Source of the DNA: Aurantiochytrium sp. KH105 | Taxonomy: Eukaryota > Sar > Bigyra > Thraustochytrida > Thraustochytriidae | Length of the DNA: 64,000 nt | Direction: 5' to 3' | NCBI GenBank assembly: GCA_003116975.1 | Contig: BGKB01000028.1 | Location: 186,001 to 250,000 of the forward strand | Shown: piece after piece, positions 1 to 64,000 of the stretch | Layout of the letters: each line of letters starts with the position of its first letter | Numbering within the stretch: the stretch's first letter is position 1 | The notes under the pieces: model-generated | Database searches by the model: none | What the model was told of the DNA's origin: nothing | Seen by the model: only the letters and a program-made list of their open reading frames with translations | Made by a program: the position numbers and the translations under genes

Positions 1-2249
1 ATCTCGCCACGAAAGCGCTCTGTCTGGGCGTCCATTGCCTGCTCCACGACGCGCAGTTGCTCGCGCAGCTCCACGACGCGTTGTTCCTGCGTTGCGCGTT
101 GTTCCATGGCTTGAGCTTGCGACGCAACTTCCATCTCGCGACGCATCATGAGCGCCCGGCGTTCAACGTCCAACTTGGTTTTCTTCACTTCTCGCTCGTG
201 GTCCAGCAGAAGCTGGCTCACTTCTTCTTGATGTTTCTTTTCAAGTCGAAGTTGCTCACTTTTCGCCCGAAGTACCTCTTGTTCCCTCTCCTCTGCGCAC
301 GCTGCGATCGTCTCATGACGAGCCTTCGAAACCGCCTCTGTGGCCTCCCTTTTCTGCTCTTCAAGCTGGGCGCGCAAACTTTCCCGCTCACGCGCGAGCG
401 CATCTGTCTCGGTGCGAAGCTCTTCACGCTCCTTTTGCACAGCGTCAAGATCATGTTGGAATTGCTCCTCGAGATCTTCGATGTTTGCTTTATGTGTATC
501 CGCAAGCGTGACAAGACGAGCGTCCCACGATCGTTCGAGCTGGAGCCTCTCTTCTCTCCATGCCTTCTCTGCAGTCTCCATCGCTTGACTTGCCGCCTGG
601 TCAATTGAGCTTTCTAAATGCCCCGCCTGCCGCGCGAGAGCAATAGCAAACTCTTCGTGAGCGGTTTTCAACACCTCCGAGTGATTGTGCAATGATCGCT
701 GCATTGCGGCTGCATGATCAGCGTTGAGCATGCCAATTGTCTCCGCATGAAGGTCCTTGGTCTGCTCTAGCAGCGCAGACATTTGCGCGCGCACTTCCCC
801 TTCGCGGCGTTGAGCAGCCATTCGCTCATCGGCGACGGCTTCTCGCAAGTTCCTCTCGAGGCGCTCAACAACACCTTTGTGGTCATCCTTGAGACGCTCG
901 AGTGTGCGTGTACTCTCGTCGCGTACGCCCTGTAGTTTGACTTTCAACTCTTGCTCGTGCGCTGACTTTTCTTCCCTCGATTTGGCCACGAGCTCTAAAC
1001 GCAAGCCTTCGAATCGCTCCTCATGCATTTGATTGAGCTCGTCGAGCTCCGATTTGTGCTTTGCGAGAGCGTTCTTCATAAAAGACGATTTCGACGCTTC
1101 AAAGTGCGCACGGACCTGCTTCAACTTGGCCTCATGTTTCGCACGCTCGCCACGCAAAACCTTTTCGTGCTGGGCACGGAGCTCTGCCACCTCAGTAGTC
1201 TTTTCCGCATGCTTCAATTTCTCACGCAAGATGCTTTCTTTGTCGCGTCTTTGCATTTCGTCCTGAAAAGTCTGTTTGTTCTTTTGCAGCCGTCGCTTGA
1301 AATCTCTCTCGAGACCCTCTCGTGTCAGGACCAGAGCTTCTGTGTCTTCTTGCGCTTGCTGTTTGAGTGCGGCAACCTCCGCAGTGGCCTTAGCTTGGAT
1401 GGCGACGAGCCTGCGCTCTGCGTCGTCGATCTTGCTCGCGCACGCGTAGCGAGTCGAAGCCTGCTCTGCGGCGTGCTCTGCGCACTTGAATTCGTGCTGG
1501 GCTCGCAATGCGAAAAGCTCTTCGTGCAAGTCTTTGTTTTCTTTCGTGAGCGCAGCCAGCTCATCTGCCGTGTTCTCGTTATCAGCGCGACAAGCTTTTC
1601 CTTTGGCCGTATCTGGGACAATCGAGTTTGCAACGTCTCGTGCGCGAGTTTCAACGGAGACAAGACTCTTTTCAAGAGCCAGATACTGTTCCCAGACCTT
1701 GACTTTGCGCGCGAGGTTCCGGTGTTTTTCGCGTTCGTCTTCGAGTTGTTCTGCGAGGTCTCTCTGCTGAGGATTCATCGTCTCCCAAGGTAGCTCCCTG
1801 CCAGCCATGGCCGCGCGTTGAGACTTGACGAGCTGCTTCTTCATTTTGACCACAAATGCGTGAAGATCCGCCCTACATCTTCGTGTGTCCGCAGTGCAGG
1901 CCTCGAGCGCGCTCAACGCCTGCTTGTTTTCCTCCGCGAGAACTCGAATTCGAACGTCCCGGTGTGTGAGACTGCGCTTTAGTGCAGTCGCCTCGCTCTC
2001 CGCAGCGACCTTCTCTTGCGCAAGCTTGCGCACCTTTTCTAAGAGGACCCCTGCCGCCGCTTCGCCTTTGTCGTGGTCCTCCTCTGACGTCTCTCGCTGG
2101 TCGGTGAGGTGCCGCTGGTGCGAGTCTTCGTGGTGCAACATTGTCATTGTCCCTGGCAGTGCGTGGTTCTGCGTCTGCCTCGCAAGAGCGTCGCGTTGGC
2201 TTTTTGCCTCGCGCAAGCGCGACGCGCTGGACGCGCCCCCGCCCCGCAT
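1..2249 (-). CDS. Long coiled-coil protein, C-terminus outside window
   Basis: One minus-strand frame stays open from an ATG at 2249 to the left edge (about 749 codons, no stop), so this is a partial gene. A second in-frame ATG pair lies at 2147-2139. I prefer 2249 because the frame is already open and codon-like there, but 2147 is possible. After a basic, low-complexity start the protein is almost continuous heptad-type coiled coil rich in E, Q, K, R and L (for example QEQRVVELREQLRVVEQAMD near position 20-80), with no membrane segment. Such proteins are usually structural: centrosomal, basal-body or cytoskeletal scaffolds. That role is inference. No family-specific motif is visible, so I give no name. 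The next gene, also minus-strand, is another coiled-coil protein. Several plus-strand frames here are shadows of this repetitive sequence. Confidence 0.85.
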   Translation of the reverse strand, partial: MRGGGASSASRLREAKSQRDALARQTQNHALPGTMTMLHHEDSHQRHLTDQRETSEEDHDKGEAAAGVLLEKVRKLAQEKVAAESEATALKRSLTHRDVRIRVLAEENKQALSALEACTADTRRCRADLHAFVVKMKKQLVKSQRAAMAGRELPWETMNPQQRDLAEQLEDEREKHRNLARKVKVWEQYLALEKSLVSVETRARDVANSIVPDTAKGKACRADNENTADELAALTKENKDLHEELFALRAQHEFKCAEHAAEQASTRYACASKIDDAERRLVAIQAKATAEVAALKQQAQEDTEALVLTREGLERDFKRRLQKNKQTFQDEMQRRDKESILREKLKHAEKTTEVAELRAQHEKVLRGERAKHEAKLKQVRAHFEASKSSFMKNALAKHKSELDELNQMHEERFEGLRLELVAKSREEKSAHEQELKVKLQGVRDESTRTLERLKDDHKGVVERLERNLREAVADERMAAQRREGEVRAQMSALLEQTKDLHAETIGMLNADHAAAMQRSLHNHSEVLKTAHEEFAIALARQAGHLESSIDQAASQAMETAEKAWREERLQLERSWDARLVTLADTHKANIEDLEEQFQHDLDAVQKEREELRTETDALARERESLRAQLEEQKREATEAVSKARHETIAACAEEREQEVLRAKSEQLRLEKKHQEEVSQLLLDHEREVKKTKLDVERRALMMRREMEVASQAQAMEQRATQEQRVVELREQLRVVEQAMDAQTERFRGE

Positions 2250-2904
2250 AAGCGCCAGCCCGCCCGCGCGCGCGAGCGAGCGACCGCGCGAGCAGCCTGC
2301 AGCCTGTTTGGCGGCGCGGCGCAGCGCAGCGCAGCCTGCCTCGCTGCCTGCCTGCCTGCCTGCCTGCCTGTAAAATATATCTGCTCGCTAGGCGCGGCAC
2401 GCGCCACAGTTTGTTCGGATTCGGGTGCACACTCTCGTCTTGCTTTACTACTACTACGATGAGCAGAGAAGCGCCAGTGAGGACGGGGCGACTTCCTCCG
2501 AGATTAACCCAAACAAGTCGACGGCCGAAGGAAAGAGGCGAAGGGAGGGAAGTGGCGGCCAGCTGGACCGGGCGGCATGGATCATGATTGACCTGGCTGG
2601 CATTACAAGACGTAGGCTGATGATGGTCTCTGTGCGACACCACCCCGGGCAAGGAACGAGAAAAGTAACGGATCATTCGGCTTGGTTGTAGGTTTTTTTT
2701 TCTCTCCAAACTGGACTGACAGTAAGCTAAGGTATACACAGATTGAACAGGCCCATGCCCAAGGTCATGCCTTTCTATGCCTATACATGCCCAGGCTCCA
2801 GGCTCCAGGTCTTCTCGAGTTGCTTGGATCATAAGGGAGCGACGCAGCGCCAACGAAAGAAAGATAGTAAACAAGTGACAAGGGTCTTTGAGACGCCTTA
2901 CAAT
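2250..2904. promoter_or_regulatory. Promoter and 5'UTR of the left coiled-coil gene, plus 3' end of the next gene
   Basis: No gene is convincing here. On the minus strand a TATA-like A/T block lies at 2371-2381, about 125 bases before the ATG at 2249. Directly downstream of it (2343-2370) sits a run of the tetranucleotide GCCT. The rest probably holds the 5' leader and the terminator of the gene ending at 2905. Confidence 0.4.
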
Positions 2905-5151
2905 TTACGATGAGGCTCGCCACGAAGCACCAGCACGACCACCGACAAGATTCCTAACGCCAATAGCATAGCTGCGGCCACCCAAGCTGGCTGCAGCAGA
3001 ACTCGGCACAGCCGCGTCATGAGCTCGCGTGCGGGCACGACGCTCTTGAAGCTCCCCCAGTTCCTCGGGTGTCAAACGCTTCCGATTATATGCGGTAGTT
3101 GCCTCGGTGAGCGCACTTCGGGCCTTGAGCTTCTGATCAAAGCCCGGTCGTACTGCTGGGCGCACCTTGAGGGTTTGAATATGGGTGGCCCGATCTTGTT
3201 TTTCGGTCTCTTGTTTATGCTTCGCCACAGTGCGGCGTTGCGTCGCAAGAGCAAGATCACGCGCTTGTCGCTCTTTGAGACTTACAGTGGCCTTGCGAAG
3301 CTCGTGCTCGCGCGCATCGCGCACAGCAGCTGCCTCGAAATTGCGCTGCCGATCACGTTCCGCCTCCCGCTGCAGCTTGAAGAGAGCGATGCGCTCCTTC
3401 TCGGCACGTCTCCGTTGCAAGTCTTCAGCTCTCCTCTCCCGTTCAGCGCGCTCTTCGGCTTCTTTGGCGGCATGTTCAGCGCGCCGCTCAGCGTCTCGTG
3501 CTGCTTTCCACTCTGCGACGGCACGACGGCGCTCCTTGCGTTCTTGCTCTAGCTCCTTTTCGCGTTGTTTGCGTTCGGCGACAATCTGCGCTGAGGCCTT
3601 GCCCTTGCCCTCCGCCCCAGTAGCGTTCCTGTTACCCAGATTAGGATTTGCTTGCTCTTGGTCTCTGGCAAACCCACTACTTGACGAAGCCGCACGCGAA
3701 GTTTTACTGTGAGTCTTGCTTGCTTTCCACTCGCGGACGACTCGCTTCTTTTCTTCCAATAGTGAGATGTAGTGTCCGTACCACCGCGCATGCTCTTGAA
3801 TTGCATCTTCGTCCTTGCCAGGTATTTCACTGCCAGCCTTTTCAAAGAGTCTTCCAATGGGTTTGGGGACCTCTGCACCTTTTGAACGAGCAAACTGAAT
3901 AAGGCTTGCGTCCGCGACTTTGAGACGCGACACGCAGCGCAAAAAGTCTGCGTGGTCGCGTCCATCCCAGTGCCCGCTGGAACCTCCCATTTCCGCGATT
4001 TCCTCCTCGATGGCATCAATGCGGGCCTTCAGGTCGGCGTGCTCGACCCGCGGACTCCTCCTCGAGGACTGTGACCGCGCAGAGGCAAGTGGGCTGCGAA
4101 CGGCGTTGATTTGGCGATCACGCGTCTTTTCCTCTGCCGCAAGTCGTTTCGAAGCGCGGTCTTGCTCTTCTTCAAGGTCAAAACGCGTGCTGAGATGCGC
4201 GAGCTCTTGTGTCAAGGCCTCCTCCTTGGCAACGAGCTTTTCAAAGACGGTACGCCGCGATGTTTTCACGGCATTGATGCAAGTTTCAGCATGATCCATT
4301 TGCTGCTCCACCGCGCGCAAATACGCGTCGCCCGCGCCCATCTCAGCAACAGTGTTGGCAAGACGCTCGACGGCCCATTTGGCCTTGTCGAGCTGATTGA
4401 AAAGGTCACGACGATCACTGTCCCGTTTGCGATCAAGATCGACCTCTTCTTTGACCAGATCAGCTGTTTCTTCCTCGAGGTGTCCGCGAGCCAAGCGAAG
4501 CCCTGCTTGTCGCTCACGGTCAAGGACCTGGCTCTGATGCGTGAGTTTTGTGAAGCGCTGCTTCCACTCAAAGACCTCCTGAAGAGCCTTTCGTCTGCGC
4601 TTGGCGGCTTCTGACGCAAGCTTGTACTTGAGGGCTTCCTCCCTTGCGGCCTCTGCGTCTACACGCGCAGCCTCCTCATCGTCGGCCTCGTCCTGCTCCT
4701 TTCGCTCGCCCTTTTCAGGAGAACCACTTTCTCGAGGCCTTGATCTCCTCCCAGGCCTCGGTTTTGACGACGCGCGACGGTGATGTGACGAGGTCTCGTT
4801 TGAGATTTCCGGACTGCCACTATTACTTTCTCGCTCGCGGGCATTGCGTGCGTGTTCCGCGTCATTTTCATGGCTACGCTGGGAGCGAAGATCTTCGGAC
4901 TCGCGTTGTTTCTCTTCCTCGGCGCGAGATCTTGTTGCAAGATGTCGCGGTCGGAGACGCGGCTGCGTAATCTTCGTGCCTTCCCATGCCTCGACCTCGC
5001 GCTCGAGGGCCTCGGAGCGGGCCTTGCTCAGGCTCTTGAGCCTGTCGAGCACAGCGAGCTTGGTCTCCACGTCCAGTCCCGGGTCGTCCAGCATTTTGCG
5101 AGCACATAGTTCACTCAGCGTCGGCACGCCGCTTCCGCGGGTATCCTTCAT
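2905..5151 (-). CDS. Coiled-coil protein similar to CCDC112
   Basis: 748 residues from the ATG at 5151 (begins MKDTRGSGVPTLSELC). The frame is open further up to 5667, but that part overlaps the divergent lectin gene and has shadow-like composition, so I reject it. Order: a charged, disordered stretch to about residue 190; coiled coil to about 350; then a segment with a GHWDGRDHADFL motif followed by HARWYGHYISLLEEKKRVV. A long K/R/E-rich helix comes next, and a tail near the C-terminus contains RPAVRPGFDQKLKARSALTE. The W-D-x-x-D-H-x-x-F-L element, the E-H-x-x-W-Y element and the basic tail recall CCDC112 and CCDC148, which in animals are linked to centriolar satellites and cilia. That fits a lineage with flagellated zoospores, but the function is inferred from family resemblance only. 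Confidence 0.75.
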   Translation of the reverse strand: MKDTRGSGVPTLSELCARKMLDDPGLDVETKLAVLDRLKSLSKARSEALEREVEAWEGTKITQPRLRPRHLATRSRAEEEKQRESEDLRSQRSHENDAEHARNARERESNSGSPEISNETSSHHRRASSKPRPGRRSRPRESGSPEKGERKEQDEADDEEAARVDAEAAREEALKYKLASEAAKRRRKALQEVFEWKQRFTKLTHQSQVLDRERQAGLRLARGHLEEETADLVKEEVDLDRKRDSDRRDLFNQLDKAKWAVERLANTVAEMGAGDAYLRAVEQQMDHAETCINAVKTSRRTVFEKLVAKEEALTQELAHLSTRFDLEEEQDRASKRLAAEEKTRDRQINAVRSPLASARSQSSRRSPRVEHADLKARIDAIEEEIAEMGGSSGHWDGRDHADFLRCVSRLKVADASLIQFARSKGAEVPKPIGRLFEKAGSEIPGKDEDAIQEHARWYGHYISLLEEKKRVVREWKASKTHSKTSRAASSSSGFARDQEQANPNLGNRNATGAEGKGKASAQIVAERKQREKELEQERKERRRAVAEWKAARDAERRAEHAAKEAEERAERERRAEDLQRRRAEKERIALFKLQREAERDRQRNFEAAAVRDAREHELRKATVSLKERQARDLALATQRRTVAKHKQETEKQDRATHIQTLKVRPAVRPGFDQKLKARSALTEATTAYNRKRLTPEELGELQERRARTRAHDAAVPSSAAASLGGRSYAIGVRNLVGGRAGASWRASS

Positions 5152-5503
5152 CCTCGTGAGCTGCGCCTGGCTCTGCTCCCGCCTCGCCTGCGTTCCCGCC
5201 GTGCGCGCAAGCCCTTCCTCGCGTCGCCCAATCGGGATCTGCCTTAGCGGCGGCGACCGTTTTGCGCATTCGCGTCTGGTAATATTGCAAGCTATCCAAG
5301 TATGCGGCCTGTACACTGCGCAGCCTGTACCAGACCAAGAAGCATTCGCGAACCACCTCGCCTTTCCAAACAAGACGAGGCAAACGAGACGAGACAAGAA
5401 CTCTGGACCAACGCAAACCCTCTCGGCTGCGCAAAGGGCTTTGCGCGTGCGCGCGCAGAAGCTCTTGCGCAAGGGTTTCTGCGGACGGCCTTGCGCTACG
5501 AGC
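5152..5503. promoter_or_regulatory. Shared divergent promoter, coiled-coil gene and lectin gene
   Basis: 352 bases separate the two start codons of divergently transcribed genes. No clear TATA box is seen. Right after the 5504 ATG, a GCA-type trinucleotide run (about 5549-5580) encodes an alanine tract. Confidence 0.45.
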
Positions 5504-8344
5504 ATGAGTGGCGCAGACAAGCCAAAGAGCTCTCTTGGAGGAGGAGATGCGGCAGCAGCAGCAGCAGGAGCAACAGCAGTTGCTGCTTCAAGAATGGGAC
5601 GCGCGTCCCGATACGGCGCAACGCCCAGGTCAGCGAAAGCGCTCCTGATGCTCGCTGTAGCGTGCATACTGAGTGCAACAGCAGTGGCAGGAACACAAGC
5701 ACAACTGCCGGATCACCTCGTGGTGACTTGGGACTTTGATGATGACCTCGACGGCTGGGCGCAGTCAACTTGGGAGGAAATGGGTGCGCAGGTCTACGCC
5801 GAGGGAGGCGAAATGCGCGGGAGAGTTCAACGGGCAGGCCAAGTGCCGCGTTTTGACTCCCCGCTTTTCCGCGCAAACGCCAGCGATAAACTCACCGTCG
5901 TCATGCGCGTCAAGTACGGAGGCCAACGCGAGCGGGGAGCTCGCGTCGACGTTCGTCTCTTGGGGAGCGAGTCCACAGTCGAAGACTTTCAGTCGCTACC
6001 GCGTTCCTTTGGCGGCGGAGCTGCAACAATTGCGAGCGTTCCCTTTGATGAGGAGGTCTTTCCGGACGGCCGATATGCCATCATCAAGGCTCCAATTCAC
6101 GAACATGTAAATGGGACGGTCGTCCAGCTCCGCATCTTCCCAATCCAGTTCGATCCCGAAAATACCATTGTAGAGCTCTGGGGCACCTTTGATATTGACT
6201 GGATCCGCCTCGTCGAGGCACCCACCATCACCAAGGTTGAGGGTTGCTTGAACAAGTATTTTGATGAAGCACCAGAGCCCCTACATCCGTCTCTGATGAG
6301 CCAGCGATCCGAAGACGGCGAATACGTCTTTCGTGGCGGCAGCGAAGACGGCGTCAACAATGTCACCATCAAAGCTATCGCGAGCAATGGCGATGGCCAT
6401 CTATTACACAAGTCAAGTTTTCTGCAAGAAAGCCCGGAGAGCCCCTACGCCACGACCTTCAATTGCCCTCGGCAGGGACCGCAGACAAGAATTCGCATCA
6501 CTGGACGAAACTTGGGAGATTATGCTACGATAGCAGCCCCCATTGAGGCCACGTTGGATGCTCAGGTCGCTGAGGAAGCAAATGCGCCAGGCGGAACCTT
6601 GCAGAAATGGGACACTGTGACAATCAATGGTCAAATATGCGCGGATGTCGTCATGCTCGAAGTAGAACGAATGATCGAGTGTACGCTTCCATCAACAGCT
6701 GCAACAAATGGCCTGGACCGCGTACCCGTGACGGTGCAGCAACCTGATTACAGGTGTCTTGAAGATAGCAAACCCTATTTGTCGTACATGGTGCCGGCGC
6801 CTCAGCCACTCGCGGCGCCTGAGGTTGCGAATCTTGGTTCAAGAGGTCTCGACCTCACCTGGAGTGCCCCCTCTGACCCCTGGGACGCCGCGACGGTCAC
6901 CGGATATGTTGTTCTCGTATATGAAGAGCCCCTCGATCCTTTCTTTAAGGACAACGCCCCCGGTCGTCTGCCTGTGAACAGGACGAACCGGTTCACGCTG
7001 ATCCGTGAAGATGTGCTGGGAAATGTGACATCGACCTCGATAGTCGGCCTTGGCCCAGAACGAAACTACAGGTTTGCTTTGCAGGCCCTCGTCGAGGATC
7101 CTCGTGAAGCATCATGCTGGAAAGTCGACCTGTATGGGCGTCGCCAGCTCTTGACAGGGGCGCTGAGAAGTGTGAGTTCTGCACTCACTGCCGTCGAGAC
7201 AACGCTTTCTCTCGATGTACATTTCCCCTCCTTTCCCGCTTCTTCGACGCTCGAGGTCGGTGCGACGGACGCTCGAACACTTTTAGGACCATCGCGCAAC
7301 GAAGGCGGCGAGGGTCACTACGGCCTTCGCCTCGTAGGGAGCGCGCAAATTGCCAATTGTAATGAGACGTCGCTGTGCTGCGACCACGCCTCAGATGGCT
7401 CCTGTGAGACAATCTGCGTATCCACTGCAACCCAAGTGGGAGTTGATCCAGACTATCTGAACCTGGACGCAGATCGAGAGGTGCCTGGCAACAGCGCTGA
7501 GAATGGGCAAGAGCTCTATGTTGGGCCTCTTGCAGGCATTCCTGGTGGTGATCTCCCGGATGGCCCGTTCCCCGCGTGTGGTCCTGCTCTACGCCTCACA
7601 CCGTCGCGAGCACGTGCGTCCGGAGCAGCATGGTATCCGCGCAAGATGAACGTTCGAGAGGGGTTCGTCACGGAATTCACCTTGCGGCTCAGCAATCCGT
7701 CTTTGGTCTGTACAGTAATGGATGACGAGGCGACGCAATGTCGCAGTCGCGGCGCAGACGGTCTTGCGTTCGTAATCCAGAACGAAGCGTCGAGCGCTTT
7801 GGGTCATGGGGGCATGAACCTTGGCTTTGGCGGTATTTCAAATGCTCTTGCGATTGAATTTGATACCTTTCACAATCCCGAGAAACGGGATCCCTATGAA
7901 AACCACATTGCCGTCTTCGCCACTTCTATGAAAGGGGACGTCATGGACTCGGGCCATCATATGTCTCTTGCCTCTACAACTGCCGTGCCCGACCTCACGC
8001 AAGGCTCGCACCGCATCCGCATCGAATATTCGCCTCGCATGCGCGAGGACGACATTCTTGATCCGGCCTTTTTCGCCACCGCGCAGACAGCGACTTTGAT
8101 GGCAAGTCAAAATGCCTGGGGGTGGGAAATGGGTTCCCTCAAAATTTTCGTCAACGATCTTCATCGCCCCGTGCTTGTGACGGTTCTGAACTTGGGAGCT
8201 ACAGTTGACCTCGACAGCGGACGTGCATGGGTGGGATTCACTGCAGCGACAGGGGACGGATTCTGGCAAGCACACGAGCTCTTGAATTGGACCTTTCAAT
8301 CGTCACGTTTGCACCCATTCAATCTTGAGGCGGTAGTCGAGTAA
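5504..8344 (+). CDS. Secreted multidomain L-type lectin with Ig-like and FN3 domains
   Basis: 946 residues. The ATG at 5504 is followed by an alanine-rich run, then a second ATG at 5594 (MGRASRYG) that starts a cleaner signal peptide (hydrophobic core ALLMLAVACILSATAVAG). The true start may be 5594. After the signal come: a beta-rich carbohydrate-module-like part starting WDFDDDLDGWAQ (to about residue 235); an IPT/TIG-like part (about 300-420, RIRITGRNLGDY and later MIECTLPS); a fibronectin type III domain (about 430-535); and a C-terminal legume-type lectin domain (about 700-935). The lectin domain shows DGLAFVIQNE, AIEFDTFHN, SHRIRIEY and AWVGFTAATGDG, all core strands of L-type lectins. 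Several NxT/NxS sites suggest glycosylation. There is no C-terminal membrane anchor, so it should be secreted or lumenal. Sugar binding is inferred from the fold. Confidence 0.85.
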   Translation: MSGADKPKSSLGGGDAAAAAAGATAVAASRMGRASRYGATPRSAKALLMLAVACILSATAVAGTQAQLPDHLVVTWDFDDDLDGWAQSTWEEMGAQVYAEGGEMRGRVQRAGQVPRFDSPLFRANASDKLTVVMRVKYGGQRERGARVDVRLLGSESTVEDFQSLPRSFGGGAATIASVPFDEEVFPDGRYAIIKAPIHEHVNGTVVQLRIFPIQFDPENTIVELWGTFDIDWIRLVEAPTITKVEGCLNKYFDEAPEPLHPSLMSQRSEDGEYVFRGGSEDGVNNVTIKAIASNGDGHLLHKSSFLQESPESPYATTFNCPRQGPQTRIRITGRNLGDYATIAAPIEATLDAQVAEEANAPGGTLQKWDTVTINGQICADVVMLEVERMIECTLPSTAATNGLDRVPVTVQQPDYRCLEDSKPYLSYMVPAPQPLAAPEVANLGSRGLDLTWSAPSDPWDAATVTGYVVLVYEEPLDPFFKDNAPGRLPVNRTNRFTLIREDVLGNVTSTSIVGLGPERNYRFALQALVEDPREASCWKVDLYGRRQLLTGALRSVSSALTAVETTLSLDVHFPSFPASSTLEVGATDARTLLGPSRNEGGEGHYGLRLVGSAQIANCNETSLCCDHASDGSCETICVSTATQVGVDPDYLNLDADREVPGNSAENGQELYVGPLAGIPGGDLPDGPFPACGPALRLTPSRARASGAAWYPRKMNVREGFVTEFTLRLSNPSLVCTVMDDEATQCRSRGADGLAFVIQNEASSALGHGGMNLGFGGISNALAIEFDTFHNPEKRDPYENHIAVFATSMKGDVMDSGHHMSLASTTAVPDLTQGSHRIRIEYSPRMREDDILDPAFFATAQTATLMASQNAWGWEMGSLKIFVNDLHRPVLVTVLNLGATVDLDSGRAWVGFTAATGDGFWQAHELLNWTFQSSRLHPFNLEAVVE

Positions 8345-8987
8345 AGGAAAGTAGATTCAAGCAACCTTATAGCCCTGCAGCAATCCCAATCAATGTCCAT
8401 GCGAGCGCGCGCGCAAGGATCTGAGTCACACCAAGTCAGGCAGAATATGAGTTACATCAAGGTCAGGCGAAACGCTCATTACAAACGATGATGCCCGAAT
8501 GACCCTGCTAAGCCATGATACGTGCGAATCGCTGCTTGCCCGAGCTTAGATCTTTTCTTCGTCCAGATTTGATGCAGACAGCGAAGAAACGAATTTGAAA
8601 GGTCATCGGTGGACAAGTAGCCTTGATCGTCCCCTGATCGCTCAGTTCCTCCACCTTCGGGGCGAGACCTTGGAATTCCTTTTGAGCTTGCGAATATTGG
8701 TCCTGCTCACGCGATCCGTCGCAGGTGCCGCAATATGTTTTGGCACGGAGAGTAGATCATTCGAAGCGCCCAATGTAAATCGTTGCTTAGAGTGATAAAC
8801 TTATAGACGGTGTTTCTTTGCTCTTGCAAACAAAATTCTTGCAAACTCGCGGCCCTTCGAGGTTTCGGCGGCCTTCCACTCGCTAGGTCTACGTCTCCCT
8901 CGCCACAATAGCTCGGGGACTTGTCTGCTCACTTGCTACTCGCTTGCGGCTTTCGTGCTGTGCTGCACTGGGATTGGTTGGGCTGAG
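8345..8987. other. Gap right of the lectin gene; possible remnant exon on minus strand
   Basis: No whole gene is visible. On the minus strand the frame 8508-8756 is open and reads like protein (TYCGTCDGSREQ, then VEELSDQGTIKATCPP), but it has no start codon. It could be a downstream exon or a relic of the RING-CH-like gene to its right. The rest shows nothing recognisable. Confidence 0.3.
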
Positions 8988-9386
8988 CTATGTCTTGGCG
9001 GTTTTGCAATTTGCTTCGTGGTTCGCAAAACCTAGGCAGGCAACCTGGACCTTGGAGATGGACCCCGTGCAGGCGCACGGAGCAATGAGAGGGTTGTCTT
9101 TTGTACATTCGTCGTCGCCGCAAATGCGGCACTCATCGACGCTGCCAGTGCTTCCAGGCGATCCCCTCGCTCGTCCCGCATCGTTCTCAGCAGTCAGCAG
9201 GGGCCGCAGAAGACTGCTCTCGTGCAGGCAAGCAGGATCGTTAGGGTCTGCGCCTGCTTCAAGGTCATCGACCAGCAGACGACTGTCTCGGTGAGAGGGC
9301 AACGCATTCGTGTCTTCGGCCTCGAAGACCTCAATGGCCTCCTGATGACCTACGTTTGTCTTTGCAGCACTGTCGTCAGCGTCGAG
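8988..9386 (-). pseudogene. RING-CH (RINGv) domain frame, degenerate or unspliced
   Basis: A minus-strand frame open from 9386 to a stop at 8988 encodes an acidic stretch (EAIEVFEAEDTN, LLVDDLEAGADP) and then CRICGDDECTKDN, PLIAPCACTGSISK and VQVACL. This is the first half of a RING-CH zinc finger, as in MARCH-type membrane E3 ligases: C-x2-C, then P-L-I-x-P-C-x-C-T-G-S, then V-x-x-x-C-L. The histidine that normally follows the V is Q here. The last C-x2-C pair is absent: after the C-L the frame reads GFANHEANCKTAKT and stops. No ATG precedes the frame. It is either an exon of a spliced gene whose other exons I cannot place, or a decaying copy. It lies downstream of and on the same strand as the repeat-tail membrane protein at 9916-12339. 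Confidence 0.5.
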
Positions 9387-9915
9387 CTATCGCTCTCGTC
9401 GCTACAGCATACAGACTCGAGGTCGTGTCCCAGTTCAAGATCGTCTGATCCTGCTGCTGATGGCGCCCTGCGCTCCGGAACAGCTCCACCTCGTCTCGCT
9501 TGGCCCCCTGTTTGGCCTCCGCCGCCCTCGTCGCGCTGCCGTCCGCCTCGCCGTGGCGCAATACTCGCGGCATCCGTCGCGCCGAATTGCTCGCTTTCGA
9601 TCTTCTCGAGCCTCCCGGACCCGACGCAGAACAGTGGGAATCGGCGACGGGCATAGAGTTGATTTTTGTAAAACGTAGGGGTGCCACACGGCACTTGGCT
9701 TCGGGGTCTTTAGACGGGCTATTCTTCGCCGGTGCCAATGTGCGTCCCCGTCGCTGAAGATGAAAGATATGTATAGCCGTGGAAAACGGAGACAAGTTGA
9801 GGAGGTTTGCAAGCGCGTTTCTTGCTCGGATGGATAGCGGACGGTCCGGCCTTCGCGAACGCTCTTCATCAGAATCCATTGTTGCAAACTCAATCAAGAC
9901 ATCTCGGACTCCTCC
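9387..9915 (-). other. In-frame continuation beyond the stop of the repeat-tail gene
   Basis: After the TGA at 9918-9916 the same minus frame stays open to 9376. It keeps reading repeat sequence (IEFATMDSDEERSRRPDRP) for about 30 codons, then leaves the repeat. A second minus frame (stop at 9350) reads acidic and serine-rich sequence (DDLELGHDLESVCCSDESD) that also looks like coding DNA. This may be the former 3' end of the upstream gene, cut off by a stop arising in the Glu/Gly codon tract, or exons of the RING-CH-like gene. Confidence 0.4.
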
Positions 9916-11340
9916 TCATTCTTCTTCTTCTTCTTCTTCTTCTTCTTCCTCATGATCGGCAACAGTGTGAGTGTTCAAGTCGTAATGCATCGCGACGTTC
10001 TCGCTCTCGGAAGTAGATACAGAGCTGACTCTGGTCGCTACTTCGTCGCTCGTGTCCGCACGCGTCCTGCCGGCAGCGGTGTGAGCTGGAGGATACGTGG
10101 CCGTGAATAAGCCAGACAGTTTGAAGCGGTCCGCGAGTGACCTTCGTGTGCCAAAGGAAAGTGGACGATCTGGCTGTCCTTGACTCTGCTGTGGACCGTT
10201 CGAAGTCTCGCTTTGCAATGAAATGTGCCCATGAGGAGGCACGGTGAACGAAACTGCGCCATCTTCATCACTCGACGCCGCATCCGAATCCCTCCTCCGC
10301 AACGTTTCCGTGAAGCTTGCTCGGATGGAAAGCGGACGGTCCGGCCTTCGCGGACGCTCTTCATCAGAATCCATTGTTGCAAATTCATCAGAATCCATTG
10401 TTGCAAATTCAATCGAGACATCTTGGACTCCTCCTTCTCCTCCTCCTCCTCCTCCTCCTTCTTCTTCTTCTTCTTCCTCATGATCGGCAACAGTGTGAGT
10501 GTTCAAGTCGTAATGCATCGCGACGTTCTCGCTCTCGGAAGTAGATACAGAGCTGACTCTGGTCGCTACTTCGTCGCTCGTGTCCGCACGTGTCTTGCCG
10601 GCAGCGGTATGAGCTGGAGGATACGTGGCCGTGAATAAGCCAGACAGTTTGAAGCGGTCCGCGAGCGACCTTCGTGTGCCAAAGGAAAGTGGACGATCTG
10701 GCTGTCCTTGACTCTGCTGTGGACTGCTCGAAGTCTCGCTTTGCAATGAAATGTGCCCACGAGGAGGCACGGTGAACGAAACTGCGCCATCTTCATCACT
10801 CGACGCCGCATCCGAATCCCTCCTCCGCAACGTTTCCGTAAAGCTTGCTCGGATGGAAAGCGGACGGTCCGGCCTTCGCGGACGCTCTTCATCAGAATCC
10901 ATTGTTGCAAATTCAATCGAGACATCTTGGACTCCTCCTTCTCCTCCTCCTCCTCCTCCTCCTTCTTCTTCCTCATGATCGGCAACAGTGTGAGTGTTCA
11001 AGTCGTAATGCATCGCGACGTTCTCGCTCTCGGAAGTAGATACAGAGCTGACTCTGGTCGCTACTTCGTCGCTCGTGTCCGCACGCGTCCTGCCGGCAGC
11101 GGTGTGAGCTGGAGGGTGCGTGGCCGTGAATAAGCCAGACAGGCTGAAGCGGTCCGCGAGCGACCTTCGTGTGCCAAAGGAACGTGGACGATCCGGCTGT
11201 CCTTGACTCTGCTGTGGACCGCTCGAAGTCTCGCTTTGCAATGAAATGTGCCCACGAGGAGCCACGGTGAACGAAACTGCGCCATCTTCATCACTCGACG
11301 CCGCATCCGAATCCCTCCTCCGCAACGTTTCCGTGAAGGA
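9824..11340 (-). repeat. Three tandem coding repeats of about 0.5 kb
   Basis: Three units start at about 9824, 10317 and 10845 and are nearly identical base for base. They differ mainly in the length of the GAG/GGA (Glu/Gly) codon tract at 9921-9955, 10429-10478 and 10934-10976. The middle unit carries an extra short internal duplication (FATMDSDE twice). The near identity implies recent unequal exchange or gene conversion. Confidence 0.9.
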
Positions 11341-12339
11341 GCTCTCGGCACTTTCATCATCTTCAATCGAACAACTGCCATCCGTTTCTCGATCACCTGT
11401 AGAATCCGTGTCCGAGCCCGAATCAGCTTCAATATCCATTTCTCGATCACGTGTAGAATTCGTGTCCGAGCCCGAATCAGCTTCAAGACTCGTGTCTTGT
11501 GCAGTCGAATCATCGTCACTGGCGACCTCGAGCTCCCTTTGATTAGCGTAATTCTGTTCAAGGCCAGAAGATCTTGCATTCGATGAAAGTCGGCTCGCGG
11601 ATGACCTCTTTGTGGAATTCGATCGCCGTCGATCTGATCTTTGTTGACCCTGCTGTGAAGCACTGGGAACCTCTGTCGACATCGCACCGCGCCAAGGAGG
11701 CACTGAATGCGTGACCGGGGGATCTTTGGCCGCCGCTTCAAAATCCACATCGAGGTCTGCATCTCCTACTGAGGCTTCTGGGGAGGAGTGATTGCTGGTT
11801 TTGTGAGTCGAGACAGAATGGCGGTCCGCGTCACAATCTGTTCGAAAGCTCGTACGTTGGGCGGTTCGAGAGCCTTTGCTATTGCTTCTCTTATCCTTTG
11901 TCTTCCTTTCGAGCGACTTATTGCGAGGGTCTTTACCTGGCAATGTTGATTGCAGTGAATCTTTCTTGCATGGATTACAGCACATAAAGATGGCCCCCAC
12001 GACAAGCGCAAGACCGCAAACACCAACAATAGCTGCTACTAGTGCAATCCACGGAGCTTGTGTTGGCGCAGGCGGGATTTCGCAGCAGCAATATTTCTCT
12101 GTCCATGCCGCAAAGCAGAAATTCCAGTCCCACGCCACACCAGAATACGAGCAGAGACTGCATTCGACCTTCTCTGGGCCTCCTTCAGCTTGCACAGCAT
12201 GATCTGTCGTCTGATGGCACGATGACCACCAGCATTCTGACGGGCAAGCCTCTTCCGCATAACTACATTGCGCCGCTGCTCGAGCCAACGTGTGCGCCGC
12301 TATGACAGAAGCGACAACGTACAGTCTCGGGCCGATCAT
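9916..12339 (-). CDS. Single-pass membrane protein, Cys-rich ectodomain, repeat tail
   Basis: 807 residues from the ATG at 12339. Signal peptide (about 1-23, ends TLARAAAQ), then an ectodomain of about 65 residues with ten cysteines. The core reads CSLCSYSGVAWDWNFC and ends TEKYCCC. A short proline linker and one membrane helix follow (about 96-118, IALVAAIVGVCGLALVV), then a CCNPCKK juxtamembrane site that could be palmitoylated. The long cytoplasmic tail is Ser/Asp/Glu-rich and disordered. Its last part is three near-identical tandem units of about 165 residues, each with SFTETLRRRDSDAASSDEDG, SFGTRRSLADRF, SGLFTATYPPAHTAAG, a Glu/Gly run and IEFATMDSDEERPRRPDRPL. Many SDxE-type sites suggest CK2 phosphorylation. 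The function is unknown. The layout suggests a surface receptor or adhesion protein, which is inference. Confidence 0.8.
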   Translation of the reverse strand: MIGPRLYVVASVIAAHTLARAAAQCSYAEEACPSECWWSSCHQTTDHAVQAEGGPEKVECSLCSYSGVAWDWNFCFAAWTEKYCCCEIPPAPTQAPWIALVAAIVGVCGLALVVGAIFMCCNPCKKDSLQSTLPGKDPRNKSLERKTKDKRSNSKGSRTAQRTSFRTDCDADRHSVSTHKTSNHSSPEASVGDADLDVDFEAAAKDPPVTHSVPPWRGAMSTEVPSASQQGQQRSDRRRSNSTKRSSASRLSSNARSSGLEQNYANQRELEVASDDDSTAQDTSLEADSGSDTNSTRDREMDIEADSGSDTDSTGDRETDGSCSIEDDESAESSFTETLRRRDSDAASSDEDGAVSFTVAPRGHISLQSETSSGPQQSQGQPDRPRSFGTRRSLADRFSLSGLFTATHPPAHTAAGRTRADTSDEVATRVSSVSTSESENVAMHYDLNTHTVADHEEEEGGGGGGGEGGVQDVSIEFATMDSDEERPRRPDRPLSIRASFTETLRRRDSDAASSDEDGAVSFTVPPRGHISLQSETSSSPQQSQGQPDRPLSFGTRRSLADRFKLSGLFTATYPPAHTAAGKTRADTSDEVATRVSSVSTSESENVAMHYDLNTHTVADHEEEEEEEGGGGGGGEGGVQDVSIEFATMDSDEFATMDSDEERPRRPDRPLSIRASFTETLRRRDSDAASSDEDGAVSFTVPPHGHISLQSETSNGPQQSQGQPDRPLSFGTRRSLADRFKLSGLFTATYPPAHTAAGRTRADTSDEVATRVSSVSTSESENVAMHYDLNTHTVADHEEEEEEEEEEE

Positions 12340-13735
12340 GGCCTGCTAGAAAAGGAAGGAGTTGCGCCTAGGTGTTACGGGTCTGCAAGTATGGCTGCGA
12401 GTCGTCACGACTCATCCAAGCACTCCCTCACCAATTCCTCAAGCCTGCCTGCCTGCCTGCCCGTCATGCCTAAAAAATGTAAGAGAAAGTATCCCTTTTC
12501 TTCTTCTCGCTTGGTATTGGCACGGTGTGCAAACGGCCCGCGCGCAGCGAGGCAAGAAAATCACTAAACTTCCTGGACCGCAAATTTTGGCGTCCTTTTT
12601 CATCAGCGCTGCACCGACGCACGCGCGTAGACCATTCAAGACCTAACACGCGTGCGTGTCTCGCGCCCAGTCCCCACTCGTAGTCGCTGCCGAGCGGGCA
12701 CAGCAGCTGCACGGCCAGCAGTGAAAGCGGAAGCGGGCAGCAGCGGACGGCCAGCAGCGGCACGGCAGCTTGCCTGGTGTGTGGGTGGCCACGGTGGCTG
12801 GCACGCGCTGCACGCGCTGCACGCGCTGCACAGCAGCCAGTCCCCCTGCCTAGCTGCGAGCCGGCTCCAGCTGCGGCCGATGATCAAGCACGCCTGAACC
12901 GGCTCGACTTGTCCAAAGAGACACTCGGAGGTGCCCACGTACAAAGTATTGCTCTGGCCTGCTGCCGTGAGAGGCCCGAGAAGGGATTTCTTGAACGACA
13001 AGGGAATGTGGGCGGGGGGGGGGGGGGGATGGGGGATATCTGTGCGGCCGGTCTACGTCGCAAGCCAGCCATTCCCATCATCCATCATTCCTAGCACCAT
13101 GATTTGATTTGTAGTATTGAGAAATGTCACCGACGGAGGTATCAGCAGCCAGCCAAAAAAAAAATTTAAGTTAGAAAGTAATCGAACGATCGATGGATCG
13201 AATTGCCGATGGACACCGCGCTGCGGTGCAGATCATAATCATGCAAGTGCTTAAACTCCGTGACAAGGAGAGCTACGAATGCCAAGAAAATGTTTGACTG
13301 GCAACACGCCGGTGTCCAGCAGCAGCGAGTGCAGAGAGCTGGAGGCCTCGCGCGGCCTTCAATGGCAGTGGCGAGAGTGCAAGAAGAAGAAGATAAATGT
13401 ATTGTTAAACGTTCTCCGCGGTCTCGCGCACGTGAAAAGAATCCCTCGGCCCTAATTGTAGATTTGGCGCTGGACTCAGCTGGATAGCAAGCACTTACTG
13501 TTGGGCGCTACTTAACAGTTTTTCTGCAATGACAATGAGAAAAGGACTTTTTTTGAAGTTAGAGAGACTTGACTGGTCGTAAAGAGGTTTGTCGTACCTC
13601 CGCGAAGCAAACATGTAAGAGGCTTCTCACTTCAAGCCTCGACACCCGCACAGCCATGCTTCGATTACAGCAAATCTCGAACGTTGTGACGGAGGGCAAC
13701 ACCATCTTCGAGACTCGGGGGCTTTGGAAGCAACG
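12340..13735. promoter_or_regulatory. Divergent intergenic region with simple repeats
   Basis: No gene is convincing. It lies between two genes pointing away from each other. It holds GCCT repeats at 12447-12463, three tandem copies of a CACGCGCTG unit at about 12803-12830, a G homopolymer at about 13012-13027 and an A run at 13146-13156. Confidence 0.4.
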
Positions 13736-14650
13736 ATGGGCGCGAATGCACCATGGCGCGTCATCAGAGGTGCAGCGGCAAGCTTTGTCGCCGCGTTGCT
13801 TGTCATTCCATCTATTACGACCACTTCAGCCGCCTGCAGTCACTCGAAGAGCGCCTGCCTCTCTGATTGATTGGCAGGCGGACAGGCTGTCATACATCAG
13901 CAGAGCATGCTGAGCAAGTATATGGTGGCTCTGACAAGTTAGTTGCGGACGATGCATATACTCTGGTCTTGTATGGGAGTGGAACTACTGTGGCAAGGCA
14001 TGGCAAGACAAGTATTGCTGTTGCAAGCGTCCTACGCCTGCGCCTACGCCATTTCCAACACCAAAGCCAACGCCCCGGCCCTTCTCAACTTCTGGCGACT
14101 TTTGCGGCAAGTGAGTCCTCGTTCACTATGGGCCTGCGAGGGGAAGAGCATCCTACGTAGGGGGTGTGGAACTAACGACCGGTCACGAATATACAACTGA
14201 GGTTGAGGAGATTATGAGCGAGTCCGTCTCAAAGGGCGGGTCTTTCTCTTTGGATCTTGGTCACGTTGGCGGCAAATACGAGACTTCGACGACGTTGACA
14301 AGCAGCGTAGCAAAAGGTATCGCGTCCACTACAGCTTCATATCTCACGGAATACACCGAATACGGATGCGAGCAAACGTGCTCGCCTAGAACGACGAGCA
14401 GCTAAGCTCAACATACCAGAAGAGCGGCCTGGGAAGGCGGCGGTCGGCCGCTCCTTCGCCTGGAGAGCGGGGAGCTAACGTACGGAAGAGTGGCCTCGTT
14501 TTCTGCGCGTCCGCGCCGCCATGTCCAGACTGTGGCACCAGAATTTGTGGGGCGACAAGATCAACAACGATGACGACCAACGAGAAAGTGACGGTGGCGG
14601 CGACGGCAAGAAGGGCCCAGCGGCGCGTCCCGTGCGACGATGTAGGTAAA
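13736..14650 (+). pseudogene. Decayed relative of the Cys-module membrane protein
   Basis: The ATG at 13736 opens a signal peptide (ASFVAALLVIPSITTTSAA) followed by CSHSKSACLSD. Further on come CHTSAEHAEQVYGGSDK, CGRCIYSGLVWEWNYC and AWQDKYCCCK. The order and spacing match the ectodomain of the gene at 9916-12339, which points the opposite way. A Pro/Thr linker follows (PTPAPTPFPTPKPTPRP), then at about 14170-14400 a beta-rich Ser/Thr segment (TTGHEYTTEVEEI, SVSKGGSFSLDLGHVGG, YETSTTLTSSVAKG) ending YGCEQTC. A further cysteine-rich scrap lies at about 14480-14580. The copy is not open from end to end: it is broken in several places, even allowing for a small intron near a GTGAGT site. Unlike its relative it has no membrane helix here. 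The beta-rich segment is unassigned. A pore-forming-type beta fold is one weak possibility, so I treat the locus as a fossil. Confidence 0.6.
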
Positions 14651-15214
14651 GATAACTTGATGGACAGGAAAGAAAAGTGAGCGATTTAATGATGGATGGC
14701 ACATTATTCATATGAAGCGCGAGAGTAAGAGATCAAGCGAGCAGGCAAGCGAGCGAGTCAGTGAGTGAGCGTCCGAACAACCAACCCCCTCCCCCACCCC
14801 CCATCCCTCGGATATCTCTCCTTCCTTGGTGCAAACTCTCACTCCCGCTTTCCCACTCCCCCTTCTTGCGCTCTAGACGACTAAATCCACGCAACAACGC
14901 AGAGAGCGGATGTAGATGATGGACACGCACGAGTCCAATTTGATTGAATCACACGCTCGGGCTCTCTGGCGGGGTGGGGCCACGGGTGCCCCCCTCCCTC
15001 CCCATCTGCTGACGATAACGAACGCTGACGGCGATTGATTGGGGGTCAGAACGGAAGTTCCTGCACTTGGGACGACATGGCTGAGAGCGGTGTCCTTTTT
15101 TCCCTTTTTCTTTTTCTTTTCCCCCTCGTCCTTTACCAGCTGATTCTTGGACCTGGCAGACCGCGATTCGCGCGAAGAAAACCCGCGTCGCGCGCGTCGG
15201 CGAGCGAGGCGGCC
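14651..15214. promoter_or_regulatory. Upstream region of the PH-RCC1 gene, likely 5'UTR intron end
   Basis: No gene seen. Four-base repeats of the GAGC/GAGT type lie at 14735-14770. A strong pyrimidine tract at 15090-15140 ends TTTACCAG, which looks like a 3' splice site 75 bases before the chosen ATG at 15215. A spliced 5' leader is therefore likely. Confidence 0.45.
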
Positions 15215-18154
15215 ATGAGCGCGCACGAGGATGGAGGCGGCGGCGCGCGGAAAGCGAGGACGCGGGCGCCGACGACCTCGACGAGGACAGAAGAGGGTTT
15301 TCTGAACAAGCAGGGCGGAGGCCGAGCCAAGTCGTGGAGACGCAAGTACTTTGTGCTCAGCGATGGCCTGCTCATGTACTTTGACGAGAAGCCCACGCTA
15401 GAGAACGGACTCGCGCAAAGGCCGCGAGGGATCGTCGAGCTCTCGGCGTTTTCCGTGGTACGCGCGTCTCGATCTAGCAAAGCATTCTCTTTCGAGCTTG
15501 TCGCTCGCCCGCACGTCTTAGTTCTGCGCGGCGACTCGAAACAGGAGGCCGCCAAATGGGAAACGGCGATCTGCGAGGCGATCGAGGACGCCAAACACTC
15601 GCGCAGCGACCGGAGGGTAGAGTGTCGCCGCGGATGGCTCACAAAGCGCGCTGTGCACAGCCATCGTAACTGGCGAAAACGATTCTTCGTGCTTCGCAAT
15701 GGACGTCTCGCGTACTACGAGACCAAGCCCACGACGCCGACAGACCGTCCAAAGGGTATGTTCGAGATCACTGCTAACGCTGTCGTACGGGAGTCGAATG
15801 CTACGCTGGGATGGGGTAAGCGCAACGCCTTCAGCCTCGAGACAGGACCCGAGAACAACCGACAGGTTCTTCAGCTTAGCGCCGCGAGCGCCGACGAGCG
15901 CGCCGCGTGGGTCTGGGTCCTGCATGTTGCTATTGTGCGCAAATGCGGCATCCAAACCGACGAAGCCGTCAAGGTTGGCGTCTGGCTTCATGAGCACGCT
16001 CTTGGCAAGTACGCCAGGAGTGTAGTCCTCGATGCCGGTTTCTCAAATTTCGAGCATATCAAGCGCATGAGCGAAACCGACATGAAGGCTCTTTTTCGAC
16101 AAGCAAGCTTTACACTCAATACTGCGCGAAAATTTCAAAATGCAGCTCGCGAGCTATGCGCGCTTTCCTCCGATCAAATGGACATGCTTGGCGCGCCCCT
16201 CGGCGTTGGCGGGATAGAGAGCCTTCGGAATATTGCAGATCTCGATGACGATGATGTTGCGGCCATTGTCGGTGTCGATAGGACGCACGCAAGTCAAAGA
16301 CGCTTTGGCGACGATGATCACGATGATGATAACGATGATGGAGACGAATGCGGTGCTGATCAAGAACACGATCAAGTCGATGAACGTACGATGTCAGTCA
16401 GTTTGGAGGAGCATGACTCAGAAGAAACGGGATCGGATTCAAGGTTCACATCTACCCCACAGAATAAAGGGAAAATGAACGCCAATGACGATGTGGCGGC
16501 TGCTGCGACGGAGAGCGGTGCCTCTTCTGCAGAGAAAGGTATTTCGAATCGATCATCGTCTTCATTGTCGCAACTGTCTGGAAAACCGGGTTTGTGGCGG
16601 CGACTCAGCGCCCCGCGAAAGCAGGAGAGCCTTGCTCCCGAGCGCCGTCTTTACACGTGGGGTGACGACTCGCAATGGCAGCTTGGAATTGGTTCACCTT
16701 CCTTGGGAGGCACAAGTGCCAACCCGGTGCATGTCCAATCTTTAAAGAAGAAGACGGAGCCTCACATGGTTGCCGCCGGAGACACGTGCATGGCAGTGAT
16801 CACAGAGCGCGAGGGTCAAATCTTTATGTGGGGCTCCGGACCCCTTGGTCTCAAGCCTAAATCGAGTAGCAATCGCCCCTTCCTCATTTCAAGTCTACGC
16901 AAAGTACGTATGGTCCACGTGAGCATTGGCAAGGAGCACGTTGGCGCTGTGAGCTTTGCGGGCGATTTGTACACGTGGGGCACTGGCAGGTACGGTCAAC
17001 TGGGACTTGGAGATTCCCCGACAGAAACCCGCGAGCCAATCATGGTCGATGGTGTTGGCAGCGCGAGCGGTGTCCCTGTAACGTCGGTGACCTGCAGTGA
17101 TGCTCATACGGTAGTACTTACAGAAAACGATTGTGTCTTTACCATGGGGAAAGGCAGACACGGACGCCTCGGTCTCGGTGATCAAGACAATCGCTTCGTT
17201 CCAACGCGTGTGGAGAGCCTCAGCGGCTTCAAGGTCAACAAGATTGCGCTTGGAGATCGTTTTTCTCTGGCCGTGACAACCAGCGGTATGGCCTGCTTCG
17301 TGTGGGGACGCTTTGGCTCGGAGCCGGTCTCGCTTGTCCCTATACGCCTTCAGCCATTCGATGAATTTGATCGGCCAATATTGGATGTGGCTGCCGCTCG
17401 TGAAATGGCCATTTTTCTGGTGGGGAGCTCTCCAGGGCGGGATACGTTTCAAAGTCTCTCGCCTCGGAAGAGCGATGGCCGTGATCAAGCGCATGGCAGC
17501 ATGCCAGACGAAGACGCGGTTGAGTCTTCGGTATTCACAATGGGGCCTGCTGATGCACCCCTTGGAATTGAAGTGATGGAACCACTGACAGAACCTACTA
17601 TCGTGAAGGCCCTGGAGAATTACAATGTTGTACAAGTGTCTTGCAGCGGATCGCATGCAGCTGCTTTATGTCAAGACGGACGTCTCTTGACATGGGGCTC
17701 CGACGAGCGTGGCGCGCTCGGCTCGGGGTACTTTGTATCAACGCAAACCCCCGTCAGCGCCCGGTGTGTCAATGCGTTTCGCTACAAGTCCGTCGTGTGT
17801 GGTGGGGAGTACACTGCTGCAATCGGAGAATATGACGAAAGCTGTATTCCAAGCAAAGCTGCTGGCGTGGGGGCCACAATAGCGGGCACGCTCAAACCTA
17901 GAATGCGAGGCCCGAGAACACCCGAGGACGAAAAGATCGCCTCCAAGATTTCTGAAATAACGCAGCTACTTCGAGATGTCCAGAGCGAACCGCCACCGCT
18001 TGTCGACAACGACGGTTTTCCTCTGCCCATGGGCTCGAGACGCTTCAATGATACTTGGCTAGAGCACAAAGATCCCAAAACCGGCAGACCGTATTACGAG
18101 AACATGGACACGAGGGAGGTTCAATGGCACCCTCCGGCATCTCGCGCAGCATAG
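15215..18154 (+). CDS. PH-PH-SAM-RCC1-WW multidomain protein
   Basis: 979 residues from the ATG at 15215 (MSAHEDGGGGARK). The frame is open upstream to an ATG at 15077, but that stretch is a pyrimidine tract with a likely splice acceptor. Domains in order: PH1 at about 25-125 (EEGFLNKQGG, SWRRKYFVLSDGLLMYF); PH2 at about 135-245 (RRGWLTKRAVHSHRNWRKRF, ending in the expected W); a SAM-like domain at about 250-317 (VGVWLHEHALGKYARSV). An acidic, serine-rich linker to about 470 precedes an RCC1 propeller at about 475-875 with YTWGDDSQWQLGIG, LYTWGTGRYGQLGLGD, FTMGKGRHGRLGLGD and LTWGSDERGALGSG. A C-terminal WW domain (about 945-975) reads WLEHKDPKTGRPYYENMDT and ends QWHPP. PH domains point to phosphoinositide membranes, RCC1 repeats to GTPase exchange or scaffolding, and WW to proline motifs. 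A membrane-linked signalling scaffold is the best inference. Confidence 0.85.
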   Translation: MSAHEDGGGGARKARTRAPTTSTRTEEGFLNKQGGGRAKSWRRKYFVLSDGLLMYFDEKPTLENGLAQRPRGIVELSAFSVVRASRSSKAFSFELVARPHVLVLRGDSKQEAAKWETAICEAIEDAKHSRSDRRVECRRGWLTKRAVHSHRNWRKRFFVLRNGRLAYYETKPTTPTDRPKGMFEITANAVVRESNATLGWGKRNAFSLETGPENNRQVLQLSAASADERAAWVWVLHVAIVRKCGIQTDEAVKVGVWLHEHALGKYARSVVLDAGFSNFEHIKRMSETDMKALFRQASFTLNTARKFQNAARELCALSSDQMDMLGAPLGVGGIESLRNIADLDDDDVAAIVGVDRTHASQRRFGDDDHDDDNDDGDECGADQEHDQVDERTMSVSLEEHDSEETGSDSRFTSTPQNKGKMNANDDVAAAATESGASSAEKGISNRSSSSLSQLSGKPGLWRRLSAPRKQESLAPERRLYTWGDDSQWQLGIGSPSLGGTSANPVHVQSLKKKTEPHMVAAGDTCMAVITEREGQIFMWGSGPLGLKPKSSSNRPFLISSLRKVRMVHVSIGKEHVGAVSFAGDLYTWGTGRYGQLGLGDSPTETREPIMVDGVGSASGVPVTSVTCSDAHTVVLTENDCVFTMGKGRHGRLGLGDQDNRFVPTRVESLSGFKVNKIALGDRFSLAVTTSGMACFVWGRFGSEPVSLVPIRLQPFDEFDRPILDVAAAREMAIFLVGSSPGRDTFQSLSPRKSDGRDQAHGSMPDEDAVESSVFTMGPADAPLGIEVMEPLTEPTIVKALENYNVVQVSCSGSHAAALCQDGRLLTWGSDERGALGSGYFVSTQTPVSARCVNAFRYKSVVCGGEYTAAIGEYDESCIPSKAAGVGATIAGTLKPRMRGPRTPEDEKIASKISEITQLLRDVQSEPPPLVDNDGFPLPMGSRRFNDTWLEHKDPKTGRPYYENMDTREVQWHPPASRAA

Positions 18155-18394
18155 CGTAAATGATAAAGGTTAATATTTTCCAGGTTCCTTCTTGATGACT
18201 CATTCTCTGGCTGCCTGCACATGAGCGCAGGCCTTACTATTGATTTTGCCAAGCCATCGGTGCTGCCGGAGGGCTAAAAAAAAACTTGCTCGTCGTTGTT
18301 GTCGCTTGCAAAAAAACAGAATCCAGAGACGAGAGCACCTGAGCAACCAGAAAGCAGAGTCAGAACTCAAAGACGCCGAGAAGGCAAGCCAAGG

Positions 18395-21300
18395 ATGATC
18401 TTCTGGACAGGATGGCTGCTCAAGGCCAGCGAGGACTCGGGCAAGTGGCGCAAGAGATTCTTCCGCGTGCGCGACAACAAACTCGAGTACCTGGAGGGCG
18501 CCGCGAGCGAAGAGGTCTTGGGCGGCGGCCTCGCCCAGCAAGCTGCAGCCTCGGCGATGGCCAGCCTCGTCGACGTTGCGAGCGGCGCGGCGTCAGCTGC
18601 GGTCGCCCGCGCGCACCGTCGAGCAGCGTCCAGTTCAACTGAGACGGACGGCTTCGACCCTGATGAAGGGCGCAAAGACGACTCCAAGCAAGGAAATATC
18701 CGTCGAGTCAAGACAAACGAGAGCAATCTGAGCCAGGCCAGCAGCGAAAATGGCGGAGGAGGGCAGGCCGGCGACGACGACATTCTTGCCTCTACAAACA
18801 GCATTTCCAGCCAGCTGAGCAACAGTACTACTTTTTCGTCTCGTCCAAGAGGGGACACAGACCTCAAAGATTGGGCTGTGGCCCGCGAGGTTGGCGAGGC
18901 ACCCCGCGGCTTCATCAACCTCGACGAAGTCGCGGGCTTCTTTGTCTTTGGTAGACTCCGCACAGATCCGGTATTGGACCACCACGTCCGACTTTGCTCA
19001 TCGCGGCACGCAACATTTCACCAAGGCAAGGTCAAACTCTTGCTCTGCGGCCGTCCGGGCCGTCCGTCCTGGAGGTTGGCTCTCGGCGACGACTGCAGTG
19101 CAGATATTCACAAATTCTTTACTTGCGTTGAGCGCAGCCTGACACGTGGCACCGTCCTTGCCGCAGGATGGATGGTCTCTCCAGGCACGATTAATTACAA
19201 CCGCCGATATGTACTGTTGCTGTCCACAGGGCGCCTGCTCATCTTCAAGGACGCCTCGCTCGACAATCTGCGTCGCGAGCTGTGGCTGGGAGACTCCGGC
19301 TGCAGCATTTCACCAGTACGCGAATTGCCGCAGTGCCTTCCTGGTGGACCTGCGGAGCGTACTTGGCTCGACGGTCTTGCCAGGGCTCACGAGGCGTCCC
19401 GCCTGTATTGCGAAATGGTGGCGCTACGGATTGTGCACCCATCACTGACCGACAAAAAGGGCTACTTGCTCGGCGTGGAAAGGCTGGACGCACAAGAGTC
19501 GCCTGCTGCCCACGGCGCGCGTTTTCGCGAGTGGCTTCGCGTTTTGCAAAGCGCCGTGCGTGACGCTGTTTTGCAAAATCGACGTCTTCATAGCGTGCCC
19601 GACCAGTTCCAGGAGTTTTCTCGCAAAATGGCCTCCCTCCGCGGCGCCGAAGAGTCCCGTCAATGCCTCGAACGCATGATCCTCGCCAAAAACTTGTTAC
19701 CTTCCCCCTCACTTGTCGAGCTGGCTCGCGCTGGTGTGGCGCCTGATCTTCGCGCTAAGATCTGGCGAGGCATCTGCCAACGAGTCGCACCGCGCTGGGA
19801 GCGACCACAGTCAGGAACAACCCAAGCTTTGCCGCGCGCTCGAAGCCCAGGATTCGATCTACCTCTCTCTGCATCGTCTTTGCGACACACAGAGTGGGCC
19901 ACTACTGCTCTCACAAAGCTTTGCGCAGGGTATCCTGCTTCCGTTTTAAGGGCGTTGGACCGGCTCGTTGCCAAGGCTCCTCACGTGGCGCTCACTTCGG
20001 AACTTGTTCGTGTGGCGAATTTTGTGGTCGGTGTCATGAGCACAGGCAATGCTGAAAAGGACTTGCTGTTGCGGGAGACACAGGTCACCGAGGATGCGTG
20101 CGACATCCTCACTGTCCTTGTGCTCGGCCCTTTCTGGGCTTTTCACAGTGCTGCAGATCCGCTAGCCTCCGAAGATGTACGACGTCTGGCGTGCCCAGAG
20201 GAAACTAGAATATCTGCTGCGGACGAAGGAAGCACGGAAAGTCGCGCCGTCGTCTGCGGAAGCGCAGCACTTCAAGTCGATGCACAGATTGTCTTAGATA
20301 TCGTGCGGGATCTGAGCCCAAGTTTTCCTGATACGCTTTTGCAGGCAAGTCGGCCCATTGTCTGCGCGTGGCTTCGATCGCTGTTTCTCAGTGACGCACC
20401 CTTTGCTGGTGCTTGTCGTCGGAGAATATGGGGCCTTGTTGTTGTGGAGATTGACAGCGATGACGGAATGCACCTACGAGATCGCACGGTGCAAATTGCA
20501 ATCGTGTCGATTGCAATGGCTGCGCGCGCTGCATCGTCGCCTTTGCACGAGCTAACTTTCGAAGCATGGCGAAATCTACTCTCCCACCCAGAGGGCGGCG
20601 AAGCAACCGGTGATACGGACGCCGATGAACTGCGCGCAGACTCAATCGTTTTTGCTCTTACAAGGGACCGCGAGCTTTTGCGCGCAACGCGTTGGACGCA
20701 ACTTAAAGAGCGACGTTCGCAGCTTTGGAACTCTCTTGAGGTAGAGAGCCGCGAGTCTGCTGGCCTCGTTAATCGATGGATGGCCACGGCACGCAGTCTC
20801 GACGACCTAAGCCATTCTGTTCTTGACACGCTCAACAAGACCAACGCGGACGAGGCATCGCGAGACCGCAAGGTGGTCTCACGTCTTACCAAGCCCGTGC
20901 ACGCCGCTCTCGCCCCGTTAGGGGCACTTCTCCGCGAGTTTATGGAGGTGCTTCAATTAGCAAAGCTCTCATTGCTTCAGCTGACGACCCGCTCGGCGCA
21001 GGCCACGCCCGCTCTCTACGCGGGTACAAGTCTCGACCGCTTACTCGATGAGTCTTCGGGGTGCAGCAATCTCTTTTACTCGGCATCGGGCCAAGTTTCG
21101 ATCAATCCAGCGCTTGTTGCAGACGTGGCCAAGGCAACCTTGGCGCTTGGCTGGGCCATGGCTGCAGCATGCGACGACTGCATTGCCTTTGCAGATACTA
21201 TGGCCTTTCACAGAGTGCGCATGTTGTCGAGGTGCATTCCTCTTCCTCGACTTGAAGGCGGCGTGGCCGAGGCGGAGCTGCTTCGGCCTCTTGGGCATGA

Positions 21301-21850
21301 TACTCTCGCCGGCAGCATCCCTTCAGAGGTTGATCATACTTCGATTCCTGGGGGCTCGGACGGATGGTACGGCACGGGATCGTTTCCACGTGGTGAAGGC
21401 CCCGATGCTCGATCGCAATCGGCAAAAGCTTTTATTTCCACGCAGAGTCCGAGCACCACCAAGATGTCCCCCACGCGTCGGCGCACGAGCCCGGATTTTC
21501 GCTCAAAATCGCACAGTTATTCTCTTTCCGGCGTGGCTCGTCTCGTGCGGCCCCAGGGAGATCCTAAAGAAGCGAGCACACCGCTGGCACAGCGCGTTTA
21601 CGACGATCTCTGCCGCCTCTTGCACTCACTCCTTATCCATGTGGACGACATGGCGCAGTGCATGGTGGATACCTCGGTATCCTCGCAGCGACGTCGCAGC
21701 GAACAGTCTCCGCTCATCGCTTCGACGGTGCACCCAGATCCGTTTGGAGGTCGCATCGAACCTTTGGCACGACTTGTACCTTATATCGTCCGTGCTTCTG
21801 ACCAAATTCGCTCGCAGGCGCTCTTTGCAGACCACGAGCCTGAAACATAA
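18395..21850 (+). CDS. Double PH protein with TBC-like (RabGAP-like) region
   Basis: 1151 residues from the ATG at 18395. It starts inside a PH domain (FWTGWLLKASEDSGKWRKRF) that is split by a long low-complexity insert (about 50-165). A second PH-like domain spans about 255-390 (LAAGWMVSPGTINYNRRYVL). From about 440, VELARAGVAPDLRAKIWRGI resembles the opening of TBC domains. About 200 residues later, WLRSLFLSDAPFAGACRRRI followed by W resembles the end of one, and an IxxDxxR string (QIVLDIVRDL) lies just before it. The canonical YxQ finger is not obvious and the spacing is unusual, so GAP activity is doubtful. The C-terminal third is helical with a Ser-rich insert. It follows the PH-RCC1 gene on the same strand with 240 bases between. 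A role in Rab-linked membrane traffic is inference. Confidence 0.7.
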   Translation: MIFWTGWLLKASEDSGKWRKRFFRVRDNKLEYLEGAASEEVLGGGLAQQAAASAMASLVDVASGAASAAVARAHRRAASSSTETDGFDPDEGRKDDSKQGNIRRVKTNESNLSQASSENGGGGQAGDDDILASTNSISSQLSNSTTFSSRPRGDTDLKDWAVAREVGEAPRGFINLDEVAGFFVFGRLRTDPVLDHHVRLCSSRHATFHQGKVKLLLCGRPGRPSWRLALGDDCSADIHKFFTCVERSLTRGTVLAAGWMVSPGTINYNRRYVLLLSTGRLLIFKDASLDNLRRELWLGDSGCSISPVRELPQCLPGGPAERTWLDGLARAHEASRLYCEMVALRIVHPSLTDKKGYLLGVERLDAQESPAAHGARFREWLRVLQSAVRDAVLQNRRLHSVPDQFQEFSRKMASLRGAEESRQCLERMILAKNLLPSPSLVELARAGVAPDLRAKIWRGICQRVAPRWERPQSGTTQALPRARSPGFDLPLSASSLRHTEWATTALTKLCAGYPASVLRALDRLVAKAPHVALTSELVRVANFVVGVMSTGNAEKDLLLRETQVTEDACDILTVLVLGPFWAFHSAADPLASEDVRRLACPEETRISAADEGSTESRAVVCGSAALQVDAQIVLDIVRDLSPSFPDTLLQASRPIVCAWLRSLFLSDAPFAGACRRRIWGLVVVEIDSDDGMHLRDRTVQIAIVSIAMAARAASSPLHELTFEAWRNLLSHPEGGEATGDTDADELRADSIVFALTRDRELLRATRWTQLKERRSQLWNSLEVESRESAGLVNRWMATARSLDDLSHSVLDTLNKTNADEASRDRKVVSRLTKPVHAALAPLGALLREFMEVLQLAKLSLLQLTTRSAQATPALYAGTSLDRLLDESSGCSNLFYSASGQVSINPALVADVAKATLALGWAMAAACDDCIAFADTMAFHRVRMLSRCIPLPRLEGGVAEAELLRPLGHDTLAGSIPSEVDHTSIPGGSDGWYGTGSFPRGEGPDARSQSAKAFISTQSPSTTKMSPTRRRTSPDFRSKSHSYSLSGVARLVRPQGDPKEASTPLAQRVYDDLCRLLHSLLIHVDDMAQCMVDTSVSSQRRRSEQSPLIASTVHPDPFGGRIEPLARLVPYIVRASDQIRSQALFADHEPET

Positions 21851-21967
21851 ATATGATTTTTTTTTTTACAGAATTTCAACTTGCAAAAAGTTGTGCTATG
21901 CTTGCACCTTGCCTGTGACCAGATTCGCACGCAGGCGCTCTGTGCAGACCACGAGCCTGAACATGAA
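21768..21967 (+). repeat. Tandem partial duplication of a gene's 3' end
   Basis: The last coding bases of the PH/TBC-like gene (about 21785-21848, encoding ASDQIRSQALFADHEPE) recur with few changes at about 21907-21967 in its 3' untranslated region. A T run lies between the copies. An AATAAA-type signal at 22067-22077 probably ends the transcript. Confidence 0.75.
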
Positions 21968-22210
21968 CATAAACAAAGAGTTGCGGACCTTTACTTTTCG
22001 GAAAGACGCACCTCAGTCTTTGACAGGTTCTTGTGGATTGGGTCGCATCCGCATTTCTCTAGGCCTCAATAAAATAAAAGTCTGATTTTGATAAATAGCG
22101 CTGCGCCAACCCCGACAGAATTCATGAATCGAGCACGATGTTGATGAATTTGTTTCAGAAGCGGACACACGTCGTTCTTAGGAATTGGCATCGCGTTCTA
22201 CATAAATAAC
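21851..22210. other. Convergent 3' ends
   Basis: This holds the duplicated 3' end described separately, an AATAAAATAAA poly(A)-type signal at about 22067-22077 for the plus gene, and A/T-rich sequence for the minus gene's end. No gene. Confidence 0.5.
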
Positions 22211-24622
22211 CTAAATCGCGCCTCGGGCGACGCTGTACTCGTGAATGGCCCTTTGAATGGCCTCGTCGAGTGAAAAGACGGGATTGTACCCAAGTACTCT
22301 GCGCGCCTTGGCGCTCGAGTACGTGTATGACATGGTAGCTGTGCTGAGCATTGCCGGCGTAAGCATATCAAGGTCGCGACCCAACGACAGCTTGCCGCGA
22401 AAGAGCCAAGCATTGAGCTCGCTGAGGTAGGCTAACGCCCAGAAAATCCCCTCCGGGACATAGAGCACGTCGATGTGCAAGCGCTCACGTTGGCGCAACG
22501 GCAGCTGGCGAATATATTTAATCGTGAGCCACCAAAAGTCTTCCATCGAAGTTGGGTCATCGTTGGAGATGCAAAAGGCCTCGCCACGAACGCCCGCACG
22601 ACCGTCTTGCAACGCTTGCTCCGCAAGAAGGTGACCTTGCACCACAGACTGAACGGGTACCCAGTCCATGACGGCTTTGGTGCCAACTCCTGGGGCGATG
22701 CCAATGTCCATGACTCGCTCGAACGAGAGACGGTCGTCAGCGCCAAAGACGCCCGAGCAGGGACGCACGACAACGACCTGGAGCTCGTTGCCATTTTCAA
22801 GACGACTTCCGTCTGCCTTGAGGGCAAGCTCGTCTGCAATGGCTTTCGTCCAACCATAGTGATTATGCGCCTCCTCGCGGGTGAGGAGAGGGGCGTCTTC
22901 ATCACGATCAAATCGAGGTGCAGAGTGCTCGTCGGTGGTGGCGTGTGAGGACGATGTAACGATGACACGGGCGACACTGGCGCTACGGCAGGCCTCGAGG
23001 AGAACCTCAGTCCCTGTCACATTCACATGGTACGAGAGGAAAGCCTGGTGTTCGAGCCTCTCCATGAAGCGAATGATGGCAAACGTCGAGTAGACTGTGT
23101 TCACGCCCGCACACGCAGGACCGATCTGGTCTGCTTTCGTCACGTCGCCAAGAATAAAGCTGACTCGCGGCTCGTTGTCCCACGACGAATCGGGTACGAT
23201 ATCAAAGACACGGACATCGGTCTCGCCGCGATCGAGGAGCTCGAGAACGATCCGTTTGCCTACGAACCCGTTGCCCACAACGAGATAGGAATCTCCAGTG
23301 CGGGGACATAGGCGCATGGCCTCTTTCCAGCGCTCGTCGCACGCCCAGTGCGCGCCAGGATCCTGCAAAGCAGGCTTTCGTGTGATGTTTTCAATGTCCC
23401 GGGGCCCAAAGACGAGATTGACTGTGGCGATTTGCATTCGCATTACGCGCAAAAAAAGGCGACTCCACATGTCTGCTGCCCGTTCGCTTTTTGCGACGTC
23501 GCCGTCAGTCTCGTCAGACTCTATGTAATAGAACACGGAAGCGACCACAAAGGCCTCCGCTACGAGGCCAAGAAATCCGCAGACAGCCATGAGATGGTCC
23601 GAGAGAAGCGGCGTTTTCCCCTGGAAGCGAACGGCCTGGCTTCCGAAGACGAGAAGGCCCATGACAATGGAGACGCCGAGAGCGCCCCAGCCGGCGATTT
23701 GCAAAGCAATGAAGACAAGGCCCCCGCGGCCCGGCTGGAAAGCAGCGTAACTTGTCTCGATGTGACGCCACTTGCCGCCGAGTGCATGCGTTGTCGCCAC
23801 GGCGGCTGCCTGGGTCCACATGACCAAAGAAACGGTGGTCATGCGCACCAAGGCGTTGCCTTGGCTGGCTGTGAGGCTCGCAACAATGGTGACGACAAAG
23901 GCAGTGACGGAAAGGCTGACTTGCATACCAATGAAGATCCACCACATGAAGGAAACGCTTTTTGCATCTGTGCGCATAATGACACTGTTTTGCAAGAGTC
24001 GATTAAAGGTCGGGGTTGCGAAGCGCGCGTCGTGTTCAAACTGCTCAAGAGCCGAGGCGGGCGGGGCCTGTACAGAGACTGTGGCGCCGCGCTGGCCTTT
24101 TGCTCGCGGAGGATAGTACGCGAAAAGGGCTGCACAAATGAGCACGTAGGAGGTGCCGCCGAGCATAAAGGCGTTAAAGTTGAGAAGCGGATCGTGCAAG
24201 ACAAAGTTCATGAGCTGAATGGCTAAAGAGACGCCAAAGAGCATCCACGCGACACCATTGAGCGCAACGAACCGTGCTCCGCCAACGCCGACCTGGAAAA
24301 ATCTCCAGCCCTTGTTGCGATAGAGCATCCAGCCACCGACGCCGTACGTTGCCGGCGTGAGTACAACAAAAAGTCCGAGGAGCAGACTGAGCATCCCTAT
24401 CACGGCAACTCCTGCGCCTAGCGCTACATGTCTGTGCAAAGGGCCTTCTTGCGCTGTCGCTTCGGCCCACCCCTGCACGGCTTCTCGGAGACTTTCTAGC
24501 TCGAGCGTCTTGGCGAACGAGACGAGCTCTCTCGCTTCTTCGGCCGCCGCTCTCGCCGTCTTGTGCAGGCTTCCTTTGCTATTTCCGTGGCGCCGGGGAC
24601 TTGTCCCGTTTCTTTCCGCCAT
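22211..24622 (-). CDS. Seven-helix membrane domain fused to 3-beta-HSD-type dehydrogenase
   Basis: 803 residues from the ATG at 24622 (MAERNGTSPRRHGN). The open frame upstream lacks another ATG. A helical N-terminus of about 65 residues precedes seven hydrophobic helices (about 70-370), for example GVAVIGMLSLLLGLFVVL, FMWWIFIGMQVSLSVTAFVV and LVFIALQIAGWGALGVSIVM. The last loop is acidic. From about 450 an SDR of the 3-beta-HSD/extended class begins: the NAD(P)-binding VVGNGFVGKRI, an acidic end to beta-2 (VRVFDIVPD), NVTGTEVLLEACRSASVARV, VIVTSSS, the catalytic YGWTK (Y about 587), and VVVRPCSGVFG. Such enzymes oxidise or reduce sterol or isoprenoid 3-hydroxyl groups. The 7TM part has no match I recognise and no lysine in helix 7, so a retinal protein is unlikely. 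The fusion sits in one uninterrupted frame. It is probably an ER or plasma-membrane sterol enzyme. Confidence 0.85.
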   Translation of the reverse strand: MAERNGTSPRRHGNSKGSLHKTARAAAEEARELVSFAKTLELESLREAVQGWAEATAQEGPLHRHVALGAGVAVIGMLSLLLGLFVVLTPATYGVGGWMLYRNKGWRFFQVGVGGARFVALNGVAWMLFGVSLAIQLMNFVLHDPLLNFNAFMLGGTSYVLICAALFAYYPPRAKGQRGATVSVQAPPASALEQFEHDARFATPTFNRLLQNSVIMRTDAKSVSFMWWIFIGMQVSLSVTAFVVTIVASLTASQGNALVRMTTVSLVMWTQAAAVATTHALGGKWRHIETSYAAFQPGRGGLVFIALQIAGWGALGVSIVMGLLVFGSQAVRFQGKTPLLSDHLMAVCGFLGLVAEAFVVASVFYYIESDETDGDVAKSERAADMWSRLFLRVMRMQIATVNLVFGPRDIENITRKPALQDPGAHWACDERWKEAMRLCPRTGDSYLVVGNGFVGKRIVLELLDRGETDVRVFDIVPDSSWDNEPRVSFILGDVTKADQIGPACAGVNTVYSTFAIIRFMERLEHQAFLSYHVNVTGTEVLLEACRSASVARVIVTSSSHATTDEHSAPRFDRDEDAPLLTREEAHNHYGWTKAIADELALKADGSRLENGNELQVVVVRPCSGVFGADDRLSFERVMDIGIAPGVGTKAVMDWVPVQSVVQGHLLAEQALQDGRAGVRGEAFCISNDDPTSMEDFWWLTIKYIRQLPLRQRERLHIDVLYVPEGIFWALAYLSELNAWLFRGKLSLGRDLDMLTPAMLSTATMSYTYSSAKARRVLGYNPVFSLDEAIQRAIHEYSVARGAI

Positions 24623-25363
24623 GGTTGTCTTGACTTGATTCTTTCCAGGCAGGTAAAGAACGAACGCCTCTTCCCCGTACACGGTCAACGCTGCGCTGCG
24701 CGCGTTGACGTCGCGAGCAAGTTGGCTCAAGCGCGCTCGAGGCAAAACCAGCGAGCTCGCAACTGGCTGCCACCCCTTTTGCGGAAAGGGAGAGGTCGGT
24801 CAATCGCTCGCTCACTCACTCACTCCCGCCTCCGTCCAAACAGTCCAAGCCGTCAAAGGTATCAAAAAGAAGCAGCTGCAGCTGGCTGCTCGCGTCGTGC
24901 CTTTCCTCCGCCGTCGCAACTTGCCGACAATTGCGCTTTTGCTCCACGCTCGCGCTTCGTGCCGTCCTCCTGGTCTCCGTGTCCGGCCACGTCGCCGGCA
25001 GCTCTCGCCTGCGCCCACGACGTCTCTCTCCGCGACGCCTTCGTCGAGCAGGCTATGCGTTAGGGGACTGCATTCGCAGCACATCCGGGTCCGGGTCCGG
25101 GCGTCTTTTGCGCCGCTCTCAGCCCGATGGTCCTACCATAGAAAGGAAGGGGGTTACACGTTGCGCCGTTTCGTTTTGGCCCGCGGCGGTTGCAGAACCC
25201 TTTTTCCAGGCGGCAGCCACCGGACTCGTGGCCACCGACCACGAGCGAGACGGCGGAGACGGCGGCCGAGGAGAACATGAAGAGGAGGAGCATTGCGGAA
25301 AACAGCAAGCTGGGTTGAGAGCATTGCGGAAATCAGCAAGCTGGGCTGAGCTCGAGGGAGACC
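24623..25363. promoter_or_regulatory. Divergent promoter with uORF and 31-bp tandem repeat
   Basis: This separates the 7TM-dehydrogenase gene and the TRMO gene. It contains CTCG/CTCA four-base repeats at 24799-24826. Just before the TRMO ATG, a 31-base unit is repeated in tandem (25288-25318 and 25319-25349, few mismatches). An upstream ORF of 13 codons (25277-25318, MKRRSIAENSKLG) ends inside the first copy and could lower TRMO translation. Confidence 0.55.
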
Positions 25364-26614
25364 ATGGCGGAGACGCACGCGCGGCAGGAGCTCGAGGGAG
25401 AGATTGATCAAGACCTCGAGCAAGTGCAAGAGCAAGAGCAAGAGCAGGAGCTCGAGGTTGCCCAGGAGGACGAGGTGGAGGCGCTGCGGCGAGAGGTCGA
25501 GGCCCTGCGCAACAAGCTCGAGGTGGAGACGGCGGGGCGAACCAAGGCGGAGAGAGCTCTGCGCGAACGGTTTCTACAAGAAACGGATGGGCTCGGAAGG
25601 TTCAAGACGATGGGGCGCATGCGCAGCATGTTCAAGACCAGGTTTGGGACCCCGCGTCAAGGATCATTGTGCACCAAGAGCCGCGGGTTCATCGAGCTCG
25701 ACGACCGTGTCGTCGCGCCCAAATCGCTCACGGGACTGCGTGGGTTTAGTCACGTCTGGATTGTCTTTGTCTTTCACGAAAACACGAACATGCACAAGAT
25801 GACGCGGGGAAACCCGCAAAAGTCAGCAGAGGAACAGGCTCGACGGCCCAATCAGTTTCCATCTTTTGTCAAGCCCCCGCAGGCCGGAGGGTTGCGCGTC
25901 GGCCTCTATGCGACGCGGACTCCACACCGTCCCAACCCAATTGGGCTTTCACTCGCGCGTCTGCACAGTGTCGATGAGAAACGTGGCATCGTCCATTTGC
26001 GTGGCATTGATCTCGTTGATGGCACGCCTGTCCTCGATATCAAGCCGTATGTACCTCATGTTGACACGCCCGTAGACGAGGACGGCGCCGCCGTGTGTCC
26101 TTCGTGGGTCGTCAATCCCAAGTTTGATCTCGTGGACGTTGAATTCGAACCTGCCGTCCTCGAGAGCCTTCGTGTTCTCTGCGAAAGTGGCAAGTCCGAG
26201 TGGTTCAAACCCAGCGAATTCGAGGAGATGCTCACAAGTCTAAAGCAGATCATTGCGCTCGACCCACGAGGCGTCATTCACGGCCGGGGAAACTTTTCGT
26301 CCAAGTCTTTCAAGTCTTCGAAATCGAAATCGAATCAGAACGTCGCCGCGAAAGGCGAGCCAGGAACAGTCTCTTCGCCAAAGCTCAAAGAACATTTGTT
26401 TAGGAGCAACTTTGTTGTGGATCTGGACACTTTTCGTCTCGAGTTTCGTCCTCATGAGACGGAGCGGGCCATTCTCGTCTTTGCCTTTCACGACAGCGAC
26501 GATCTCGCACAGGTTGAGCTGCGCAAAAAACAAGACGTGGAGGCCCCGTTGCCTCCAGCACAAGCGAGTGAGAGCCAAGAGGCTACAGAGAAGACCGATA
26601 CAGCCGAGGCCTGA
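25364..26614 (+). CDS. TRMO: tRNA (adenine-N6)-methyltransferase TRMO-like
   Basis: 416 residues, ATG at 25364. The N-terminal 80 residues are a charged coiled coil. The TsaA/TrmO beta-barrel domain spans about 95-250: GTPRQGSLCTKSRGFI, LRGFSHVWIVFVFHENTN, VKPPQAGGLRVGLYATRTPH, RPNPIGLSLARL and GIDLVDGTPVLDIKPYVPH. These are the core SAM-binding and catalytic blocks of the family (E. coli TrmO, human TRMO). The enzyme N6-methylates t6A at position 37 of ANN-decoding tRNAs, especially tRNA-Thr, using S-adenosylmethionine. The C-terminal part (about 330-400) continues with a conserved-looking FRLEFRPHETERAILVFAFH, as in eukaryotic versions. It is convergent with the reductase gene (128 bases between stops). 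Upstream lies a possible uORF. Confidence 0.93.
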   Translation: MAETHARQELEGEIDQDLEQVQEQEQEQELEVAQEDEVEALRREVEALRNKLEVETAGRTKAERALRERFLQETDGLGRFKTMGRMRSMFKTRFGTPRQGSLCTKSRGFIELDDRVVAPKSLTGLRGFSHVWIVFVFHENTNMHKMTRGNPQKSAEEQARRPNQFPSFVKPPQAGGLRVGLYATRTPHRPNPIGLSLARLHSVDEKRGIVHLRGIDLVDGTPVLDIKPYVPHVDTPVDEDGAAVCPSWVVNPKFDLVDVEFEPAVLESLRVLCESGKSEWFKPSEFEEMLTSLKQIIALDPRGVIHGRGNFSSKSFKSSKSKSNQNVAAKGEPGTVSSPKLKEHLFRSNFVVDLDTFRLEFRPHETERAILVFAFHDSDDLAQVELRKKQDVEAPLPPAQASESQEATEKTDTAEA

Positions 26615-26742
26615 GCGCGAACACGGCCATGTTTGCGGTTGCAACGTGCTAGTTGCACTTTCTCGTCCTTTTCCCTCTTTTGCACGTGGATCTGGTCCCA
26701 TTGTCATCCGGAAAGAACGAGTACGAACAGACGGGCCAGGCT

Positions 26743-27825
26743 CTACTGTGCGCGTGGACGACAGTCCACCAGAACCTTGCCCATATGCTTGCCAGCCATC
26801 ATGTCGCAAAAAGCAGTACCAGCGTTTTCCAGTCCATGCACCCAGGAAATGGGCGCCTTGAGCGTGCCCTCGCTCTGCTGCTTTTGCATTTCGCGCAGAG
26901 CTTCAACATTCTTTTCCGTGTACCACCCGACGAAGAATCGCTCGCGCGTGCCGCCAAGGGACTCGAGGTGCTGCGCAACGGGCGCTGGCAACGGATCAGG
27001 GTATACATAGTCGTCGCGCGTTGTGTCCTGATTATAGCTGGATATCTGCCCACAAACGATGACGCGGCCGCCCTTTTTCAGTTGCATGATCACCTTTTCG
27101 CTAATCGTGCCGCCGACATTGTCAAAGTAGAGGTCGACCTTGCCGTCGCACGCGTCTTTGAGCTTGGCATCAAAGTCAGGATCACGATAGCTGAGAGCCA
27201 CATCCGCGATTCCAAGTTCTTGGCTCCACGAGGCCTTTTCTTGGGATCCGCAAATGCCAATCACGCGAAGGCCGCGTTGTCGAAAGACTTGGCCGGCCAC
27301 AGAGCCAACACCGCCCGCGCAGCTGGACAGGACGCAGAGTTCGCCCTCGATCGGCTTACTTTGCTCGACTCCAAACCAGGCAGAGAGGCCGGGCATTCCT
27401 AGTGGTCCTACAGACATCATGGGATCGGCGCCCTCGGGCAGCTTTATGGCATCGGACAAGTCGTCGGGGCGCAGCACGCAGACTCTTTTCCACGGCATGA
27501 ACATTTGCGAGACGAGCACATCGCCCTTTGCAAAGCCAGGGTGCTTGGACTCGAGCACTGTGGCGGCACCTCCGGAGCAAATGGCTTTGCCGGGCACGAA
27601 GGGCCCCATATAATCTGCTCCTGTGCTCTCGTTGAACCTGCACCGCATGTACGGGTCGACGCTGACCACGAGCACCTCGAGCTTCACCTCGCCGTCCTCG
27701 AGGTCGTCCCGCACCTCCTGGACCTCGCTCTTCACGACCTCGAAGTCATCTCCCGCCACGGACGCGTCTTTTCCCGGCCGTTTCGCAAGCCTCACCTCGC
27801 AGTTCGTCCCCGTCTCGGCGCTCAT
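26743..27825 (-). CDS. Zinc-independent NADPH oxidoreductase, PTGR2-like
   Basis: 360 residues, ATG at 27825, close to the usual length of prostaglandin reductase 2 (about 350). Medium-chain dehydrogenase/reductase without the zinc ligands: VVSVDPYMRCRFNE (the DPYMR signature of the leukotriene/prostaglandin reductase branch), PGLSAWFGVEQSKP, the nucleotide-binding SSCAGGVGSVAGQ, KVDLYFDNVGGTISE, GGRVIVCGQISSYN, and a C-terminal ERFFVGWYTEKN and MMAGKHMGKVLV. It reduces the conjugated C=C bond of alpha,beta-unsaturated ketones, such as 15-keto-prostaglandins or lipid-peroxidation products, with NADPH. In a polyunsaturated-fatty-acid-rich protist a detoxifying role is plausible but inferred. 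Cytosolic, no targeting signal. Confidence 0.92.
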   Translation of the reverse strand: MSAETGTNCEVRLAKRPGKDASVAGDDFEVVKSEVQEVRDDLEDGEVKLEVLVVSVDPYMRCRFNESTGADYMGPFVPGKAICSGGAATVLESKHPGFAKGDVLVSQMFMPWKRVCVLRPDDLSDAIKLPEGADPMMSVGPLGMPGLSAWFGVEQSKPIEGELCVLSSCAGGVGSVAGQVFRQRGLRVIGICGSQEKASWSQELGIADVALSYRDPDFDAKLKDACDGKVDLYFDNVGGTISEKVIMQLKKGGRVIVCGQISSYNQDTTRDDYVYPDPLPAPVAQHLESLGGTRERFFVGWYTEKNVEALREMQKQQSEGTLKAPISWVHGLENAGTAFCDMMAGKHMGKVLVDCRPRAQ

Positions 27826-28270
27826 CGTGGCCCTCTTCCCTCCTCGCGCGTCTCAGTCATCCCGCGTTTGCACGCACGTCTTCGAGCCCGGCTGGTTCCT
27901 ATCGAGGCTCGGCGTCTTTGCTGCCGATTCCGCAGCAAACCCCCGTACCCCCGCGGGACCCCGGCGAGCGCGGCGAAGGGGGGCACGGCGCGAGTCCCGC
28001 GGGGCCAGTCGATTCTGTGGCGCCGTGGCCAGCCAAGCATGGCGGGCGCGCAGGCAGTCCCGCTTTGCGAAAGGCAAGGCAAGGCAAGGCGAGGCGAGGC
28101 GAGGCGAGGCGAGGCAAGGCGAGACGCCCGCCCGACCGGGAGACCCGCGCGTCCACGCCGGGCGTGCGTAGCCGCCGGCCGCGCAGCGAGGGGCGAGAGC
28201 AGGCGCGGGCCTCGATTCCGATTCCGCTCTTGACGCCGGCGCGTCCGCTCGGCACTTGGCGCGGGAAACG
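27826..28270. promoter_or_regulatory. Divergent promoter with pentanucleotide repeats
   Basis: This separates the reductase and NOP53 genes. It is very GC-rich and holds a run of AGGCA/AGGCG five-base units at about 28071-28120. No gene. Confidence 0.5.
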
Positions 28271-29738
28271 ATGGTGCGCCCCAAGATCGGCAAGCGCGGC
28301 GCGCGGAACCGCAAGAGCAAGTACAGCGGCAAGGGACTCAATGACGAGCTGACGTCGGCGCTCTCCGGCCCTGGCGGCAAGTCGAATGACTCACTTTTTT
28401 TTGAGGACACAGACGAGAAGAAGCTCTCAAGGAAGGCTCTGGCGAGAAAACGACGCGAAGAGGAGGACCGCGCCGAGGAGGAGCTCCGCAAGAACCCCAT
28501 CACGTCCAAGACCGAGGCCGCGCTGATGCGCAAGCGGGCTTTACCGTCCGCTTCGGCGTCATCCTCGTCTTCGTCGTCGGCGACGAAGGCAAAGGGGAAA
28601 ACGGAGAAGGACAAAAACGAGCAAAAAATGCAGGACCTCTGGGCCGACGAAGCAGATAAGGCTAGCCGAAAGGCCCGCCAGGCTCTCTTTGGCCGCAAGT
28701 CGCGCGCCGACCTCGTACCTGCGCTGCGTAATCCGACGGAATCGGCCTCATACAACCCAGAGGCCGAGGCCTATCGCAAGGGCCTCGCCAAGACTGTTGA
28801 TGACGTCATTGCCTACGAGGCTTCTCTCCATTCGTACTCCAAACCAGCTGGCCTCAATGCCAACTTTCAGCGTCGCAACGATGTCAAGAAAGGTCTTGCG
28901 GTGCATAGAGGCGGGGAGCTTGGCGCAAGCGATGATGAGTCATCGTCTGGCTCTGAAGACGAAGAAGAAGAAGATGAAGAAGAGACGAAGGAAACAGAGG
29001 ATAGCGACGGAAACCCGACAAAAAAGCGCAAGCGTGACGAACTGGCTCCGGGTGAACGCATCACGAGGAGAGAGCGGAATCGGGCAAAGAGGCGAGCTGC
29101 CCATGAGCTCATGATGAAGAAGAAAGCGCAGAAGACGATGCTTCTGGAATCGCTCGCCAATCTTGACCAAGCTGTTGACGATGTCGATGCACAGGAAGCA
29201 GCAGCAGCGGAGAAGGCCAAGGAAAAGAGTGAATCGGAGGCCATCAAGGCTGCCACAGAGCCTGCTGCGCTCATCAATTCTCGGCCTGTGAAACGGCGTC
29301 CTCTTGTCGACTCTGCACTGCCTTCGGATCTCTCGAGCACCTTGCGGCAGATCAAGCCTCATAGCGACCTTGCGCTTGAGCGCTTTTACAGTCTTCATCA
29401 GCGGAACAAGATGGAGGTTGGCGACGCTACCCGTCGCAATTCGTACGTTTTTTTCGCGAGCACATGCGCGATGGATAGAGAAAGATTGGGTGGAGAATGC
29501 GCCGTCACGAGATTGTCGGCGTGGGAAGATGACGGTGGTGTGTGTGATCGAAAAGGCGGAAACAGAGGGAAGAAAGATGAAAAACGGAAAGAAAAGGAAA
29601 AGGCTGTGTGGAGAGTGCGTGCACTTTTGCCCGGATCAAGACGGAGCTGGATGAGGATACAAACTTTTTACCATCTTTCGTTTGATCAACCTGTGAAACA
29701 AAAACTGTCGTCTACAAATCTGACAGTTCCGTCATCCG

Positions 29739-29785
<47 letters not shown>

Positions 29786-30122
29786 TGGCTTTCGCGAGGC
29801 TGCTCTTTTCTGTTCACCTTTTCCTTTTCCGTTTTCCTTTTTTTTGGTTTTTGTTTCCTCCTGGTCGTGAGATGTGGAGCGAGATGACAAGCGATGGGTG
29901 TCCCGGGCGGACGGATGTGTTTGAAGAGATGGAATACTGACTGGTTAATTGACTCGTATTGACTACGTTTTTCTTTTGGTGAACGTACACAGGCAAAGAC
30001 CTCGCCCACGCGTCAAGCATGTGCCTGTCGGCAAGCCCTTTATGGAGATTGAGCACAATAGGACGGACGGCAAGAAGAAAAACAAGAGTTTCATGCGCCA
30101 CGGCAAAGTCAGTATCTCTTGA
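28271..30122 (+). CDS. NOP53: Ribosome biogenesis protein NOP53, two exons
   Basis: Joining 28271-29442 and 29993-30122 gives 433 residues, close to human and yeast NOP53. The intron is 29443-29992 (GTACGT ... TACACAG) with frame kept across a split serine codon. The family signs are a basic start (MVRPKIGKRGARNRKSKYSG), SLFFEDT, a helical K/R/E-rich middle, ESASYNPEAEAYRKGL, an acidic tract, and the C-terminal LPSDLSSTLRQIKPHSDLAL then RFYSLHQRNKMEV. Exon 2 gives QRPRPRVKHVPVGKPFMEIE, matching the conserved last block of the family. NOP53 acts in the nucleolus and recruits the Mtr4/exosome to trim the 3' end of 5.8S (7S) rRNA during 60S assembly. Without the splice, the first frame would run on into intron sequence to 29887, which looks non-coding. 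Confidence 0.9.
29754..29781. repeat. CG/GA dinucleotide tract in NOP53 intron
   Basis: An alternating CG run passes directly into a run of about 14 GA units inside the NOP53 intron. Confidence 0.9.
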
Positions 30123-32583
30123 GATGTTGTGCTTTGGAGTTGTGCGCTATCTGTGTTGCTTTTCTTTAGAAAAGTTTTCTTTTGATTGTAGAGTAGAACC
30201 TATCATCATCCATATCAAATTTGATCTTGTCTGGTCTCTGTTTCTTTTCTTCTTTTCTTCTTTTTTTCAAGGGGGGAAAGGAGGAAGAGGAGAGGCAGGG
30301 TTGTTGTTGTGGATGATTGGGCTTTTCGGAAAAGCACGTTCGTGAGTGTTTTCTTTTTTTTTTTTCAACATTTGGACAGGACCTTTGATTTCGAGGACTT
30401 TACACAGCTCGAAGCTAATTTGCGCTTCCCCTCCCCCCTTCTCTCCCCCTTGTCCCTTCCCTTTATTTTCTATTTTCGAGAAATCGACAGCACGCGAAGA
30501 ACAAATACATGACAGCGTTCGCAAGCTCGACGTAGGCCAATCTTAGATCTTTCTCTTTTCGGGGAAGAGCATGATGCGTACAAAACTCCACCATGCAAGC
30601 TTCAATGCTCGCCAGTCCTTCTTCCCCCCCCCCCCCCCTTCCCAAAAACGACGAGTTGAAATCCGCAAAGATGTGAGATTGTCAAAAGGCTGTCAATTTC
30701 TTCTTGGCAGTTCCTCGTCGTCGCTTGGGAGACTCCGTGAATGATAGACCCCCAAAACGTGTCTTTGAGTGACATAAAGGCGGAGGCCAGCCAAGAATCT
30801 AAATGTCATCACGACTCTTCACCGATGCATCTTCGCATGGCAGGACCGAGGCGTTGTGTGCAGTGCGCAGCACAATAACATGGCGCAGATGGCGAGAAAG
30901 ACGAAAGGACGACTTTACGCCGCGAGCGGCAAGCGTCCGACCCGGGCAGGCTCAGGAGCCCCAGTCGCTTGTCCCCTTGCTCCGGACCTCACCTGGTCGC
31001 ACAAGGGCGGTCGAAACGCGGCGCCCGCTTTTCCCCTTTACACAATATGAAGACCCCTCCCTCCAAGTCCCACAGACTCTCTTTTTCCAGTCGCTCCTGC
31101 GACCGCGAGTGCAGCCAGGTTCTCGCTGGCGTCGAGATCCGCCCATCCGCGCGTCCACGCGCGACTACATCCGCCCGCCCGCCCGCAACGCAGAGCCACG
31201 CGGGCGGGCGGGCGGGCTCCCGAGGTCGAGGTCGTCGTCTCGCCGGTTCGTGGCTCTGGCCCCCGCCGGGACGCAGCGCGGCAGTCCCCCCGCCTCCCCA
31301 GCGGTCTTTCCATTCCTCCAACAAAACCTCGCCTTCTGCCGCTGGCCGCCGGCGGCTGCGGCGCGCGAGCTCCTCCGAGATATCTCTGTCCGCGGCGCGC
31401 GCGGGCGCCCGTCCGCTCGGGTCTGCCCGCTGGCCTCCGCTGCGTCTCGGCCGGGCTGGGCGCGGGCGTCTCGGGCGTCTCGGGCGCCGCGCGGGGCGCC
31501 GCGGCGGCTCTTTCCGGGGCTCTTTTTCGTTGCCACTTTCTCAATGATCTTTTTCTTTTTTCTTTCTTCTTTTTTTTCTTTTTGTGCTTCCGCTTCTTTT
31601 TCTTTTTCTAACCTTTTCTTTGTCTCTTTGTTCGTGTTGTACATCTTCTTGCCGCGTTTCATTTTTTTTTTAACGTGGCTGCAACTTGCACTTCACTCAC
31701 GTCGGCTGGCCGCTTCAGTTGCTCCGGGTATACTCCGGAAGGCTACGCGTCGGGCTCCGAGTCCTTGCCAGCGCTCAAGGCCTGGAGCCAAGCTCGCCTC
31801 CCTCATGCTGCGCTGCGCTGTGCTGTGCTGTGCTGTGTGCTGTGCTCGCTCGCTCGCTCGCTCGAGTTGTGCCCTCTCATCTTGCTTTTTACTTATACTT
31901 ATCTTTCGTTCTCCTCCTCTCCTTCCTGCTTTCGTGTTTCTTCTCCTCTCTCCTGCCTGTCCCTGCCCCGCACACGCCTACACTGGTCGGTCGCTTCTGC
32001 TCCACTTTGCACTCGCCCATTCTCCATTCGCTCACCCTCCTTTCCTCACTTCTCTCTTTTCCTTTCTTTTCTTTCCTTTTCTTTCCTTTTTCTTTCTTTC
32101 TTTCTTTCCTCCTGGCTGACTTTCTTCCTTCCTTTCCCTCTTTCCTTGCTTTCTTTTTCCTTTTTCCTGGGTTTCTTTGTTTCGCGCCCCTGCATGTGCG
32201 CCTGCCTCGCACATACCTCGATCGCGAAGCCCCCGAGACCCTCGCCCGCCCCGCGCCCAGCCCCGCGCAGCGCAGCCCGGCCCAGCCCGGCGCAGCGCAG
32301 CCAGCCCAGCCGCGCACGCCCTCGCGCGCCCAGGCCCGCGCCCGCCCGCGCAGGGGGCGCGACGCCAGGCGGGAGGTCGTGCATCCATCCATCCATCCAT
32401 CCATCCATCCATCTATCTATCCCTCCATCCGGCGCGCTCTCCGACCCCGCGGCCGCGAGCTGCCCGCCCGAGCCCGCCCGCCTGCGCGCGCGCGAGGAGC
32501 GCGGCCCCGCGGCCCGCGGCGACGGAGCGCGCGGCCCAGCGCGGCCCGAGGAGCCGCGGCACGGAAGCGCGCCGTAACCGACC
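30123..32583. promoter_or_regulatory. Large intergenic region, pyrimidine-rich upstream of NDR kinase
   Basis: This is the largest gene-poor stretch. Homopolymer C lies at about 30625-30640. A GC-rich block at 31050-31520 is open in several frames but compositionally biased. Long T/C tracts run at 31545-31665 and 31860-32170, with CTCG repeats at 31845-31864. CATC repeats at 32380-32430 lie about 150 bases before the kinase ATG. A short plus frame (30889-31050, MAQMARKTKG) is open but unrecognised. I read the region as a long promoter and 5' leader, perhaps with a leader intron. Confidence 0.4.
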
Positions 32584-34191
32584 ATGATGGCGTACGCGGC
32601 GAACCGCGGCGGCGCGGGCGGGGCCCCCGTGAGCGCCGCGGCGACGGAGCGCGCGGCCGCCACCAAGGAGTTCCTGGAGCAGCGGTACCGCGAGATCGAG
32701 CGCGAGCGCATGGACAGGCAGCGCCGCATGGACGTGCTGGAACGCGAGATGGCGCGTCTGGGACTCGACGAGGAGAAAAAGCTCGAGCTCCGCGACAAGC
32801 TCATGCGCGAAGAAATGAAAAAGGCGCGCTCCATGCGCAAACGCATGACCACCGACGACTTCGTGCCTCTGTGCATCATCGGCAAGGGCGCCTTCGGCCA
32901 GGTCCGTCTCGTGAAGAAGCGAGACACCGGCGAGGTCTACGCCATGAAAACCATGATCAAGCAGGCCATGGTCCTCAAGAACCAAGTGTCGCACGTGCGC
33001 GCCGAACGCAACATCCTCGCGCATGCGGGGCCCAGTAACTCCCAGTGGCTCGTGGAGCTCCACTACTCCTTCCAGGACGAGCACAACCTCTACCTTGTCA
33101 TGGAGTTCCTCCCCGGTGGCGATCTCATGGCCCTCCTCATGAAGGAAGATATCCTCACCGAAGAGGCCACTCGCTTTTACGCCGCCGAGGCTGTCCTCGC
33201 CATTGAGGCCGTGCACTCGCTCGGCTACATTCACCGCGACCTCAAGCCGGATAACCTGCTCCTCGACTGGCGCGGCCACCTCAAACTCACGGATCTCGGT
33301 CTTTGCAAAAAGGTCGAGTCCGAGCCACTGCCCGGAATGCAACGTACGATGCATGGGGGACGGACCGGGACTCGCACAATGAGCGGTGCTGGCGCCTCCG
33401 CCGGCGCCCCCGATGCTGCCGCGGCGCACCGCGCCATGAATTACCGTCGCGACCGCAAGCTCGCCTACTCCACCGTCGGCACCCCAGATTACATTGCGCC
33501 CGAGGTCCTGTCTCAGTCCGGCTACGGCATGGGCTGTGACTGGTGGAGTCTTGGCGTCATCCTCTTTGAATGCTTGTGCGGCTTCCCGCCCTTTTACGCG
33601 GACACCCCCATGGATACATGCCGCAAGATCATTCATTGGCGCAAATCACTTGCGTTTCCCCGCGAGTGCGTGCAGCGCCTCAGCCCAGAATGCGTCAAGT
33701 TTGTTCAGAGGCTCATTTGCGACCCAGAGGACCGTCTCGGAATGAACGGCGCCGCCGACATCAAGGCGCAGCCATGGTTATCATCAACTGACTTTACCAA
33801 GATCCGCGAGGCCGAGGCCCCCCACGTGCCAAAGTTCTCCGCTGATGTCGACACAATTTTCACTCAGCTCCAGCTGTACGATCATCAATCGCGCGAATTC
33901 AATGCGCTCATTCAGGAGATCACCTCTCTCTTTGACGATTTCCCCGACGAACCCCTTCCCGGCGCCCCAGAGGGTCGCATCGGTCGCACGAGTCGCGTTG
34001 GCCAAACGCGTCGCGACTCCAAGTTTCTCGGCTACACCTACACAAAGCCCAAGATGAAGCAAACGCACGAGCTCGTCTCTTCTGTCGTAGACAGTGAGGC
34101 CTCGATCGTCGCCGCCGCCACAAGCGGTGCAAAAATTGACGTCGCAGCCTCGAAGCCACCATCGGCGCCCCAAAAGCCGCCTCCCTCATGA
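32584..34191 (+). CDS. NDR/LATS-family AGC protein kinase
   Basis: 535 residues, ATG at 32584. The N-terminal helix (about 20-85, [20 protein letters not shown]) is the MOB-binding region of NDR kinases. Kinase domain about 95-410: glycine loop [16 protein letters not shown] (lysine), [13 protein letters not shown], then LTDLGLC, where the usual DFG is DLG. A long insert with a basic end (about 245-290) precedes the activation loop [15 protein letters not shown]; its S/T is the expected activating site. The [16 protein letters not shown] block follows. The C-terminal hydrophobic motif FLGYTY (about 480-486) carries the threonine phosphorylated by upstream Ste20/Hippo kinases. The family works with MOB1 in cell morphology, mitotic exit and Hippo-type signalling. 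The insert, like that of human NDR, probably restrains activity until MOB binds. Confidence 0.95.
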
Positions 34192-34606
34192 GTCGGTTGG
34201 CCCTTTGTTGTATGTCTCGACATAGGCCTAGGCCTAGCTGGATATAATTTACTTTCACTCGATGTTTCTGCCATGCCGTATACCTACTACGATTTTTTTA
34301 ACGTTTGATTGATGATGCCGTGTCCCCTCTTCTGCTTTGCAGTTCAGGACCAGCTTTTCAGATGCCGAGCGCTGAGCGGTGGCCGTAAAGGGAAAGGTGT
34401 GAAACAAAAATTGTCTATAAAAGTATAGCCAGAGTGAGCGCCTGCCACACACGAAACCAGCAAGCGAGGGTCGCGTCAAGGCCAGCTGCAAACGATAAAA
34501 AGACAGACTCACCGGCCTCTCTGCCCCGCCCGAGGAAGACTCACGCGGCGAGACACTACACAAAGAAGAAGGAGACGTCTACTTTACATTTTTAGCGCGC
34601 GCCCCC
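34192..34606. other. Gap between kinase and CX9C gene
   Basis: 3' end of the kinase gene (a TAGGCCTAGGCCTAG palindromic run at about 34223-34237) and promoter of the small downstream gene. No other feature seen. Confidence 0.4.
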
Positions 34607-34945
34607 ATGGAGTGGCTCGCGGGCCTTCAGCGCTCCTTTGAGCGCCGACGCGTGGAGCGCGGCGCCTGCAAGGACGCCGTGGCGGCGCGAGAGGAATGCC
34701 TCGCTAATTACGGTGCCGAAAGCTCGTTGTGCACGCGTCTCAAACTCGCAGAAAAACGCTGCCTCGCTGAGCATCTCTGCCCACGCGAGTTTCTCCAATT
34801 CTACGGTGGCACCAAACCTTGCGCCAACATTGTAGAAAAATTCTGCAACGATGAGGACGAAGAGGGCGAGTCCGGCCAGAGCATCCCCAAGCGCTGCAGA
34901 TGGGCATCGTACGCCCTGGGCGATTGCCTGCACAAGTACGCATAA
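34607..34945 (+). CDS. Small CHCH-type protein with three CX9C motifs
   Basis: 112 residues, ATG at 34607. Cysteines pair as C-x9-C (CKDAVAAREEC), C-x9-C (CTRLKLAEKRC), then a C in EHLCPREF, C-x7-C (CANIVEKFC) and again C-x9-C (CRWASYALGDC). Helix-turn-helix segments with twin CX9C are imported into the mitochondrial intermembrane space by the Mia40/Erv1 disulfide relay. They serve as respiratory-chain assembly factors or structural subunits. The start (MEWLAGLQRSFERRR) is amphipathic but not a classic presequence, as expected for this class. I cannot tell which member it is; the CPxEF block is not one I can match to COX17, COX19, COX23 or PET191. Confidence 0.75.
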   Translation: MEWLAGLQRSFERRRVERGACKDAVAAREECLANYGAESSLCTRLKLAEKRCLAEHLCPREFLQFYGGTKPCANIVEKFCNDEDEEGESGQSIPKRCRWASYALGDCLHKYA

Positions 34946-35047
34946 AATAGGATGGTAATCTTCGTTTGAGGCGCACTGGCCTAGCATTTGCACTGTGCTG
35001 TGTTAACTGCACCAGCTCTTGCCGGGAATCCAACGTCGCGCAATCTA

Positions 35048-36832
35048 TCATCGTAGGGTCATTTCCACGTCTGAGGTCGGCTCCACGCGCCCATTGCGTC
35101 GAGCCTCATTCTCGCTGACTCCTCCATTCTCGTCTGCCTCGTGGTCGTCAGCTGCAATCTCTTCATACAGGTCATCGTCTGGCATGCGGCTCTGCGAGCG
35201 CGCAAACTCAAGCTCGTGCTGCACCTCTTCGCGATCTCCGTTCGCCCGGTCGAGCAGGTAGTTCTCGGCCATTGTCGTGGTGTTGCCCGAGGGATGCCGC
35301 TTCAAATAGTTTCGCAAAATGCGCTGGTCCACGCTGTGAACGTCCGCCTCCAGCGAGAATACTGTGGCGCCGAGCAAAATACCGCAGACCAGCCACCCAG
35401 AGATTGAAATCGCCAGCGCGTCTCGACGATTATCCGGAAATGCAGCAATGATGAAGGAGACAAAGAACGGACCCAGACCACGACCAAGATCGTCGACGAG
35501 ATTGAGAATCGCAAACGCAGTGCCGCGCACCTCTGGCACTGTGACATTGAGCATCAGTGTACGCAGTACTGAACCAGGTATGCCTGCCAGAAATCCAGCC
35601 GGAATGGTGAGCAGGAAGAAAGCCCACACAGGAAGCCAGTTTGCACCATAGAGCATGAGAATGACCGGGACGCCGCCGAGTATTGTCGAGGCGCCCATGC
35701 CCAGAGTGATTGAACGCTTGCGATGCAGAAACCAGCGATCCGTGAGCCATCCTGCCCAGACCTGGCCCAAGACGATCCCAATGCCGTAGAGGAGGACGAC
35801 CACGGTGGACAGCTCCACGGAAATGCCCAGCTCCGTGCTGAGAAAGTCATTAAAGTAAACAATCATTACGCCCCACGGAAGAGACCCCGGCAAACCCTGA
35901 ATCAAGAGTAGTACCACTGTATTACATGAGAGTAAGACCTTGACCTTTTGCCAGGTGATTCGCTCGCTGTATACGATGCTCGACGAGGCCGCCACTTGGT
36001 TCAGAATTTCCTCCTTGGTCCCTCGCCTTGGTTCCTGCGTTGTGACAAGCAATACAAGGGCAAGAAAGTACGCTGGAACGGCAACCATGACAAAAGGTAC
36101 GCGCCATCCCAAAGTAGGACCGGCGATGCCCGCGACAATCTGCCCAAAGCCAACGCCCACGCCCATGGCAATACCCGCCAGAGCTACAACCGTGCCTCGC
36201 TTTGTCGTACGCCACAGGTCACCAAAGAGCGAGTAGCTTAGCGGAACAGCCCCACCTACACTAACTCCCGTCACGGCACGTGCCACGAGTAGCTCCGTGT
36301 AGTTGGAAACCCAGTAGGTCATCAGACAGCCCGTTTCGCCAATGAAAACCACCAGAACCATTGTGTACACTCGATTCACACTATCGCTCAAGTAGCCGAC
36401 AAGGAGTGACGTAACACCGCCCACGACAAAGAAAACAAGAGCTACATTGCCGCCAAGGTACCTGTCCCTCTCGACGGGTGTAAAGCCAAACTCTCGTCCG
36501 ATCTCGCTCAGCTCGGGGGCCAGCAGGTTCTGGTCTGCGAAAAGGAACATATTGATCAGACACAGCAGCGTCGTCATGTACACATTATTTTCCACGCGAC
36601 AGCATGAGTGACAGCGCTTCGTTGCTGGGGCGCGTACTTTGACGCCTTCAAAGTCCTCCAAGGACTCGAGGTCTTGGGTCTCGGCCTCACGCTCCGTCGC
36701 TCGCGGTTCGTCATCTTCACCTCCTTCGGCCCTCTGGCTTGTCATCTCTGCCGCGTTGCCGTTGCCATTGCTGAGCATGAGGCTTTGGCTGTCCTCCTGC
36801 GCACTGCTTGCGTCTCCCCCGCCCGCGATCAT
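35048..36832 (-). CDS. MFS transporter, spinster-like
   Basis: 594 residues from the ATG at 36832. An acidic cytosolic N-terminus of about 85 residues precedes twelve predicted helices. Helix 1 region: MTTLLCLINMFLFADQNLLAPELSEIG, with the D-x-N and E typical of the spinster group. The loop 2-3 motif reads GYLSDSVNR and GWLTDRWFLHRKR sits at the equivalent place in the second half. FVSFIIAAF and ISGWLVCGILLG are near the end, before an acidic tail. Spinster carriers export sphingosine-1-phosphate, lysophospholipids or sugars from lysosome or plasma membrane. The substrate here is unknown. Confidence 0.88.
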   Translation of the reverse strand: MIAGGGDASSAQEDSQSLMLSNGNGNAAEMTSQRAEGGEDDEPRATEREAETQDLESLEDFEGVKVRAPATKRCHSCCRVENNVYMTTLLCLINMFLFADQNLLAPELSEIGREFGFTPVERDRYLGGNVALVFFVVGGVTSLLVGYLSDSVNRVYTMVLVVFIGETGCLMTYWVSNYTELLVARAVTGVSVGGAVPLSYSLFGDLWRTTKRGTVVALAGIAMGVGVGFGQIVAGIAGPTLGWRVPFVMVAVPAYFLALVLLVTTQEPRRGTKEEILNQVAASSSIVYSERITWQKVKVLLSCNTVVLLLIQGLPGSLPWGVMIVYFNDFLSTELGISVELSTVVVLLYGIGIVLGQVWAGWLTDRWFLHRKRSITLGMGASTILGGVPVILMLYGANWLPVWAFFLLTIPAGFLAGIPGSVLRTLMLNVTVPEVRGTAFAILNLVDDLGRGLGPFFVSFIIAAFPDNRRDALAISISGWLVCGILLGATVFSLEADVHSVDQRILRNYLKRHPSGNTTTMAENYLLDRANGDREEVQHELEFARSQSRMPDDDLYEEIAADDHEADENGGVSENEARRNGRVEPTSDVEMTLR

Positions 36833-37544
36833 GGTGCACGCGTGCAAGGATAGCGTATCCCTCGTGTCGCGGTCCTACGAGTTTGGTTGTCCCTCATCTT
36901 CATCAACCAACAACACGTGACGGTGAAGCGAGAGGAAAAAAGATTTTGTTTTTAATCTTTTCCCACTCATTGCAGCGGCCATTTTCTCAGCTGGGCATCA
37001 TGTTACTAGTTTACGGCCCCGGGCATTTGACATGACAAAGGCCGTGCAGCCCTGCGTTTTGGTCGGTATGAAGAGAATCGATCTAGACTTGATGTACCAG
37101 TATACCGCAAGAGAAATGTCTATTGGGTGAAATGGATCATCTCCACAAAAAGAGAAACATGTACTCACACGCACATCCGCTCTTCTCGTCACGTCCTAAG
37201 TGCAAGATGCTATGGTAAACACTTGATGACAAACGTGCTTGTTGAACGATACATGTATAGAGCAAGTGCAAGATGCCTAGTGTTCAGGACACTTGGGCGG
37301 ATGATAACTGCGGGCTTCGATATGACCGTTGGGTATCGATCTGACTCGTATGACCATCGTGACGGGTCGGAGCCGCACTTACAGTTGACGTGCCGTGACC
37401 AGAGCGCAGGTGCAGAGTGCAAAGTTCGGAGTGGAGTCCAAGGTCTGTGTCAGCCTCCCTTGGAAGTCCCCAGGACATTCCGGCCGAGGCTCGCCAGACC
37501 TTGAAAACAAGCAACCGCGCGTTGCACCTTGACCGTCCGAAGCA
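36833..37544. promoter_or_regulatory. Divergent promoter region
   Basis: This separates the MFS and ARL genes. It is less GC-rich than its surroundings. A 125-codon plus frame at 37127-37504 starts with GTG, not ATG, and shows no protein features. Confidence 0.4.
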
Positions 37545-38387
37545 ATGGGCGGCACGAGCTCAAGGCGTCGTGCCTACGATGACGGCGAATACGATCGTGT
37601 GCTCGCAGCACGTATCGCATTCCATATGATGTGCTGCAGCTGGTTCCACCGGCGGCGCGTCCGTCAGAACCAATCACAAAGAGCACGTTTTCTTGCCCAT
37701 GGCTCGTCTCACGATGGAATCGATGAGAAACAGGAGCTTCACGGATTCACGAGCGAGCCTCCAACGCAGTTGCGTGGTCTTTTGCTCATTGGGCCCGAAG
37801 GCACGGGCAAGTCGAGCCTGCTTGAGCGAGCACACTCTTTGACAAATGATCTCGGTTTGCGTGCGCCATACGAGACCGCGTTGCCAGCCATCGAGGCTAC
37901 AAGTGGATTTTCCATTCGAGACGTACGCCATCGATCGGTCAACTTAAGGGTCTGGGATCTTGGTGGGTCTGAAAAGATTCGGCCTTACTGGAAAGCGTAC
38001 TTGGGGCAGGTGCATGCCGTCGTTTACGTCGTGAAGGCTCAAGCAGAAATGTCCCACTTTCGTGACGCAGATCTGAATGCATTGCTCGAGTTCTATTATT
38101 CAAGTGCAAGCGCGAGGCGTTTGCCGCTTTTGGTGCTTGTCAACATCACGAGAACGAAAGATTTGGGCGGCAATAGCACAGATAAGCTCTGCGCGCAGCT
38201 TTACGCAGATTTGTGTGCTCGGCTAGAGGCTGAGCTCGACGAGAGTTGTCTGCAACGAAAGGCTGTATTTTGTGTCAACGCGAGTCCTCAAGGCACGAAT
38301 GATATTGGGCAGGGACGCGCACTCCGTGCTTTCTTATGGAATGCGCTTGATTGGGTTTGTGAAGCCGCAGCGCCAGCGGCTTCATAA
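37545..38387 (+). CDS. ARF-like small GTPase with long N-terminus
   Basis: 280 residues, ATG at 37545. It begins MGGTSSRRR; the glycine at position 2 would allow N-myristoylation, as in ARF/ARL proteins. The first 75 residues are an added, basic region. Then come LRGLLLIGPEGTGKSSLLER (P-loop at about 80-92), a switch I area with T at IEATSGFSIRD, VNLRVWDLGGSEKIRPYW (the G3 WDLGG typical of ARF/ARL), AYLGQVHAVVYVVKAQ, and LLVLVNITRTKDLGG where ARFs have NKxD. The altered G4 motif and the insert after it (about 25 residues) are unusual. It probably acts in membrane or ciliary traffic, which is inference. Guanine binding may be weakened. Confidence 0.85.
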   Translation: MGGTSSRRRAYDDGEYDRVLAARIAFHMMCCSWFHRRRVRQNQSQRARFLAHGSSHDGIDEKQELHGFTSEPPTQLRGLLLIGPEGTGKSSLLERAHSLTNDLGLRAPYETALPAIEATSGFSIRDVRHRSVNLRVWDLGGSEKIRPYWKAYLGQVHAVVYVVKAQAEMSHFRDADLNALLEFYYSSASARRLPLLVLVNITRTKDLGGNSTDKLCAQLYADLCARLEAELDESCLQRKAVFCVNASPQGTNDIGQGRALRAFLWNALDWVCEAAAPAAS

Positions 38388-38747
38388 ATTGTCACTCTCC
38401 GGAATGAAAAGAACCAAGAGACGAGGTTAATTGAGCTTCGCAGATAGAGACCGTCGAGTAGGGATGAAAAGACAACAAATGTAAATATGCTTGCTACAAT
38501 CAAAAATCCGTGGCGTCTGCAAGCGAAAGCGTCGCGACAAACTGTTTTGTAAACATGTTTGTTTACTGGCGCAAATGCTACACGTTCGAGATCGCTCCTG
38601 TGAGGCGCAATGAAATGAAAGTAGCAGTGGCGACCAGTGGGGTATCAACCGCAAAAGCAAAGCAGAAAGAAAAACCAGGCTTAGGCCAAGGCGGAGCCAA
38701 AAAAGAAATGGAAACCACAACAACGAATTTTTTTTCTATGAATCTCT
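38388..38747. other. Convergent 3' ends
   Basis: 3' untranslated sequence of the ARL (+) and phosphatase (-) genes; A-rich, no gene. Confidence 0.4.
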
Positions 38748-41700
38748 TTACTGTTGGTTTGGAAGTGGCGCGACGAGCTGCTCAGGCTCCACACTACGCT
38801 TAAAGAATTGCGATAAATGTTTTTCGGCGTTGATAAACCACAGCGCCTTGGGATACTTGACAGAAGGCGGCAAAACCACAGCAGGCTCGTCCGGGTTTCC
38901 GCTCTCCGAGGCAGCCTTGGCCACGGCCGCACTCATGATACCTGATGGTGCTGCAGGTGCTGCAACACGCGACTCCGAAGGCTCTAGCTTTGCAGCAGGA
39001 GCGTCACCGCTGGTGGCGGCATCCTTGCTTGCATCCGCGTTGCTCTCGTTCTTTGTCGCTTCCCCGTTCTTGGCGGCCTCGTCACCTTGTTCTTTCTTGA
39101 CCGGCTCCGCGTCTGAAGTCGATTCCGACTTGCTGTTCGCTTGTGCAGTGTCTTTCGTGGCATCGGATTCTGGGTTGGCACTGCGATCTTTGGCGTCTTC
39201 CGGGGGCGGCTCAAGCGGAACAAAGTCCAGCACGAGCTTTTTAGAGACAACATCGTAGCGATGCTGGAACTTGCGCGTGGCGGCACGCTCAAGGTCTTCC
39301 TCGGAGGGGACGTAACCCTCGGGAGGGGAAGGTCCACCAAGCGTCACGTCTGTCCAGTGAGCGCCCTGATCGCGCCGCCGGCGCACGAGTTCCCATGCAT
39401 CACGAATGCGTACCCCGTGGTATTTGCAAAGCCACCACACGACGCACATTGGAGACCGATTCACACCGGCCACGCAGTGTACAAAGATCGTGGGCGGCAC
39501 GATGCGAACTTGTGAGTTGGATGCGAGAAGACAACGTTCCTTGGCGACGGAATGTGCCTTCCATGCCTCCTCGATAAACTCGGCGCCGCGGTCGAAACCT
39601 GCACGCATAGTCTTTTCATCCCAGGTGTCGAGGTCATTTACGTCGATGCGCACGGAACGTGTTTCGGGTAGAACATAGCTGATGCCGCGCAGCTCGCGCT
39701 GCATGGGGCTCCCGGCCATGTTGAGAGCGTAGCACATGTTGTGGTCACGACACCATGAAAGACGACTCGCTTTGAGCTCGACGGGGTCGGCTTTGCGGTT
39801 TACAAGACAACGCTGGTTTTGGTCCCACCCGGCGCCAACGTAGAGAAAACCTTTGATCACTTCGCTTGCATTCCAATGCGTTCGCGTGTCCGCTGGAGGC
39901 GAAAGGTCAATACCGCCCGGTTTCTTGATGTGCTTGCGTAGCTTTGGGCGTTTCTGTTTCTTTGCGCTCGAAGGAGCAATGCTGCCGGCAGCAGCGGTCG
40001 AACTCGAGGCGCCTGCGTTGAGCGATGCGCCCACACCTTCAGTCTTGGTTGTGCCCGCACTTGCATCGGCCATGCTGCTCAGCTTGGCCATTCCTGCACT
40101 GCCATTCTTGCTGGAGACGAGCGGTCGCTTTTGCGCGTGAACAGGCGACTTGCCGCGACCCATGTCAGAAGATGAAAGAGAAGGGGGTTTGATGCTGGCT
40201 GCCGCCGCCTTGACAATCGGCGACGCATTCTTGGATCCTGGGGCGGACCCGTTCGAGCCAGTGTCGACGCCGGGAGCCTGCTTTTTCTTTTTCAGAGCGA
40301 GCGCCATGGCGACTGCTTCGCGCGTTTTCCGCTGCTCCGGCGTCAATTCAGAGGTGGGCGTTGGCGATGCGCTAGCCCCAGAGCGCTGGCCGATTGCGCG
40401 AAAGAGAGAGCCTGGTCGCGCGCGCACCGCGCCCGCGTTCGGAGTACTCCCTTTGAGCTTGGCTTTAAGCGTTGCGAGTTGACCAGCGTCGAGGGAGTTC
40501 GCCTTGAGAGGGGTCACGCTCGGCTGGTCCTGTTGTTGGCGTTGCAAAGACCCAGCGGCCCGCGAAGACTCGGAGCTTCCACTCATGCGTCGATCCAGAG
40601 TCGCCTCGGATGATGCATGCTCGCCGCGCGACCCGACACCCGAAGCGCCGTGGCTCTTCAAGCGTTGATCGGAACCGAGTTTAATGAGATCGTCAGCAGG
40701 AGCTCCTAAATTGGAACCAGCGCGGCTGCCAGCCGTGGATGGTCGCGAGAGCGTCGTGGAAATGCTGCTCGTGCTGCTGCTCGTGCTGCTGATGGGTTTG
40801 AGATGGTTCGCGCTTGGTCTTCGATTTGCGGCCTCGGCCACGCGTCGTTTCAGGTCCTTAGGATCGGGCCGTCGGCGTTTGAGTGCCTGGCGCGCGAATG
40901 CTGTAGCCGACATTGCGGGCCGTCCGCGTTTACGCGGTTCGGCGCGAGAGCTCGAGGTGCTTCCGGACGGGCTGGCCCCGGCGAGTCGGGCCTCGCGGCC
41001 TGTGCTATCAAGACTCATACCCCTAGCCCGGCCGGGTGCCTTGGACCGGGACTTTGTCGCCGAGCTTGCCTCTGCAGAGGATCCTGCCGAGTCGGAACCA
41101 TTGACCTCCTCGTCGACGAGTCCTTCTGCGCCAGCGTCCTCGGATTCTTCGCTCGAGACATTGTTTGCGGAAAAGTCTTCATCCGCTTCCTCGGCGGACT
41201 TGCCGCGGCGAGTCGATCCACGTTTGCCAGCGCGCGTGTCTTCGCGCACCTTCCAGCGTTTTTCGGCTTTCATTCTGCGCGCCGCGGAGAGGGGGTCTTC
41301 GCGGCCCTTAGTCCGTAGTTCGGACGAGCGCGAAGACCTCCGTCTACGTCTGATCCCGGACTTGTTGTCATCGTCCTCTTGGTAGTCCTCGTCATCGTCG
41401 TCTTCTTCTTCTTCCTCCTCTTCCTCTGCGCCGCCGGTTTCTGCATCCTCGTCATTGTCTTCGTTGTCGCCATTTACAATATCATCATCGTCGTCGTCGT
41501 CGTCGTCATACCGACGACGGCGGGTTCTCTTCTTTTTGGCTGCAGCTGCAGCTGCCACCTCTTCGTCGTCATCTTCGTCGCCAGCGTCATTCGACGAGTG
41601 CCGCGAGCGTCTTCGCCTTGTTCGAGCGCTACTACGTGTTCTTCGTCCACCATCGATGTTATCTTCGTCTGAAGATGCAGCGCCGCCGCCGCCATCGTCG

Positions 41701-42161
41701 CTGTCGCTCTCCATTGCGTTGTCCTCTTCGTTCAGGACCTTGGAAAGATCCATGCGATTCTTCCGTGCGCGTTTTGACCGCCTTCGACGCGTCTTGTCCT
41801 CTCCATCGTCTTCGTTGTCATCGTCATCATCATCATCATCATTATCATCATCTTCTTCTTCTTCCTCTCCTTCTTCATCGTTGTCGCCCTCGGTGGTTTT
41901 GGCCTTGGACTTTCCCTTTGCCTGGCCGTCGGCGCTTTGGTCTTGGTCTTGCAGATCGTCATCATTGTCAGCCTTCGGACTTGCCGTATTCTTCAACCCG
42001 CTTCGCTCCATGCTCCGCGGATCATTGCGGTTTTTCGATCTGCGTTCTTCGCGTTGGACGTTGGCGTCACCATCCGAGTCCTTTGCTTCTTCCTCATCTC
42101 GCGGGGCAGCGGCGCCTTGTTGCGCAGCGCCCGCCGCGGCGGCGCCTGGCAAGATCCTCAT
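38748..42161 (-). CDS. Dual-specificity phosphatase with long charged N-terminus
   Basis: 1137 residues, ATG at 42161. Residues 1 to about 770 are low complexity: acidic D/E tracts alternate with basic clusters (KTRRRRSKRARKNR, AKKKRTRRRR), then Ser/Ala-rich sequence. Nuclear localisation signals are likely. A catalytic domain begins at about 775 (EVIKGFLYVGAGWDQNQ). It has VRIDVNDLDTWDEK, where the aspartate is a candidate general acid, and the signature IFVHCVAGVNRSPMCVVWWL, with the C-x5-R phosphate loop (C about 895). Then comes VRIRDAWELVRRRRDQGAHW. The C-terminal 170 residues are K/E/A-rich. DSPs remove phosphate from Ser/Thr/Tyr, often on MAP kinases, or from RNA or lipids. The substrate is unknown. 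The acidic/basic tracts suggest chromatin or nucleolar contact. Confidence 0.85.
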   Translation of the reverse strand: MRILPGAAAAGAAQQGAAAPRDEEEAKDSDGDANVQREERRSKNRNDPRSMERSGLKNTASPKADNDDDLQDQDQSADGQAKGKSKAKTTEGDNDEEGEEEEEDDDNDDDDDDDDNEDDGEDKTRRRRSKRARKNRMDLSKVLNEEDNAMESDSDDGGGGAASSDEDNIDGGRRTRSSARTRRRRSRHSSNDAGDEDDDEEVAAAAAAKKKRTRRRRYDDDDDDDDDIVNGDNEDNDEDAETGGAEEEEEEEEDDDDEDYQEDDDNKSGIRRRRRSSRSSELRTKGREDPLSAARRMKAEKRWKVREDTRAGKRGSTRRGKSAEEADEDFSANNVSSEESEDAGAEGLVDEEVNGSDSAGSSAEASSATKSRSKAPGRARGMSLDSTGREARLAGASPSGSTSSSRAEPRKRGRPAMSATAFARQALKRRRPDPKDLKRRVAEAANRRPSANHLKPISSTSSSTSSISTTLSRPSTAGSRAGSNLGAPADDLIKLGSDQRLKSHGASGVGSRGEHASSEATLDRRMSGSSESSRAAGSLQRQQQDQPSVTPLKANSLDAGQLATLKAKLKGSTPNAGAVRARPGSLFRAIGQRSGASASPTPTSELTPEQRKTREAVAMALALKKKKQAPGVDTGSNGSAPGSKNASPIVKAAAASIKPPSLSSSDMGRGKSPVHAQKRPLVSSKNGSAGMAKLSSMADASAGTTKTEGVGASLNAGASSSTAAAGSIAPSSAKKQKRPKLRKHIKKPGGIDLSPPADTRTHWNASEVIKGFLYVGAGWDQNQRCLVNRKADPVELKASRLSWCRDHNMCYALNMAGSPMQRELRGISYVLPETRSVRIDVNDLDTWDEKTMRAGFDRGAEFIEEAWKAHSVAKERCLLASNSQVRIVPPTIFVHCVAGVNRSPMCVVWWLCKYHGVRIRDAWELVRRRRDQGAHWTDVTLGGPSPPEGYVPSEEDLERAATRKFQHRYDVVSKKLVLDFVPLEPPPEDAKDRSANPESDATKDTAQANSKSESTSDAEPVKKEQGDEAAKNGEATKNESNADASKDAATSGDAPAAKLEPSESRVAAPAAPSGIMSAAVAKAASESGNPDEPAVVLPPSVKYPKALWFINAEKHLSQFFKRSVEPEQLVAPLPNQQ

Positions 42162-43573
42162 AGAAGAACGACGAAATGCAAGCCACGCGTTGATCTCGCC
42201 TCTCTCCCACGATTCTATCCGACTCTATTCCCTTTTTTGCTCTCCTTCTTCTTCCAGTCTTGCGTGTCCTCGATCTTGCCCTCCTACAGCCTTCCGCGCA
42301 TGGCTCGTATTTCCCGCGCGTCTCCGTCTCCCGTTCTTCCTCTCCCTCCCCTCCTCTCCTCCCCTCCCCTCTCCGCCCGCCCGCCCTCCCTCTGCAGCTG
42401 CGCCTCCTCCGCCTCGTACCGCTCGTCCCTCCCGCGCGTCTTCTCCGCCTCGCCGCCTGCACGGCGCACGGAGCCGGCGGCCGGCCGTCCTTCCGGCGGC
42501 GACTCCGCGGCTGCCCTCCCCGCCTCTCCCCTGCTCCGGGCGCAGGCTGGCTCGCGGCGGCGGCGCCGGGGGCAGCGCCGGGGTCTGCGGCGGCCTGGCC
42601 CTGCGCGGCTGCGTTGCGGTTCTGCAGAGCGCGCGCCGCCGCGGCGGCCGCCGCGCCGCCGCCGCGCTTGCCGCACTTGCGCCCCGCGCCGGCCCACTTG
42701 CGCCCCGCGCCATAGCCCACTTGCGCCCGCCCATTCTGCACTTGCGCGCCGCGCCGCCGCCGCCGCCCGCCGCCGCCGCGCCTCGGCAGGGAACGCGGGG
42801 AGACCGGGGAAGCGGGGGAAGGCAGGGCGGGGACGGAGCGGGGACGGGGTGTGCGGAAGGTGTGCGCGACGGGAAGGGGGTGTGTGGGGGCGCGAGGGGG
42901 AGAGAGGGGGGGGAGTGGGACGCGTGGGGCGACGGCGAGGCCGGGGAGGTGATACTGCGGCGCGGCGGACGGAGGCGAGGGAGAAGTTGAAGAGAGGATG
43001 TAGAGATCGTGCATGAGGTGCGTGCTTGGCTTGGCTTGGCTTGGCTTGGCTTGGCTTGGCTTCTTCATGTCTTGGAGGACGAGATGGGAGATCGGCCACG
43101 AAGGGCGGCAGGCGCTTTCGGTGTCCAATTTGTTGACAAGAGCTCATGCATGCGTTCATTCCCTAAAAAAGTGCTCTTTCTTGGCACATGTTGCTTTTTT
43201 AAAGTTGCTTTGCTTACTTTGCACAGACTTTTAGCGCAAGAATCATAGACACGAGACCGAAGCAAGCAAAGGTCTCCTCCACGCGCTCGGCGGCATTTGC
43301 CTGGCCCGCTGGTGACGAAATCAGACCAAGACACTGCTGTCATCTCCGACAGCAACATCGTCGACGCCGCCGCCGACGACGACGATAGCGCCCTCCTCCT
43401 TGACGCCGCTCTAGCGGCCAGAACTCCACGCCCAGCGACCTCCGGCACGCTCCGGCATCGGAGTTATAGGCCAGAAGTACGCGCTCTTGCGCGATTTCCC
43501 TGACTCGTGACCAGCCTCGCCAGCGTATTCGCTTGCTCGCTCGCTCGCTCGCTCGTGCGCGCTGGACAAGCCC
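42162..43573. promoter_or_regulatory. Divergent GC-rich promoter with tandem repeats
   Basis: This separates the phosphatase and ABCG genes. It is extremely GC-rich at 42480-42960, which opens spurious long frames on both strands. About eight CTTGG units lie at 43021-43061. GCTC repeats at 43530-43556 sit 20-40 bases before the ABCG ATG. Confidence 0.5.
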
Positions 43574-46456
43574 ATGTCGAACGCCGCTTGGGACGACGGC
43601 GCTAGCGCGGTCGTCCTCGACGACCGCCAGGGCGAGACGTACTTGCGGCGAGACCGAGAGGATGATATTGAGGTAGTCGGGGGCGGCAACGTGTTCGTCG
43701 ACAACGACGACAGCGACGGCAACGAAGACAACGAGTTTGAGAGGGAGGCCGCGCTGCGCGACCAACTTCGACGCGAGTACGCAGAGCTCGCCGCGCAGGT
43801 CGAAGAGCTCCGAAAAAACCATGCGCTGCAGGACCTCCATCGACAATCCCTCCTCTTGGCCCAAACGACAGCCTCTCGAGGCGTCCAAGCGACAAACGAA
43901 GCCGACGACCACGACCAAAACGACGATCCTGGTGACGGAGAAAAAGGCCAGACAGAAGACACGGAGCGAAAGTCCGCGCAAAGCGACCCCCTTGTCCCGT
44001 GCCGCCTCGCATGGCGCGTCACCCGCGTGGTGGTCCTCTTGGCTTGGTTCTTCCTCGTCTCCTTTGTACACGTTCTCGTCTTTCCCGTTTCTTACGTGCG
44101 AAATTCAATGGTGAACATGACCTCAAACAAGAATCCACGAGAAAACGAGAGGCTCTCTGTCATGCAAGCCTTCTTCAGTCCAAAAGGCCACGTAGGGATT
44201 CTGCCCCGGCCCCGTGTCCTCATGACACTCGTTTTGGGTCTCGTCTTTGCGACGTTTATTTGTATCATTACAGAGGATGAGTTCCTCTTTGGCCCCAAGG
44301 ACACCGCCGCAAGCGTGCTCGCGGCTGGTCACGAGGACAACATCGTCCTCCCCATTGAAATTTCCTTTGATCGCGTCGGCTGCAAAGTCGCGCAACACTC
44401 GTACCCGATTCTCCACAACATCACGGGCCACATCCCACCAGGCCAGATCACAGGCGTACTCGGTCCATCAGGCGCAGGCAAGTCGACCTTTGCGTACCAA
44501 CTTTTGGGTCGCGGCGAGCGCCTCTGCGAGCCATCGCTCGGCCACGTCTACCTCAACGGCGAGCGTCAAGCGCTCAATGTGATTTTGGATCGCGTCGGTC
44601 ACGTCCCTCAAAAGGATGCACTTCTCGAAGAACTCACTGTGGAGGAAACACTTTTGCACAGTGCAGCCTGGAGGCTTCCATGGTATTACACTGAGGCCCA
44701 GCGTCGCGAGGCGCTCGAGGAGACGCTTACGCTCTTGGATCTGCATCACATTCGGCATAGCCCCATTGGAGGACTTACTTCTCGTGGACTGAGCGGCGGC
44801 GAGAGGAAGCGGGTGAGCATTGGCATCGAGCTCATCACTAACCCCAGCGTTCTCATCATGGATGAGCCAACTAGTGGCCTCGATGGCGCGGCCGCCTTCA
44901 AGCTCGCGCGCCGACTACGACGCATTGCAGATCAAAAGGGGGTGTCAATCATTGTGGTCTTGCACGTCCCTTCGACGCGAGTCTTCGACTTACTCGATAA
45001 CCTCGTTCTGCTGCAACTCGGCGAGGCAGCTTACGTCGGTCCGCGGACAAAGGTTGCAGATGCTTTCTCTCTCATGGGCTTTGACATTTCAGGTACGGTG
45101 ACGCAGTCGCGCATCACCATCCCAGAGTACCTTCTCGACGTTCTCGCAGGAACTGTTCCCTACCCGTCTCACATTTGCCCATACGAGGACATGGTGTCAG
45201 ACCGCTACAAAGACAGCACAGACAACGAAACGCATTGCGGAAGTCGACCCACGCTTCCCGAGCTCTGGCGTAGCATCGTGGACGGCGGGGACACGGCATT
45301 CTATGGAAGGTCCTCGCCCGGAATCGAGGGCCGAGATCACAGCGAATGCGAGCAATACCCCCTCGTCCGTCAGCGCATCTGCAAGCGCGAGTTCATCCTC
45401 CAAAACTATCCTCGCGTACCGAAACCAGGTCTTGTGCGTCAAGCCTATCTCTGGACAGAGGTTCTCGCTATGGTGGCAATTCGTCAGGGTTTCGTCATTG
45501 AAGCCATTTGCACCATTGTCACTGCTGTCGTGTGCGCGTGGGTTCGCTCCTATAGCAGCTCGTGGGATGCGCGCGCGATGGCGGCCTTTTTCGTATCCGT
45601 GGCCGTCTCGGCTCTTGCCGCCTTCTCGGCTGTGTTCCAGGACAATGTCGCGCCGATCAAACGTGCTGCGCAAGCTGGCATGGTGTTGGGGGCGCATCAC
45701 AATGCGGTGGTGGCGCTCAATCTTGTCAAAGCATTTTTCACCGCGAACCTCTTTGCGCTAACCTTCCACATTGCGCTCCTCATCCGGACCAGTGACTACC
45801 GTATTCTGCGCGCGCGTCGTCACTGTGAGATGGCCTACATCATCTTTATTTTTTACATTGCAAGCTGGTCCGTCTCCGCTTTGCTTTGCGTGCTGGGCGG
45901 CCACCACTTTCAACGTAGCGCCTGCCTCGCCATCGGATATCTTTTGTGGACCCATGTTTTTGCCATGTACAGTCCAAACAAGCGTCAAATCAATCTCGAT
46001 TCGCTCATGCTTGAGCGTTACCCGGCGGCGCGCATTATACACATTCAGTGTTCCATGTCTCCGGCGCGTTACTTTATTGAATCATTCACAGTGTGGGATT
46101 CTGTGCCGGTCCATGACACGCCCGAAAGCCAGTCTGGTCGGCGCTTCATGCTTAGCTACTTTAGCTACCGAGACGAGAACTTGAGCGGCTGCGTGAGCGC
46201 GCTCTTTACATTCTTCCTCACGCTCTGTATCATCCGTTGGTGGGTCTTTGGCTACTTGAATTCGACGGACTTTCACAAGCTCTTTGACCAGCCGCTCTTT
46301 GCAAAGTTCTCGCTCAAGTTGCAGGCCAGTCTCAGCCTCTCGCTCGCGGTTCTGCTCACACTCTTTGTTGAGGTCAAGCGCTATCGCCGACACGCCGCTG
46401 CGATTGCTGCAGCTGCCGCTGCGGCTGCAGATGCTGAAAAGAGCAAGACCGAATAG
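43574..46456 (+). CDS. ABCG-type half transporter
   Basis: 960 residues, ATG at 43574. An acidic N-terminal region of about 150 residues leads to two hydrophobic segments (about 152-172, VVLLAWFFLVSFVHVLVFPV, and about 215-232). The nucleotide-binding domain spans about 260-500: Walker A GPSGAGKST (about 297), Q-loop VGHVPQKD, signature LSGGERKRVSIG (about 405), Walker B SVLIMDEPTSGLD, and H-loop VVLHVPS. The membrane half (about 620-950) has six helices, including VAVSALAAFSAVF and AYIIFIFYIASWSVSALLCV. NBD before TMD defines the ABCG/WHITE group, which works as dimers exporting sterols, lipids or pigments. The extra N-terminal helices are uncommon for half transporters but known in some protist and plant members. 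Confidence 0.93.
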   Translation: MSNAAWDDGASAVVLDDRQGETYLRRDREDDIEVVGGGNVFVDNDDSDGNEDNEFEREAALRDQLRREYAELAAQVEELRKNHALQDLHRQSLLLAQTTASRGVQATNEADDHDQNDDPGDGEKGQTEDTERKSAQSDPLVPCRLAWRVTRVVVLLAWFFLVSFVHVLVFPVSYVRNSMVNMTSNKNPRENERLSVMQAFFSPKGHVGILPRPRVLMTLVLGLVFATFICIITEDEFLFGPKDTAASVLAAGHEDNIVLPIEISFDRVGCKVAQHSYPILHNITGHIPPGQITGVLGPSGAGKSTFAYQLLGRGERLCEPSLGHVYLNGERQALNVILDRVGHVPQKDALLEELTVEETLLHSAAWRLPWYYTEAQRREALEETLTLLDLHHIRHSPIGGLTSRGLSGGERKRVSIGIELITNPSVLIMDEPTSGLDGAAAFKLARRLRRIADQKGVSIIVVLHVPSTRVFDLLDNLVLLQLGEAAYVGPRTKVADAFSLMGFDISGTVTQSRITIPEYLLDVLAGTVPYPSHICPYEDMVSDRYKDSTDNETHCGSRPTLPELWRSIVDGGDTAFYGRSSPGIEGRDHSECEQYPLVRQRICKREFILQNYPRVPKPGLVRQAYLWTEVLAMVAIRQGFVIEAICTIVTAVVCAWVRSYSSSWDARAMAAFFVSVAVSALAAFSAVFQDNVAPIKRAAQAGMVLGAHHNAVVALNLVKAFFTANLFALTFHIALLIRTSDYRILRARRHCEMAYIIFIFYIASWSVSALLCVLGGHHFQRSACLAIGYLLWTHVFAMYSPNKRQINLDSLMLERYPAARIIHIQCSMSPARYFIESFTVWDSVPVHDTPESQSGRRFMLSYFSYRDENLSGCVSALFTFFLTLCIIRWWVFGYLNSTDFHKLFDQPLFAKFSLKLQASLSLSLAVLLTLFVEVKRYRRHAAAIAAAAAAAADAEKSKTE

Positions 46457-46575
46457 TTGTTGTGATCAATGGCTACCCGAACAAATTCGCCGCTCGCTTA
46501 CTCGCTTGCTCGCTGGCTGACTGGCTGACAATGCAAATCTCACGTCAGAAAGGCAATTATCTTTTCTTTATTTAC

Positions 46576-47992
46576 TCAATTTCCCCCATTTCCGCGCCCG
46601 CCAGAGCTCGCAAACGCACGTTGGTAAGCCAAGAGGCCACACACGCAATAGACAACAGCGCGACCAACCTCGCGCGTGCGATTTTTGTGCTTTGTGCCAA
46701 CGACCGTGTACCACACATGTTCTGGGAGGGACGTGTCAGGTATTGGCGTGATCATGGGTCGCCCGGCCGCATCAAGACGGCCGTCCAATTGCCTCGGTAA
46801 CACCTCGTAGTCGTCGCGGGAATGCTCAAAAGGTCCTCCAGAACGCATGTACTCCAAGCGTTCCCACCCCATAATGTCTTTGCCTTTTTCATGTCCATCA
46901 GAGCATTGCTGGTGGCATCCTGTCGACACGTGCGACCTAGGCTTGCCCAGAATCCCTATTGCAGCCTGTACCACAAAATATACCGCCAATGCTCTGAAGT
47001 AGACTCTGTCAGCGCTCGATCGATTTGGTGCAGGCACAGTGGGTATGGCACTGCCATTCTGCGCGAATGATGGTCCGGCCACGGCGAGCGAATATGCCAA
47101 GAGAATAGCGCGGTACGTGCGTTGTCCGGGGATGCCGAGCTTGTCAAATGAAATGACTTGGAAAACACCCATAAGAGCCATAAATAGCGGGGTTCCAGCG
47201 AGGCCGCAAAATGCAATTTTGATCAGACTTGGCGAAGAGACGATTACACTGTGCATGCGATCGAGAGCGCGCAGAACTGTGTTGAGTTTCTCCACGAGCA
47301 CACCAGAACGTTGACCCAACCAAACAGCCACGCTTCGTTCCAGGCTCGCGCCCGCGTCATTGACCCAACGACTCAGCACGGCGTGTGCGGCGCAGTAAGT
47401 GAGCACCCAGGTCGAGCTTCCGATGGGCGCGTTTTCTTGTCGCGCTGACACGCTTGGATCGCCGTCGTGCCATGTCCACCAAAGGAATCGGGGCCCGTTT
47501 ACATCGTATGCATGATATAGCTGCGCAGCAAGGTGAGTCAACACAAAGTTTATTCAATGCAAAGGAAGCAAATGAAACGAAACGTACAAGATGGGACAAG
47601 AGGCCGGCCAGGGCCGCCTCCTGAAGATAAGGCAAGTTGAATTTACGTGCGGCTGCAATGCTCGCATACGTAAAGACGGCATAGACACCGGGAATGTACA
47701 GCGGCAGACGAGGTGTAAGCATGACGCAAGCTTGAGCGTGCCAAAAATTGTCAACAAAAGGGAGGAGCATGAAGAGCGCGTCATTGGCTGTGCCGCACAT
47801 CCAGCCATAGAACCAGAGCTGGACGTTGCCCGTCCGCTTTGCATGCGCCAGCGACGCTGCTGCCAAGACGCCAAAGATGCTCTCGCAAGCCAGAAACGTC
47901 GGCAGCACCTTGGCTTGCTCTCGTGGGCTCTTGAACGCGCGCCACGGCAGTTCCACTGCGCCTTTGCCGTCCTTGCTTGCCACGGACCCCAT
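46576..47992 (-). CDS. Uncharacterised polytopic membrane protein, two exons
   Basis: Exon 1 is 47992-47588 and exon 2 is 47520-46576. The 67-base intron has GTACGT and TGCGCAG borders and splits no codon; the product is 449 residues. It begins MGSVASKDGK, a candidate myristoylation site. About seven hydrophobic segments follow: FLACESIFGVLAAASLA, FYGWMCGTANDALFMLLPF, PLYIPGVYAVFTYASIAAA, then in exon 2 WVLTYCAAHAVLSRW, IKIAFCGLAGTPLFMALMGV and others. The most striking block spans the splice site: AALAGLLSHL joined to LYHAYDVNGPRFLWWTWHDG. This W-W-T-W-H-D block with its polar residues in a membrane context looks like an active site or cofactor site. I recognise no named family. The C-terminal 100 residues are soluble and predicted cytosolic. 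Confidence 0.8.
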
Positions 47993-48535
47993 GGCGCGCG
48001 CCTGCTTGGCAAGCGCGCAGGGAGAAGAGGGACTCACGCGCGTCCCAGCCCGGGTGCGGCGCGTGCGCGGGTTGATGACGTCCAGCGCAAAGTAGGCTTC
48101 GCTGGCGTTGCGCGCAAGGAGTTTTTCGTTTGCTCTTGTGGTTTTGCTCTGCCAAGATTTTCTTTGGGTTGGCACTTGGCGCGGCACGTGCTCTTGCGAG
48201 GACGGACAATTTTTTTTTTCTCCAAATGTCAGCCGCGATGTCGTCGCCATACGCTCGCTACTTCCCGACATATGACGACAAGCATGAAGGAGAAAACCTG
48301 AGATGTGGTTCTCTGGGAGAGAAAACGAGAGAGAAACGGAGAAAAAGAGAATAAGCTTCCGGGATGCATTGAACAAACACGCCGACCAAGAAGAATCATT
48401 GTCAGTCACATGATTGCGTCAAATCTAAGGTCGAACTACGAGAAGGTATAGGCAAGGGACTATTATTCTAGTATGCCAGTGCCTGCCTGCCTGCATGCAT
48501 GCATGCCTGCCGGTCAGGTGTGGAACCAGGCTGGG
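47993..48535. promoter_or_regulatory. Gap between two minus-strand genes
   Basis: Upstream of the polytopic membrane gene. TGCC/TGCA repeats lie at 48480-48511 near the end of the NOSIP gene. No gene seen. Confidence 0.4.
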
Positions 48536-49516
48536 TCACGAGGAGGTGGAGGAGGAGGAGGAGGCCGCGGAAAGACGCACAATGTCTTTGTCCGTGAGCT
48601 TGGCACCTGAAAGAGGGCAGGTCATACTTGGCTTGACGAGCTCATCAAAAACGGACTCACTTATCACGGCTCGAGCTGGTCGCAAAAGTACAGCCGGCTG
48701 TACACCAATACGCCTTTTCGAGACGGCGCAGAGGGCGTGGCCAGGATCAGAAGGGTCAGGGATGACATCAAAGGGAACGAGATCCTTGACTCGGATCCCT
48801 GCGCCAGACACCGGGCTGGGCGGGCGCTTTGGCGGCGCCTTAAGGGTGCCGGCCTTGGCCTCGGGTGCAAAACGGGCAAGCCAAGGACTCGAGTGACTGA
48901 GCTCGAGGAGTTTTTCCTGCCGCGAGCGCAGGTCCACCTTTTTCTTTTTGTGGGCACGCTCCTCGCCTGCGAGAAGCTCACGACGCCGCTTTTCAAGGCT
49001 CGCGTGGGGTAGCGCACCACTGTTGTTTCCCTGATCATCGTCTCCATTGCCGTTGACGTCAACATGCTTGTTTTTGTTGATTTTACTTTTGTCATCTCCG
49101 TGGGAGTCTGTGGCGCCCTCTACGTTCTCTTGTACATCTCGCAATGTACCCGCACCGAGCTCCATCATGCGGCGCGCCTCGGCCTCGAGGGCCAGCTTGG
49201 CATCTTCCTGCACCTGCTGCTCCATGAGCAAGACATTCTCTTGCTGCTCGTCGTAGGCAGCCTGGAGCGCTTTGATTTCCCGTTTTTTAGTGAGGATATG
49301 TTGCAGCATGGCTTCGCGCGAGTACCAGTGGCCCGAGGGTGAGGCCACGGGATCGTGCAGAGGTGCCAGGCTCAGAAAACACGTCCCAAAGGGGACGGCG
49401 GCGTCTTTGGAGCTCCTCACGCGGGCATCTCGCGCTGCCGTCAGTCTGGACGACCCGGACTCCAGATCACTTCGATCCAGGAATCCACGCGAGGATGCCG
49501 CCTTGTTCTTCGGCAT
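48536..49516 (-). CDS. NOSIP: NOSIP-like U-box E3 ubiquitin ligase
   Basis: 326 residues, ATG at 49516, near the family length (about 300). The N-terminal split U-box half reads FGTCFLSLAPLHDPVASPSG then HWYSREAMLQHILTKKREIK. A coiled coil (about 80-125) and a variable acidic/basic linker with a KKKK signal follow. Then WLARFAPEAK leads into the C-terminal U-box half: HALCAVSKRRIGVQPAVLLR, ARAVISESVFDELVKPSMTC and PLSGAKLTDKDIVRLS. This order is that of NOSIP (nitric oxide synthase-interacting protein), which in animals ubiquitinates PP2A and others and associates with spliceosomes. It is divergent from the gene at 50354. Confidence 0.92.
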   Translation of the reverse strand: MPKNKAASSRGFLDRSDLESGSSRLTAARDARVRSSKDAAVPFGTCFLSLAPLHDPVASPSGHWYSREAMLQHILTKKREIKALQAAYDEQQENVLLMEQQVQEDAKLALEAEARRMMELGAGTLRDVQENVEGATDSHGDDKSKINKNKHVDVNGNGDDDQGNNSGALPHASLEKRRRELLAGEERAHKKKKVDLRSRQEKLLELSHSSPWLARFAPEAKAGTLKAPPKRPPSPVSGAGIRVKDLVPFDVIPDPSDPGHALCAVSKRRIGVQPAVLLRPARAVISESVFDELVKPSMTCPLSGAKLTDKDIVRLSAASSSSSTSS

Positions 49517-50353
49517 CTTTCACCCCCGCTCCGCCATCGACGACCCGCGCCCCGCCTCGCCTCGCCTCGCCCTTCGCCGAGTCTCCGCTCGTCTCGCACG
49601 CCAAGCGAGCGAGTGAGCGAGCGAGGCCCTTTTCATTTCAGGTGCCCTTCCTTTTGGTGCCCTCGTGGTGCCCCCCAAAACATTTGGGGGTCTCCGCAGC
49701 AGATGTCCCAGATTCAAGTACCACTCCGCCGATCCCGTCCCGGCCGGCGAAACCCGCCCGCGTAAAATACCCCGTTGACGCCTTGGTTCCCCCGGTTACG
49801 CCGAGCGGCCCTGTGACGACAGATCTTCCCCCAAGTTCGAAAGACCTCGCTCTCTCCCATCGCAGGGTCCGCGCCGGCCGCCCGTGCCGCTCTGCGCGAG
49901 CCTCCTCGCGGCCTCTCTCCCCGCCGGTCTCTCTCTCTCGCGCGCGGGCCCTCCCCTCCGAACCCTGCTGGCTCTCCCGGCCCAGGGCGACGTGTCCGAT
50001 CGGCCGCGTCCGAGTATAGTGTATCCATCCATCTCGTCCATCCATCCGGCCGTCCGTGCGCGTCTCCGAGCACCCGGACCCGGAGCGCACCGACCCGCCG
50101 GGTCTCTCGCTCTCGCGCTCGCTCTCCTGCTCGTTCCCTCCCGCTCACGCGACACGGGTTCGACGACGCGGGGTCGACGACGCGGGGTTGGCTCGTGCGC
50201 CTTCGCGTTGACACTCGGCAGGGACGCGCTCTTGCGCGCTTGCGCTCTTGCAAACCTGGAACGGGACGCGGGCCCGCGGAATTCTTGCGTGCGAGCGCCG
50301 ACCGACGCAGACGCAGTCGCAGACGAGCATCGAGCGCGAGGGCCGCGGCGAGG
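49517..50353. promoter_or_regulatory. Divergent promoter with simple repeats
   Basis: GAGC/GAGT repeats at 49603-49626, CATC repeats at 50027-50049 and Arg-codon-like GC-rich sequence to 50353. The frame of the right gene is open back to about 50195 but has no ATG there. Confidence 0.45.
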
Positions 50354-51304
50354 ATGCCGGCGGAGAAGAAGCAAAAGCCGAGTCGGCACGGCACGCTGTG
50401 CGAGAATGATACGGTAGATGCCGTCGCCGTGGACACGATCCAGGTGCTCCAGCACTACACCACAGAGGGCACCAAGGACTACTTTGGAGAGGCCGGAAAG
50501 CTACCGCCAGAGGCCGCACAAATGCATTCACCACGATACGTCGTGTACCACACGTTTAGGGACGAAAAGGATGACACGGACTGGATTGGGCTCAAGCTCA
50601 GTTCGAACAGCACCAAAGGTTCGCCACCTGCAGTACCACTGGTCCCCGGCGAGTATAAGATTGAGCTCAAGCTCCCCAAAGATCTTAATCGTAACGTCGC
50701 CTACGACACCGCGGGCGCCATTATTGGAGGCATCTCCACGCTCGGGGCGCAGGATGAAGAGAAAGCCAATGAGGCCTTTGCGCGCGGACTGCCTACTTCG
50801 TACGTGGATGTTCAGGTCATTGCAGGCGCGAAAAAGTACGCTGTGCTCTCGACTCGCGGCATACTCGATCTGGGGTTACATTCGAGCTTTGTTCGCTCCT
50901 TTTGCGTGCAGCCGCACGACGGAGATGTCACGCTGCAGGTGAAAATGCACAGCCACACCGTGTTGAAACGTCTCAAGGTGGAGGCCAAGCTGTACAGACG
51001 TGATTTTCACGCCAAGGAAATGGACGCGGCCGAGGCGCGCAGAAGAGCAACCGCAAAACGCGGCAAGGCGATCTTGCATCAAGCTCTCGCCGCCGCTGCA
51101 GATACGCCGCGCCAGCGTCTCGATCCAGACGTTGATATTCGCCATGTAGTTGAAAGTTTCTACGGCGATATGGCTCCTGAGCGTCTTCCTAATCTTGACT
51201 TTGTTTTTCGGCACTTTGCCGGACGAGACGACGACCTCATCAACACTATTGAGGCCAAGTATGGCGTTCGATTCGATCGACGAGGCAACTATATCAATCG
51301 CTAA
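50354..51304 (+). CDS. Conserved-looking soluble protein, function unknown
   Basis: 316 residues from the ATG at 50354 (MPAEKKQKPSRHG). I do not recognise the family. It has no signal peptide or membrane helix. The middle (about 55-215) looks like a beta-rich folded domain (PRYVVYHTFRDEKDDTDWIG, EYKIELKLPKD, TLQVKMHSHTVLKRLKVEAK). An Ala/Arg-rich helix follows, and the end reads VVESFYGDMAPERLPNLDFV, FRHFAGRDDDLINTIEAKYG. That last element, an F-Y ... F-x-G-R-D-D-D-L-I-x-x-I-x-x-K-Y-G helix pair, resembles a short C-terminal motif seen at the ends of many stramenopile proteins. It may be a protein-protein contact. A GC-rich 5' leader lies upstream. Confidence 0.75.
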   Translation: MPAEKKQKPSRHGTLCENDTVDAVAVDTIQVLQHYTTEGTKDYFGEAGKLPPEAAQMHSPRYVVYHTFRDEKDDTDWIGLKLSSNSTKGSPPAVPLVPGEYKIELKLPKDLNRNVAYDTAGAIIGGISTLGAQDEEKANEAFARGLPTSYVDVQVIAGAKKYAVLSTRGILDLGLHSSFVRSFCVQPHDGDVTLQVKMHSHTVLKRLKVEAKLYRRDFHAKEMDAAEARRRATAKRGKAILHQALAAAADTPRQRLDPDVDIRHVVESFYGDMAPERLPNLDFVFRHFAGRDDDLINTIEAKYGVRFDRRGNYINR

Positions 51305-51496
51305 ATGTGCTGGTGCGCTGCGAACGACACGTTGCAATGTGTTTCATCCATTTAATGCCCTCTTTGTTGACGAATCTTACCTGCGCCTTACATCTTTGCT
51401 TTGTTTCTCTCTCGCCCCCTCACCCATCCTGGGAATAATTAGTAGGCCTATCTTTAGCTTCTTTCTTTATTTCTGCTTTGTGATTGATTGTTCTGT

Positions 51497-52859
51497 TCAT
51501 GCATTTTCGAATTGGGCAAGAAGTTCGGAAAGCACACTGCGCGTTGGTTCGTAACGGGCCTCGAAAACGCCATTGTGTGACGACGGCAACACGAGGACGC
51601 GCTCTTCGGATTCCCCATTCGCTGCGGTCTCCTGTGATTCCTGGAACCCCACGGCTTTGAGCACGCCGAGGGGCGCGCCCGCGGCAAAGTCTACAAACAT
51701 GTTGCGAATTGCAGGGTTTGCGAGGCGCAGCTTGCGAAACTTTGCTTCCTCTGGCTTTTGCTTGGCATTGTCAACTACCTTGATCAAGCTGCGCAGCGTT
51801 TTCAGAGTCGCCTCGCGATCAAGTGTCGCTGCGCTCTCGAGTTCGCCCATGGCTTCGGTCAGTGAGGCTGCAGCTGTCTGCAGCAAGAAATCGTGGTCCT
51901 CTGACGCTTGTGGTGTCGACGACAACGTAGACTTGGAAGTACCCTCGGAGGCATCAGGGACCTCCTCTGTTTGCTTTACCGACTCGACCAGTGCGTCATA
52001 CAGCGCAACAGCTTGTTCGTACTTGCTGATGACGTCGGGGTCAACCTTGTCGGAATCGACGCTCCCGGACGAGACTGCGTTGCGGGCAAAGTGAATGGCT
52101 CGCTCAAGTTGGGTCAGGTCGGCTGCGTTAATCGCAGCCTCGAGGGCTTGACCGGCTTGTTGCATGATTTTCTCGGGAGAAGGCGTGCTATCCGCAGAGG
52201 CAACGCTTGCAGAGTCTTCGCTGGGGCCCTGCAGTCCTTGAAGATTTGCTGCGGTGCGCCCGGCCGCGGCACTGTGCATTGTCGATTCGTAAGGGTTAAA
52301 TCCGCTTCGTTCGAGCTCCTTTGCTTGAGCCTGCATTTCCTTGGAAACGGCGCCATCCTGGTCGATGCCAGCAAGTGACTCCCGCTCCGAATTGGCTGCA
52401 GTCCCGCCTCCGCTGATGGAGCGCCCAATTTGGGCATCAGCTGCACGCTGGTCCTTGTCGCGCTTTTCACGCTGCCTTGCAAGGCGTTCATCCCATGCTT
52501 GCGTTCTCTTTTCCGCGGCTGCTTGTTGTTGTGCGCGTTGTGCGGCATGTTCTTCCGCCGTCTTCGGGACTGGCTTGTGTTTCACAGGCCTACCAAGCCT
52601 CGTGCGGCTCGCGCTCGCCCTCGTGCTCGAAGGTTTTGTCTGCTGCTGTTGTGTACTTTTGATTGTCGCACCGCTGTTGCTTGCGCCACCGTTATCGCTT
52701 CGCAACGAATGTCCCTCGCCCTGGAAGGCCTTGTGGCTCTTGCTGTTGCCCTGTAGGTTGAAGTCGTCGCCGTCGTCGTGGCATCACCGTCGCGTTCATG
52801 CCAAATGTCAGTGCCTTCTTCTCTTCTTGGACGCCTCGGCGCGCAGGAGCGGACGTCAT
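51497..52859 (-). CDS. PUB-domain protein, probably p97/Cdc48-binding
   Basis: The main frame is 52750-51497. No ATG precedes its first 160 codons, so I infer a first exon at 52859-52788 (MTSAPARRGVQEEKKALTFG) joined across a 37-base intron (52787-52751, GTGATG ... CTACAG), which keeps frame and gives 441 residues. The first half is Q/R/A-rich and helical, with FNPYESTMHSA at about 195. A helical region follows. The PUB domain (about 325-415) reads LLQTAAASLTEAMGELESAA, TLKTLRSLIKVVDNAKQ, EEAKFRKLRLANPAIRNMFV and APLGVLKAVGFQ. PUB domains (PNGase, UBXN6, HOIP) bind the C-terminal tail of p97/Cdc48, so a role in ubiquitin-linked extraction or ER-associated degradation is likely. The first exon is the weak part of the model. 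Confidence 0.8.
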
Positions 52860-53278
52860 GGAACACAGGTTGCAGACCTTCCGCGCGCGCAACGTACCAT
52901 CGTGTATGTTCCGAGCGACGGTCGAACGATACCTCGCTCTGTCAATTTTGGATTTTGGTTCTACGAGAACCTGTCTGCAGCGGCCAAAAACCAAAAAACA
53001 ACTTCAAGCAATCAACGAGGACCTACTTTCTGGAAAATGATGGCACGCAGAGACACGCGGAGGCGGAGAGCAGTCTTGATCCGCTAAGAAGCTGGCCCCA
53101 ATCAAGAGAGCAGAGAGTCAAGGCATAGCTTATAATGTACTATCTATCTCATAGTCGTCGAGGCATCAACAAAATTCCAGGTTCTCGTAACTGCAGCGCT
53201 TGCTAGCTGCCCTGTTTTTAGTCAAACTAACAGTAAAGCACCTCCTTTTTGACGAATAATGTATTGCATTGTGTTGTA
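52860..53278. other. Gap between two minus-strand genes
   Basis: Promoter of the PUB gene and 3' end of the EF-hand gene. No gene seen. Confidence 0.35.
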
Positions 53279-53749
53279 TCAGCTTAAAAGTTGCTGGAAT
53301 TCATCAAAGTCGATCGTTCCTGATCCATCGAGATCGATCTGATTGACAAGATGTTGAATGTCAATGGTCAGACCAAAATCATGCTTGACGATCTTTACGA
53401 GCTTGTCCGTATCAACAATTCCCACTGGCTTGCTCGACGAGTCTGCCGGGCGATCGCCGCCAACGGCCACCCATGCATCCATGACTTCGCTGTCCTCGTT
53501 GCTCTCTGCAAGTTCTTTTTGCCGTGCAATGACCTCGAGAAACTCGGAAAAATTGATGGAATTATCGTCGTTCGTGTCGACGCTCGAAATCATCTGGAAT
53601 ATCTCCTCATCCGTCGGGCTTTGACCCATCGCCTTGAGACAGTCTTTGAGCTCCCACTGGTCGATTGATCCCGACCGGTCCTGGTCGAAAAGCAAAAAGG
53701 ACTCTTTACAAGCGTCGATCTCCTCTTGTGTGAGCCGCAGATGCGCCAT
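53279..53749 (-). CDS. Calmodulin-like EF-hand protein
   Basis: 156 residues, ATG at 53749. EF-hand 1 loop DQDRSGSIDQWE and EF-hand 2 loop DTNDDNSINFSE are complete. The third loop region (VDTDKLVKIVKH) has lost the calcium ligands. EF-hand 4 DLDGSGTIDFDE is complete. An acidic insert with VMDAWVAVGGDRPAD lies between the lobes. The M-D-A-W-x-x-x-G-G-x block recalls calmodulin-like light chains of outer-arm dynein docking complexes (DC3 type), which would fit a flagellated life stage. That identity is a guess; calcium sensing by three sites is better supported. Confidence 0.85.
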   Translation of the reverse strand: MAHLRLTQEEIDACKESFLLFDQDRSGSIDQWELKDCLKAMGQSPTDEEIFQMISSVDTNDDNSINFSEFLEVIARQKELAESNEDSEVMDAWVAVGGDRPADSSSKPVGIVDTDKLVKIVKHDFGLTIDIQHLVNQIDLDGSGTIDFDEFQQLLS

Positions 53750-54530
53750 CTTTGGAACGCGACCGCGCTAGCGCCCGGACCGAGCGAGCTAGCTGGTCTC
53801 GCGACCGCGCGTTGCTGAGCTTTATGTCTGCTCTACGGATTTGCCGGATCACCGTACACATCAAAGTCACACGCTCCTTCACATCCAGAATGAATAGAAG
53901 GAGGAAAAAATGGCCGTTTTTTTTTTGAAGAAATTGACAGTGACGTGAATGCAAGAACGAAAGGCTGCCTGAACCTCTCGCACGCCAGAAGCCATTGAGC
54001 TACGGCAACATGGGGATGATCAGGAATGCCGGGCTCGCCAGATAAAAGAATAGAAAGTTGATCAGCCAAGAGTATAGACTGCAGCAGCAGCATCATTGTC
54101 GACCATGCGTCTTTAAAGCCATCAAATGGATGTGTCAGCGAAAAGTCCACTTTCGCCAGATGCTTTTTCGATGGTATCTTTTGGCGGAAAGTAATTAACA
54201 CGGTCAAATGCCCTCTCAGACAAGGCTGGTGCTGTTATACGGATCAAAGCGAGCGTCGTCTTCAAATAACATCTCCAGCACGAGGCTATGAAATATTCTT
54301 TTCCGGCGATTTGGACCAACTTGAACCAGCACACATTCGCTGTTCGAAGGACGGACGTATCTGTGCGCGTGTCAATGGAACAAAGCATAGAACACAGAAC
54401 TTGAAGATGACCGTCCCGTGCCCGTGACCCCTGACGTGGTCTCAAGGAGATGGCATAAGATGCAACGAACTTGCTCCCAGAACCCAGTCGAGCCCGATCG
54501 GACACGCGGAAGACTCGCTAGGCAGCCAAG
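53750..54530. promoter_or_regulatory. Divergent intergenic region
   Basis: No supported gene. A minus frame 53833-54207 (begins with GTG; contains WSTMMLLLQSILLADQLSI) is open for 124 codons but has no upstream ATG in frame and no recognisable family. Confidence 0.35.
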
Positions 54531-55037
54531 ATGGGAGGCGCACTCGGCGTGGAGCGCAAGGCGAACGAAGTGCGTGACCTCGGCCTGCAGTACCTCGCCG
54601 CGCAGCGCGAGATGCAGATGGCTTTGAACTTGGCGCAAGCCCGAGACTTTTTGCAGTATCTTGCGGGGCTCTGGACGGGCTGCGCTACGCTGGGCGTGGT
54701 CACTGCGCTGCGTGGCAAGTTTCCCAAGCCCTTGGCAGTGCCCATTGGCGTGCTTCCTCTTGTTATGATCTACCAGGCGGACATGGCCTACTTTACCAAG
54801 ATTCGTCGCGTGTGCAAGGAGGCCGAGCACATTATGGTTGACGAGCGCTGGCGTTTCGTGCCGCCGACGAAGGCGCCCTTTTACAAATTCTACGAGAATG
54901 AAGCTGCATTTCTCGACTCGCAACCTATGAAACTTGGCGACCGGGTTGGCTCTTACTGGCCAGCTTATGTGCGTGGTTTTTTGGAGACGCCCCCTTTCCA
55001 GGCCGCGGACGAACCTTTCAGGAGCGAGACCCCATAA
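54531..55037 (+). CDS. PLGRKT-like (DUF2368) membrane protein
   Basis: 168 residues, ATG at 54531. It is laid out like the plasminogen receptor PLGRKT (147 residues in human): an N-terminal helix (VRDLGLQYLAAQREMQMALN then LAQARDFLQYLAGLW), two membrane helices (about 45-62 and 68-86, PLAVPIGVLPLVMIYQADM), then KIRRVCKEAEHIMVDERWRF and P-P. It lacks the C-terminal lysine that binds plasminogen in animals, as expected outside vertebrates. The C-terminal 50 residues (GSYWPAYVRGFLETPPF) are extra. The MGG start could be myristoylated. Animal and protist members are found at the mitochondrial or plasma membrane; the ancestral role is unknown. Confidence 0.75.
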   Translation: MGGALGVERKANEVRDLGLQYLAAQREMQMALNLAQARDFLQYLAGLWTGCATLGVVTALRGKFPKPLAVPIGVLPLVMIYQADMAYFTKIRRVCKEAEHIMVDERWRFVPPTKAPFYKFYENEAAFLDSQPMKLGDRVGSYWPAYVRGFLETPPFQAADEPFRSETP

Positions 55038-55460
55038 GGCGAAGACCTGTAAAGAACTTGCACTTTTTTAGAAGTAAGAAAGAATCATTGTTTTATCAAT
55101 TCATTCACATGTCAGCTGCTCTGGCTGCACTTTTGTTGCCACTTTTGATTTTAAAATCTCGAGGGAGAGAGAGAAGGGAAGCTCGGGGGGAGATCGATCT
55201 GCTCACTTTGTCTGCGTAACCAACTTGCATTCCTAAATCAAAATGACCCTCTTTCGCTTCGTCTTTTGGAGATCAGAAATAAAAAGCGCAATACAATTGT
55301 CCTGCAACAAAGGAGGGTACAGCTTTGGATAAAAGAAAAGAGAGGAAGAAAGGACGAAGTAAATAAAGGTGAGAACGAAGGGCATCGAGTGCGCGAGTCC
55401 TTCGCAAGGGGGCGAGTCGAGGTTTGTGCGTGTCTCTGTGCATCGCTCCATAGTCCCAGG
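55038..55460. other. Convergent 3' ends
   Basis: A/T-rich 3' regions of the PLGRKT-like (+) and sulfotransferase-like (-) genes; no other feature. Confidence 0.4.
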
Positions 55461-57623
55461 TTAGGAGGCGCTGTCGGCACTTTTACTCGCTAGATCAGCG
55501 CGCGCCTTTGCAATAGCATTGTTCTGCGCAATCAGCGCGAGGCGAGCGACCTCTTCGTCTGAAAGACCCTTGCCAGAATTCGCGACCTCCGCAGCGACCT
55601 TGGCGGCGCGGCCGGCTCTTAGAATGATGGCCTCCTCCGTATTAAAGTCGTCAATCAGCTCTTCCGGGAAATAGAGCATATCGCTAATGAGAGTGAATTG
55701 GTTGTCTGTCAACTTGACCTTCCACGAGTCAGTGTTCTTCTTGCCAAACTCAAGATAGGACTGCATCAAAGTCTCATTAAAGTGCTGCCCCAGCGGAGAC
55801 TCTGGATCCACGTTGAGATGCTTGACGAGCCGAGGGCACTCTTCAAGGGGCTGTTTGATGAGATCCTCATAGTTGAATTGCTCGATAAAGGCGTCATCGA
55901 TCGAGCGCAGGCTCTCGCGCAACAGCGACCACGACATGCCCAGGGAGCGCGTCTGCGAGTTCACCGTGCCAAAGTTGCGGTTGATCGACGAAGACACAAT
56001 CGCAGCTCCTAGTGCGCGACGCAGAACCACTACGCGAAAGTCTACGCCGGCCTCCTCGCCGATTTTCACGAGCTCGTACAGGTCAATGTTGCAAATCGGA
56101 CGCGCAAACTTTTTCATGTAGCACCGCGGACCACCCCACGGGTACGAATACATGTTGACTGCCGCCTCTGTGAAGACAGTGTTCAGAAAGAACAACTTGC
56201 TCCCGTCCGATGTATTGGTGTTGTGCAATCCACGCAAAACATTGACGAGTCGCTCGCGCGCCGGGCCATGTTCTTCCAGGCTGTCGTCGCGCCAACGTGA
56301 GTCTGCGAGATAGTCCGTCAAGGTGTCGTAAAGCTCGCGCGTCGTGTGCTTGCGGCCGAGGGTCGACATCATGTGGTGTCCCGAGCCCTCAACGCCCGCG
56401 ACGAAGACCACCGTCGGGATTTTCGCGTCAGGGTCCGTGGATGATCCGGCAAAGACCGTCTTTTTTAGCTTTTCGCCGAGGAAAAGCTCGTTCGCTAGAA
56501 TAGAGGGCACATGGCTTTTGGAAACGACGTCGAGGCGGTCGCCAATGGGGCTTCGAAAGCATTTGAGCGCCGGCTCCGACAGCTCTTCATTGTTCAAAAA
56601 CTTGGCCCGCACGCGCGCGCTCGCGCTCGAGGTCTCGAGCCTCGAGTCGTGAAGCAGTCTCTTGACACGCGAGGTCGCGCGGCACTCTGACACAATGACT
56701 TCCGCGTATTGCAGCTTGCCCAGCTGATGGCTCAGATCACTCAACGCGACGAGGAGGAGGATCTCCTTGTACACGCCCCGCTTGGCGAGTAGTGTGTTAA
56801 AGCGCGGGCAACCCTCGTTGGAAAAGGCTGCTGTAGCCGTATCGTGGCCCACGGTCACGAGATAGCGCACACGAACGCCTGTTTTGTGGCATAGTCTTTC
56901 AAGTGTGACCAGATCGGGCCGCAGCAAGAACCATGGGACGGTGATGCGAGTAGCCGGTTCGCCTGTCGGGCCCATGAGGTACTTTCGGTTTGCGAGTTCG
57001 CGCGCCACCTGCAGCGAGCACCGCTGTGAGGGTTTGATCGCCATCGGAAAGGTGTACTGATAATTTCGCGCGGTCGAGGAAAACGTGCAGCGATCCGTGG
57101 GATCAAGCTTGCTTAGCGCACTGATGAGCGCCTCCTTGGCCTTGACATAGTGGAGGCCGTCGGAAAATTGCGTCCACAGTCCGCGCATGGCCTCGTTAAC
57201 CGCCTGGCACTTGACGGACTGCGAGGACACCTGCAGCGTGTTGCTCGCGTTCGTGGCGTGGGTCCCGGTCAGCACGGTCAGCACCGGCCCCTCTTGCCTT
57301 CTGTACGCCTGCACATCTTCCGGCGAATTGCGCGCTTTCTTCTGCGTGCCCGCCATTCCTGCCTCCTCCTCCTCCTCCGCGAGGAGCTGCGACGCGTGCC
57401 ACGCGTTCATGCCGTCCTCCGCGCCGAGCCGGAGCTCCTCCGCGCCGCGCAGAGGTCCGCCTCCATCATCAACCTCATCGGCCCCAACATGCCAATCCCC
57501 GCGCCCCGACGACGCGGACGAGGAGACCGCCGCCGCCGCCGCCGCCGCCGCCTCCGCCCCGCCGCCCAGCGCCGCCGCCACCGCCGCCGCCGCCGCCGCC
57601 CAGCGCAGCCGCCGCCGCTGCAT
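55461..57623 (-). CDS. Sulfotransferase-like P-loop protein of the secretory pathway
   Basis: 720 residues, ATG at 57623. An N-terminal signal or signal-anchor (WAAAAAAVAAALGGGAEAAA) leads into an Ala-rich stretch and a region with paired cysteines (SVKCQAVNEAMRGL, DRCTFSST, PSQRCSLQVARE). From about 405, PTVVFVAGVEGSGHHMMSTL is a P-loop like the 5'-phosphosulfate-binding loop of sulfotransferases. Then come FRVVVLRRALGAAIVSS, resembling the 3'-phosphate-binding block (R and S), and FIEQFNYEDLIKQPLEECPR, like the conserved Y-E-D-L block. The end is helical and soluble. It would transfer sulfate from PAPS to sugars or proteins in the Golgi. Thraustochytrids make sulfated wall polysaccharides, so this fits, but the substrate is inference. 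Confidence 0.75.
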   Translation of the reverse strand: MQRRRLRWAAAAAAVAAALGGGAEAAAAAAAAVSSSASSGRGDWHVGADEVDDGGGPLRGAEELRLGAEDGMNAWHASQLLAEEEEEAGMAGTQKKARNSPEDVQAYRRQEGPVLTVLTGTHATNASNTLQVSSQSVKCQAVNEAMRGLWTQFSDGLHYVKAKEALISALSKLDPTDRCTFSSTARNYQYTFPMAIKPSQRCSLQVARELANRKYLMGPTGEPATRITVPWFLLRPDLVTLERLCHKTGVRVRYLVTVGHDTATAAFSNEGCPRFNTLLAKRGVYKEILLLVALSDLSHQLGKLQYAEVIVSECRATSRVKRLLHDSRLETSSASARVRAKFLNNEELSEPALKCFRSPIGDRLDVVSKSHVPSILANELFLGEKLKKTVFAGSSTDPDAKIPTVVFVAGVEGSGHHMMSTLGRKHTTRELYDTLTDYLADSRWRDDSLEEHGPARERLVNVLRGLHNTNTSDGSKLFFLNTVFTEAAVNMYSYPWGGPRCYMKKFARPICNIDLYELVKIGEEAGVDFRVVVLRRALGAAIVSSSINRNFGTVNSQTRSLGMSWSLLRESLRSIDDAFIEQFNYEDLIKQPLEECPRLVKHLNVDPESPLGQHFNETLMQSYLEFGKKNTDSWKVKLTDNQFTLISDMLYFPEELIDDFNTEEAIILRAGRAAKVAAEVANSGKGLSDEEVARLALIAQNNAIAKARADLASKSADSAS

Positions 57624-58731
57624 CGCGCCGTCCAGGTCCGCGTCGAGTCGGGTCTGCTCCTCCTCCTCTCCCTGCGCTGCGCCTCGCCTGGATTCGCATT
57701 CCCCGTCCTCTGCACGGTCACAAGAGTCGCGGTTATCCGGCGCCCGGCTTTGCTGTGAGGCGCGGCTTATTTATTCACTTCAAAATCCATGTTCTCGCGC
57801 ATACCGCGGACGGCGACTATGCGCGAAGCGAGGCCGCGACATGGACGCTCTCGGCGCGGACGGAGGGCGACCGGGCGAGAGCGGGGAGGGCCTGCAGCTC
57901 GCATCGCCCGGCTTGCGGTCTTCGTGGGAGGGTCTCGTTGTTGTAGAGGTTGTGTGTGATGAGGACCAGGTTCACTCTAGCCGGGGAGTTCTTGGTGGGG
58001 TTCTTGAGGTTCGACTTCGACGTTGGGACGACTTGGGTGACTTGAAGAAGGCGCGCACAAGGAGCGAAATCGGATGAGGGTGGGCGTTGGGTGGTATATG
58101 TGTGCAGCGGGGCTCGTTCTCGGCGATGCCATAGATCCCCACGACTGGATGGGTGGATGGATGTTCACAAGTCGTGGAGGCGAGGAGACTGACTCCATGA
58201 TGGACGGACGGTGCATGTCCGACCAGCGGAAGAGGGAGGCGAGTTCGAAGGAAAGCAGGCAAGGAGCTTCGAGCAGGCAAGGAACTTCGCAAGCAATAGA
58301 ACACAAGAAAGCAAGCTAAAATCAAGCAAGCTAAAATCAAGCAAGCTGGCTAGCTGCCACGCTAGCTTAGCGGGCCGGCAATTCTTTCTCAAGCCAGAAT
58401 AAAAATAAGATGAAATAAAAGGGGGGGGGGGGGGGGGGCGAGAAACAACTTGAAACTTCGTGGTGACGTTGACGTGGTGTCAAGGTGAAATATTCTTCAC
58501 GGCTACGATGCCGTCTTTGATCGATTGACCCTGAGGCAAAAGAGTCTCTGGTTATTTGCCAGGACACGCATGAAGAACAGCAGGCATCTCTCACGCGTTC
58601 TTCTCTCGTTCTTCCCCTCAGGCAGAAGACAAGAAAAAATTGGTCGCCCTGCCTCTTCTCTCCTCGCCATGCCGCAACAATATATCAGGACGGAGAACTG
58701 TGCTACTAGGCCTATCAAATCTATAATTAAA
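57624..58731. promoter_or_regulatory. Intergenic region with tandem repeats
   Basis: Promoter of the sulfotransferase-like gene and 3' end of VWA8. It holds three copies of a 15-base AAGCAAGCTAAAATC unit at 58309-58348 and a long G homopolymer at about 58421-58438. No gene supported. Confidence 0.45.
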
Positions 58732-61700
58732 TCAGATCTTGGCAGTCGTGGCTGCGGCGAGAAACATCTTCTTGAGATTCTTGGGAACCTCCGAGGTGTC
58801 GAGGCAGGTGAACACGCGACCTGGAAGCTTCTCCTCAAAAACCTTGGACTGATCAGACATGCTCGCGATGAAGAGCACAAAAACGTGCACGCGAGGGTCC
58901 ATCTTGATGAGCTTATCGAGCGTTTCGGGTGTGATGCCGTACATGTCGACATTGGCGTCGCTGACCAAGACAACGTAGCGCGCATCGGCATCAGGGCCTC
59001 GAGTGATTGCCTCAATGGCGCGGCGCAGACCGTTCACCGTGTTATCGCCGGATTCGCACATCTCGGCGTGCGCGTAAATCTGTCGAACCACGTTGAGCCG
59101 CTCCTTGTCGGTGCGCGGAGGCTTGCCAAAATCGACCAAAGGGAGATGCGCAGTGTCGCCAGAATGCGCCGACATGGCGATATCAAAGCGGTGCTCCATG
59201 CCCTTGACAGCCTCGAGAATCATCGTCGTCGCCTCGAGTGATCGTTGAAGGCGTCCGTCTGCTGCATAGCGCGTCATGGACATGGAGGCGTCAAAGACAA
59301 AACTAATTCGCTTTGGCTTGGCCTGGAAGAGCGCCGAGTCTGGCGAAAGGTCGCTGCGGCGCTTGTAGATGGCGCGCTCGCCCGTGAGACCGTCAATGAG
59401 CTTCGAATCGTCGATGTCGCCCGTCACCTGGTTCTTGAGCCAGATACGTTCCGTATCATTTGCCTCGAGACCTTCAAGCGTCACACGCAGCTCGCGCACC
59501 TCTGTCTTGACCGCCTCCTTGTACTTGTCGTACTTTTCTGCATCGTGCTCGCTCATGTCGAGCTTTTGGAGGAACTGCAGCCACTCCTCACGCTTGAATT
59601 CTTCCGTTTCGCGCTTCACGCTCGAGGCAATCTCGTCGGTTTGCGCCTCGCGCATCTCGGCCGCGCCAGGATTTTCAATCTGCTGAAACTCCTCGTCGCT
59701 TGGATCGGGAAGATCTCCAAGTTGATCGAGGGTTTTACCGCGTGCCTGGCCCGACATGCTACCTCCTCCTCCGCCGGAGCTCAGTTGTCCGGGGCCGCCA
59801 CCATCGCCGCTACCACCTCCGCCGCCATCGCCATCGCCGTCGCCTTCTCCATCACCGCTGCCTTTGCCCTTGCCTTTGCCTTTACCCTTGCCTTGGCCTT
59901 CGCCCTCACCTTCACCGTCACCGTCGTCTTCGTCGGTAATGCCATACTTTTTCTTCCTCTCGTCGTCATTCTCGAACCTGTGTATGTTGGTGCGGGTGGC
60001 ATGGTAATAGCGTGAGCAAGGAATTATAAATTCACCTTGGGTCAGTTCGCGTTCTCTTCTTTCCGTCTCTTCCACAATAAACTTATCGGCCGCAGCCTTT
60101 TCGAGATGACTCTCGCCCATCTATTTTTCTCTTTTCTCTTCCACAATCATTCTCCCACTTTCGTGTCTTCAATTTATCACACGAATCGCAAGAGTCTGCT
60201 GTCACACGAAAGCCGTGTATGCGGGTGAAACAGGCAAAGGCAAAGGCAAGGAGAAAAGCTTTGCAGAATAAGCAGCCAAGGGTTTGCCTGACAACCCTGC
60301 CTGCCTGCCTGTAGCAGAGAGGAAAGTGAAGAATGAAAGAGAAGAAAGATGGGCAAGAGCAAATCTCGTACGATCGACTTACAGAAGCTTCAGGGGTTCG
60401 TCTTCTGCTCGACCGACGAGTTTGCGCCAGTCCGCAAAAGCCTGGCGGATTGCGAGCTCGTCGACGAGCCAGACGCGCGCCGTGCCAAGGCAATCCACCG
60501 TGAGGATCGTCGTGGCGCTCAGCTCCGTCAGAAAGAGACGCTGGCTTGCCTCGGCGATGCTCGTCCGGCGCATCGCAAACATGTTGAGCTGCGAGGGCGA
60601 GAGCGTCTGCTTCAGAGACGCAAGGTTCGGCGAATGCCGCACTTCGGTCCCGTAGCGAGGGTCCTTCTTTGCCCCGGATCCGACGCGCTGCCGAGCGTCC
60701 GGGTCATTCTGGTTCTTGGTAATGGCGTCGTCCTCGAGGTTCACGGAAAGCGTGCGACGGCTCGAGCTGTTCACGTCGTACAGCTCTACATCAACAATCA
60801 TGCGCTCTGGCGACTCGCGGACGACCGCCATCAGGTTCGATTCACTCAGCTGCTGCGCATGCACCCGGGCAACCTTGCGCTTCGACTTGGCGTCCTCGCC
60901 TTCCTTGGGGGCGGCGTCCTCCTCGGCTTGCGTGCCCGAGTCACCCACGACAAGCTTTTCATCAATCTGAAAAATGTTCGCGCGTGAGCCAGATGCAAAG
61001 GCGCCAGGAAGGTCCACAGCAAAGGCCGGGATCCGCTCGCCGGGCTCGCCGCCGGGCTCGCGCAGCTGAATCATCCGCGCAGCGCCTGGCTTGAGCGCTC
61101 CTGGCGACGAGCTCATGGGCGTTGGCGAAGCAAACGTTGGCATCGTCGCGGTCTTGGCGTACTCTGGAGCAGGTTCTTGGCGATTGAGACGGTCGAGGAG
61201 GAAGCGGCCCTCCGTCTCGTCGAGATAAACACGAAAGGTCGTCTGGCGCTCCGACTTGTTCTCGGTCGACGTGAGCAGCCAAGCATTTCCTGTAAGCGCG
61301 TCGACGCGGTCGACACCCAGCAAGAGCTGCTGCCGGGGCGGATCAACGTTCGACACCGTCGTGGAAAAGGTCTCGCCGTCTTGGGCAAAGTCCATGACCG
61401 TGAGAAAGCGATGTCCGCATTGATACATGAGAAAGCGCGTTTGGTGCGGGGCAGGGCACTGCACGATCTGCACCTTGGGGCCTTTGCGTGCCGCGCCGGG
61501 CGGGAGGTCCACGAAGCGAAAGCTCGAGGTGTCCAAATCCACCACGAGCATGTTGCCATTCTGGGGATTCTGCACGAGGACGCGACGGCCCTCGCCGCCA
61601 AGCGCAAACACGTTCGCGGCAGTCGGCGCGATACGGTAGACACCGTCGGCAGGCGTCGATGAGTGCAAGTCGTGCACAGAGCAATGCTGCTGCGCCGGAT

Positions 61701-64000
61701 CAATGACATACATCATAAAGCTGTGGCTACGCGCCAGCGCCACAATGGTGCCGTCCGCAAGCGTTGTGACGCCGAGAATGAGGCCCTGCGGCAGTGCAAA
61801 CGAGTAGAGCTCTTCAGTAAAGACTACGGAGCTCCTTTCGTTCCGCGCAAGGGTGGTCTCCATGTACGCAGGCTTGAGAGGCCAGTCTTCCGATTTCTTG
61901 GACAGGTTCATACGAATGATCTCGCTAGTGGGCAACACAAAGGCATTGAGCTTGATGAGGTCGTGCGAGGCAGAGCGCATGCCATCGCCGCTGCTTGTGT
62001 TTGCTACAGACCACTGCTCAATCAGCCTGGGCGGCGGCAGTGTGCGCGTGCGCCCCGTGCTAACGTGAAAGCTGGAAGCTCCGATCGAGAACGGGACACC
62101 ATGCTTGGCAAAGACCTCGACGAGTAGCGTTTTCTCCTCATGACTGTAGTTGTCAAAGTCAAAGACATTGCGCAGGATACGATCGACGCCGTCGTTCGGG
62201 AAGCGTTGCATGTGCTTGACCACAGCGGTCAGCTCGCGCGTCGAGTACGGGTACGACAGCTGGCCCTCGTCGGACATGCCTCGGAGCTCATCAAACGCCG
62301 CGATCAACTTGCGCAAGGTGTCCTCGGGAACGTCCGGGCCATACTGCTTGAGCAAGTACATTTCCGAGTTTGCATCCGGATTGTCAATGGCATGGCACGA
62401 AAAGACATCGCCCACCTCGCGGAAAAAGTCGTTGCCGTGAAAGGGAAAGCCCGGGCGGTTTGCGAGCGCAATGAGCCGGAACTCGGGATGCAGCGGGATA
62501 ACGCGGTCCTCGGTGCCGGGAACGACGTCCTCAGGGTCAAGAATGCGCCGGCCGTCTGCAAGCAGCATGGAGCGATCCTCGACGAGAGCCTTGAGAATGG
62601 CTGTCACGTGAGTGGGCGCCTTGTCAGCCTCGTCGACCACAAGCACGCGGCCTTCGCGTGCGGCGCGAACAAGCGGCGAATCTTCGTACTGGAGAACGCC
62701 GTCCACAATCGTTGGGTTGCTCGTAAGGTTCTGCACGGTCGTGTCGCGATGAAGCTGAATGTACTCGCGGGGCAGACGAAGAAGCTGCAGCATGCGGTCC
62801 GCCAGCTTGTTTTTGCCGACACCCTGGTTACCAATGAGCAGCAGGTGCTGACCCGAGGTCCAGTCCTTGACCATTTCGCGCATCGAAAGCGCTTGACGAG
62901 GGTTATCGTAAAAGAGGATATCTGGAATAAGAAGCGGGTCCTTGGGCGGAAGAATGTCGACGGTCACATTGCCGATCTTGAGGACGCCAACAGCACGGGC
63001 ATCCTTGCGCAAGGCTTGCGCGCGGTCGCCCTCTACAACTTCAATCGAAAGCAGATGATCGAGGTCCCCGCCGGCGCCCTTGGTGGGGAGAATTGCAGCA
63101 GCCTTGAGCTGCGCCAGCAAGGTCTCGAGTACAATGGGCGGCAAGAAGCGAGACAACGAGGCGCGCAAGACGGCATCATGGAGCGCCGCGCTCGCGTCCC
63201 CGTCACCATGCTGCTGCACATCGACGGCAATGCGTCGGCAGATGCGGATCATTGAACGCAGCGAGACTGCTGTGAGCAGAGGCGTGAGCATCTCATCCGA
63301 GGCCACAGCCTTGCGCAACGTCTTGGCAAAGCCCATGAGATGGTCCAGCTCGGTGACAGGGACGCGAGGGGCCAGCGTGCGAAGAATAAACTTTTGCTCC
63401 TCGGGCTCCACCGGGTCGACAAAGACAAAGGAAAACATGCTTTGCACCTCGGAACCGAGCCAATCTCGCCACGTGCCGGTTGGGGACCCGCCGCCCTTGA
63501 CGCCCGTTGGGCGCGCGAGCGCGATAATGCGAAAGGCAGGATGAATAGGCAGCACGCCCTGCGCCTCGAGCTCGGCGCGCGAGAGACCGTGCTCGTCCTG
63601 GAGCATTTCAAAGCGCTCTGCGCTGATAAGTCGCACTCCGTTCGGCAAGCGCGCCTCCCGATCGCTGACGAGAAGCTGCAGCGAGGCAAGGGTGCCCGGA
63701 ATCATCTGCTCGACGCCGTCGAGGATGGCGATGCGACCGGTGAGCGCTGCCACAACAAGACTCGAGTCCTCCCAGTCCGTGTCACCGTTGGGACGCGTCG
63801 TACGGCGCTGCAAAAGCCCTCGCGCAGTAATGTCCTTGTACAGGGGGATGTGTTCAACTTCATAGCCGAGACGGCGGGCAAAGTAGTGCACGAGTGCAGA
63901 CTTTCCGCCACCCTTTTCACCAAGCAGGCAGAAATCGCCGACAGCGTGGGCCTGGACCATGCGAGAAAATTGCGCCATGTTCGTGCGCGTCTCCACCATG
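58732..64000 (-). CDS. VWA8: VWA8 AAA+ ATPase with VWA domain, 5' end outside window
   Basis: Exon 63999-60383 joined to 59977-58732; the 405-base intron (GTAAGT ... ACACAG) keeps frame, giving 1620 residues here. In human VWA8 an additional AAA unit and a mitochondrial targeting signal precede this point, so the gene must continue past 64000; the ATG at 63999 is probably internal. First AAA unit here: GDFCLLGEKGGGKSALVHYF and LYKDITARGLLQRR, with a weak Walker B. Second: LLLIGNQGVGKNKLADRML, PREYIQLHRDTTVQNL, VLVVDEADKAPTHV, RLIALANRPGFPFHGNDFF and LSYPYSTREL, all near-diagnostic for VWA8. A beta-propeller-like region follows, then a glycine/charged linker (GDGEGEGEGQGKGKGKG). Next are ERIWLKNQVTGDIDDSKLID, GLTGERAIYKRR, and a VWA domain with MIDAS VFDASMSMTR and GHS-type HSGDT. 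VWA8 is a mitochondrial-matrix ATPase linked in animals to energy metabolism. Confidence 0.93.

What the first reader, a model, noticed from the sequence alone, without database searches (positions are those of the whole stretch)
9916..14650. A new-looking ten-cysteine ectodomain shared by two divergent genes
The ectodomain of the 9916-12339 protein and the decayed gene at 13736 share C-x2-C-x-Y-S-G-x2-W-x-W-N-(F/Y)-C-x3-W-x2-K-Y-C-C-C after a signal peptide. The rest differs: one has a membrane helix and long phospho-rich tail, the other a Pro/Thr linker and a beta-rich part. The module is therefore mobile between architectures and may mark an undescribed surface family. I recognise no known domain with this CCC ending.
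Basis: partly seen in the sequence, partly recalled or inferred. Interest (0 to 1): 0.75.

Follow-up and report, generated by a model that had tools for sequence, protein, structure and literature searches.

The report
Orphan ten-cysteine head on surface proteins
In a single-celled eukaryote's genome, an unrecognised ten-cysteine protein head sits on three kinds of predicted cell-surface protein, and the two genes in this window are one copied DNA segment in which one gene is largely intact and the other is broken.

Summary
Protein searches of the host genome (76 Mb) find the same ten-cysteine frame in three architectures. A: head, TM, long Ser/Thr/acidic tail. B: head, Pro linker, unclassified S/T-rich domain, TM. 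C: head, PT linker, TM, short tail. All 9 modules that read unbroken, some of them alleles, keep ten cysteines. The 7 heads scanned match no Pfam family and their profile matches no PDB sequence at E<=10. No viral or prokaryotic relative was found; eukaryotic proteomes could not be searched. The one intact copy of five seen (C144) has a C-terminal TM; the window copy is frameshifted and cut off at 14387. A and B were not shuffled together here: window 9034-14387 is one inserted segment related to an A/B cluster on another contig, and its flanks lie 18-19 bp apart in two paralogous sites. Best reading: a small, fast-turning-over family of type I surface proteins with a disulfide head. Function and fold are inferred; AlphaFold gave no usable model.

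The parts
9034..14387 (.). Inserted segment holding the A/B gene pair, related to the cluster on contig C144 (presumed other haplotype split over C271 and C203)
   Evidence: Homology to C144/C271 starts and homology to C144/C203 stops at these bases; the flanks are 18-19 bp apart in C40 and C64
9916..12339 (-). Gene A: signal peptide, ten-Cys head, TM helix, ~680-residue Ser/Thr/acidic tail with repeats spaced 165 and 176 residues
   Evidence: Open frame of 807 aa from Met; TM at residues 100-118; repeats; the frame ends at a TGA that the last repeat reads across
12268..12339 (-). Presumed signal peptide of A
   Evidence: Hydrophobic N terminus before the first Cys, similar in paralogues; no signal-peptide predictor run
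12082..12267 (-). Ten-cysteine module of A (62 aa)
   Evidence: Ten Cys shared with 8 other unbroken modules; alignment A2 of 7 heads
11986..12042 (-). TM helix of A
   Evidence: Kyte-Doolittle 19-residue mean 2.77
9898..11220 (-). Tail repeats of A: three copies of a 300-nt unit, 94-95% identical to the reference copy; the last runs past the stop at 9916
   Evidence: the repeat finder
13736..14387 (+). Pseudogene B: signal peptide, ten-Cys head, Pro linker, first part of an unclassified S/T-rich domain; frame broken in the head, one stop after the linker, 3' end absent
   Evidence: DNA alignment with the intact B2 on C144
13835..14024 (+). Remnant of the ten-Cys module in B (spread over frames)
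8620..9033 (+). Left flank of the insertion, homologous to C40 and C64 (86-88%)
14388..14703 (+). Right flank of the insertion, homologous to a stretch at the 5' end of an LRR open frame on C40 and to C64 (76%)

Best explanation
The module is the extracellular, disulfide-stabilised head of a small family of single-pass (type I) surface proteins, known so far from this one genome. Shown here: the ten-cysteine frame, its conservation while other residues change, the three architectures, and that the window pair is one segment inserted into a site seen without it in paralogous DNA, with gene B cut short at its end. Inferred: the head is secreted and oxidised, and in the members with a Pro/Thr stalk is held away from the membrane. 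It binds a ligand or a neighbour. Type A passes the contact to a disordered, phosphorylatable cytosolic tail (S/T 24%, D/E 19%, an RRDS site in each of three repeats). Type B is a divergently transcribed partner with a second extracellular domain. The family turns over by tandem duplication, segment copying and decay.
For: Own-genome protein searches: 18 matches with the A head, 15 of them in family loci at E<0.01; the C head adds one gene and the B head no further convincing locus. 9 of 9 unbroken modules have ten Cys. Chance that the amino-acid differences miss all ten Cys: 0.002 (A vs B), 0.009 (C tandem pair), 0.0005 (B vs C); these pairs are not independent. A vs B heads: dN 0.30 with dS saturated, i.e. 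constraint. A TM helix after the head in 9 of 10 sequences scanned; the exception, C29b, is frame-broken. The divergent A/B arrangement recurs in the window, on C144 and, inverted, on C271. Insertion. C144 matches C271 and C203 at 89-98% over about 29 kb.
Against: No expression, localisation or ligand data; no signal-peptide or topology predictor was run. AlphaFold models unusable. dN/dS near 1 between the C tandem genes (0.96, CI 0.69-1.31) and between the C29a and C39a alleles (1.12, CI 0.50-3.75) also fits weak constraint. Of five B copies seen only one (C144 B2) reads intact, so B may be dispensable. Of five A copies, C144 A2 has a stop in the head and the C271 A2 frame ends at 130 aa; the window A stops short of its paralogues' C terminus.
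Confidence: 0.6

Rival explanations
1. The module is a very diverged member of a known disulfide family (EGF, WAP, defensin-like, PSI-like and so on) that profile HMMs miss, so it is a familiar fold in disguise.
For: Small Cys-rich folds diverge beyond HMM reach; the C-x-W and C-x2-C spacings recall several families (recalled, from no call). Structure prediction failed, so fold identity is open.
Against: 0 of 7 heads match any of 24,736 Pfam models at E<=10; the profile gives 0 PDB sequences at E<=10; 2 heads (window A, L021) have no NCBIfam match near a cut-off (best 14.6 bits against 412) and none below E 2.7 in PHROGs.
Confidence: 0.35
2. Decaying lineage-specific genes under little constraint: tandem and segmental copies of an orphan gene, kept open by chance, without a present role.
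For: 4 of 5 B copies seen are broken, 2 of 5 A copies are broken or cut short, and C29b is frameshifted. C tandem genes dN/dS 0.96. Window A stops inside its repeat tail.
Against: Ten Cys kept in 9 of 9 unbroken modules. A1 alleles outside the head dN/dS 0.48 (CI 0.29-0.72); B2 alleles from YSGL onward 0.36 (CI 0.20-0.66), although the C203 allele is frameshifted upstream.
Confidence: 0.2
3. The B-type second domain is a beta-pore-forming (aerolysin-like) domain, making B a membrane-tethered relative of pore-formers.
For: Alternating Ser/Thr-rich stretches recall such domains (recalled from memory only, no call).
Against: No Pfam match for the domain, only one PDB sequence at E 0.43, a phospholipase D, no viral relative and one plasmid match at E 10, no usable model.
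Confidence: 0.08

Closest known systems
Small disulfide-rich ectodomains on type I membrane proteins in protists (a kind, not a family; recalled)
   Same: Signal peptide, Cys-rich head, Pro/Thr stalk in some members, one TM, cytosolic tail; multigene with pseudogenes
   Different: The cysteine frame with WN[FY]C and terminal YCCC has no match in Pfam (7 heads), the PDB profile search or NCBIfam (2 heads)
EGF, WAP and defensin-like domains
   Same: Short, Cys-rich, extracellular
   Different: No Pfam HMM match in 7 of 7 heads; ten Cys with a CCC triplet
Giardia Cys-rich surface families such as VSPs (titles and abstract starts seen in the listing; their architecture recalled)
   Same: Cys-rich ectodomain plus one TM, multigene
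   Different: A single head rather than repeated motifs, few copies, long Ser/Thr/acidic tail in type A

Membership tests
EGF / WAP / defensin-like domain | Match to the family's profile HMM | tested here: not met
   0 families for all 7 heads scanned at E<=10 in Pfam-A
EGF / WAP / defensin-like domain | Family disulfide topology and fold | tested here: inconclusive
   AlphaFold mean pLDDT 46.5 with a two-row alignment
Any family with a solved structure | Sequence-profile match to a PDB chain | tested here: not met
   0 distinct PDB sequences at E<=10 with the 7-head profile
Type I single-pass surface protein | N-terminal signal peptide and one TM helix with the head outside | tested here: inconclusive
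   TM after the head in 9 of 10 sequences scanned by hydropathy; hydrophobic N terminus seen, but no signal-peptide, topology or localisation test
Family spread over stramenopiles | Copies in related eukaryotic genomes | not testable with these tools
   No eukaryotic collection besides the own genome; no relative in the viral and prokaryote scans
Aerolysin-like beta-pore-forming domain (B second domain) | Profile HMM or PDB sequence match | tested here: not met
   No such match in Pfam or PDB sequences
Aerolysin-like beta-pore-forming domain (B second domain) | Fold | tested here: inconclusive
   95-aa piece only, mean pLDDT 37.4

The most novel reading that the evidence does not exclude
A and B are a linked, divergently transcribed pair of polymorphic surface recognition proteins, built on a new disulfide fold and acting as a self/non-self or ligand-receptor pair in a protist, with new specificities made by tandem duplication, tail-repeat change and segment copying to new sites.
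Probability: 0.08. Interest if true: 0.65.

Novelty: new member of a known kind. Interest (0 to 1): 0.35.

Why it matters
It adds an unclassified disulfide module with a clear sequence signature, seen in three natural architectures, to the surface-protein heads of non-model protists. The insertion shows how a linked surface-gene pair can be copied to a new place with one partner broken. The motif is ready for searching other eukaryotes.

Tried and rejected
B second-domain search: 11 matches. 3 are B copies. The other 8 (L030-L037, E 0.008-3.8) look alike when read, and Pfam on one of them, L030, gave TIR, NPHP3 and NACHT-type domains. Taken as chance matches.

L024, L025, L026, L051 and L052: weak, and without the cysteine frame when read; L051 matches by its PT linker. 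C43 (E 8.84) was not read. All dropped.

Viral and prokaryotic scans: alignment query, 24 viral stretches matched a pattern, 0 confirmed. Bait pattern WN[FY]C...YCCC: 26 viral and 72 genome stretches. The module HMM over these 98 gave 8 hits at E<=10, best 0.00097 without correction for preselection. The alignments I viewed, five whole and one cut, cover the bait half and lack the first six cysteines. Rejected.

Structure prediction of the head and of a 95-aa open piece of B, window sequences only: mean pLDDT 46.5 and 37.4; no fold search was run on such models. Tail of A: matches above chance only in A copies. Weak Pfam matches to the A and B proteins all lie under their curated cut-offs, including a PT-repeat match in L012 (E 1.1e-4). 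Literature: four searches, listings only, nothing on this module in them; no paper was opened.

Host identity: a PfaA (PUFA synthase) search found genes at up to 930 bits, below the cut-off of 1010; the same family also rings below the cut-off in 11 of 14 control genomes. It suits a labyrinthulomycete but does not settle it. The rRNA family search gave no answer twice.

Full report
OBSERVATION. Gene A is an open frame of 807 aa from its Met, on the minus strand, 12339-9916. Gene B starts at 13736 on the plus strand and is broken.

THE FAMILY IN ITS OWN GENOME. The window lies in a 76.0-Mb, 367-contig assembly, taken as eukaryotic from its size and genes. The A head finds 18 matches; 15 at E<0.01 fall in family loci and 3 (L024-L026) look like noise. 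A C-type head adds one more gene, on C29, and a B head finds no further convincing locus. These searches report lower bounds. Three architectures appear. A: head, with or without a PT stalk, TM, long tail (window; C271:4314; C144:64065; a short frame at C271:1311; a broken copy at C144:67136). B: head, Pro linker, S/T-rich and Cys-containing domain, TM, short tail (intact at C144:68819, 423-aa frame, 384 aa from its Met; broken in the window, on C203, at C144:65838 and at C271:2729). C: head, PT linker, TM, short Ser-rich tail (two tandem genes on C29 and two on C39; the contigs match at 77-93% over most of 10 kb and are probably alleles; C29b is frameshifted). So there are fewer distinct loci than sequences.

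CONSTRAINT. The shared frame is C-x(6-8)-C-x3-C-x-W-x(2-3)-C ... C-x2-C ... WN[FY]C ... YCCC. One search lists 9 modules that read unbroken; all 9 have ten Cys. Five broken heads (window B, C203 B2, C144 B1, C271 B1, C144 A2) were left out of that count. Differences avoid the ten cysteines more than chance allows in three pairs tested (0.009, 0.002, 0.0005; not independent). A and B heads differ with dN 0.30 and saturated dS. A1 alleles outside the head have dN/dS 0.48 (CI 0.29-0.72); in the head they show 5 non-synonymous and 1 synonymous change (1.29, CI 0.13-2.29, uninformative). The C tandem pair has 0.96 (CI 0.69-1.31) and the C29a/C39a alleles 1.12 (CI 0.50-3.75), which fits weak constraint or diversification.

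THE INSERTION. Window 9034-14387 matches the A/B cluster on C144 (A1-, B1+ broken, A2- broken, B2+ intact) and what I take as its other haplotype, split between C271 and C203 at this locus. Outside these bases the window does not match the cluster, while C144 goes on matching C271 on the left and C203 on the right. The window flanks 8620-9033 and 14388-14703 lie 18-19 bp apart in C40 and C64, which are 94.7% identical to each other over 9.2 kb. So the pair sits in the window's locus as one inserted segment. It is not a straight copy: C144 holds two A and two B genes in 8.1 kb (61356-69418), and the window one of each in 5.35 kb, its left part matching the A1 side and its head and B part matching best the A2-B2 side. 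That suggests a copy that recombined between repeats, or a cluster that grew after the copy was made. The direction, from cluster to window, is inferred from the right end falling inside B. No target-site duplication is visible in the printed junctions, so I favour a repair or template-switch type event over a transposon; this is inference. Compared with the intact B2, the window B also carries small length changes in the head and one stop after the linker.

WHAT IT IS NOT. No Pfam family in 7 of 7 heads scanned at E<=10 (two of the nine unbroken heads were not scanned), none in the PDB profile search, and no NCBIfam or PHROGs match of weight for two heads. B's second domain has no Pfam match, only one PDB sequence at E 0.43, and no viral or plasmid relative. 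EGF, WAP and defensin-like membership is not met at sequence level; the fold is open because the AlphaFold models were poor.

HOW IT MOST LIKELY WORKS (inferred). An oxidised head outside the cell, on a Pro/Thr stalk in some members, binds a ligand or a neighbour. Window A carries a 679-residue tail with 24% S/T and 19% D/E and an RRDS site in each of three repeats, which suggests kinase-regulated scaffolding. B is a linked partner with an extra extracellular domain. The family is in turnover: duplications, decay and one segment insertion are visible.

VERDICT. A real domain, unclassified in the libraries searched, in a small family; ordinary in kind (orphan Cys-rich surface proteins are common in protists, recalled). 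The limits are the missing eukaryotic collections and the missing structure.

Noticed in passing
L030-L037 (C27, C284, C15, C297, C131, C70, C329, C17): Eight large, similar open frames; the one tested (L030) has TIR, NPHP3/NACHT-like and TANC1-like winged-helix matches, an NLR-like layout in a protist.
   Followed up: partly
window 9916-9918 and 9376-9915: Gene A stops at a TGA after a poly-Glu tract, but the tail repeat and a stretch like the paralogues' C terminus go on in the same frame beyond it.
   Followed up: partly
window 4784-8344: Neighbouring 1186-aa open frame with a legume-lectin-like domain and a weak fn3 match, a possible secreted or surface adhesin.
   Followed up: no
window 15029-18154: Open frame with two PH domains, RCC1 repeats and a WW domain right of the insertion.
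   Followed up: no
C72/C155, C290/C61 (L158-L160): PfaA-like parts in separate open frames, each found on two contigs with nearly equal scores; suggests an assembly holding both haplotypes.
   Followed up: partly
L161 4941-9689 and L162: The paralogous empty site adjoins a 1583-aa LRR open frame on C40; the window keeps only a 316-bp match near its 5' end.
   Followed up: partly
L157 2520-6689: A BK/Slowpoke-like calcium-activated potassium channel gene lies near the A/B cluster on C144.
   Followed up: no
window 5000-18200 on C28: No allelic contig was found for this stretch outside the insert and the short flanks, unlike other loci of this assembly.
   Followed up: no
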